NCBI GenBank assembly: GCA_016199065.1
Contig: JACQHK010000033.1
Coordinates: 1 to 41,485, forward strand
DNA: 41,485 nucleotides
Source of the DNA: Candidatus Microgenomates bacterium
GTDB lineage: Bacteria > Patescibacteriota > Microgenomatia > JACPZF01
Direction of reading: 5' to 3'
Part shown: positions 1 through 41,485 of the stretch, piece by piece
Numbering within the stretch: the first letter of the stretch is position 1
Layout of the letters: every line of letters starts with the position of its first letter
Position numbers and translations under genes: made by a program
Notes under the pieces: generated by a model
Told to the model about the DNA's origin: nothing
What the model saw: the letters and a program-made list of their open reading frames with translations, nothing else
Databases searched by the model: none

Positions 1-152
1 GAAGCGACATAAGTTTTAAGATCCTTATTTGTAAAAAAGAAAAAGATAGTTAATCCGATAAATAACATGAGAAGCAGGCTAAGAAAAAAATCAACCCAAA
101 GCGGATGACTACCCTTGCTGGAAGATTTTTTCTTAATGGGGAGAGTGGGCAT
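1..152 (-). CDS. Partial membrane-protein N-terminus (runs off window start)
   Basis: Reverse-strand ATG at 152 gives MPTLPIKKKSSSKGSHPLWVDFFLSLLLMLFIGLTIFFFFTNKDLKTYVA..., a basic N-terminus plus one TM helix, open to the window edge. Confidence 0.6.
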   Translation of the reverse strand, partial: MPTLPIKKKSSSKGSHPLWVDFFLSLLLMLFIGLTIFFFFTNKDLKTYVA

Positions 153-172
153 AGATATAATATAATAGGTGA

Positions 173-439
173 ATGTCGATAAAATCAATCCTGGGGTTTT
201 TGCAGGAACTAAAGAGTAAATTAATAATAATTAAATTAATCTTCGACCGCCGTACTCCACTGATAACCAAAGTGCTTTTTTTGTTGGCAATGATTTATTT
301 TCTCTTGCCAATTGATTTTTTCCCGGACGTTTCTTTGATCACAGGATTAATCGACGATTTTATAATAGTTCCTTTATTGATATATTTAGGATATAAATTA
401 ATTCCGGATAAAGTTAAAAAGGATTATGAAAATCATTAG
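173..439 (+). CDS. YkvA/DUF1232-like small membrane protein
   Basis: 88 aa; DRRTPLITKVLFLLAMIYFLLPIDFFPDVSLITGLIDDFIIVPLLIYLG matches the DUF1232 pattern (YxxxPiDlxPDxxxxxGxiDD). Confidence 0.8.
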   Translation: MSIKSILGFLQELKSKLIIIKLIFDRRTPLITKVLFLLAMIYFLLPIDFFPDVSLITGLIDDFIIVPLLIYLGYKLIPDKVKKDYENH

Positions 440-806
440 ATTTAAAGATTTGCAATATACACCAGCCTCTCACGAGGACTTGGTCAACCCTGGTGTCTGG
501 AAAAAAATTCTTTTGCACAAAAATGATTTATCCGCCGGTTTTGTACAGATGATAAACTGGGCTAAATTACCGGCTGGTAACTCGTTTGCCCATCATTACC
601 ACGAAGATATGGAAGAAATTTTTGTCATCATGAAAGGTAAAACTAAAATTACGATTGGTAAAGAAAACGCAATTTTACAAACCGGCGACACAGTGGTTAT
701 TCCCATGGGTCAGGTGCATACCATGAAAAATATTGGCAAAACAGTAGTTTATTATTTGGTGGTGGGAATAAGTCAGGGTAGGGGCGGAAAAACAATTAAT
801 ATTTAA
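426..806 (+). CDS. Cupin-domain protein
   Basis: 126 aa; cupin motifs HHYHEDMEEIFVIMKGKTKITIG and GDTVVIPMGQVHTMKNIG. Confidence 0.85.
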   Translation: MKIIRFKDLQYTPASHEDLVNPGVWKKILLHKNDLSAGFVQMINWAKLPAGNSFAHHYHEDMEEIFVIMKGKTKITIGKENAILQTGDTVVIPMGQVHTMKNIGKTVVYYLVVGISQGRGGKTINI

Positions 807-807
807 T

Positions 808-2058
808 TTATCTGCCAAAGGCAATCCGGTCTACGACCACATCGTCAGAGTTAATCATCAGCGCCGGTTTTACGATGTATTCGCCAAAGCGATCGTTAAT
901 TTCATCTACGGCCTGACTGACCCTAAGTTTTTTAGAAAATTCCGATTCAAATAACTCAAGTTGCGCAAAATCTCTGGGTTTTAAATTAAAGCAAGAAACT
1001 GCCAGGATAACTATTCCCTTTTGCCCGTTTGGGCCGGTGGTAAGTAGGTCTCCCGGCTGCTCTAAAAAAATTTTTTTGGCAGCAAGATATAAATCCTGGG
1101 TGGTAAAAAGAGAAGAGGGCGTGCTGACCCCTTTGTGCCAATAGGTCCCGTCAACATAAGAACAGGAGAGGTGGATGCCATAGGCAAAATGATTTGAATG
1201 GCGAAGTCTCCTGCCCATTTTTTCGCATAACTTCATAAGAATTTTTTGCAAATTGTCCGGGGTATCTTTTTGTCGGGAAAGGGCATAAGACTGTCCGTAA
1301 CTTCTCCGGGTAAATTCAACGTTGTCAATCTCAAAACCTCTTAGTCTTAAATACCAATAGTAGCCACAGACGCTTTTAAAGACCTGGCGTTCTAATTTCT
1401 GTAATGGGGCATCCAGAAATTCCACGGGAGTATAAATCCCTTGAGCATTAAGCCGCCTTTCGTACCTGACATTAATACCACATAAGTCAATTAATTTAAG
1501 CCTTTGTAACACTGCGCGTACGTTTTGATGAGTAATGAGATCTAAACCGTTAGGTTTGTGCAAGGCTGAGGCGGTTTTAGCTAAAAATTGATTAGGGGCA
1601 ATACCGATGCTACAGGATATCCAATCTCCAATTTCTTTTTTAATTCTTTCCTTTATCTCCAGGGCAATATCTATTAAAGGTCTTTTTAATAAGTGTTCAA
1701 TACTAGAAAAGCGCAAAACAGCCTCATCGATTGATTTAGAGGAAACTTCCGGTGAATAATTTTGTAGCAAAGCGATAAACTTTTCATGTACGACGCGGTA
1801 TTTTTCCGGATCGGGAGTTTTAACAATTAACTTAGGATAGATTTGTTTTGCTTCTTTAACCCTCATTCCCACTTTAATACCTAATTTTTTTGCTTCCCGT
1901 GAAGGAGAAAGAACGCAGCCGTAGGCTTCGTCATAAGCAGCTACTACCAGAGGTCGGCCTCGGGCAGAAAACCAGGCTTGCTGTTCGATAGTGGCAAAAC
2001 ACGAATCAAAATCAACATACATGACTAGTGGTTTTTGTTCGTTAAGAAGCATTTCCAT
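808..2058 (-). CDS. Y-family (DinB/UmuC-like) translesion DNA polymerase
   Basis: 416 aa; MYVDFDSCFATIEQ, SKSIDEAVL, SCSIGIAPNQFLAKTASALHKPNGL motifs. Confidence 0.9.
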   Translation of the reverse strand: MEMLLNEQKPLVMYVDFDSCFATIEQQAWFSARGRPLVVAAYDEAYGCVLSPSREAKKLGIKVGMRVKEAKQIYPKLIVKTPDPEKYRVVHEKFIALLQNYSPEVSSKSIDEAVLRFSSIEHLLKRPLIDIALEIKERIKKEIGDWISCSIGIAPNQFLAKTASALHKPNGLDLITHQNVRAVLQRLKLIDLCGINVRYERRLNAQGIYTPVEFLDAPLQKLERQVFKSVCGYYWYLRLRGFEIDNVEFTRRSYGQSYALSRQKDTPDNLQKILMKLCEKMGRRLRHSNHFAYGIHLSCSYVDGTYWHKGVSTPSSLFTTQDLYLAAKKIFLEQPGDLLTTGPNGQKGIVILAVSCFNLKPRDFAQLELFESEFSKKLRVSQAVDEINDRFGEYIVKPALMINSDDVVVDRIAFGR

Positions 2059-2302
2059 CGCTTATTTTCTCCAACGTCCAGATTAAATTTTGGGCATTAA
2101 ATTTTAAGAGAAAATCAACCGTCTCCGTGGTGGCAGAAAAAATATGAAAAAGGTCCGTACCCTCTCTGACCTGGTGGTGGAAAGCAATTTTTTTAATTTC
2201 ATACACCCTTTCTTGCCATTTAATTTTCCTGGGGGAAAAGGTATTTTTCTTTTGGTCGTAAATTGCTACCACGCTGATTTTGTCCGATACGATGGTTTCC
2301 AT
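2042..2302 (-). CDS. Small protein of SOS cassette, function unknown (possibly DUF6504-like)
   Basis: 86 aa ORF between lexA and the polymerase, overlapping the polymerase start; sequence ISVVAIYDQKKNTFSPRKIKWQERVYEIKKIAFHHQ. Confidence 0.7.
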   Translation of the reverse strand: METIVSDKISVVAIYDQKKNTFSPRKIKWQERVYEIKKIAFHHQVREGTDLFHIFSATTETVDFLLKFNAQNLIWTLEKISDGNAS

Positions 2303-2310
2303 AGTAAAAA

Positions 2311-2883
2311 TTAATGATATTTACGCACAACACCCGTCACTACTCCTCCGACAATAAGTTCTTTCCTGGGAACAAAAGAGGGATATTTAGGGTTGGCAGG
2401 AGAAAGATAAATTTGTCCTTTGTCTTTTTTTAAAAACTTTAACGTCCAGGCACCATCGATGTAAGCTGCCAAAATATCTCCCTCGCGGGGATCTTTGTCT
2501 TTTTCGATGATAACAATGTCTCCTTCGTTGATTCCGGCGTTAATCATGGAATCTCCTGATACTTTCAAAAGAAAAGAACGATTCGGATTTTCTACCAGAT
2601 ATTGTTCGATGGATAAAGAATCGACGTATTGTTCTTCATTTCCTTCGGGATAACCGGCTTTGATCGGTCCTAAAAAGGGCAGTGTGATAAAAAGTGTTTT
2701 AGGAACAATTTTCCCCGAAGAGTCTTTTTCCAGAAAACCATTCTTAATTAGTTGTTTTACCAAGTATTGACTGGAAGCAGTGGTGGCATAATTAAATAAT
2801 TGACAGATCTCTCTCTGGGTAGGCATTCTCTTTTGCGTGAGAAAAAATTTCTTAATTTTAGAAAAAGCTAACGGCAAGTTCAT
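2311..2883 (-). CDS. lexA: LexA/UmuD-like S24 repressor-autopeptidase
   Basis: 190 aa; N-terminal winged HTH (MPTQREICQLFNYATTASSQYLVKQLIKNGFLEKD), AG cleavage region (IKAGYPEG), catalytic Ser (VSGDSMINAGI) and Lys (WTLKFLKK). Confidence 0.9.
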   Translation of the reverse strand: MNLPLAFSKIKKFFLTQKRMPTQREICQLFNYATTASSQYLVKQLIKNGFLEKDSSGKIVPKTLFITLPFLGPIKAGYPEGNEEQYVDSLSIEQYLVENPNRSFLLKVSGDSMINAGINEGDIVIIEKDKDPREGDILAAYIDGAWTLKFLKKDKGQIYLSPANPKYPSFVPRKELIVGGVVTGVVRKYH

Positions 2884-2895
2884 ACCTCTAAAATA

Positions 2896-2913
2896 ATAGT
2901 ACGTTTGTACTAT
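2896..2913. promoter_or_regulatory. Putative LexA operator (SOS box)
   Basis: Perfect inverted repeat ATAGTAC-GTTT-GTACTAT located 12 bp upstream of the lexA start codon (minus strand). Confidence 0.7.
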
Positions 2914-2935
2914 GTCAAGAGCATAAACTATATCA

Positions 2936-3040
2936 TATACTTCGATAACTCAGGTTTGTAACCTGAGTTACTCAGTATAAACCCATCTAATCCGCTTTTT
3001 CGCTCTGACGAGCTGCAAACCGGAGTAAGATGAGTATATA
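2936..3040 (-). repeat. Dispersed inverted-repeat element, copy A
   Basis: Reverse complement TATATACTCATCTTACTCCGGTTTGCAGCTCGTCAGAGCGAAAAAGCGGATTAGATGGGTTTAT...GAGTTATCGAAGTATA matches copy B (17763-17871). Confidence 0.8.
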
Positions 3041-3108
3041 AGACTAATATGACAGATAAGACAGATACCTGATTGAAATTCTTTTACGGTTGAGGCATTA
3101 TTCTAGAT

Positions 3109-3816
3109 ATGGAAAAAGTATTTGACCTTTCGCTTAATGTTTTCTTTGCTGTGATAGCCATTACTTGGTGGGTTTTATTGGTTATTCTGTCGCTACCCTT
3201 TTTCATTTTAGGTCTTCTCTATAACCCCAGGCCGTTTCGCAAAATATATGAACAAATTCACGCCAAACGTTTACGCAAAATTTTTTATACTCCCGTCAGA
3301 GGATTAGACGAGTATCTTAAACCAGGATTGAAAGTGTTAGATTTAGGATCGGGTACAGGATTGCGTGCCGAGGAGATTGCCAATTACTATAAAGTTAAGG
3401 TTACTTTATGTGATATTGATGACTTTAATAGAACTAACTTGCCCCTAAAAATTTTTGACGGTAAAAACTTGCCATTTCCTGACAAATCATTTGACGTGGT
3501 GTTAATTTCTTTTGTTTTACACCACACTGACCATCCCGTGGAACTGTTAAAAGAGGCAAAGAGAGTAGCGGTAAAAAATGTCATTATTTACGAAGATAAT
3601 AAAAAAGATATGGCCTCAGATTTTTTTACTATGATGCATGGTCGTTCTTACAATTGGTTTCATAAAATCAAATCAAGTTGCACTTTTTACTCCAAAGAAG
3701 AGTGGGAAAGAATCTTTGCTAAACTCGGTTATAAAATCGTAGTTAGTTTAACCCGTTGGCGTTCCGACTCCTTAACTTACCCCGTTAAAGAATGCCTCTT
3801 TATCCTGGCTAATTGA
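3109..3816 (+). CDS. Class I SAM-dependent methyltransferase with N-terminal TM segment
   Basis: 235 aa; VLDLGSGTGLRAEEI motif I, FDVVLISFVLHH, hydrophobic N-terminus. Confidence 0.85.
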   Translation: MEKVFDLSLNVFFAVIAITWWVLLVILSLPFFILGLLYNPRPFRKIYEQIHAKRLRKIFYTPVRGLDEYLKPGLKVLDLGSGTGLRAEEIANYYKVKVTLCDIDDFNRTNLPLKIFDGKNLPFPDKSFDVVLISFVLHHTDHPVELLKEAKRVAVKNVIIYEDNKKDMASDFFTMMHGRSYNWFHKIKSSCTFYSKEEWERIFAKLGYKIVVSLTRWRSDSLTYPVKECLFILAN

Positions 3817-3833
3817 CCAATTCTATCCTATAG

Positions 3834-3864
3834 TTGACAAATCAAACCATTTAGTTTTAGAATA
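3834..3864 (+). promoter_or_regulatory. Candidate sigma70-type promoter
   Basis: TTGACA, an 18-nt spacer and TAGAAT, followed 8 nt later by an ATG (3872); approximate coordinates. Confidence 0.5.
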
Positions 3865-3871
3865 GTCCTCT

Positions 3872-4174
3872 ATGACAGCAAGAGTAGAAAGAGGGCTTAC
3901 AATAAAAGCTTTAAAAGAAGATTAGAGATTGTCTGCTGCTGGTTGGGTGAGAGCCGAAATTAAGCGGACCGGTACTTCTCAGGAATTTGGTGATACATTA
4001 GGACGGTATGATCGATTATTGAACAAAGCAAGGGATGGACATTTGGGTCCGCGAAACCTTCAGTTACTTCAGGATTTAAAATTACAACTTGAAAAAACTT
4101 TTGGTGTACAGAGTGCACTCGATGTCTATCGTGACTGGTCTAACGCTGCTCTTTTAAGAAGACAATCCAGGTAA
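3872..4174 (+). pseudogene. Small hypothetical gene interrupted by in-frame TAG (MTARVERGLTIKALKED*RLSAAGWVRAEIKRTG...)
   Basis: ATG at 3872 and the ORF-track ORF 3929-4174 are in the same frame, separated by a single TAG at 3923-3925. Confidence 0.45.
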
Positions 4175-4259
4175 ATTTTTCTCCAAATTTCTTCATAAGA
4201 AAGGGTGCAATTTATGACAATCTACGATGATTCCTCAGATAATATGGTGAATATAAGGT

Positions 4260-4655
4260 ATGGCGAAAGAATTTGAACATATTATGGTGGGAGGATCAGA
4301 CAATACCGAATTAACAAGCTATGCAAGGGAGGTAGAGTTGGGCGGTGGAATATCAGAAGCTCACTGGTCTGGAGTTAGAGATAAAATTTATTGGTCACGG
4401 CCAAAAACCGTGAGAATAGAAGGCTCCCGAACTGATAATTGTGTGCCTTATGCTATTAAGGCGGCTTTGGAAGTTGGGGTAGAACAAGTTACGGTTGGTT
4501 TAAGAAAATGCAGAAATGATGCCAGGGATTGGGGTGATAATAGTAATTTAGGATTAAGAAAGAGACAGATAGAAGATGTTTTAGGACCGTTAAAAGAAGA
4601 TCCCAGAATTAATTTCGATCCGGAAATCATACCAGACGAGTTTGAGGAATATTAA
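4260..4655 (+). CDS. Hypothetical protein
   Basis: 131 aa ORF with coding-like composition; no family recognised. Confidence 0.6.
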   Translation: MAKEFEHIMVGGSDNTELTSYAREVELGGGISEAHWSGVRDKIYWSRPKTVRIEGSRTDNCVPYAIKAALEVGVEQVTVGLRKCRNDARDWGDNSNLGLRKRQIEDVLGPLKEDPRINFDPEIIPDEFEEY

Positions 4656-4709
4656 TAGTTTTTACCCTCCATCTTGTATTTAAGCAGTTTTTTGTTATAC
4701 TTTGACGAT

Positions 4710-5402
4710 ATGCCAGCACGTAAGAAAAAATCAACAGCCAGAAGAAGTGGTAGAAGCTCTCTTCCGGTTCAAAACGAATCAGATCAAGATTTACAGCCTG
4801 CAACTTCAGAAACCACAGACACCGGTTCTTCCGTATTTTCCGGAAAGATGATAGTTTTTTTGGCAGTCATCGTGATTCTTCTGGGGTTGGTTATTTTTAA
4901 AAAAGAATGGTTCGTGGCTGCAGTAGTTGATAATAAACCAATCACCACCTGGGAATTAAATTCCGTTTTACAAAGAAGATTTGGAGCAAGAATTTTAGAT
5001 CAGATGATTGATGAGATTTTAATTTTGCAGGAGGCAGAGAAACAAGGAATCAGTGTCTCGGATGCTGAAGTTGAAGAGAAAGTTAAAACCGTTGAGAGTC
5101 AGGTAGGGGGACGGGAAGCGCTTCTGAAATTTCTGGATTTGCAGGGAATGACCGAGCAGGATTTAAGAAAACAGCTAATGATTAAGGCTTTAGTTGATCA
5201 AATTCTCGTCAAGAACGTCAAAATTACCGACCAGGAAATTGCCGATTTTTTGAGCAAAAACCAGGAAACCCTGCCGGCAACAGATGCCGCCACTCAAAAG
5301 AAGTTTGTTGAGGAAGCCATCAAAGAACAAAAAGTAGCTGAAGAATTTCAGAAGTGGTACGAGGGATTGAAAAACAAATCCAAAATCTACAGGTTCTACT
5401 AA
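4710..5402 (+). CDS. SurA N-terminal-domain-like membrane-anchored chaperone (no PPIase domain seen)
   Basis: Likely start ATG 4710 inside ORF 4674-5402; Lys/Arg-rich N-terminus, one TM, then KPITTWELNSVLQRRFGARILDQMIDEILILQEAEKQGISVSDAEVEEKV typical of SurA_N. Confidence 0.75.
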   Translation: MPARKKKSTARRSGRSSLPVQNESDQDLQPATSETTDTGSSVFSGKMIVFLAVIVILLGLVIFKKEWFVAAVVDNKPITTWELNSVLQRRFGARILDQMIDEILILQEAEKQGISVSDAEVEEKVKTVESQVGGREALLKFLDLQGMTEQDLRKQLMIKALVDQILVKNVKITDQEIADFLSKNQETLPATDAATQKKFVEEAIKEQKVAEEFQKWYEGLKNKSKIYRFY

Positions 5403-5464
5403 TTCTTTTTCCACCGCCAACGTGTTTTCTTTAGAAATAATCATTGATAGATCAAATGTCAAAA

Positions 5465-5522
5465 CGCCCGCCTACCGGCAGGCAGGCAAAACTCAAAAGT
5501 ACCCGTCTGCGCAGGCAGGCAA
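5465..5522. repeat. GC-rich palindromic intergenic repeat words
   Basis: CGCCCGCCTACCGGCAGGCAGGC and CTGCGCAGGCAGGC within AT-rich DNA; the word CTGCGCAGGCAGG recurs at 17898-17910. Confidence 0.55.
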
Positions 5523-5664
5523 GTCAAAACAAAAAACTTTTAACTTTTTAGTATAGTTTTGACCTTTGACTTTTGATCTTTGAGTTAAGTTTTTCTATAA
5601 AGATGACATAAGTTTCTGTGTTACAATTAATTATTAACTCGATTCAAAAACTAAAGTAAATTTT

Positions 5665-6471
5665 ATGAAAAAATACAAACAAAATCCGGCCACTTTTCAA
5701 ATGACTGTTCCTACTAAGAACAACAAAAGTTTGCAAAAAGTGTTGCAGTTAGTAAATAAAGACATCGAATTAAAAACTCTGTGGCAGGTTATGAACGTGA
5801 ACGCGATTGACCGGTTGGGAATGCCCGATCACGGTATCGTTCATTTTCAAATCGTGGCTAATATCGGCTTAAAACTGTTAAGAATGTTAATCGATGCCAA
5901 GATAGAACCTTCGGTCGTCAAAAATTTTCAACTGACTAACGATGACGCTGAAGTGGTAGTTTTTTTGGGTTGTATCATGCACGATTTAGGAATGTCAGTC
6001 CACAGACAAAATCACGAAGAATTCAGTCTGTTTTTGGCTCATCACAAAGCTCAGGAGTTATTATCTTTTTATCCCTTAGGGAAAAGAACCATTCTGGTCT
6101 CGGAAGTGCTGCATAGCATCATTTCTCACCGCAGCGACGGTAAGCCATTAACTATCGAAGCAGGAGTGGTAAGAGTAGCTGATGCCTTGGACATGACCGA
6201 AGGCCGATCACGTATCCCTTTCGAAGCCGGTAAGGTCAATATTTATTCACTCTCAGCACTGGCTGTAGAAGAAATAGAAATTCTCAAAGGTGAAGTAAAA
6301 CCGATCAAGATTAAAATAAAAATGTCCAATTCCGCAGGAATTTTTCAGGTTGATGAACTTTTGAAAGAGAAACTGCGTGGTTCAGGAATAGAACATTACG
6401 TTGAGGTGGTGGCAGAAATTGAAGGCGCGACAGAGCGAAAACTTCTTCTTCACGAATTTACTATTGATTAA
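5665..6471 (+). CDS. HD-domain phosphohydrolase
   Basis: 268 aa; DHGIVHF..., CIMHDLGMSVHRQNHEEFS, VVRVADALDMTEGRSR. Confidence 0.8.
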   Translation: MKKYKQNPATFQMTVPTKNNKSLQKVLQLVNKDIELKTLWQVMNVNAIDRLGMPDHGIVHFQIVANIGLKLLRMLIDAKIEPSVVKNFQLTNDDAEVVVFLGCIMHDLGMSVHRQNHEEFSLFLAHHKAQELLSFYPLGKRTILVSEVLHSIISHRSDGKPLTIEAGVVRVADALDMTEGRSRIPFEAGKVNIYSLSALAVEEIEILKGEVKPIKIKIKMSNSAGIFQVDELLKEKLRGSGIEHYVEVVAEIEGATERKLLLHEFTID

Positions 6472-6477
6472 CTGCCC

Positions 6478-7140
6478 ATGAGTTTAAAGATTAGAGCCTA
6501 TTTGTTGGCCGGCGGTAGTTTGGTTTTTTTTCTTTTTGCGCTTTTTTCCTATGCCGTAAAAAAGAAATTATTAAACCAAATAGATTTTGATACTACGGTA
6601 AGATTGCAGGATAACATCAGTCGTCGTGTTGATACACCATTTTCCCTTTTTTCCCTTTTTGGATCTTTTGAAGTAACAACAGTCATTATTGTCTTACTGG
6701 GAATTTTTTTCCTCATTAAATTCCGTAAGTTGTATTTCGGCTTAGGATTTTTCTTCGTGGCAATTTTTATCGAACTGTTGGGCAAACTTTTTGTTCACCA
6801 TCCTTCGCCACCCTTTTTTATGTTGAGATTCAATTTGGGCTTTAACTTTCCCCAACACTATGTTCATACACAATATTCTTATCCATCGGGCCATATGTTG
6901 CGTACTGCGTTTTTGGCGACTTTTTTTATCTTTTTTTTACTCAGAAAATTGCCGCTTACCAAGTTAAAATGGATAATTTTAACTTTCATTATGGGTTTTT
7001 CGGGAATAATGTTTGTCAGTCGGGTTTATTTGGCTGAGCATTGGCTTTCTGATGTCTTTGGCGGAGCCTTACTAGGAGTGTCTTTTGCTCTTTTGTCACT
7101 AGCACTCTTTCCGTCAGGCCATAAAAAACTTCCGCTTTAA
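6478..7140 (+). CDS. PAP2-family phosphatase (multi-TM)
   Basis: 220 aa; SYPSGHMLRTAF and SRVYLAEHWLSDVFGGALLG motifs. Confidence 0.85.
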   Translation: MSLKIRAYLLAGGSLVFFLFALFSYAVKKKLLNQIDFDTTVRLQDNISRRVDTPFSLFSLFGSFEVTTVIIVLLGIFFLIKFRKLYFGLGFFFVAIFIELLGKLFVHHPSPPFFMLRFNLGFNFPQHYVHTQYSYPSGHMLRTAFLATFFIFFLLRKLPLTKLKWIILTFIMGFSGIMFVSRVYLAEHWLSDVFGGALLGVSFALLSLALFPSGHKKLPL

Positions 7141-7232
7141 TCTCATTTATTGCGCAACTCTAAAAAATTCTGTTATGCTAAAGCAGACCTTGTTCCACCT
7201 TCGGCGGATTGAATCTATTAGGTTATAAAGAT

Positions 7233-7254
7233 TCTCCTAACTAAAGTTAGGAGA
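7233..7254 (+). promoter_or_regulatory. Hairpin overlapping the Shine-Dalgarno of the NRAMP gene
   Basis: TCTCCTAAC-TAAA-GTTAGGAGA, perfect 9-bp stem; the 3' arm contains AGGAGA 11 nt before ATG 7266. Confidence 0.55.
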
Positions 7255-7265
7255 GTTTCAATAAA

Positions 7266-8543
7266 ATGAAGTTTTCTAAAGACTCTCTAAAGAAATTTTT
7301 AAAAGTTTTGGGTCCGGGTTTTATCACCGGTGCTTCTGACGATGATCCGTCGGGAATTGCGACTTATTCTCAAACCGGCGCCCGGTTTGGGTACGGACAA
7401 CTTTGGCTAGCTTCTTTTTCCTTTCCTTTCCAAGCTGTAATTCAGGAAATCTGCGGCAGAATAGGCATGGTGACAGGTAAAGGACTGGCCGGTGTCATCA
7501 GAAAAAATTACGCAGGTCGCGTATTATACATCGCGGTATTTTTACTCTTGGTTGCCAATACGATCAATATTGGTGCTGATTTAGGAGCAATGGCTTCAGC
7601 AGGACAACTCGTTTTGCGTTTGCCCTTTACGATTTTGCTTTTATTCATGACTGTTGCCACGCTGGTTTTGGAAGTCTTTGTTTCTTATAAAGTTTATGCC
7701 AAGTTTTTAAAATATCTGACCTTTGCTCTTTTGGCCTATCTGGTTACCGCGTTTATCGTTAAGCAGGATTGGGGAAAAATCTTCCAGGCAACTTTCATTC
7801 CCACTTTTTCTTTTAATAAAGAGTATTTAATGAACATCGTGGCAGTTTTAGGTACGACTATTTCGCCATACCTTTTTTTCTGGCAAGCAGGTGAGGAAGT
7901 AGAAGAGGAAGTGGCAAACAAAAAATTGCAACAAATGGGAACAGGAATACCGCAGATAACCAAGCGCGATATTAGGACAATGAGGTTAGATACGGTGGCA
8001 GGTATGTTTTTTTCCAATTTAGTGATGTGGTTTATTATCATTACCGCCGGTTCAACTCTTTTTACCGGCAACCCGGTTAATATTCAAACAGCAGATCAGG
8101 CGGCTCTTGCTTTAAAACCACTGGCAGGCGATTTTGCTTTTATTCTCTTTGCCATAGGAATCATTGGTACGGGTTTTCTTGCTGTACCAATACTTGCCGG
8201 ATCTGCTTCATACGCTTTTTCTGAAGCCTTCGGCTGGAAAGAAGGCCTGTATCGGAAATTTACTCAAGCACATGGTTTTTACGCAGTGATTATAGTTGCT
8301 ACCTTAATCGGTTTGCTGGTAAATTTTACTCCGATAAAACCGTTTCAAATGCTCTATTACACGGCAATAATCAACGGGATATGTGCACCGCCTTTAATGG
8401 TCTTAATTATGCTTATCGGAAATAATCAAAAGATTATGGGTAATTACGTTAATTCATTTCTCTCAAACCTTTTTGGATGGACAATTACTGTTATTATGAC
8501 ACTCGCTGCATTGGCACTTCTTTATACCCTTATTTTCTCCTGA
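7266..8543 (+). CDS. NRAMP-family divalent metal (Mn/Fe) transporter-like protein
   Basis: 425 aa; [33 protein letters not shown] and about 11 TM segments. Confidence 0.85.
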
Positions 8544-8590
8544 CTATATTAGTTTGCGAAAAGGGATCGGTAAAGTTAAAATCGCCTTAG

Positions 8591-8671
8591 TCCTCCTTCG
8601 CCCCGCCGAGCGGGACTACGGATGGATTGAAGCCTTTAAAAATTTAGTTTCTCCAGCTTTTAAGCCGGAGA
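8591..8671. repeat. Two GC-rich hairpins upstream of the likely prfB start
   Basis: TCCTCCTTCGCCCCGCCGAGCGGGACTACGGATGGA and TCTCCAGCTTTTAAGCCGGAGA inverted repeats in the 5' extension of the ORF call. Confidence 0.5.
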
Positions 8672-8697
8672 GCTTCAATAATTTCAGTAAAAACGAT

Positions 8698-9708
8698 ATG
8701 AAAGAACTGAAAGAAAAATTAGACACCTTGCTTAAAAAAGTACAGGTTGAGGAGAAAAGAAAAAAGGTGCGGGAGCTGGAAATAATTTCTGCCAAACCTG
8801 ATTTTTGGCATGACTGGAAAAACGCTCAGGAAGTAATGAAGGTTTTGTCTAAATTGCAAAAAGAGATAGAAATCGTGGAGAATCTGCAAACCTTAGCAGA
8901 TCGGGGAGAATGGGAGAAGTTAGAAGAAGAACTGAAAAAACAGGAATTCTTTTTCTTTCTTTCCGGTCCCTATGATCCGGGTGATGCCCTTTTGGCAATT
9001 CATGCGGGTCAGGGGGGTACAGAAGCTTGTGACTGGGCAAAGATGCTGTTTCGAATGTATCTGCGCCATGTGGAAAGAAAAGGATGGGGTTACGAAGAAA
9101 TCGATAAAACCGAAGGCGTAGAAACCGGCTATAAAAGTATCACCATTTTAGTTAAAGGAGATTATGCCTTTGGTTTGTTAAAAGGTGAACGGGGAACTCA
9201 TCGTTTGGTACGCCAATCTCCTTTTAATGCCAATAATTTAAGACAGACCTCATTTGCTTTGGTAGAGGTTTGGCCAGACTTAAAAGATAATCAGGCTACA
9301 GAAATTAAAGAAGATGATATTGAATTTGAAGCATTTCGGTCTTCCGGTCATGGTGGTCAAAACGTCAATAAAGTTTCCACAGCAGTGCGTCTTAAACATC
9401 TTCCTACGGGAATTACCGTTACTTGCCAAACGGAACGTTATCAGGCACAAAATAGGGAAAATGCGATGAAAATTTTGCGTGCCAAACTTTGGCAGCTGGA
9501 AGAAGAAAAACAGCAGGAAGCAAAAGATAAATTAAAAGGGGAACACAAAATCGCCGGTTGGGGGAACCAAATCCGATCTTATGTTTTACATCCCTATCAT
9601 CTGGTAAAAGACTTGCGTACTAATATAGAAACAAGTAATACCGAGGAAATTTTGGACGGTAACCTGGATGAATTTATAGATGCTGAAGTTAAGCTCTTGG
9701 CAGATTAA
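8698..9708 (+). CDS. prfB: Peptide chain release factor 2
   Basis: ORF track 8554-9708; RF2-like N-terminal homology begins near [12 protein letters not shown] (ATG 8698). [18 protein letters not shown] (SPF anticodon motif) and [25 protein letters not shown] (GGQ). Confidence 0.92.
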
Positions 9709-9802
9709 TAATTTGTTATGTTATAATCGAATTAGATTCGATATAATCGAGTTTGACTTGGGATAATTACAAAATCTGGCTTTTAAATATTACTTTCGTA
9801 AT

Positions 9803-10300
9803 ATGGAAAAAGAAAATAATCTAGCCGAAGAAACACAACCACAAGAGAGAATTTTAAAACCCATGGATGGTGACATGTCGCAAATTCATACCAAAATTGC
9901 GCCTTTAGTAATAATTCTGGCCATAGGTTTAGGTGTCTTAACCGGTTGGATTTTCGGCAGAAGCGGTTTGGCACTACCTACAACCGGTGGTGGAAACCCG
10001 AGCACTTCAGAAGTTTTACAGGGTGCGGGAAGCAAGAATGTTCAGGTAGTTGGTTCAAAAGATACAAAAACTTTTAAGGACTGTACCAAAGGAAAATTAA
10101 TTCGAAATGACGGAAAAATTACTACCGAAGGGTCACATATCTTACAAAGAGTAGGCGGGGAAAGCCAGAATGTTTATTTAACCTCTTCCATAGTTGATCT
10201 CGAACAATTTTTAAACAAAACCATTGAAGTTTGCGGTGAAACAAATGCAGCACAAAAGGCAGGTTGGCTATTGGACGTAGGACTCGTAAAGGTGGAGTAA
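9803..10300 (+). CDS. Hypothetical single-TM exported protein
   Basis: 165 aa; TM helix LVIILAIGLGVLTGWIFG and a small C-terminal domain. Confidence 0.65.
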   Translation: MEKENNLAEETQPQERILKPMDGDMSQIHTKIAPLVIILAIGLGVLTGWIFGRSGLALPTTGGGNPSTSEVLQGAGSKNVQVVGSKDTKTFKDCTKGKLIRNDGKITTEGSHILQRVGGESQNVYLTSSIVDLEQFLNKTIEVCGETNAAQKAGWLLDVGLVKVE

Positions 10301-10321
10301 TTCCGCTTCGTTTTTTTCTTT

Positions 10322-11008
10322 ATGATCGAGCTTCATAATGTTACTAAAAAATTTGGTGCTAATACTCAAGCTCTTCTTGATATCAATTTAAAAATAAGCC
10401 AAGGGGATTTTGTTTTTATTGTTGGACCAACTGGCTCTGGAAAAACAACTCTTTTAAGGCTTCTGACCAGAGAAATTATTCCCTCCGTGGGTAAAGTAAC
10501 TATCGAAGGAGAAGATCTTGCTAAATTACAGGGTTATAAAGTGACACAACTAAGGCGCCAGATCGGAGTAATTTTTCAGGATTTTAAGCTACTTATTGAT
10601 CAAACGGTATTTGAAAATGTTGCTTTACCGCTGGAAATTTTAGGATTAAAGAATAAAGAAATTGTTCAGAGAGTAAATAATATACTCGAACTTGTTGGTT
10701 TGTCCAATCAAAGAAATCTTTTTCCAGCACAACTATCAGGTGGAGAAGTACAACGCACTACTATCGCCCGGGCCATTATTAATGATCCAAAGGTGATCTT
10801 AGGAGACGAACCAACCGGGAATTTGGATCCAGCGACCAGTTGGGAAATTATTAAGCTGTTAAAGGATATCCATAAAAAAAGAGGCGTGCCCTTAATTATT
10901 GCTACCCATAATATGGATATAGTTAATACCTTGGGAAAAAGAGTCGTGCGTATTGAAGGCGGGAAGATTATTAGCGATAAAGAAGTGGGAAAGTATGAGA
11001 AAAGTTGA
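10322..11008 (+). CDS. ftsE: Cell-division ABC transporter ATPase FtsE
   Basis: 228 aa; Walker A GPTGSGKTT, signature LSGGEVQRTTIARAI, DEPTGNLDP; directly followed by ftsX. Confidence 0.92.
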   Translation: MIELHNVTKKFGANTQALLDINLKISQGDFVFIVGPTGSGKTTLLRLLTREIIPSVGKVTIEGEDLAKLQGYKVTQLRRQIGVIFQDFKLLIDQTVFENVALPLEILGLKNKEIVQRVNNILELVGLSNQRNLFPAQLSGGEVQRTTIARAIINDPKVILGDEPTGNLDPATSWEIIKLLKDIHKKRGVPLIIATHNMDIVNTLGKRVVRIEGGKIISDKEVGKYEKS

Positions 11009-11035
11009 AGAATGTACAATGTATAATTTACAATT

Positions 11036-11068
11036 CAGTTTTCGAAAAATGCAAAATTATGAAAACTG
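11036..11068. repeat. Intergenic inverted repeat between ftsE and ftsX
   Basis: CAGTTTTC...GAAAACTG, 8-bp perfect arms. Confidence 0.45.
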
Positions 11069-11079
11069 AAAATTAATCT

Positions 11080-11949
11080 ATGGGAAGATTTAAAACTACC
11101 TGGAAACATTTAAGACGATCTCCATATCAAGCCATGGCGGCAATTTTTATCATGTTTTTTACTTTCTTTATGGCAAGCATCTTTATCATGCTGGCTTATG
11201 GATTTGACAGAACTCTTAACTATTTTGAAAGTAAACCGCAGGCGACGGTTTTTTTGAAAGATGACGCTAAAGAAAAAGATATTCTGTCTTTAAGAGATAA
11301 ACTTAACGAGACTGGTAAGATTTCTACCATAAAATACATTTCCAAAGAAGAAGCTTTAAAAATCTATAAGGAGCAGTTTAAAAGCGACCCTTTATTGTTG
11401 GAAATGGTTTCTTCGAGCATTTTACCTGCCAGTCTGGAAATTTCTACTAAAGACATCAAAGACCTCAACAGTGTTTCTGAAGTGGTGAGTAAAGAACCGT
11501 TGGTAGAAGAAGTAGTTTTACCCAAAGATATTATTAATGATCTAATCGTTTGGACCACTTCCATTCGTACGATCGGTATTGCTCTGGTGGGTTTCTTGGT
11601 CTTTGAATCAATTCTGGTAATTATGATCGTTATTGGCATGAAGATTGCTGTCAGACGCCAGGAAATAGAAATTTTGCGCTTAGTAGGTGCCACCAGCTGG
11701 TATATACGCTGGCCTTTTATTTTTGAAGGAATAATTTACGGTTTGGTGGGTGCTGTTTTGGCTTGGGGAGCATCTTATCTTCTGCTTATTTACGCCACGC
11801 CCTTTCTTTCAACTTTTCTGGCAGGAATTCCTCTCTTACCCGTATCGTACATTTTGATGCTCTATCTTTTAGGAGCTTTGTGTGCAGGTGGGGTCTTGGT
11901 CGGGTCGATTGGCAGTATGGTTTCGGTGTGGCGGTATTTAAAAAACTGA
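11080..11949 (+). CDS. ftsX: Cell-division permease FtsX
   Basis: 289 aa; 4 TM, FtsX ECD-like YFESKPQATVFLKDDAKEKDI, MKIAVRRQEIEILRLVGATSWYIRWPFIFEG. Confidence 0.92.
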   Translation: MGRFKTTWKHLRRSPYQAMAAIFIMFFTFFMASIFIMLAYGFDRTLNYFESKPQATVFLKDDAKEKDILSLRDKLNETGKISTIKYISKEEALKIYKEQFKSDPLLLEMVSSSILPASLEISTKDIKDLNSVSEVVSKEPLVEEVVLPKDIINDLIVWTTSIRTIGIALVGFLVFESILVIMIVIGMKIAVRRQEIEILRLVGATSWYIRWPFIFEGIIYGLVGAVLAWGASYLLLIYATPFLSTFLAGIPLLPVSYILMLYLLGALCAGGVLVGSIGSMVSVWRYLKN

Positions 11950-13169
11950 TGAAAAAATGTTTAATTGTCGTCATTCTTTTTATATTCTCCACGGTTTTAA
12001 TTCACCCCGGGGTGGTTTTTTCACAATCAAGTAGCTGTCCTATCGATGGTGAGTCAATCTGCAGTAAAATATCAGACCCCAGCAGCAAAGAAACCTGTTT
12101 TAGTAATTTGGTAACCGGCTGTAAAAGTCAGGTTGACAGCCTCTCTTCTCAAGTGACTTACTTAAACGGCCAAATAAGTTTAAATGAACTTAATATTAAT
12201 AAAACAGAATTAAGAATTGATGAATTGGAAACCGAGATTGCCTCTATTTCCGCCAAGATCGAGAGACTGGAAGGATCACTTTCTACGGTAATTAATGTTT
12301 TGATTTCCCGAATCGTGGCAACCTACAAAACCGGCCGGGGAGAAAATGTCTCATTGCTTCTTTCGTCTCATGGCTTTTCCGAATTCTTATCGCGGGCAAA
12401 ATACATTAAAGTGGCACAAGAACACGACAAGAAACTTTTGTTTCAAATGCAGGAAACAAAGAATAATTATATCGAACAAAAAGCCCAACGAGAAAAAAAG
12501 AAGAAGGAACAGGATGATTTAAAAGTTTATTTGGTAGGTCAAAAACAACAATTGGCAAACACGAAGAAACAGAAAGAAGTTTTAATTGAAACTACTAAAA
12601 ACAGCAAGACACGATACGAACAGTTACGCGACGAAGCCAGAAGAGAAGCCGAACAAGTCAGGAAAGCTGCGGCTTTTGCTGCTTCCTCTGGTGAGAAAAA
12701 GCCAGTTAAAAAAGGCGATCCGATTGGCCTGATGGGCAATACCGGTTTTTCTACAGGTGCCCATCTCCATTTGGGAGTTTATAATCTCAAGGAAGACGAA
12801 TTCGGTTCTTTTAATTTTAACGGAAGTACAGAGAACCCCTTTTCCTATCTGTCTTCTAAGAACGTTCGTTTTGAGGGAACATCCTGTGATGATGTAGGTT
12901 CTGATCAAAATAAAGACGTGGGAGGCGGGGGTTGGTCCTGGCCCATGAGTTCACCAACAATTTCTCAATGTTATGGTCACACCCCCTGGTCTTGGCGCTA
13001 TAGTATTGGTGTTCACAACGGAGTAGATATGTGGGATAACAACGATGTTGTAGTACGGGCTATTGAAGATGGGAATGCCTATTTCTATCGAGGAGGAAAG
13101 GCAAACGGTAACGGAGTTTTTATCTTCCACAACAACGGGAAAATGAGCCTCTACTGGCACTTGCAGTAA
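11949..13169 (+). CDS. EnvC/CwlO-like coiled-coil murein hydrolase with M23 (LytM) domain in permuted order
   Basis: Start ATG 11949 within ORF 11763-13169; signal peptide, long coiled coil, then VKKGDPIGLMGNTGFSTGAHLHLGVY followed by GVHNGVDM...GNGVFIFHNNGKMSLYWHLQ-stop. Confidence 0.85.
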   Translation: MKKCLIVVILFIFSTVLIHPGVVFSQSSSCPIDGESICSKISDPSSKETCFSNLVTGCKSQVDSLSSQVTYLNGQISLNELNINKTELRIDELETEIASISAKIERLEGSLSTVINVLISRIVATYKTGRGENVSLLLSSHGFSEFLSRAKYIKVAQEHDKKLLFQMQETKNNYIEQKAQREKKKKEQDDLKVYLVGQKQQLANTKKQKEVLIETTKNSKTRYEQLRDEARREAEQVRKAAAFAASSGEKKPVKKGDPIGLMGNTGFSTGAHLHLGVYNLKEDEFGSFNFNGSTENPFSYLSSKNVRFEGTSCDDVGSDQNKDVGGGGWSWPMSSPTISQCYGHTPWSWRYSIGVHNGVDMWDNNDVVVRAIEDGNAYFYRGGKANGNGVFIFHNNGKMSLYWHLQ

Positions 13170-13371
13170 CCTTCAAAACATAAAAGAAAAATGTCTGTTT
13201 GCTATTCCTGTCTGCAGCACGGTTATTTGATAGGTAAGGAGGAAAGACAGGGGCGGGTAGGCAAAAATGAAAAAAATTCTAGATTAAATAAACGATAAGT
13301 TTACAGTAATTCCCGCGCACTGGAGTGTGGGAGTAGCTGCTTAACTTCTTTGGAGTATTGACGAAACGTTC

Positions 13372-13377
13372 TATAAT
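13372..13377 (+). promoter_or_regulatory. -10 element (TATAAT), possible leaderless promoter
   Basis: TATAAT ends 6 nt upstream of the GTG start at 13384. Confidence 0.5.
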
Positions 13378-13383
13378 CAATTT

Positions 13384-14238
13384 GTGAGCCGAAAAATTCT
13401 TCTCTTACTGTTGTGGTTTATTGTTGCACAGCAGCCCGTTTTTGCCAAAGTTGTCATCAGCGAGTTTCAGATCGAGCCCACTAACGATCAGTGGGTAGAG
13501 CTTTTTAATGATGCGAGCGAAGCGGCTGATCTGGCAGGTTGGATTTTAGATGATTCGGGAGGGTCGGAGAAATTTATAATGGAAGAAAGTATCGAAGCTT
13601 TATCTTTTAAAGTTTTTAGAAGCGGAAAATTTAATTTAAATAAGTCAGAGGATTCCCTTCAATTATTTGATAATGTAAATACTTTACTGGAAAGCTTTTC
13701 CTATAACCAAAGCCCCGGTGAAAATATTTCCTGGGGAAAAACGGCAGAAAATTTTTGGGGAATTTGTCAACCGACTCCGGGAGATGCCAATAATTGTTAT
13801 GTTCCTTCTCCAACACCTACTCCGACATTTACCCCCAGTCCGACACCCGTTCCAACTGCGACCCTAAAACCATCACCTTCTGCAACTTTTTCCCCTACCC
13901 CGAAAATAACCGTTACTAATACCAAAACACCTACTACGATGGAAAAACCAGAGATAACCAATTCTGTAAGTCCGACAGCAGTTAACAGTCTGGAAGCGCC
14001 GGAGACTGATTTTCCGCTTCCGGAAAATCTCTTGGCGTTAGAAGACGGTCTAATTTTAGGCGAAGCTTCACCTTCGTCAAATTCTACCAGAGAACGCGAT
14101 GGAAAAATTTTGCCAGACGCTCCGGCTGATCAAGATAACCAACCGAATGCCAAAACCCTGTTTTGGTTAATGGTTTTAACGGGTGGTCTTTTTATTGCCG
14201 GCTCAATCGTTTTGTTTTATACTGCCCAAGTAAAATGA
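13384..14238 (+). CDS. Exported lamin-tail-domain (LTD)-like protein with Pro/Thr/Ser-rich linker and C-terminal TM
   Basis: 284 aa; signal peptide, VVISEFQIEPTNDQWVELFNDASEAADLAGWILDDSGG, PTPTPTFTPSPTPVPTA linker, C-terminal TM. Confidence 0.8.
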   Translation: MSRKILLLLLWFIVAQQPVFAKVVISEFQIEPTNDQWVELFNDASEAADLAGWILDDSGGSEKFIMEESIEALSFKVFRSGKFNLNKSEDSLQLFDNVNTLLESFSYNQSPGENISWGKTAENFWGICQPTPGDANNCYVPSPTPTPTFTPSPTPVPTATLKPSPSATFSPTPKITVTNTKTPTTMEKPEITNSVSPTAVNSLEAPETDFPLPENLLALEDGLILGEASPSSNSTRERDGKILPDAPADQDNQPNAKTLFWLMVLTGGLFIAGSIVLFYTAQVK

Positions 14239-14669
14239 GAGAAATAGTCAGTCGAAGTGCACAAGAAACTAAAGAGACTGCCCGGGGAATAGCCAAAAGT
14301 CTTCATGTCGGGCAGATTATCTGTTTGTTTGGAGAGTTAGGCAGCGGTAAAACGACTTTTACGCAAGGGTTTGGGCAATATTTTGGTCTCAAAAGAATTA
14401 TCAGCCCGACTTTTATTTTGCACAGAAGTTATCGACTTAAAAAAAGGGGAAAGATTAAATTTTTACACCATATTGATTTATACCGTTTACAAAACAGCGG
14501 AGAGATCAGCGTGCTTGGTTTATCCGATTTTATCGAAAGAGAAGATAGCGTGACAATTATTGAATGGCCGGAAAAAATAATGGGACTGTTGCCTGAAAAA
14601 AGAAGAGAAATCTATTTTGAGTATCTGACAGATCAGGAAAGAAAAATTATTGTTAAAGATGAAAAATAA
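14235..14669 (+). CDS. tsaE: tRNA t6A biosynthesis ATPase TsaE
   Basis: Start ATG 14235 within ORF 14163-14669; GELGSGKTTFTQGFGQYFGLKRIISPTFILHRSY, HIDLYRL, IIEWPEKI. Confidence 0.92.
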   Translation: MREIVSRSAQETKETARGIAKSLHVGQIICLFGELGSGKTTFTQGFGQYFGLKRIISPTFILHRSYRLKKRGKIKFLHHIDLYRLQNSGEISVLGLSDFIEREDSVTIIEWPEKIMGLLPEKRREIYFEYLTDQERKIIVKDEK

Positions 14670-15255
14670 TCTCAGTCGCACAATTACTATTTTGAAAAAT
14701 GGCGGTGTAGTGATCTTCCCGACGGATACCGTTTGGGGAGTCGGTTGTCGCATTGACAATGTAAAAAGCGTCAGCCGGGTTTATCAAATCAGAAAGCGGC
14801 CTTTGGAAAAAGCCCTGCCGGTTCTGGTTTCTTCTTTAAAACAAGCCAAAGAATATTTTGATAACGTAACTGAAGAAACAGCTTCTTTGCTAACCTCTTA
14901 TTGGCCGGGAGGACTGACAGTGGTGTATTACGCAAATGGCCAAAAGGTTTTACCCGAGGTTAGGGGTGGAGGAATAACGGTTGGTTTGCGTATGCCAAAC
15001 AAGCAAGACTTACTGGAAGTAATAAAAAAAGTCGGTGTGCCCCTATTGGGTCCATCGGCCAATTTTAGCAGTGAAAAAACACCAACGAAAAAGAGTGAGC
15101 TTGATCCAGAACTGTTAAAATTGGTGGATTATGTGATGGAGGGTGAATGTGATGGTAACATGTCTTCAACGGTGATTGATTGTACGAAAAAACCCTGGGA
15201 AATTTTACGCCAGGGAGCAGTTAAAATAGATCCAAAATATTTACAAAAACATTAA
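14659..15255 (+). CDS. tsaC: L-threonylcarbamoyladenylate synthase (Sua5/YrdC/TsaC)
   Basis: VVIFPTDTVWGVGC, RKRPLEKALPVLV, YWPGGLTVV, GPSANFSSEKTPT. Confidence 0.92.
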   Translation: MKNNLSRTITILKNGGVVIFPTDTVWGVGCRIDNVKSVSRVYQIRKRPLEKALPVLVSSLKQAKEYFDNVTEETASLLTSYWPGGLTVVYYANGQKVLPEVRGGGITVGLRMPNKQDLLEVIKKVGVPLLGPSANFSSEKTPTKKSELDPELLKLVDYVMEGECDGNMSSTVIDCTKKPWEILRQGAVKIDPKYLQKH

Positions 15256-15257
15256 AC

Positions 15258-15566
15258 ATGAAAAAAAACGTTTTATATATTGACACGACTGACAACAAAA
15301 GAATTTTTGTTTCTTTAAACAATGAGGAGAAGATCGAAATAGTTTCTCAAAATCAAGTTGTTAAATCAGAACATCTTTTGCCGGCGTTAGAAAAGTTGTT
15401 TAAAAAAGCCAAAATCACACCCTCGTTACTAACGGAAATAATAGTAAACAAAGGACCGGGTTCTTATACGGGTATCAGAGTAGGATTAGCAGTCGCCAAC
15501 GCCATGGCTTTCGCCTTAGGGATTAAAGTTAACGGTAAAAAACAAGAAGTTCAGGCAATTTATTAA
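15258..15566 (+). CDS. tsaB: Short TsaB-like protein (N-terminal lobe only)
   Basis: 102 aa; YIDTTDNKRIFVSL, SEHLLPALEKLFKKA, NKGPGSYTGIRVGLAVANAMAFAL; lacks the second lobe. Confidence 0.85.
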   Translation: MKKNVLYIDTTDNKRIFVSLNNEEKIEIVSQNQVVKSEHLLPALEKLFKKAKITPSLLTEIIVNKGPGSYTGIRVGLAVANAMAFALGIKVNGKKQEVQAIY

Positions 15567-15568
15567 CT

Positions 15569-16822
15569 TCACTCAATGCGAAGGTAGGGAATTGTAATAA
15601 TAAATTGTCCACCTTTTTCCCGATAGTTATTTTGTTTTTGCAAAATTTCTTCAGCAAAATTCCAGGACAGCAATAATGCATAGTCCGGCATATCCTCCTC
15701 CAGGCGGCTTTCCGGATAAATTTTAAGATGACTTCCCGGTGTGTATTTACCTTGTTTATAAGGAATGGAGTCGACTACGTAGTCAAGAATCTTATCGTCA
15801 ATTTTGCAATAGTTGAGAAGAACGTTTCCTTTAGCCGAGGCGCCGTAACCGACGATTCTTAGTCCGCTCTTTTTAACTCGGGCAAGATATTTAACCAGGT
15901 CGCGCTTAATGACTTTAACTCTTCTGGAAAAGTCCTCGTAGTAAGAGAGGCGGTTGATTTTTTTTAATCTTTCTTCGGTGAGAAAAATATTAATTATTTT
16001 ATGAGTTTTGTAAGAGGCCAGTTTTTTGCAAACAAAAATTCTGATTGAACCACCATGAACAGGAACGCGTTTCGCAAAAAAGATTCTTAATTGATGTCTT
16101 TCAAAAAGTGTCATGAGAGGTGTTAAAGAGAAGTAGGATAGATGTTCGTGATATATCGTATCAAATTCGTTTTTTTCAATTAAATCTGTCAGGTAAGGAA
16201 ATTCGATGACGCAAATTCCTTCCTTATCCAGAAGAAGGTTAATGTTTTCGCAAAAGCCGTGTAAATCGTCGATGTGAGCCACAACATTCGTGGCCGTTAT
16301 CACCTTGGCCTTTCCCTGTTTGGCAACAATTTTTTGCACCACATCGGTTGTAAAAAAGTCACTTATTGTCTCGATCCCTTTCAGTCGCGCTACGGTGGCC
16401 AGATTAATTGCCGGATCAATTCCTAAAACTTTCATTCCTTTTTCTTTAAAGGAACTCAAAAGGGTTCCATCATTGCTTCCCACATCAACAACTAAACTGT
16501 TTTTGGGAATATTAAACGAAGAAATAGTAGTTTCGGCCAGGCTTTTAAAATGTTTAAGCATGGTTTGTGAAGTAGAAGGAATGTAGAGATAATTTTTAAA
16601 CATAATTTCTGCGGGAATGATGTGTGTCAGTTGGAGCAGCCAGCAATTTGGACAAACAGAAATACCGAGAGGAAAAGCCAATTCCTGCTTACTCAATTCA
16701 TCTTTTTTAAGGTAACCGTTAGGAGTAGGCATGTAACCAAGGTCAAGTACCCTAATTAAATTATTCCTGCGGCAAATTCGGCATTGTCTAGTCTTATATT
16801 TGGTAGCGTTTATTTTTTTCAT
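15569..16822 (-). CDS. Sugar C-methyltransferase-like protein (zinc-binding N-terminus + SAM MTase + C-terminal domain)
   Basis: 417 aa; CRICRRNNLIRVLDLGYMPTPNGYL, VVDVGSNDGTLLSSFKEKGMKVLGIDPA, IVGYGASAKGNVLLNYC. Confidence 0.85.
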   Translation of the reverse strand: MKKINATKYKTRQCRICRRNNLIRVLDLGYMPTPNGYLKKDELSKQELAFPLGISVCPNCWLLQLTHIIPAEIMFKNYLYIPSTSQTMLKHFKSLAETTISSFNIPKNSLVVDVGSNDGTLLSSFKEKGMKVLGIDPAINLATVARLKGIETISDFFTTDVVQKIVAKQGKAKVITATNVVAHIDDLHGFCENINLLLDKEGICVIEFPYLTDLIEKNEFDTIYHEHLSYFSLTPLMTLFERHQLRIFFAKRVPVHGGSIRIFVCKKLASYKTHKIINIFLTEERLKKINRLSYYEDFSRRVKVIKRDLVKYLARVKKSGLRIVGYGASAKGNVLLNYCKIDDKILDYVVDSIPYKQGKYTPGSHLKIYPESRLEEDMPDYALLLSWNFAEEILQKQNNYREKGGQFIITIPYLRIE

Positions 16823-17715
16823 AGTCTATTTATAAAACCGGGAATACTTACAAATTTTTTTCCCAGAAAAAACGAGCTAATGCGGACTCCTTCGTAAAGA
16901 GGAAGAAAGAGCAAGGTTTTTACGGAACAGTTCTTTATTATATAAATTGTTTCCTCCTTGATATATTTTAAACCTGTTTGTAAAGTCGAAAGCCTGGACG
17001 TGTTAAAAAATCCTCTCAACGACTGGCCGCTTAAAAATTGTCTTTTAATTAATCCTCGTAGATTATAGATGTGGGAATGTTTTACTTCTGCCAGGGTAGT
17101 GTAGAAAATAAAATATTCATTCTCTAAGATTCGCTTTGCCCACCACTGGTCCACGCTTGCGTCCTTATCTTCCACAAAAGGATACTTGCGCAGTAAATCC
17201 GCCCTGGCACAGGCATTGGCCATGGAATAAAAAATGTTAGTTGCGGAAAAATTCTGTAAATCTTTTTTACTGATCAAACGATCTTCTAAAGGATAAGCCT
17301 TTTGATAAAAAAAGTGATCATAGCAAGACGATTCCCGATAAGGGAGTTGCCTGCCAAAGACTGCGGCGACCTTATCTTTTTTAAGAGGTTTTATTAATCG
17401 GGACAACCAACCAGAAGATAATATTTCAATATCGTCGCTGATAAAAACAATGATTTTTCCCTGAGCTGATTTAATAATCAGGTTACGCGTTTTTCCGTGT
17501 CCGAAATCTTCTTTTTTTACCGAAAAAATCCTTAACGTAAACGGCAGCGTATTTTTAATTTTTCTTAAGTATTGAGTGGTGTTGTCTGCTGAAGAGGTAT
17601 CGATTGCTAAAAGTTCGAATGAGGGAACATTCTTTTGGCTTTCTAGCGAGTCAATAAGCTTTGGTAGTCTGGTCAGACTGTTATAAAGGCCCACAACAAT
17701 AGAAATTTCTGCCAT
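16819..17715 (-). CDS. GT2-family glycosyltransferase (rhamnosyltransferase-like)
   Basis: 298 aa; ISIVVGLYNSLTRLPKLIDSL, FGHGKTRNLIIKSAQGKIIVFISDDIEI. Confidence 0.85.
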   Translation of the reverse strand: MAEISIVVGLYNSLTRLPKLIDSLESQKNVPSFELLAIDTSSADNTTQYLRKIKNTLPFTLRIFSVKKEDFGHGKTRNLIIKSAQGKIIVFISDDIEILSSGWLSRLIKPLKKDKVAAVFGRQLPYRESSCYDHFFYQKAYPLEDRLISKKDLQNFSATNIFYSMANACARADLLRKYPFVEDKDASVDQWWAKRILENEYFIFYTTLAEVKHSHIYNLRGLIKRQFLSGQSLRGFFNTSRLSTLQTGLKYIKEETIYIIKNCSVKTLLFLPLYEGVRISSFFLGKKFVSIPGFINRL

Positions 17716-17762
17716 ACGGTATGATTAACTCTTTTCTGCTCATCATTTTATCCCATTTTTGG

Positions 17763-17871
17763 TATACTTCAATAAATCAGTTCTATATACTCATCTTACT
17801 CCGGTTTGCAGCCCCGCTAAGCGGGGCGAAAAAGCGGATTAGATGAGTTTACCCTGAGTTATCGAAGTATA
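17763..17871 (+). repeat. Dispersed inverted-repeat element, copy B (most complete)
   Basis: TATACTTCAATAAATCAG...CTGAGTTATCGAAGTATA terminal inverted repeats (16/18) around a nested stem ACTCATCTTACTCCG...CGGATTAGATGAGT with apical CCCCGC-TAA-GCGGGG. Confidence 0.85.
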
Positions 17872-17968
17872 ACTAAGTTATTCGATATAAACCCCTGGCT
17901 GCGCAGGCAGGGTCTTATCCTCTTTTTAGCCCAGTGCGGTTTCAAACAGGAGTAAGATGGGTATAGAA
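17872..17968 (-). repeat. Dispersed inverted-repeat element, copy D (diverged, opposite orientation)
   Basis: Reverse complement TATACCCATCTTACTCCTGTTTGAAA...CTAAAAAGAGGATAAGA...GGGGTTTATATCGAATAACTTAGTTATA aligns to copy B; carries an embedded CTGCGCAGGCAGGG word. Confidence 0.65.
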
Positions 17969-18011
17969 TAAATATGTTTAACACAAAAACACGAGTTTTG
18001 GGTTTAACGAT

Positions 18012-18878
18012 ATGAAAATAATGCTTTTAGGAAAAAGCGGTCAACTGGGACAGGAAATTCAAAGAGAGGCAACAGAGGCCGGTTTTTCCTTATCAGCTTT
18101 TTCTCATGAGGAATTAGATATTACGGATGAAAATAAGTTTTCTCAATTGCTCAAGGAGATTAGTCCGCAAATCGTTGTAAACACCACAGCTTATCATGTA
18201 GTTCCCGATTGTGATCTCTATCCGGAAAAAGCTTTTGCCGTAAATTGTTTTGCCGTAAAGAGAATGGCAGACATTACTGCCAAACACAAAATTTCTTTTG
18301 TCACCTACAGCACGGATTATGTTTTTGATGGAGGAAAAAATAATTTTTATACGGAAGAAGACGTTCCCAATCCACTGCAAATGTACGGAATCTCGAAATA
18401 CGCCGGAGAAATTGCTGCCTTAAACTACAATCCACAAAGTTATGTGATTAGAACCTGTGGGGTTTATGGCGGTAAGCAAGGCAGTAAAAGCAAAAAAGGT
18501 AATTTTATCCTTAGTATTTTAGAAACCGCGAAAAATCAAAAAGAAATAGAAGTCGCCGATGACCAAATTGTGAATCCGACCTATGCCCATGATTTAGCAC
18601 AAAAAACTCTGGAGTTGTTGATCAAAAAGCCTCAACCTGGCATTTATCATTTAGCAAATTCAGGATTTTGTTCGTGGGCCGATTTTTCCGAAAAAATTAT
18701 TGAGTATCAAAAAATTAATCATGTTACAATTAAGAGAGTAAGTCTTGGTGGAGAATATAAAGGAGTAAGAAGACCATTATATTCGGCACTTGTAAGTGTG
18801 AAAATCCAAAAATATTCCATCAGTATGCCTTCCTGGGAAGATGCACTGCAAAGATATTTACAATATCTTAATTTATGA
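18012..18878 (+). CDS. rfbD: dTDP-4-dehydrorhamnose reductase
   Basis: 288 aa; MLLGKSGQLGQEI, VVNTTAYHVVPDCDLYPEKAFAVN, TDYVFDGGKNNFYTEEDVPNPLQMYGISKYAGE. Confidence 0.9.
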   Translation: MKIMLLGKSGQLGQEIQREATEAGFSLSAFSHEELDITDENKFSQLLKEISPQIVVNTTAYHVVPDCDLYPEKAFAVNCFAVKRMADITAKHKISFVTYSTDYVFDGGKNNFYTEEDVPNPLQMYGISKYAGEIAALNYNPQSYVIRTCGVYGGKQGSKSKKGNFILSILETAKNQKEIEVADDQIVNPTYAHDLAQKTLELLIKKPQPGIYHLANSGFCSWADFSEKIIEYQKINHVTIKRVSLGGEYKGVRRPLYSALVSVKIQKYSISMPSWEDALQRYLQYLNL

Positions 18879-19870
18879 AAATATTAGTAACCGGCGGAGC
18901 AGGATACATCGGAAGCCACATGGTTGCCCAACTCATAAAATCTTCAGCCACCCCGGTTGTTTTTGATAATCTTTCCTCAGGCCATAAAGAAGCTATACCT
19001 GTCCATACGACTTTTGTCAAAGGCGATCTTGAGGACAGTGAATTACTAGCCAAGCTCTTTGAAGAAGAGAATTTTGACGCAGTAATGCATTTTGCGGCGT
19101 TTATTTCCATGGCCGAATCGGTAGAAAATCCCAAGATCTATTTTCGCAACAACAGTTTTAACGCCTTAAATTTATTGGACATGATGGTTCGTTTCAACGT
19201 CAAAAACTTTATTTTTTCTTCGACGGCAGGTGTTTATGGTAATCCGATTAAAGTACCTATTACTGAAGATCATTTGTGCCATCCGACCAACCCCTATGGT
19301 GAATCTAAATTAATGGTAGAAAGAATGCTGCGTTGGTATGACCAGGCTTATGGTTTAAAATCCGTGATTTTAAGATACTTTAATGCCGCGGGAGCTTCTC
19401 TGGACGGCAAGAATGGTGAAAGTCATGATCCGGAAACTCACATTATTCCGATGGCGATTAAAACGGCCTTAGGACAAAATGAATATTTTGAAATTTTCGG
19501 GACCGATTACCATACACTAGATGGCACTTGCATCAGAGATTACATTCATGTCATTGATCTCGTGCAGGCTCACATTCTGGCCTTGGATAAATTAATGAAC
19601 GAGAAAAAAAGTTTGGTGTATAACGTTGGAACTGGAAAAGGATATTCCAATAAAGAAATCGCAGAAGCAGTCAAAAAAGTTTCCGGAGTTGATTTTGCTG
19701 TTGAATATTCGCAAAGAAGGCCGGGTGACGCTTCAGAATTAGTCGCGGCTGCTGACAAGATTAAAAAAGAATTAAATTGGGAGCCAAAGTACTCTGATTT
19801 GGAAACAATTGTTTCTACAGCCTGGCAGTGGCACAAAAACAATCCTCTGGGGTTTTATTCAGCCCTTTGA
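18875..19870 (+). CDS. galE: UDP-glucose 4-epimerase
   Basis: 331 aa; VTGGAGYIGSHMVAQL, DNLSSGHKEA, FSSTAGVYGNP, NPYGESKLMVE, ILRYFNAAGAS. Confidence 0.92.
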   Translation: MKILVTGGAGYIGSHMVAQLIKSSATPVVFDNLSSGHKEAIPVHTTFVKGDLEDSELLAKLFEEENFDAVMHFAAFISMAESVENPKIYFRNNSFNALNLLDMMVRFNVKNFIFSSTAGVYGNPIKVPITEDHLCHPTNPYGESKLMVERMLRWYDQAYGLKSVILRYFNAAGASLDGKNGESHDPETHIIPMAIKTALGQNEYFEIFGTDYHTLDGTCIRDYIHVIDLVQAHILALDKLMNEKKSLVYNVGTGKGYSNKEIAEAVKKVSGVDFAVEYSQRRPGDASELVAAADKIKKELNWEPKYSDLETIVSTAWQWHKNNPLGFYSAL

Positions 19871-19882
19871 TTTATCCCCACC

Positions 19883-19899
19883 CCCACCTGACAGGTGGG
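19883..19899. terminator. Hairpin between convergent genes, possible terminator
   Basis: CCCACCT-GAC-AGGTGGG, 7-bp perfect stem; T8 run about 20 nt downstream, between galE and the convergent 19952 gene. Confidence 0.35.
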
Positions 19900-19951
19900 A
19901 TACGTTCGCACCTCTCGCATTTTTTTTGCCTTCTGACGTTTAGGATGATTG

Positions 19952-20593
19952 TTAGTAGGTCACGATGTGAATTCTTGCCTGGTCTAAATAGGCGGGATAT
20001 TTAAGACTGGTTTTCATTTGCACCTGATAGGTTTTATTTCCCGTATCTAAAGTAATGGGGGCAGATAGGAATTTGGGCGTTCCGCCATCCATCGACATTT
20101 CCGAAAACCAGACGGGATGTTTGTCGGTGACGTTAAACAGCCTGACCGAGGCTGATTCGTTTCCGGTAGGAATTCTTAGGGTGGCCTCAAAAGTGGTGGA
20201 TTTGATTTTATTGTAGCTTTCTGAATCGACGGTTACTTGCAATCCGGCAATATCTTCCCAGTCATTGGCACTGGATGATCCCGTGCCAAAAGAAATAAAA
20301 AATTCCCGGCTGGCAGAAACTACCGCCGGCGGTTGAGGCGCCGGTTTTTCAGTAGGTGTCGGCGTGGAAGTTATGACCGTTTCAGTTACTGCGATTGGGT
20401 CCGGTGTTACCGTAACGCCCTGCTCGTTGTTGGCCGGCGAAGAAACTTGTACCGATTGGGTATTGTTTTTATCTTTAATAAAGAAATAATAGTCGAGAAA
20501 TAGCAGGTTAACCAAAACAACGCAGAATAAAATGATGGGCAGTTTGTTCATTAATAAAAGTATAGCATCAATGATCCGGAAATAGACAAGCAA
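19952..20593 (-). CDS. Hypothetical exported/membrane-anchored protein with Pro/Thr-rich linker
   Basis: 213 aa; N-terminal TM IILFCVVLVNLLFLDYYFFI, linker TPDPIAVTETVITSTPTPTEKPAPQPP, C-terminal beta-rich domain. Confidence 0.7.
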   Translation of the reverse strand: MLVYFRIIDAILLLMNKLPIILFCVVLVNLLFLDYYFFIKDKNNTQSVQVSSPANNEQGVTVTPDPIAVTETVITSTPTPTEKPAPQPPAVVSASREFFISFGTGSSSANDWEDIAGLQVTVDSESYNKIKSTTFEATLRIPTGNESASVRLFNVTDKHPVWFSEMSMDGGTPKFLSAPITLDTGNKTYQVQMKTSLKYPAYLDQARIHIVTY

Positions 20594-20623
20594 TTACTAT
20601 GGGTTTATAATACTGGACTTAAG

Positions 20624-21508
20624 ATGAGAAATGAAAGAGACAGGTCAAAAGTAGAGAGTGATTATGACGGTACTTTGACCGATACTTTTGCCAATGCGGA
20701 AAATTACCGCGGGGCAACTGTTGAAGTTTTATCAAGTATCACAGGAGTTTCTGCGGTTGAATTAAGAGACTTGCTTGAAGCAAAAACTACAACGGTCCGA
20801 AGAAATCCGGCAAGATATGGCTGGAAGCAAAAAATTTCCGAGAGGGGAGATGAAATAATTGTCGCGCCGGCAACGGTTGATGCCTATTTGTTAACTATGG
20901 CAGGAGTTGAGCTTTTGCTCAAACATCTCCAGCGCCACGACAAAAATTTTAAATATCCATCACGGGAGCAATTGCAAACCGTTCATCCTCAAGCGTACCA
21001 AAAAGCAGGAGTGGTTTTTCGGGAAGACGCTCAACTTTATGTGGTTACACTATGTCAGGAAACAGATTTTGCCATAGTCAGTAATTCCGGAACCGATAAG
21101 GTAAGAGAAAAATTGGGATTTTTGTTAAAAGGCACGCCGATTTCCTCCGATGATATCAGATTAATCGGCGATGCGCGAAAATACAAAATAGATTTTAACC
21201 AGCCTTTTTTTGACATACCCATGGCTATCAATGTTCCCGGTCTCGATCGTCCGTGGTTTTCGTGGCGTCGTGACTATCATCATGCGTTAATGGAAGTTTT
21301 AGGAAAAAGGAGAGGTGGGAGTAAGCCAAAATATGCAGTCGGAGACATAGGAGAAATGGATTTGTTGCTTCCCTGGTTGGTCGGTTTTCATCCCATTCAG
21401 CTTGTTCATGACCATACACCAAAATGGGAAAAGGATTTCTTCGCTAAAAAAGGAAGCACCGTAAAAACCCTCACTCAAGCTGTGGATGTAATTTTGTCAG
21501 GAAAATAA
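20624..21508 (+). CDS. HAD-superfamily hydrolase-like protein
   Basis: 294 aa; DYDGTLTD motif I, FAIVSNSGTDKVREKL motif II, AVGDIGEMDLL motif IV; TATAAT at 20606. Confidence 0.7.
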   Translation: MRNERDRSKVESDYDGTLTDTFANAENYRGATVEVLSSITGVSAVELRDLLEAKTTTVRRNPARYGWKQKISERGDEIIVAPATVDAYLLTMAGVELLLKHLQRHDKNFKYPSREQLQTVHPQAYQKAGVVFREDAQLYVVTLCQETDFAIVSNSGTDKVREKLGFLLKGTPISSDDIRLIGDARKYKIDFNQPFFDIPMAINVPGLDRPWFSWRRDYHHALMEVLGKRRGGSKPKYAVGDIGEMDLLLPWLVGFHPIQLVHDHTPKWEKDFFAKKGSTVKTLTQAVDVILSGK

Positions 21509-21591
21509 TTTTCCCTCTTGCAGAAAAATTTTCTTTGTTGTAATTTTTTCTTGTGAGTTAATTTGTGAGCCCAAAATGAAAAGCTTTTTTT

Positions 21592-21611
21592 GCTGCGGAG
21601 TTTTCCGCAGC
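21592..21611. repeat. Perfect hairpin GCTGCGGA-GTTT-TCCGCAGC
   Basis: 8-bp perfect stem in the intergenic region; preceded, not followed, by a T7 run on the plus strand. Confidence 0.5.
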
Positions 21612-21666
21612 CTTCTGGTAATTTGCCTTTTTCTTTTTCATTCCATTCACTACCTCTTTCTTCGTA

Positions 21667-22320
21667 GTGTTTTGCACTTTATATATTTTTTTCAAAATGA
21701 TGTCGGGAATAAGTGACAGTGCACATTATTATCACGGAGTGATAACTCATCCCGAATTAGATATTTGGGAATTAAAAACACTCAAAAAATTATTACCAAG
21801 TGGTACCAATTCTTTACTTGATTTAGGCTGCGGAACAGGCGAATTTTTAACAAGAGCACAAAATTATTACCGGAAAATTTTAGGAATAGATTTAAATAAT
21901 GCCGCCATAACAGCTTGTTGGCGCAAAAATATTCCTGTTTTGGAAAGTGATGCGCAAAAAACGCCTTTAAATTCCCATTCCTTTGACATCGTCAGAGCAC
22001 AAAATATTCTGGAACATTTGGATAAACCGGAGAACTTAATTATCGAAGCCACAAGAATTTTAAAAAAGAAAGGTTTTTTAATCATTCACGTACCTTCTCA
22101 TTTTTCCACTCTCTATCCTGTGACAAACTTCTGGGATGACTATACGCACGTTCGTCCCTTTACCAAAAAATGTTTGCAAAGACTGCTTTGTGATTTTGGT
22201 CTAGAAATTATTTTTTGCAAGGGATACACCTTGGGGAGAAATAAATGGGAATCACTGCTGGGAAAATTTTTGGAAAGATTTGTTCCTTTTAGCTGGTTTG
22301 TGGTTGCAAAAAAAGTATGA
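21667..22320 (+). CDS. Class I SAM-dependent methyltransferase
   Basis: 217 aa; LLDLGCGTGEFLTRAQNYYRKILGIDLN, FDIVRAQNILEHLDKPENLIIEATRILKKKGFLIIHVPS. Confidence 0.88.
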   Translation: MFCTLYIFFKMMSGISDSAHYYHGVITHPELDIWELKTLKKLLPSGTNSLLDLGCGTGEFLTRAQNYYRKILGIDLNNAAITACWRKNIPVLESDAQKTPLNSHSFDIVRAQNILEHLDKPENLIIEATRILKKKGFLIIHVPSHFSTLYPVTNFWDDYTHVRPFTKKCLQRLLCDFGLEIIFCKGYTLGRNKWESLLGKFLERFVPFSWFVVAKKV

Positions 22321-22916
22321 CAAATAAAACAAAATTGTCAGATCAGACAGATATGTCAAATATAACACATAAGATTAATAAAGGAGGTTACGAAAACCTT
22401 ATCGTTTACCATCTGGGGATTTTGCTTTATGGTCTGAACGCAGATTTTTGCAAAACACATTTACCAAACATGCAAGACAAAAGAACTGTTGAACAAATGA
22501 TCCAGGCTGCCAGATCGGGAAAACAAAATATTGTGGAAGGAATTTTAGCCAACAGTACAGAGGGGTGCCTAAAACTGTTAGGTGTTGCTAGGGCCAGTTG
22601 GGGAGAATTAATTGAAGATTACAAAGACTTTTTGATGATTAATAAATTAAAAATCTGGTTAAAAGATGACAGAGATACTATTTTGATCAGGCAAATAAAA
22701 ATTGAAAAAGTAAATGAAGCAAACAAAATAAAAATAACAAATTTTTTAAACACCCCAGAACGTTTTGCCAATTTGTTAATCACCTTATCATACAAAGAAT
22801 CTTACATGCTTAGTAAATTGATCGCTGTTTTTGAAAACAAATTTATCAAAGAAGGTGGATTTAGAGAAAATTTGTTTAAAAAAAGAATAGATTATCGCAA
22901 CCAACAAAATAAATAA
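22317..22916 (+). CDS. Four-helix-bundle (S23/IVP-like, suffix-domain) protein
   Basis: 199 aa; YENLIVYHLGILLYGLNADFCKTHL...RTVEQMIQAARSGKQNIVEGILANSTEGCLKLLGVARASWGELIEDYKDFL. Confidence 0.75.
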   Translation: MTNKTKLSDQTDMSNITHKINKGGYENLIVYHLGILLYGLNADFCKTHLPNMQDKRTVEQMIQAARSGKQNIVEGILANSTEGCLKLLGVARASWGELIEDYKDFLMINKLKIWLKDDRDTILIRQIKIEKVNEANKIKITNFLNTPERFANLLITLSYKESYMLSKLIAVFENKFIKEGGFRENLFKKRIDYRNQQNK

Positions 22917-22920
22917 AAAA

Positions 22921-25632
22921 ATGAGTGAGTCCTGTTTTTTAAAAAGAACCAAATTTGGTTTGGCTCTTATTATTGGCGTAATTTGTTTCTTTTTGGCAAA
23001 TTCTCAGAGCTATGTTCTTGCACAGCCAGCGAAATTTTTACCCATAAGTATACAAACAAACGATTCTCTTCCGAATGGGTATTCTCTAGCATTTTCTGTT
23101 GATCATAAATCTTTGATTGATAGCAATCTCTCTGAGTTAACGGGTGACGATATTAGAATATTTTATGATTCCAGCGGTCTATTTATCGGTGATGAAAAAG
23201 AGGTAGACGCCGTGTTAGATGAATCAAGCAAGTGGAACAAAACTGATACCAAAATTTGGTTTAGATTACAGGAGGAACTTACCGCTTCTTTTCTAGATAG
23301 TACACATTATCGTTTGTATTATGGCGGAATTTACGAAACGGCCCCGCTAAGAGATAAAAGAAATGTTTATTATTTTTTCGATGACTTTAGCGACGGATTA
23401 TTAAACGACTGGGAAGTGGACAGTAATGCCTCGTTTTGGCAAGAAGCAGATGGAGTATTAATTTCAGAAAGCGGCGGTGCGCAAATTAAAAAAAACACAA
23501 TACAGATATCCAACTACTTTACACAGGTCGAAATAAAGAAAATTAATTCCAATCAATACGTTGGTATCTTTGGAAGACTTGTTAATTTTAATAGATTTTA
23601 TTTATTCAGTAGAGATCGTAACGCACATGATTGGCGATTAAATAGGAATTATGACGAACAGTGGAACACACTAGCCGTCAACGAAGATCAAAATACACCA
23701 GAAAATGGGGATATCATAAGTTTAAAAATAACAAGCGATAATATTATAGGTTACCTAAATGGTCAAAAAGTTGCAGAAACGAACGATAGTGCCATTAACG
23801 ATGGAACAGTAGGATTGTTTTCCAACGGTGAAAATTCATACACTGAATTCGATAATTTTCTCATCAGAAAATCTGTGCCAAATGAACCCTTCGTTAATCT
23901 GGTTTGGAATTCAACCACACCGACCGTTACGATCTCTCCCAGCATTGGGATAACCGGAACTTGGACCCCTACTCCAACATATATTGTAGACGATTCTCTT
24001 TCTTCTACTCCCACACCAACCCCAACTTTAATACCTGATTCTGTGGATGATTCAATTAGGATTTTATCAGCCGAAACGTACGATTCAGATTTTAACGGAA
24101 AGATAGATCAAATTATTCTGCGATTTAACGTTGATTTAAATGGTGCCACAGTAACCAATAGTGACTTTTCGGTTGTTTCTTATGCTCTTTCAAACAGTAA
24201 GGCGAAAGAAGAAAACGGTTTAGTAACCTTATATTTAACCGAGGCAAATTACTTTGACACTGGTAATAAACCTGAGGTAGTTGTAAGAAATCAAGGTGTT
24301 AAAGATCTTAGTAACAACTGGAATTCTGAAATTAAAGTTGTAGCGCAAGATAAGGCAGCACCTTACTTTATTCTCGATAATCCAATAGACGGTAATTATT
24401 ATTTTAATAACGGTATCAATTTCGCAGGTATCTCTTCGGATTATTCAGGAGCAGAAGATTCGGTAGCGGTCTTAATTAAAATATTCTTTAAAAAACAAGA
24501 AGCTAACCAGTGGTATGAACTAGATACCCTAAGTAATGATTCTTTTCTGGAGCCATATGAATGGAGTTTGCACAAAGATTGGTTAGAAGAAAATGGTATA
24601 TACGATTTTAAAATTGAAAGTTATGACTTAGATGGTAATATCTCTGAAAAAAATTTAACATCAATTGCAATCGATGATATAAAACCTTTAAACCCTACTA
24701 TTTATTCGACTTCCCATACAATTAATGAGTGGAGTAACAATAATATAATAAAATTTATCATCAATGCACAAAACGATTTAAGTAAAATAAGAAACTACTA
24801 TTTTGGCTTTGGCAATTTTTCAAATGATACGGGTGTTTCTTTTAATAAGTTAGACACAAACGTTGCTAATTTTGATAGCGATAAATTAAAAGATGGAATT
24901 TATTATCTTTTCTTTAAAACCGAAAATAGGAGTGGTAGCAGTTCGGAAGTGTTAACTTTTGGTCCTTTTAAAATAGATACACAAAAACCGCTCTTAACGT
25001 TAAACTATGTGAAAAACCTGTCCCAAATTCCCGAAATAAATTTTCAAATTTTTCCGACGGATGAATTATCTGGTGTAAAAAGCGTAGAAGCTAATTATCA
25101 GGATCCGCAGGGAAATAATAAGACTTTGAATTCTAAAAATATTACTCCATATACTTTTAGTTTTATTACTGATGGTCTAAATTTATTCGGTAAATACTTA
25201 TTTTCATTCAAAACAATAGATAATGCAGGAAACTTCGAAACACTCAGTACCTATATTGGAATTGAATCGACAATATTTATACCGCAAATAACCGAGAATC
25301 CCCAATCCTCAAATGATGAAAATGATAGTGATAGTTTAACCACAACTCCAGGAGTTGTGGCGTCAGACGTAAATTCACCTCATGGGTCGTTAGAAACAGA
25401 TCTTAGGGAAATTAATCCGACCGTATTAGGTACGAGCATTGAGTCAACTTCTGAAGGAGAAAGTAATAACATCAAGCAACCAGAGAATTATCAAAAGATT
25501 AGTGGAATAAGTGAAAGTGAAAAATTGCCTGAAAATAACAAAGATGAAAAAATAGGGATTGCGATAGTTTTGATAAGCTTATTGGCTGGCCTGATCTTAT
25601 TCCGGAAGTTTTTTACCTCTCTCGATTTTTGA
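22921..25632 (+). CDS. Large exported surface protein: LamG-like domain, PT-rich linker, Ig/Cadherin-like repeats, C-terminal TM
   Basis: 903 aa; signal peptide; YYFFDDFSDGLLNDWEVDSNASFWQEADGVLISESGG...GLFSNGENSYTEFDNFLIRK; TPTPTYIVDDSLSSTPTPTPT; C-terminal TM and KFF tail. Confidence 0.8.
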   Translation: MSESCFLKRTKFGLALIIGVICFFLANSQSYVLAQPAKFLPISIQTNDSLPNGYSLAFSVDHKSLIDSNLSELTGDDIRIFYDSSGLFIGDEKEVDAVLDESSKWNKTDTKIWFRLQEELTASFLDSTHYRLYYGGIYETAPLRDKRNVYYFFDDFSDGLLNDWEVDSNASFWQEADGVLISESGGAQIKKNTIQISNYFTQVEIKKINSNQYVGIFGRLVNFNRFYLFSRDRNAHDWRLNRNYDEQWNTLAVNEDQNTPENGDIISLKITSDNIIGYLNGQKVAETNDSAINDGTVGLFSNGENSYTEFDNFLIRKSVPNEPFVNLVWNSTTPTVTISPSIGITGTWTPTPTYIVDDSLSSTPTPTPTLIPDSVDDSIRILSAETYDSDFNGKIDQIILRFNVDLNGATVTNSDFSVVSYALSNSKAKEENGLVTLYLTEANYFDTGNKPEVVVRNQGVKDLSNNWNSEIKVVAQDKAAPYFILDNPIDGNYYFNNGINFAGISSDYSGAEDSVAVLIKIFFKKQEANQWYELDTLSNDSFLEPYEWSLHKDWLEENGIYDFKIESYDLDGNISEKNLTSIAIDDIKPLNPTIYSTSHTINEWSNNNIIKFIINAQNDLSKIRNYYFGFGNFSNDTGVSFNKLDTNVANFDSDKLKDGIYYLFFKTENRSGSSSEVLTFGPFKIDTQKPLLTLNYVKNLSQIPEINFQIFPTDELSGVKSVEANYQDPQGNNKTLNSKNITPYTFSFITDGLNLFGKYLFSFKTIDNAGNFETLSTYIGIESTIFIPQITENPQSSNDENDSDSLTTTPGVVASDVNSPHGSLETDLREINPTVLGTSIESTSEGESNNIKQPENYQKISGISESEKLPENNKDEKIGIAIVLISLLAGLILFRKFFTSLDF

Positions 25633-25656
25633 AAAAGAATTTGCTAACATAAGAAC

Positions 25657-25893
25657 ATGCCAAAAAAAGCAGCAAAAAACGGACCAAAGGATGAAGTAAT
25701 CATAGAAGGTTATAAAGAGTACAAGGATGGCGGAGGGGAGGCTGGTACTGGTGGTTTTGCCAAAAGATTTTCTAAGCTTTTTGGGGCAACGAAACTTCAT
25801 GTGCGCAATGTTTTAGAAAAAGATAAAAGACGTAAAGAAGAGCGAGCAAGGCGGGAACAATTGGGTGGTGGCGGACCGGAGTCTTTGGGATAA
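25657..25893 (+). CDS. Small basic hypothetical protein
   Basis: 78 aa; MPKKAAKNGPKDEVIIEGYKEYKDGGGEAGTGGF..., no family recognised. Confidence 0.5.
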   Translation: MPKKAAKNGPKDEVIIEGYKEYKDGGGEAGTGGFAKRFSKLFGATKLHVRNVLEKDKRRKEERARREQLGGGGPESLG

Positions 25894-25925
25894 TTTTTCT
25901 TCTTTCTTCTTGACTATTCAGCCTC

Positions 25926-26040
25926 GAAGTTCCAATAATGGAATATATAGCCATTTTATTCAGTTTGCAGCCCCGCTTGGCGGGGCGAAAAACTGATTAG
26001 ATGGATATATGCTGAGTTAATCATGTAATATCGAAGCATA
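25926..26040 (+). repeat. Dispersed inverted-repeat element, copy C, abutting a start codon
   Basis: ATATATAGCCATTTTATTCAGTTTGCAGCCCCGCTTGGCGGGGCGAAAAACTGATTAGATGGATATATGCTGAGTT...ATCGAAGCATA; its end overlaps the A of ATG 26040. Confidence 0.8.
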
Positions 26041-27023
26041 TGCCCAATTTTCATCATTGGTTTTTTCCGCATCCGGGAAACAACCATAAACCCAAACTTT
26101 TACACCACAGCTCATTGCTTGCTTATATTGCGTTGTTTTTGTTTGTCCAGCTGGTTTTTTCCGTGACGATGGTGGCCAAACCGGAAGTTTTGGGGCTGGC
26201 CACTAACATTTCAGTTGGTGATTTGTTAACAGAAACCAACGCCAAGCGCGTGGAAAACGGTCTAAGCCCTTTGAGGTTAAATGATCAGCTTTCCCAAGCT
26301 GCGGCGGGTAAGGCCAGCGACATGTTTGCCAAAAACTACTGGGCACACTATGCTCCGGATGGCAGCACCCCCTGGGCATTTATTGAAGGAGCAGGGTATC
26401 GATATAAATACGCCGGAGAAAATCTCGCCCGCGATTTTTCCGTTTCCCCACAGGTAGTTTCAGCCTGGATGGATTCAGATACCCATCGCAAAAATATTCT
26501 TGATTCGCGGTTTCAGGACGTGGGTTTTGCGGTGGTGAACGGAACACTGGACGGTTCAGAAACGACTTTAGTGGTGCAGATGTTTGCCACGCCGGGAGTC
26601 GGACAAATTGCCCAAGCGCCTAAAGAAGAAGTTAAACCTCCCGTCATTACTCAAGCTCCGGCAGCTCAGTTCACGCCTACAATAGAAGTAACAATACCGG
26701 CCAGAGAAACAATTACCCAAGCACCAATAATCGAAATCACCCAGGCACAGGCAGTATTCCCTGCCGTTTCTCCGGATTTAAATCAGGCAAGATTGGGAGC
26801 AACGTCGGAAGTGATTAAAAAACCATTGCTAAACGTTGCCTCCCTGACTCGTTCCATGTCGATTGGTTTGGCTCTGATGCTCATTGCCCTAATGTATGTT
26901 GATGCTCTCCACATGTTTAAAAAGAAAATTTATCGAATTTCGGGGAATAACATTGCCCATATGACGTTTTTGTTGGCAATAGTGATTATGCTTTACCTGG
27001 TAAAATCAGGAACAATAGTTTAA
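26040..27023 (+). CDS. CAP (SCP/PR1)-domain exported protein with C-terminal TM segments
   Basis: 327 aa; LLTETNAKRVENGLSPLRLNDQLSQAAAGKASDMFAKNYWAHYAPDGSTPW, YAGENLARDF, SAWMDSDTHRKNILDSRFQDVGFAV. Confidence 0.9.
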   Translation: MPNFHHWFFPHPGNNHKPKLLHHSSLLAYIALFLFVQLVFSVTMVAKPEVLGLATNISVGDLLTETNAKRVENGLSPLRLNDQLSQAAAGKASDMFAKNYWAHYAPDGSTPWAFIEGAGYRYKYAGENLARDFSVSPQVVSAWMDSDTHRKNILDSRFQDVGFAVVNGTLDGSETTLVVQMFATPGVGQIAQAPKEEVKPPVITQAPAAQFTPTIEVTIPARETITQAPIIEITQAQAVFPAVSPDLNQARLGATSEVIKKPLLNVASLTRSMSIGLALMLIALMYVDALHMFKKKIYRISGNNIAHMTFLLAIVIMLYLVKSGTIV

Positions 27024-27027
27024 AAAT

Positions 27028-27291
27028 ATGACTAAAGAAATTAAAAAATATCTCTTTCACTACCTCTTTTTAGCCATTATCTTGTTTTTTGGCGTGGTCA
27101 TTTTTATGATGGTGGGGTTTGATAAGACTTTACAGCTTAATGTCGCGATCTTAACGATTGCTTCTTATTTCCTATGGGGAATAATTCACCACTTTCTCAA
27201 AGATGACTTACACATAAAAGTTGTGATAGAATATCTGCTTATTACTGCCCTTTCTTTAATTTTGGTACTTTCTTTACTGTATCGTTTATAA
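27028..27291 (+). CDS. Small multi-TM hypothetical protein
   Basis: 87 aa with three predicted hydrophobic segments. Confidence 0.6.
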   Translation: MTKEIKKYLFHYLFLAIILFFGVVIFMMVGFDKTLQLNVAILTIASYFLWGIIHHFLKDDLHIKVVIEYLLITALSLILVLSLLYRL

Positions 27292-27294
27292 CTT

Positions 27295-28023
27295 ATGAAA
27301 GGCGTCGTACTTGCCGGAGGCTTGGGGACCAGGTTGTATCCACTGACCCATGCTACCAACAAACACTTGCTACCCATCTACAACAAACCCATGGTTTATT
27401 ATCCAATTGAAGCGTTGGTTAAAGCAGGGATTGAAGAAGTCATGGTCGTCGTTGGTGGTCCGCATGCCGGAGATTTTATTTCGGTTTTAAAAAACGGTAA
27501 GGATTTGGGATTAAAACATTTAGAATATGCCTATCAGGAAAGAGAAGGAGGGATTGCTGACGCTCTTTCCATTTGCCGGGATTTTGCCGACGGTGAAAAC
27601 ATCACCGTTTTTCTAGGAGATAATCCGACCGACGTAGACATTTCTGAGGAAGTCCGTAGTTTTAAGGAAGGAGCTCATATTTTTGTCAAAGAAGTATCCG
27701 ACCCGACGCGTTTCGGCATTGCTGTCTTCGATGATAAAAACAAGAAAAAATTGCTCAAAATCGTCGAAAAACCAAAAGATGAAAAGCATAACCTGGCGGT
27801 GGCCGGTTTATACATTTACGACAAAAAAGTTTTTTCTTACATTAAAAAATGCCAACCATCGGCCAGAAACGAACTGGAGATAACTGATGTCAATAATTTT
27901 TATATCAAAGCCGGAACAATGAAATGGAGCTATTTAACAGGTTTTTGGAGCGACACAGGCACTTTTCAAAGTCTTTATTTGGCCAACAAATATTGGGCAG
28001 AAAAAGCCCTTTTGGAAAAATAA
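27295..28023 (+). CDS. rfbA: Glucose-1-phosphate thymidylyltransferase (short form)
   Basis: 242 aa; MKGVVLAGGLGTRLYPLTHATNKHLLPIYNKPMVYYPIEAL, VVGGPHAGDF, LTGFWSDTGTFQSL. Confidence 0.9.
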   Translation: MKGVVLAGGLGTRLYPLTHATNKHLLPIYNKPMVYYPIEALVKAGIEEVMVVVGGPHAGDFISVLKNGKDLGLKHLEYAYQEREGGIADALSICRDFADGENITVFLGDNPTDVDISEEVRSFKEGAHIFVKEVSDPTRFGIAVFDDKNKKKLLKIVEKPKDEKHNLAVAGLYIYDKKVFSYIKKCQPSARNELEITDVNNFYIKAGTMKWSYLTGFWSDTGTFQSLYLANKYWAEKALLEK

Positions 28024-28035
28024 GTAATTTTCCCT

Positions 28036-29046
28036 ATGAATATTCTCGTCACTGGCGGCTGCGGTTTTATCGGCAGTAATTTTATTCTCTATTGGTTAAA
28101 GCGTTATCCTAATGATTTTGTGATAAATCTTGATAAGTTAACCTACGCCGGAAATCCTCAAAACCTTTCCTCGGAAGAGAATAATTCTCACTACAAATTT
28201 GTAAAAGGCGATATTACTGACGATAGGTTAGTGGATGAACTGATTTCTAAAGTAGATACCGTAGTGCACTTTGCCGCAGAAAGTCATGTAGACCGTTCAA
28301 TAAGCGGCCCTTCTGTTTTTGTCCAGACGAATGTTTTAGGAACCGAAATTCTGCTGGAGAAAGCAGTGAAGCATAAGGTCAAGCGTTTTCACCATATTTC
28401 TACTGATGAGGTTTTCGGGGCGCTAAAAACCTCAGATACGAGCAAATTTAGTGAACGAACAAATTATAACCCCAGAAGTCCGTATTCTGCCAGCAAAGCT
28501 GGTTCAGATCATTTAGTAAGAGCTTTTTATCACACTTACGGTTTGCCGACTACTATTACTAATTGCTCCAATAATTTCGGTCCGTTTCAGCATCCGGAAA
28601 AACTAATCCCTTTGGCTATTACCAATTTGCTGGAGGGGAAAAAAGTGCCCGTTTACGGAAAGGGTAACCAAATTCGCGACTGGCTTTATGTTGAAGATCA
28701 TTGCCGGGCCATTGAAACAGTTTTGCAAAAAGGAGAAGCAGGACAGACCTATTGCGTCGGTGGTTTGACCGAAGATATTCTCAATTTAGAGGTGATTAAA
28801 TTGATCATTAAACTTTTGGGAAAAAGCGAGGAGGAGATAGAGTTCGTTAAGGATCGCCCAGGCCATGACGAAAAATACAGTATAGATTGGAGTAAAATTA
28901 AGAACGAATTGGGCTGGAAACCTCTTCATTCTTTCGAGGAATGGTTAAAGATCACCGTTGAGTGGTACAAGGAGCATCAGGAATGGTGGAAAAAAATTAA
29001 AAATGAAGAGTGGAAAAGGTATTATCAGCGACAATATGATCAGTGA
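28036..29046 (+). CDS. rfbB: dTDP-glucose 4,6-dehydratase
   Basis: 336 aa; VTGGCGFIGSNFI, LDKLTYAGNPQNL, FAAESHVDRSISGP, STDEVFG, PRSPYSASKAGSDHLVRAFYHTYGLP. Confidence 0.93.
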   Translation: MNILVTGGCGFIGSNFILYWLKRYPNDFVINLDKLTYAGNPQNLSSEENNSHYKFVKGDITDDRLVDELISKVDTVVHFAAESHVDRSISGPSVFVQTNVLGTEILLEKAVKHKVKRFHHISTDEVFGALKTSDTSKFSERTNYNPRSPYSASKAGSDHLVRAFYHTYGLPTTITNCSNNFGPFQHPEKLIPLAITNLLEGKKVPVYGKGNQIRDWLYVEDHCRAIETVLQKGEAGQTYCVGGLTEDILNLEVIKLIIKLLGKSEEEIEFVKDRPGHDEKYSIDWSKIKNELGWKPLHSFEEWLKITVEWYKEHQEWWKKIKNEEWKRYYQRQYDQ

Positions 29047-29173
29047 CGTTGGGCGTATAAGTTAAGAATAAATTTCCAATTTTCAGTTTCAAATTTTCAA
29101 TCAATTTTTAATTGAATAATTTTATAATTAGAAATTGAATAAAAATTAGAAATTTGTAAGTAAAGGAGTTTTT

Positions 29174-30475
29174 ATGACGATTACTTTTATCGGACATGGT
29201 TACGTAGGGTTGGTTACCGCCGCTGTTTTTGCCGATTTAGGCAATACGGTTTATTGTGTGGGCAGAAACCCGGAAAAAATTAATAATTTAAAAAAAGGTC
29301 TTACGCCATTTTTTGAACCGGGACTGGAAGAGCTGGTTAAGAAAAACCTCGAACAAAAGAGATTGATTTTTACCTTAGATTACCAGGAAGCTATTCCCGA
29401 AGCGGACGTGGTGTTTATTTGTGTTGGTACACCTTCTTTGCCTTCAGGAGAAGCGGACTTATCAGCTGTTTTTAAGGCTTCAGAAGAAATTGCAAAAAAC
29501 CTTAAAGGCTATACGGTGGTTGCCTGTAAGAGTACAGTACCCGTAGGAACTAATCGAAGAGTAGCAAAAATTCTTGAGAAAGGTAAAAAGAAAGACGTCA
29601 AGTTTGACATTGCTTCCTGCCCTGAATTTTTAAAGGAAGGAACGGCACTTCACGACACACAAAATCCCGACCGAATTGTGGCGGGCGCCGATAGCGTCAA
29701 GGCTTTAGATGTTCTCGAAGAACTTCATAAACCAATTAATTCTATTTTCTTACGTACGACCATTGAAACAGCGGAAATGATTAAGTACGGGGCCAATACT
29801 TTGTTGGCGGCCAAGATTTCTTTTGCTAATTCCATGTCCTTTTTATGCGATATAGTGGGAGCAGATATTGAACAGGTGATGGAAGGTATAGGCTTGGATA
29901 ACAGAATCGGCAAACAATTTTTGGCTGCCGGAGTGGGTTATGGCGGAAGCTGTTTTCCCAAAGACGTTAAGGCCTTAGTGGCTATGACGAAAAGATATAA
30001 AACTCCGGGAATGCTTTTTGAGGCAGTGGAAGAAGTTAACCAAATCGCCCATGAGCATTTTTTCCAAAAAGTGAAAAAATATTTCCATAATGATTTAAAA
30101 GGCAAAAAAATTACGCTGTGGGGATTGGCCTTTAAGCCCGATACTGACGATATGCGTGATGCTCCCTCCCTACCGATTATCAAGTCCTTACTTAACGAAG
30201 GAGCCAAAGTTGTGGCCTATGATCCTAAGGCAGTTGAGAATGCCAAAAAGTCTCTGGGAGAAAAATATGCGATTGAATATACTCCTGATGCGTACTCAGC
30301 TTGTGCCGGTACAGATGCCTTATTAATTGTTACTGAGTGGAACGAATTTAAACAAGCCGATTTAGAAAAAGTAAAGAAGCAACTAAAAAAACCGGTAATT
30401 TTTGACGGACGGAATATTTATGAAGCCAAAAAGGTAAAAGAACTAGGTTTTGAATATTACGGAACTGGAAAATGA
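29174..30475 (+). CDS. ugd: UDP-glucose/GDP-mannose dehydrogenase family (likely UDP-glucose 6-dehydrogenase)
   Basis: 433 aa; FIGHGYVGLVTAAVFADLGN, GYGGSCFPKDVKALV, LWGLAFKPDTDDMRDAPSLPII; AAAGGAG SD upstream. Confidence 0.9.
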   Translation: MTITFIGHGYVGLVTAAVFADLGNTVYCVGRNPEKINNLKKGLTPFFEPGLEELVKKNLEQKRLIFTLDYQEAIPEADVVFICVGTPSLPSGEADLSAVFKASEEIAKNLKGYTVVACKSTVPVGTNRRVAKILEKGKKKDVKFDIASCPEFLKEGTALHDTQNPDRIVAGADSVKALDVLEELHKPINSIFLRTTIETAEMIKYGANTLLAAKISFANSMSFLCDIVGADIEQVMEGIGLDNRIGKQFLAAGVGYGGSCFPKDVKALVAMTKRYKTPGMLFEAVEEVNQIAHEHFFQKVKKYFHNDLKGKKITLWGLAFKPDTDDMRDAPSLPIIKSLLNEGAKVVAYDPKAVENAKKSLGEKYAIEYTPDAYSACAGTDALLIVTEWNEFKQADLEKVKKQLKKPVIFDGRNIYEAKKVKELGFEYYGTGK

Positions 30476-31419
30476 AAAAAGTTTTTATTACCGGTATCAG
30501 TGGCTTCGCGGGAAGTCATTTGCTGGATTTTCTCAAAAACAACAAAGAGTTAGAAATTTACGGTACAGTTTGGGGAAGCGAGAAGATTAATAGCGCCCAA
30601 ACTTTCCGCCTTGATTTAAGGGATAAAGAAAAAGTTTTTGCTCTTCTTAACGAGATTAACCCCGATTATGTATTTCACCTGGCGGCCTTGACTTCTCCTG
30701 CTGCCAGTTTTTCCCATCCGGAAGAAACACTGGTCAATAACGTAAGTGCTCAATTTTCTCTTCTTGAGGCATTGCAAAAAATTAAAAGTCAGGCCAAAAT
30801 TCTGATTGTCGGCTCAGGTGACGAATACGGATTAGTTAATTCCAAAGACAATCCCATAAAAGAAAGTCAACCGTTGATGCCCACCAGCCCTTATGCAGTT
30901 TCTAAGGTAACTCAGGATTTTTTGGGTTTGCAGTATTATTTAAGTTATAATTTACCAATTATTCGGGTACGACCTTTCAATCATATCGGCCCGCGCCAGA
31001 GTCCCCACTTTGTCGTATCTTCTTTTGCCAAACAAATTGCCGAAATTGAGTCGGGAAAAAAGGAAGCAGTGATGAGGGTTGGTAATCTTTCGGCAATCAG
31101 AGATTTTACAGACGTGGAGGACATGGTAAAAGCCTATTGGTTAGCAGTAAACAAGGGTGTATCGGGTGAAGTCTATAACATTGGTTCAGGAGCAGCCAGA
31201 ACCACGGAAGGAATTTTAAGCGACCTCTTGTCTCTCTCTTCCAAAAAAATTAGAATTAGTGTTGATCAATCATTAATGAGGCCGGTTGATAATCCCAAGT
31301 TGGTTTGCGACTTTACTAAATTTCAGAAATTAACAGGTTGGAAACCAGCCATTTCTTTTAGTGAAACTTTACAAAAAATACTTGCTTTCTGGAGAGAAAA
31401 GATAAAGGAGGATGTATGA
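30472..31419 (+). CDS. rmd: GDP-4-dehydro-6-deoxy-D-mannose reductase-like
   Basis: 315 aa; [80 protein letters not shown]. Confidence 0.85.
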
Positions 31420-32390
31420 AAAAAGCTTTAATAACCGGAGTTACGGGCCAGGACGGATCTTATCTGGCGGAGTTTTTATTAACCAAAGGATATGAAGTTT
31501 TCGGCCTGACGCGCCGGACCAGCACCGTAAACAACGAAAGAATCAAGCACATACAAGAGAAAATTACACTGGTTCAGGGAGACTTAATTGATCAGAACTC
31601 GTTGGGCTCTGCCTTAGTAGAGGTTAGACCAGATGAGGTTTATAATCTGGCTGCACAATCCTTTGTTCCCACTTCCTGGAACCAACCGGTTCTGACCGGC
31701 GAGGTTACCGGTTTGGGAGTGGTACGCATGTTAGAGGCGGTCCGCATGGTAGATCCTAAAATTAAATTTTATCAGGCTTCTTCTTCGGAGATGTTTGGTA
31801 AGGTGGTTGAGTCTCCGCAAACAGAAAAAACCCGATTTTATCCGCGTAGCCCATATGGAGTGGCTAAAGTTTATGGTCACTATATTACCGTAAACTACCG
31901 GGAAAGTTATAATATTTTTGCCTGTTCAGGCATTCTTTTTAACCATGAGTCTCCCAGGCGGGGGTTGGAATTTGTAACCAAAAAAATCACCAACACTGTA
32001 GCTAAGATTGCCCTAGGTAGCCAGAAGAAACTTCTTTTAGGAAACCTGGAGAGTAAGCGCGATTGGGGTTTTGCCGGTGATTACGTTGAGGCAATGTGGT
32101 TAATGTTGCAACAGGACAAAGCAGATGACTATGTGGTGGCCACGGGAGAAAACCATTCAGTACAGGAATTTGTAGAACTGGCTTTTCAGTCGGCAGGAAT
32201 TTCTGATTGGAAAAAATACGTCGTGGTTGATAAGAAACTGTACCGTCCCGCGGAAGTCGATTTCCTGGTTGGTGACGCCTCCAAGGCAAGGAATAAACTG
32301 AAATGGGCACCGAAAGTCAGCTTCCCTGAGCTGGTAAAAATGATGGTTGAAGTGGATCTCAAAAAGGAAAGTGAAAGAAATAAAGAATAA
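31416..32390 (+). CDS. gmd: GDP-mannose 4,6-dehydratase
   Basis: 324 aa; [81 protein letters not shown]. Confidence 0.92.
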
Positions 32391-32398
32391 AATAATAT

Positions 32399-33361
32399 AT
32401 GTTCTATCTTATTGCCGGGGGAGCTGGGTTTTTAGGATCACATCTCTGTGAACGGCTTTTACGAAGCGGTCATCGTGTTTGGTGTCTGGACAATTTTCTA
32501 ACGGGACGAAAAAAAAACATCGAGCACCTTTTAAAGGAAAAAAATTTTCTTTTTACCAAACTTGATATTACTCAACCCTTTCCCGAAGAAATAACCTCTA
32601 CTAAAATAGACGGTATTTTCCATCTGGCTAGCCCGGCCAGTCCAAATAAAAACAGCCCCAAAAGTTATATGCACTTTCCCTTAGAGACGATGCTAGTAAA
32701 TTCTTTGGGAACGTATAATCTGTTAAATTTGACCAAAAAACACCAGGCAAAATTTCTTTTTGCTTCCAGTTCAGAAATTTACGGTGAGCCGTTAATTCAT
32801 CCGCAAACCGAAAATTATTTTGGCAACGTAAATCCTAACGGTCCCAGATCCTGTTATGACGAAGGAAAAAGGTTTGGCGAGGCAATCAGTTTTACATATT
32901 TAAGAAAAGATTCGCTGGATGTGCGCATTGTACGTATTTTTAATACCTACGGTCCGCGAATGGATCCCGAAGACGGCAGGGTGGTTTCTAACTTCATTGT
33001 GGCAGGGTTGTTGAATAAACCTTTAGTGTTGTATGGAAAAGGTAGCCAGACAAGAAGTTTTTGTTACGTGGATGATTTAGTGTCGGGTTTGATTCTGGCT
33101 ATGGAAAAGTCAAAAACAAAGGGAGAAGTTTTTAACCTGGGTAATGACGAGGAGTATTCCGTAAAAGAAATGGCTCACCTGGTGAGAGAAGTGATGGGTA
33201 AAAAATTAGCGATTGCTTATTCTTCCTTACCGCCCGATGATCCCAGCCGGAGAAAACCCAATTTGGAGAAAGCACGTCGTATTTTGGGGTATAATCCTAA
33301 AGTTAAAATTCTAGACGGTTTGCTAAAAACGATTGAGTATTTTAAAGAGGAATTAACATGA
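32399..33361 (+). CDS. UDP-glucuronate decarboxylase (UDP-xylose synthase)-like SDR
   Basis: 320 aa; GGAGFLGSHLCERLL, HLASPASP, PNGPRSCYDEGKRFGEA, VRIFNTYGPRMDPEDGRVVSNFI. Confidence 0.88.
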   Translation: MFYLIAGGAGFLGSHLCERLLRSGHRVWCLDNFLTGRKKNIEHLLKEKNFLFTKLDITQPFPEEITSTKIDGIFHLASPASPNKNSPKSYMHFPLETMLVNSLGTYNLLNLTKKHQAKFLFASSSEIYGEPLIHPQTENYFGNVNPNGPRSCYDEGKRFGEAISFTYLRKDSLDVRIVRIFNTYGPRMDPEDGRVVSNFIVAGLLNKPLVLYGKGSQTRSFCYVDDLVSGLILAMEKSKTKGEVFNLGNDEEYSVKEMAHLVREVMGKKLAIAYSSLPPDDPSRRKPNLEKARRILGYNPKVKILDGLLKTIEYFKEELT

Positions 33362-34485
33362 AAAAAGTGGTAGTTGTTTTGCCAACCTTTAATGAGGAAG
33401 AAAATATTGAAGACGTCATTACTCTTATACTGGCGCAACAAAAAAAAGTTGCCAACTGGGAGATATTTGTGTTGGTGACCGATAGTCATTCCGAGGACAA
33501 TACACAAAAGATTGTGGCAAAGCTGGTTAAGGCCAATCATCACCTGGAATTAATCGATGTGCAAGAAAGAGGTATCGGCGTAGGATTGGTACATGGTTAT
33601 CGACACGCTTTCGACAAAATGAAAGCCGATGCGGTGATTCAGATGGATGCTGACTTGCAACACGACACCAAAGAAATCCCTAATTTTTTGTTGGCCCTTG
33701 ATGAAGGATACGATTTTATTCAGGGATCACGGTTTATAAAGGGTGGAAAAAATGAACTGGAGTGGTACAGGAAATTCTTTTCCTGGTCTGCCAATTGGTT
33801 TTCCCGGCTGCTTTTAGGAATTTATCGGGTTCACGAATTTACCACTTCCTACAGAGCTTTTACCAGAGAAATTTTTACCAAGACGAATTTAAACGATATT
33901 CCCTGGCAGGGAAGAAGTTTTGTTTTTCAACCGGCCTTTCTCTATGCAGTGCACCGGGCGCACGCCAGAATTAAAGAGATTCCGATCGTTTTTGTGGATC
34001 GCTCACGAGGCCTATCGAAAATGCAAATTTTAAAATACATTAAAGACCTGATGATTTTCGGCATTAAAGCGCGCATTAAAAAATATAAAAGATTTGTAAA
34101 ATTTGGTATGGTTGGTACGGTTGGCTTCATAATTAATACTATTGGCCTGGAAGTTTTTGTTAAATTGGGTCTCCATCCGTCGTTAGCCAGTGCTATTGGT
34201 GCAGAAGGCGCGATTATCTCTAATTTCTTATTAAATAATCATTGGACTTTCAAAGAGCGCAAGATTCATCGGGGAGGGGCACCTCTGAAGTTTTTACAGT
34301 TTAACCTGACTTCTCTCGGGGCATTATTAATTCAAAGCGGCACGGTTTTTTTGGGAGTCACTTTGCTTCATTTCGGCGCTTACCGCATCTTTTATCTATT
34401 CGGAGTTGGATTTGGGATGTTTTGGAACTATTTTATGTATAGCAATGTGATATGGTCAAAAAACAAAGAATCGGGAGTCAGTTAA
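33358..34485 (+). CDS. Polyprenyl-phosphate mannosyltransferase-like GT2 fused to GtrA-like domain
   Basis: 375 aa; VVVLPTFNEEENIEDVI, DAVIQMDADLQHDTKEIPNFL, then GtrA-like VKFGMVGTVGFIINTIGLEVFVKLG...NFLLNNHWTFKER. Confidence 0.9.
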   Translation: MKKVVVVLPTFNEEENIEDVITLILAQQKKVANWEIFVLVTDSHSEDNTQKIVAKLVKANHHLELIDVQERGIGVGLVHGYRHAFDKMKADAVIQMDADLQHDTKEIPNFLLALDEGYDFIQGSRFIKGGKNELEWYRKFFSWSANWFSRLLLGIYRVHEFTTSYRAFTREIFTKTNLNDIPWQGRSFVFQPAFLYAVHRAHARIKEIPIVFVDRSRGLSKMQILKYIKDLMIFGIKARIKKYKRFVKFGMVGTVGFIINTIGLEVFVKLGLHPSLASAIGAEGAIISNFLLNNHWTFKERKIHRGGAPLKFLQFNLTSLGALLIQSGTVFLGVTLLHFGAYRIFYLFGVGFGMFWNYFMYSNVIWSKNKESGVS

Positions 34486-35951
34486 CAGGCTGGTGGCAAA
34501 GAAATTATCGACTGATAATCCTGGTCGCGATTTTGATTTTGGCTGCCTATCTAAGGTTGTGGAGAATACAGGACTACATGACTTTTCTAGGCGATGAAGG
34601 AAGAGACGTTTTGGCAGTTAAAAGAATGATTGTTGATCACGACCCGACTTTTATTGGACCGACTGCTTCTGTGGGGGGGTTTTTCTTAGGACCGATTTAC
34701 TACTACTTCATGATTCCCTTTTTATGGTTGTTTAATCTCAATCCTGTGGGCCCGGCAGTAATGGTTGGACTCATCGGGATAGCCACGGTTTTTCTGGTTT
34801 ATCTGGTAGGCAAAAGAATTTTTGACGAAAAGACCGGACTTGTTGCTGCCTTATTATATTCTCTTTCTCCGGTGGTAATTAATTATTCGCATTCCTCCTG
34901 GAACCCAAACGTAGTGCCTTTTTTTTCCCTGCTTGCAGTATATTTTTTACTCAATCTTTATGAAAAAAAACGGGTAAAAGATTTTTTTGCTTTGGGAATG
35001 ATGCTGGGTATTGGTCTTCAGCTTCATTATCTCTTTTCCTTTCTTTTTCTTTTCGTTTTTCTGCACCTTTTTTGGATGAGAAAAAAAATAAACCGTTATC
35101 ATGTATTAATTTTTTTAAGCGGTATATTTTTGCCCTTAATACCCTTTTTACTATTTGAGGTTGCCCATAATTTTTTAAATACCAAGCTTTTACTTTCTTT
35201 CATTTTTACTTCTTCAGACACCGGATTTTCCGGAGGAAATTTTTTTATAATAGTTTTTGATCTAGCGGGAAGACTTTTCGTTCGTCTGGTGGTCAACAAT
35301 CTACACATTCTAGGTCTATTTCTGGCCATTTTCTCGGTCGTTGCTCTTTTTTTAAAAAGACAATCTTTATCGAAAAATTCTTTAGTAGTTTTTCTTACCT
35401 GGTTATTAATTCCCGTGTTTCTTTTTGGTTTTTATAAAAAGGAAATTTATGATTATTACTTGGGAATTGTTTTCGCCGTGCCATTTTTATTAAGCGGTTT
35501 CCTGTTAACTGCTTTTTGGAAAAATAAGATTTTGTTAGTCGTATCCCTAGCTGTTTTATTGTTTCTCATTAAAATCAATTGGGACGCCAGGCCTTTTGTT
35601 TATGTTCCCAATCGGCAACTTAACCAAGCACGAACCATTTCCGAATTTGTTTTGGAAAAAGCCGGTGGTAAACCCTTCAATTTTGCCTTGGTGACTGGTC
35701 AAAACTCTGATCATGCTTACCGTTACTTTTTTGAAATCAAAAATAATCCTGTAGTTGTTGTTCAGAACAAAGAGGTAGATCCGGAAAGAAAAAGTGTTAC
35801 TGACCAGCTTTTGGTAGTGTGTGAAATTACGTGTGAACCATTGGGTAATTCACTATGGGAAATTGCCGGTTTCGGCAGGGCAGAAATTGTCGGAGAATGG
35901 AACGTCTCTGTCGTAAAAGTTTATAAATTAGTTCACTATCAGGGGAATTGA
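34452..35951 (+). CDS. GT39/PMT-like multi-TM glycosyltransferase
   Basis: 499 aa; AAYLRLWRIQDYMTFLGDEGRDVLAVKRMI, many TM helices. Confidence 0.8.
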   Translation: MVKKQRIGSQLTGWWQRNYRLIILVAILILAAYLRLWRIQDYMTFLGDEGRDVLAVKRMIVDHDPTFIGPTASVGGFFLGPIYYYFMIPFLWLFNLNPVGPAVMVGLIGIATVFLVYLVGKRIFDEKTGLVAALLYSLSPVVINYSHSSWNPNVVPFFSLLAVYFLLNLYEKKRVKDFFALGMMLGIGLQLHYLFSFLFLFVFLHLFWMRKKINRYHVLIFLSGIFLPLIPFLLFEVAHNFLNTKLLLSFIFTSSDTGFSGGNFFIIVFDLAGRLFVRLVVNNLHILGLFLAIFSVVALFLKRQSLSKNSLVVFLTWLLIPVFLFGFYKKEIYDYYLGIVFAVPFLLSGFLLTAFWKNKILLVVSLAVLLFLIKINWDARPFVYVPNRQLNQARTISEFVLEKAGGKPFNFALVTGQNSDHAYRYFFEIKNNPVVVVQNKEVDPERKSVTDQLLVVCEITCEPLGNSLWEIAGFGRAEIVGEWNVSVVKVYKLVHYQGN

Positions 35952-35952
35952 C

Positions 35953-36702
35953 ATGATTCATCTTTCCGTAATTGTACCTTGTTATAACGAACAAGAAAAT
36001 TTACAAAAAGGATCCTTGTTTCGTATCAATGATTATTTAACCAAGGCAAATTATACATGGGAAGTGATTATTGTTGATGATGGTTCTACCGATGCCAGCA
36101 GGGAACAGATCGAAAAATTTATTTCTGTCCACCGGGGTTTTCGCTTAGTTAAAAATAGTCATCAGGGAAAGGCACAAGCGGTAATTACCGGGGTAAATTT
36201 AGCCCAAGGCCAATTAGTTCTTTTTCAGGATTTAGATCAGGCCACGCCGATTGAGGAAGTGGAAAAACTATTACCTTTTATTGAAAAAGGATATTCGGTG
36301 GTGATTGGATCAAGAAACACCAGACGGGAAGGATCACCTTTTTTGCGGCTATTAATGTCTCGCGGCTTTATGCTATTAAGGACTTTTATTTTAGGTTTAG
36401 GCGAAATTAGAGATACACAATGTGGATTTAAATTATTCACCAAAGAAGCGGTGAAGGAGATTTTTCCCAAACTCCGTCTGTATCTTCCCCAAAATGGCCA
36501 AGTGCACGGACCAATGGTAACGGCGGGGTTTGACGTAGAAGTGCTATATTTAGCAAAAAAATTTAGATTTAAAATTAAAGAGGTTCCCGTTTTTTGGCAT
36601 TATGTAGAAACCAGGCGGGTAAATCCGGTTACCGAGTCAATCAATGGTTTATTAGATATGTTGAAGCTAAAAGTTAATAACCTAAAAGGATATTACAGCT
36701 AA
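35953..36702 (+). CDS. GT2 dolichyl/polyprenyl-phosphate glucosyl/mannosyltransferase-like
   Basis: 249 aa; LSVIVPCYNEQENLQKG, VIIVDDGSTDASREQIE, LFQDLDQATPIEEV, RDTQCGFKLF. Confidence 0.88.
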   Translation: MIHLSVIVPCYNEQENLQKGSLFRINDYLTKANYTWEVIIVDDGSTDASREQIEKFISVHRGFRLVKNSHQGKAQAVITGVNLAQGQLVLFQDLDQATPIEEVEKLLPFIEKGYSVVIGSRNTRREGSPFLRLLMSRGFMLLRTFILGLGEIRDTQCGFKLFTKEAVKEIFPKLRLYLPQNGQVHGPMVTAGFDVEVLYLAKKFRFKIKEVPVFWHYVETRRVNPVTESINGLLDMLKLKVNNLKGYYS

Positions 36703-37856
36703 TGAAAAAGTCATATTTAATTTTATGGACTATTAATTTGTTGGGTTGGTTTTTTTATTCTTTTACTCAGATCGATCTTAATTTAACTTTGACCAGAGTT
36801 CCTTTTTTAAACAGCTTGTTCAAAAGTTTTCAATATATCGGGTATTTTCAGCGACCACTGTCAACCTATCTTTTTCTTTTTCTACTTTTCTTTAGCCTTA
36901 TTTTATATCTCTTGTGGTTAAGAGAGTTTAAGAAACAAGGTTTATCCCGAAAGCATTTTTGGCAACTGATAATTCTTTCTGCCCTTTTATTACTTTTTTC
37001 TTATCCAGCCTTTTCGTACGATCTTTTCAATTACATGTTTGATGCTAAGACGATCATTGTGTACCATGCTAATCCTTGGGTAAATAAACCCCTTGATTTT
37101 ATCGGTGATCCCTGGTTGTCTTTTATGCATTGGACTCATCGTCCCAGCGTCTATCCGCCGGGTTGGATTTTCCTCTCACTTCCTTTTTATGTCGCAGGCT
37201 TTAATTATTTTCTGGCCATTCTTTTCAGTTTTAAAATACTGATGACTCTTGGTTATTTAGGAAGCGTGTATTTTCTGGAGAAAATATTATCCTGGCAAAA
37301 AAATAAGGAGAAATATTTTCATTTGGCTGTTTTTGCCTTAAATCCGGCGATCTTATTAGAGTCTTTAGTAAGTGCACATAACGATATAGTTATGATGTTC
37401 TTTGTTATTTTAGCTATTTGGTATTTATCTCAAAAAAAATATTGGTTTTCCTTTGGGCACTTAATTTTTTCTGCGCTGATTAAATATCTTGGGTTTTTTT
37501 TACTGCCCCTTTTTCTCTGGAAACTAAGAGCAAAAAAAGACTTGACTATTAAAGATTTTAGAATTGGTTTTTTGTTAATGACGGTTGCCTTCGTCTTTAT
37601 TATTTCCCGCATAGAAATTCAGCCTTGGTACTTAGTTTGGCTTTTACCTTTATTAATACTGGCCGACCTCAGGTTTCTTTATCCGATTTTCATAGCCTTA
37701 TCCATCGGCCTTTTGCTTCGTTACGCGCCGTTTTTGTTTTTGGGAAACTGGAACAACCCAGTTCCTGTTTATAAATTATGGTTGACGATGATACCACTGG
37801 TTTTAAGTATTCTCTACATATTTATTACTCAAAAGAAAACATGGTTAAAAAAGTAA
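36702..37856 (+). CDS. Multi-TM glycosyltransferase (GT87/mannosyltransferase-like)
   Basis: 384 aa; FSYDLFNYMFDAKTIIVYHANPWVNKP...RPSVYPPGWIFLSLP, LNPAILLESLVSAHNDIVMM. Confidence 0.75.
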   Translation: MKKSYLILWTINLLGWFFYSFTQIDLNLTLTRVPFLNSLFKSFQYIGYFQRPLSTYLFLFLLFFSLILYLLWLREFKKQGLSRKHFWQLIILSALLLLFSYPAFSYDLFNYMFDAKTIIVYHANPWVNKPLDFIGDPWLSFMHWTHRPSVYPPGWIFLSLPFYVAGFNYFLAILFSFKILMTLGYLGSVYFLEKILSWQKNKEKYFHLAVFALNPAILLESLVSAHNDIVMMFFVILAIWYLSQKKYWFSFGHLIFSALIKYLGFFLLPLFLWKLRAKKDLTIKDFRIGFLLMTVAFVFIISRIEIQPWYLVWLLPLLILADLRFLYPIFIALSIGLLLRYAPFLFLGNWNNPVPVYKLWLTMIPLVLSILYIFITQKKTWLKK

Positions 37857-39319
37857 CTAAGTCTAAATTACCGGTCGTTTTGTTTTTAATAATTTTAAGC
37901 GTCGCAGCTTTTTTGCGGATTTGGGGAACGGTTAATGGTAATTTTGCTTTTACCTACGATGTGGGCAGAGATTTTTTAGAAATACACAAACAGGTATTTT
38001 TACATGATTTTTCTTTACTTGGTCCTACCAGCGGACAGGGAGGAGTTTTCTATGGCCCCTGGTGGTATTGGTTAATGGCTGTCCCTTTTTTTCTTTTGGG
38101 CGGAAGTCCGACGGGAATGGTTTTGGTGATTGTCCTGAGTGGCTTGTTGGCTGTTACCGTTGCCTTTTTTTGGGGAAGGAGATGGGAAAACGACAACTTT
38201 GCCTTAATCATGGCCGGAATCTTAGGTTTCTCACCCTTTTTTATTGGTGCCACGAGCCAGTTTTGGAATCCGAATTTATTAATACTGGTGACTCTTTTGG
38301 TTTTAGTTCTGCTTTCCTTTGCTGAAAAATTAAATTTTAAACAACTTTTTATTTTCGGTTTCCTGTCGGCCTTAGCAATTGAACTGCAACTTTTCTTCGG
38401 TACGTTTCTTTTTCTGGGAGTTCTGGTTTGCCTGATTATCTTTCAGAGAAGAATTGTTTTTTCTAAAAGAATATTGGCCTTTTTTTTGGGCGCGTTGTTT
38501 ATTGAATTACCGCGAGTTATCTTTGAAATTAACCATGAGTTTTTGCAGACTACGGTTTTTTTCAATACTCTGGGCAAAAACGTTACTCAGCAATACGATT
38601 TGTCATTAAGGGCAAAAATTCTTCTCGAGTTCTTAAGTTCCGTATGGCCTGTATACAACCTGACAATGGTGTTTGTTTTTACGCTAATTGCCCTGACCGT
38701 TTTTGTTCTGATAATTAAGCGAGAAAAAGAGAGAGAAAAAAAGAACTTTTACTCACAAATAGGTTTGCTCTTAATAATGTATTTTGCAGCCACACTATTC
38801 TACAAAAAAGATTTTTGGAATTACTACCTTACGGGTTTGCCGGCGCTTCTGTTAATTCCGGTTTCGGCAGTTTTGTCCAAAGTGCTGCAGAAAGGAAAAA
38901 AATGGTCAATAGTAGGAGCTTTTCTTTTTACGATGTTGTTTTTGAAACCAGCAGATATTTTACAAAGCATTAAGGAACCCAAGTTTACGGGTGATGCGTC
39001 GGTTTATCGCAATCAGGTTGAGGTGGTTGATTATCTTTACCAACAGGCCAACGGGCAAAAATTTAACGTGACAGTCTATACGCCTCCTATCTATTCCTAC
39101 ACCTGGGATTATCTTTTCCTGTGGTACGGACAAAAAAAATACAAACAGGTGCCGGACCAGAAACCAACCGGCTTGCTTTTTTTAGTAATTGAACCTGACC
39201 CGGGTTATCCCGGAAGAATTACCGATTGGTTAAAAACGCGCCAGGGGGACGGAGCGATAAAAAAAGAAAAAGCCTTTCCGAGTGGTATAATAGTACAATC
39301 ACGATTTAGGTCTCTGTAA
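37841..39319 (+). CDS. GT39/PMT-like multi-TM glycosyltransferase
   Basis: Likely start ATG 37841 within ORF 37778-39319; AAFLRIWGTVNGNFAFTYDVGRDFLEIHKQV, multi-TM. Confidence 0.8.
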   Translation: MVKKVTKSKLPVVLFLIILSVAAFLRIWGTVNGNFAFTYDVGRDFLEIHKQVFLHDFSLLGPTSGQGGVFYGPWWYWLMAVPFFLLGGSPTGMVLVIVLSGLLAVTVAFFWGRRWENDNFALIMAGILGFSPFFIGATSQFWNPNLLILVTLLVLVLLSFAEKLNFKQLFIFGFLSALAIELQLFFGTFLFLGVLVCLIIFQRRIVFSKRILAFFLGALFIELPRVIFEINHEFLQTTVFFNTLGKNVTQQYDLSLRAKILLEFLSSVWPVYNLTMVFVFTLIALTVFVLIIKREKEREKKNFYSQIGLLLIMYFAATLFYKKDFWNYYLTGLPALLLIPVSAVLSKVLQKGKKWSIVGAFLFTMLFLKPADILQSIKEPKFTGDASVYRNQVEVVDYLYQQANGQKFNVTVYTPPIYSYTWDYLFLWYGQKKYKQVPDQKPTGLLFLVIEPDPGYPGRITDWLKTRQGDGAIKKEKAFPSGIIVQSRFRSL

Positions 39320-39323
39320 TAAG

Positions 39324-40835
39324 ATGAAATTCCTTAAAAGATATAAATTTTTGTGGCTGTTAGGAGTACTTTCTTTATTAGTCTACCTTTTCACGCGCCT
39401 CGTTAATCTTACAGCCTTGCCGATTTTTACCGACGAGGCAATTTACCTGCGTTGGGCCCAAATTGCCAAAAATGATGCTAATTGGCGTTTTATTTCTTTG
39501 ACCGATGGCAAACAACCTCTTTTTGTCTGGTTAAGCATGGTGGCCATGAAGGTGATTGATGATCCTTTATTTGCTGGCAGGTTAGTTTCGGTTCTGACCG
39601 GATTAATCGGCATGATATCAATTTATTTACTGTCAAAAGAGCTATTTAAAAGAGAAATAATTGCCTGGTTTAGTGTTTTATTATTTTTGTTATCACCTTT
39701 TTCTTTATTTTACCAACGCTTAGCCCTCATGGATGGTCTGTTGGGCTCGGTTGTCTTACTGACACTGTATCTGGAAGTATTATTAGTAAGGACTTTGCGT
39801 TTGGATGTGGCGATGTTGTTGGGTATGGCGATGGGAGCCTCGATCCTGACAAAGACCTCGGGTTTTTTTACTTTATATCTTCTACCTTTTTCTCTCCTGC
39901 TTTTTGATTTCCAGCAGAAAACAAAAAGCAAAAAATTTCTCCTGTGGATTGCCTTGGTTGTCATAAGCGCGGTTATGTCGCAAATAATTTATTCGGTTTT
40001 GCGTCTTTCACCCCTTTTTCATATGATTGCCCAAAAGGATACAACCTTCGTCTATCCGGTAAGAGAATGGTTAACACACCCTTTCACTTTTTTTGTGGGA
40101 AACTTCCGGGGACTGTTCGAATGGTTAATACTCTATTCGACCTGGCCAGTTATTATACTTCTCATCCTGGCCTTATTTTTTTCCTTCCGTAGGTATTTTC
40201 GAGAGAGATGGTTGCTGTTTGTTTGGTTTGCTTTCCCTTTTCTTTTGCTGGCTCTTTTTGGCAAGGTTCTTTATCCACGTTTTATAGCCTTTATGGTTTT
40301 GCCGCTTTTGATTTTAGCATCTTCCTTTTTTTGGGAAATCACTCAAAAAATAAGAAGCTTTAAATTTTTAACGGTCTTAACCTTTTTCCTGGTGCTGCCG
40401 CTGATAATTTTTGACTATCAGATTCTTTTTGACATAACCCATGCGCCCTTAACAACTATTGATCGCGGCCAGTACGTTAATGACTGGCCAGCGGGTTGGG
40501 GTGTCAAAGAAACCGTGGAATATCTTAAGCCAATAGCCAAGAAAGAAAAAATCGCTATTTATACTGATGGTACGTTCGGACTTTTGCCTTACGCAGTTGA
40601 GTTGTACATGGTTTATGATCCTAACGTTACAATTGTCGGTGTTTGGCCGGTGCCGGAACAAATCCCGCCTGAAATTCTTAAGACAAGCCGGGAAAAACCT
40701 ACTTTCTTTGTTTTAAATCAGGTTAAAACCATTCCGTCGGGATGGCCGTTTAAGGAGCTGGGCAAATGGCAAAAGGGAACTAACGATCAAAGTTTTTTGC
40801 GTTTGTTCCAAATTATTCCTGCTGAAAATTTGTGA
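39324..40835 (+). CDS. GT39/PMT-like multi-TM glycosyltransferase
   Basis: 503 aa; VYLFTRLVNLTALPIFTDEAIYLRWAQIAKND, RFISLTDGKQPLFVWLSMVAMKV. Confidence 0.85.
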   Translation: MKFLKRYKFLWLLGVLSLLVYLFTRLVNLTALPIFTDEAIYLRWAQIAKNDANWRFISLTDGKQPLFVWLSMVAMKVIDDPLFAGRLVSVLTGLIGMISIYLLSKELFKREIIAWFSVLLFLLSPFSLFYQRLALMDGLLGSVVLLTLYLEVLLVRTLRLDVAMLLGMAMGASILTKTSGFFTLYLLPFSLLLFDFQQKTKSKKFLLWIALVVISAVMSQIIYSVLRLSPLFHMIAQKDTTFVYPVREWLTHPFTFFVGNFRGLFEWLILYSTWPVIILLILALFFSFRRYFRERWLLFVWFAFPFLLLALFGKVLYPRFIAFMVLPLLILASSFFWEITQKIRSFKFLTVLTFFLVLPLIIFDYQILFDITHAPLTTIDRGQYVNDWPAGWGVKETVEYLKPIAKKEKIAIYTDGTFGLLPYAVELYMVYDPNVTIVGVWPVPEQIPPEILKTSREKPTFFVLNQVKTIPSGWPFKELGKWQKGTNDQSFLRLFQIIPAENL

Positions 40836-40836
40836 T

Positions 40837-41485
40837 ATGGCACAAAATAATCTCCGTCAATCCCTCGTGTATTTACTGCTGTCGGGAATTTTTCTAATCG
40901 CCTTTTTGGTACGGGTGATCAACTTGGCAAATTTTCCGGTCGGATTTCACAACGACGAGGTTTCCATAGGATATAGCGCATACTCTTTATTGCAGACAGG
41001 AAAAGATAGAAGCGGCGAAATGTTACCTTTGTCAATCGATCAGTTTGGTGATTTCAGACCGGCGGGTTATTTTTATTTAGCAGCGGTCTCGGAAAAAGTT
41101 TTCGGAGTTAACGAATTTGCCGTAAGATTTCCCGCCGCATTATTTGGTTCACTGTTAATTTTTGCCGGTTATCAATTGGCTCTTGTTCTTTTCAAAAATA
41201 AACCGATCGCCCTGCTTTTTGCTTTAAACGTTGCCCTAAATCCTTGGCTTATAATAGTTTCCCGCTCGTCCTCGGAAAGTATAGTTAGCCTTTTTTTGGG
41301 CACACTGGGGATAATTTTCTGGCTTAATGGATTAGAGAATAAAAAAATAAAACAAATTGTCCTAGCCTGCATTATGTTTACAGGTAGTTTTTTATTTTAT
41401 CATTCCGCACGTTTATTCGTGCCTTTGTTTTTAGTTTCGTTATTGGCGCTGACCTTTTTTCAAACAACAATAAAAAATAAAAAAA
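40837..41485 (+). CDS. Partial GT39/PMT-like multi-TM glycosyltransferase (runs off window end)
   Basis: Open frame from ATG 40837: MAQNNLRQSLVYLLLSGIFLIAFLVRVINLANFPVGFHNDEVSIGYSAYSLLQTGKDRSGEMLPLSIDQFGDFRPAGYFYLAA...; not in the ORF track because it has no stop in the window. Confidence 0.8.
   Translation, partial: MAQNNLRQSLVYLLLSGIFLIAFLVRVINLANFPVGFHNDEVSIGYSAYSLLQTGKDRSGEMLPLSIDQFGDFRPAGYFYLAAVSEKVFGVNEFAVRFPAALFGSLLIFAGYQLALVLFKNKPIALLFALNVALNPWLIIVSRSSSESIVSLFLGTLGIIFWLNGLENKKIKQIVLACIMFTGSFLFYHSARLFVPLFLVSLLALTFFQTTIKNKK

Follow-up and report, generated by a model that had tools for sequence, protein, structure and literature searches.

A naturally permuted M23/LytM domain in a predicted FtsEX effector of Patescibacteria

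The window, which is the whole stretch of 41,485 nucleotides analysed here, carries a gene directly behind ftsE and ftsX whose product ends in an M23/LytM peptidase domain with its two halves in swapped order. This locus raises the question of whether the order is a natural circular permutation or a product of decay, and what such a permutation would mean for the coupling of a hydrolase to FtsEX. An earlier sequence-only reading had proposed a natural permutation, placed directly after the coiled coil, with all expected metal and catalytic residues (HNGVD, YWHL, and HLH) present. The features of the locus are given below.

10322..11008, + strand: ftsE, cell-division ABC ATPase (NCBIfam TIGR02673 FtsE, E 1.2e-80, above cut-off)
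11080..11949, + strand: ftsX, permease-like division protein with an extracellular domain (PF18075 FtsX_ECD and PF02687 above cut-off; NF038347 E 6e-60, below cut-off)
11949..13169, + strand: permuted effector gene, 406 amino acids, whose ATG overlaps the ftsX stop (11947-11949)
11949..12023, + strand: probable signal peptide, residues 1-25, with a hydrophobic helix at 2-18 (sequence and model helix; the cleavage site is a guess)
12141..12689, + strand: coiled-coil hairpin and terminal helix (helices 65-128, 143-216, and 220-247; AlphaFold model; Foldseek neighbours EnvC, RipC, PcsB, and RipA; PF24568 CC_PcsB below cut-off)
12696..12851, + strand: M23 C-half, placed first, residues 250-301, VKKGDPIGLMGNTG...HLH...NPFSYL (PF01551 profile 59-89; alignment)
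12762..12770, + strand: HLH motif, H272 and H274 (both His invariant in 46 relatives)
12852..12926, + strand: new linker between the former C and N termini (length variable, 2-89 residues between half matches in 108 relatives)
12927..13166, + strand: M23 N-half, placed last, residues 327-406, WPM..ISQCYG...HNGVD...YWHLQ (PF01551 profile 2-56; hhalign)
13014..13028, + strand: HxxxD metal motif HNGVD, H356 and D360 (both invariant in 46 relatives)
13152..13166, + strand: YWHLQ, motif of the catalytic His (H404, conserved to at least 90% in the 46 relatives) and protein end (almost all relatives have their chain end at this point)

The overlap of the effector ATG with the ftsX stop bears out the earlier placement of the gene downstream of ftsEX, and its product has a coiled coil of the FtsEX-effector type. 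A longer reading frame from TTG 11763 was considered over-extended, and ATG 11949 is preferred. The model and the fold neighbours indicate that the effector has both a predicted N-terminal export signal and a coiled-coil hairpin. PF24568 CC_PcsB stays below its cut-off in the effector of the window, and it is found at E<0.001 in 30 of the 46 relatives. The VKKGDPIG motif begins at nucleotide 12705, the chain stops one residue past YWHL, and the TAA stop lies at 13167-13169. Just 5' of ftsE, at 9803-10300, a 165-amino-acid protein is encoded that has a single hydrophobic stretch and is matched by no Pfam family; its position is conserved in a relative locus (L010, 1829-2323).

The canonical M23 profile PF01551 matches the effector in two swapped stretches, with 52.5 bits against a curated cut-off of 28.7. 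Profile positions 59-89 fall on residues 249-279, whereas positions 2-56 are matched farther downstream, at nucleotides 13011-13175, and the profile is matched by all 46 relatives. The metal ligands that define the family, namely HxxxD and the second His of HxH, are present in the effector, as is the catalytic His of YxHL. When the canonical and permuted profiles were compared by hhalign in their natural order, two separate swapped blocks of 80 and 45 columns were obtained, whereas a single block of 118 columns (E 1.1e-42) resulted when the halves were restored to canonical order. The same rearrangement raised the median score of single sequences from 43 to 76 bits and the model coverage from 0.62 to 0.96. 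One continuous match after rearrangement, where there were two swapped matches before it, is how a circular permutation shows itself at the sequence level, and neither half is incomplete. The effector does not have the canonical motif order along its chain, and it is therefore a permuted M23 variant by homology and not a canonical member of PF01551.

In most canonical proteins, a connector of 10-13 amino acids separates the two halves. The permuted proteins have their chain opened at this connector, and the old ends are joined by 2-89 amino acids, with a median of 22 and many linkers of only 2-4. Among the loci examined, none had an ORF in which the N or C half was present more than once, as expected of a tandem-domain intermediate, so the route of origin is one that we infer. 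The conservation of the order in the class and beyond, the rearrangement test, the single predicted domain, the five intact active-site residues, which are invariant or nearly so in relatives, the place in the ftsEX operon, and the coil of the FtsEX-effector type support the effector domain as a natural circular permutation of M23/LytM, and the proposal of the earlier reading stands.

Half-domain models were derived from the first homologue set and iterated, which yielded 108 permuted and 30 canonical distinct proteins. A search with each half for homologues of the same order, which the earlier reading had suggested, thus led to 108 distinct proteins from many genera of Patescibacteria, the phylum of the window, and in 105 of them the chain ends no more than four residues past the second half. 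With the 158-amino-acid permuted domain as the query, a class-wide search gave matches in 259 of 374 genomes, and among the class matches listed, about a hundred genomes have a single match across both halves in permuted order. Each of the 50 loci inspected in the class was permuted, which is far beyond chance; the matches reach within two residues of the model end in 49 of them, and the exception is cut by a contig end. Permuted matches in further classes were found by a phylum-wide search. The permuted M23 form is common and old in Patescibacteria. Where enough upstream sequence was available, ftsX lies directly upstream of the permuted gene in 101 of 106 cases, and 85 of these 101 genes were retrieved via domain similarity and not via ftsX.

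A scan of genome contigs with the single protein as the query gave one close relative only. One genome of the same family has the same ftsX-coil arrangement on a contig that terminates within the coil, and another has the same coil with a C39-like peptidase domain instead of M23. A plasmid sequence search gave one partial match in canonical order, a phage sequence search gave no match, and no relative was found in a scan of viral contigs.

AlphaFold models were built on alignments of permuted relatives alone. The whole protein was modelled with 46 homologues at a pLDDT of 90.5, and the isolated domain, with 43 homologues, forms one compact domain (pLDDT 96.1, pTM 0.92). The best neighbours of the whole protein in a Foldseek search of the PDB are the FtsEX partners EnvC, RipC, and PcsB. 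An order-dependent Foldseek search of the PDB with the isolated domain returned no M23 structure and chance-level matches only; this fits a permuted topology without a solved example, yet it is negative evidence and no proof of the fold. Order-based annotation and order-dependent fold search split permuted domains in half or miss them. No earlier report of a permuted M23/LytM domain was found in the full-text literature, the coverage of which excludes most subscription papers. An FtsEX-coupled M23 hydrolase is known as a kind, whereas its permuted, phylum-deep form appears to be new.

EnvC (8tzl, 6tpi), the best fold neighbour of the whole effector protein, resembles it in its FtsEX partner, signal peptide, coiled-coil hairpin, and C-terminal LytM-type domain. 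In EnvC, however, the domain has canonical order and a degenerate zinc site and works via amidases, whereas the domain of the effector is permuted with its site intact. For EnvC, the ATP cycle of FtsE sets FtsX in motion; FtsX in turn works on the coil bound to it, and the head is released from autoinhibition (PMC7668044, PMC11627006). PcsB and RipC (4cgk, 8idc) share with the effector the type of coil, the place beside FtsEX, and a head that is itself the enzyme, but their heads are cysteine-type CHAP or NlpC/P60 domains and not M23. Canonical M23 enzymes (LytM, lysostaphin, MepM, and ShyA; PF01551) have both halves and all metal and catalytic motifs in common with the effector; in these enzymes a connector follows YxHL, whereas the effector chain ends there and its halves are swapped. 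Natural circular permutation is also described for NlpC/P60 enzymes (YaeF/G6R, LRAT-like), whose superfamily has wall hydrolases among its members (PMC6403190), but this is an unrelated papain-like fold.

These comparisons point to a secreted FtsEX-coupled peptidoglycan endopeptidase with a naturally permuted M23/LytM zinc domain and a coil that would dock on FtsX, an assignment that we hold with good confidence. The effector is most likely an active zinc endopeptidase switched by FtsEX, in which the last helix of the coil would be wired almost directly to the HLH half. In a group of ultrasmall bacteria not yet in culture, it is probably the hydrolase that cuts the wall at division. We infer that the effector binds zinc and FtsX, that it has endopeptidase activity, and that the permutation makes the coupling between the coil and the active site more direct. 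In the proposed mechanism, the product of the third gene of the ftsE-ftsX operon would be exported by its signal sequence, its coiled-coil hairpin would dock on the extracellular domains of FtsX, and ATP cycling by FtsE would move the coil. The permutation would have opened the chain within the connector that separates YxHL from VxxGxxIG, with a linker put between the old termini, so that the last helix of the coil continues, at near-constant spacing, into the strand that precedes the active-site HLH motif, with YxHL at the end of the chain. Motion of the coil may then reach the zinc site directly from its HLH side, as the short, nearly constant spacing and the helix 220-247, which stops two residues ahead of the first strand of the domain in the AlphaFold model, suggest. 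Between a conserved motif of the coil and the domain, permuted proteins have 28 amino acids (IQR 27-29) and canonical relatives 39 (39-47), and the p value of 4.5e-11 for this difference is only indicative because the sequences are related.

It is plausible, though less likely than not, that the permutation alters the coupling to FtsEX, which the sequence-only reading had also considered. A stronger version, in which mechanotransmission was adaptively rewired in a large part of Patescibacteria by fusing the FtsX-driven coil almost rigidly to the HLH strand, is put forward tentatively and is rather doubtful. If true, the zinc site would be set by coil movement itself, and neither the flexible linker nor the restraining arm found in canonical effectors would come between them. 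There is also a considerable chance, somewhat below even, that the permutation, though real, has no functional consequence; it would then be an early accident that became fixed in the phylum, and the effector would be regulated just as its canonical counterparts are. Canonical M23, CHAP, and C39-like heads occur on similar coils behind ftsX in relatives, which indicates that the switch tolerates many heads, and canonical and permuted copies occur side by side. Neutrality is less easily reconciled with the long retention of the permuted form on a side of the FtsX tree from which canonical M23 is absent, or with the near-constant coil-to-domain spacing seen in permuted proteins only, although it could account for both.

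A permuted, non-catalytic LytM-type amidase activator resembling EnvC of E. coli is improbable. The operon type and the coil are shared with EnvC, and three permuted proteins (L099, L100, and L101) have seemingly lost the first His of HxxxD (WPGGLD or WPGGID) and may be non-catalytic. EnvC, however, is without zinc ligands, all of which are kept in the effector of the window, and a strict motif scan found all three motifs in 93 of the 108 permuted proteins; among the remaining 15, several are truncated or are simply clipped by the half-model boundaries. A domain swap between two chains, in which each N-half is completed by the C-half of a second molecule, would be allowed by the linker of about 25 residues in this effector and by coiled coils that may pair. 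It is nevertheless very unlikely, as the 2-4-residue linkers of many relatives fit a simple joining of adjacent old termini, and the single-chain model is compact (pLDDT 96). Assembly error, frameshift, or gene decay, the first artefact to suspect in a draft genome, has no observation in its favour and a negligible probability, and it is ruled out by the same order and the same end in 108 distinct proteins from many genera. A second complete M23 domain at the locus had been named earlier as an observation that would overturn the permutation, and a six-frame search of the whole genome found no other M23 piece there. Elsewhere in the genome there is a single further M23, of canonical order, within a large ORF of a different contig.

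The history of the effector was followed through its neighbour ftsX in 110 loci, drawn from the phylum and from the family of the window. The CHAP and C39 heads were labelled by motif, with examples checked by Pfam. The downstream effector was a permuted M23 in 26 loci, permuted and canonical M23 in tandem in 2, canonical M23 in 16, CHAP in 12, and C39-like in 6; none was recognised in 41, and the contig ended in 7. One locus counted among those with none recognised (L122) is C39-like by eye. The catalytic head of the FtsEX effector has been swapped repeatedly in Patescibacteria. In the FtsX tree, one deep, well-supported side (30 rows) lacks canonical M23, its effectors being permuted M23 or C39-like, and the remaining few permuted cases are interspersed with canonical, CHAP, and effector-less lineages. 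In an M23 tree, computed on halves set in common order, three order changes suffice, versus about 24 in shuffles. A single permuted clade is not rejected on this tree (AU p 0.194), and its monophyly is not demonstrated either. In L091, L092, and L093, which belong to one family, ftsX is followed by a permuted copy and then a canonical copy, each with its own coil, and such neighbouring genes hint at a gene duplication around the permutation event. Heads of either order on one type of switch and coil, at times in adjacent genes, offer a ready comparison by which the route from FtsEX movement to the hydrolase active site becomes directly testable.

The 41 loci without a recognised downstream hydrolase (L151-L210) fall mostly in one branch of the FtsX tree, and any FtsEX partner of theirs would be encoded elsewhere. 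C39-like or CHAP heads at the same ftsX-linked coil position were observed in L007 (1495-2709), L111, L124, L125, L129, L133, and L157.

Permuted M23 may not necessarily be restricted to Patescibacteria, given permuted-looking virion proteins of cyanophages, and from their sequences an independent origin in phage virion proteins may be considered. The best viral fold matches of the permuted domain in Foldseek are S-TIM5 (probability 1.00) and P60 (0.89). The protein of cyanophage S-TIM5 (AEZ65701.1; L217:7129-10122) has GDIIG..HLHMEIR at 517-545, HTGVD at 591, and FLAHL near 637-641, with the C-half before the N-half. In gp33 of Synechococcus phage P60 (L215:7778-10780), STGPHLDV is followed by FGVDF and then by YAFVHG at the C terminus, a likeness that is weak by sequence.
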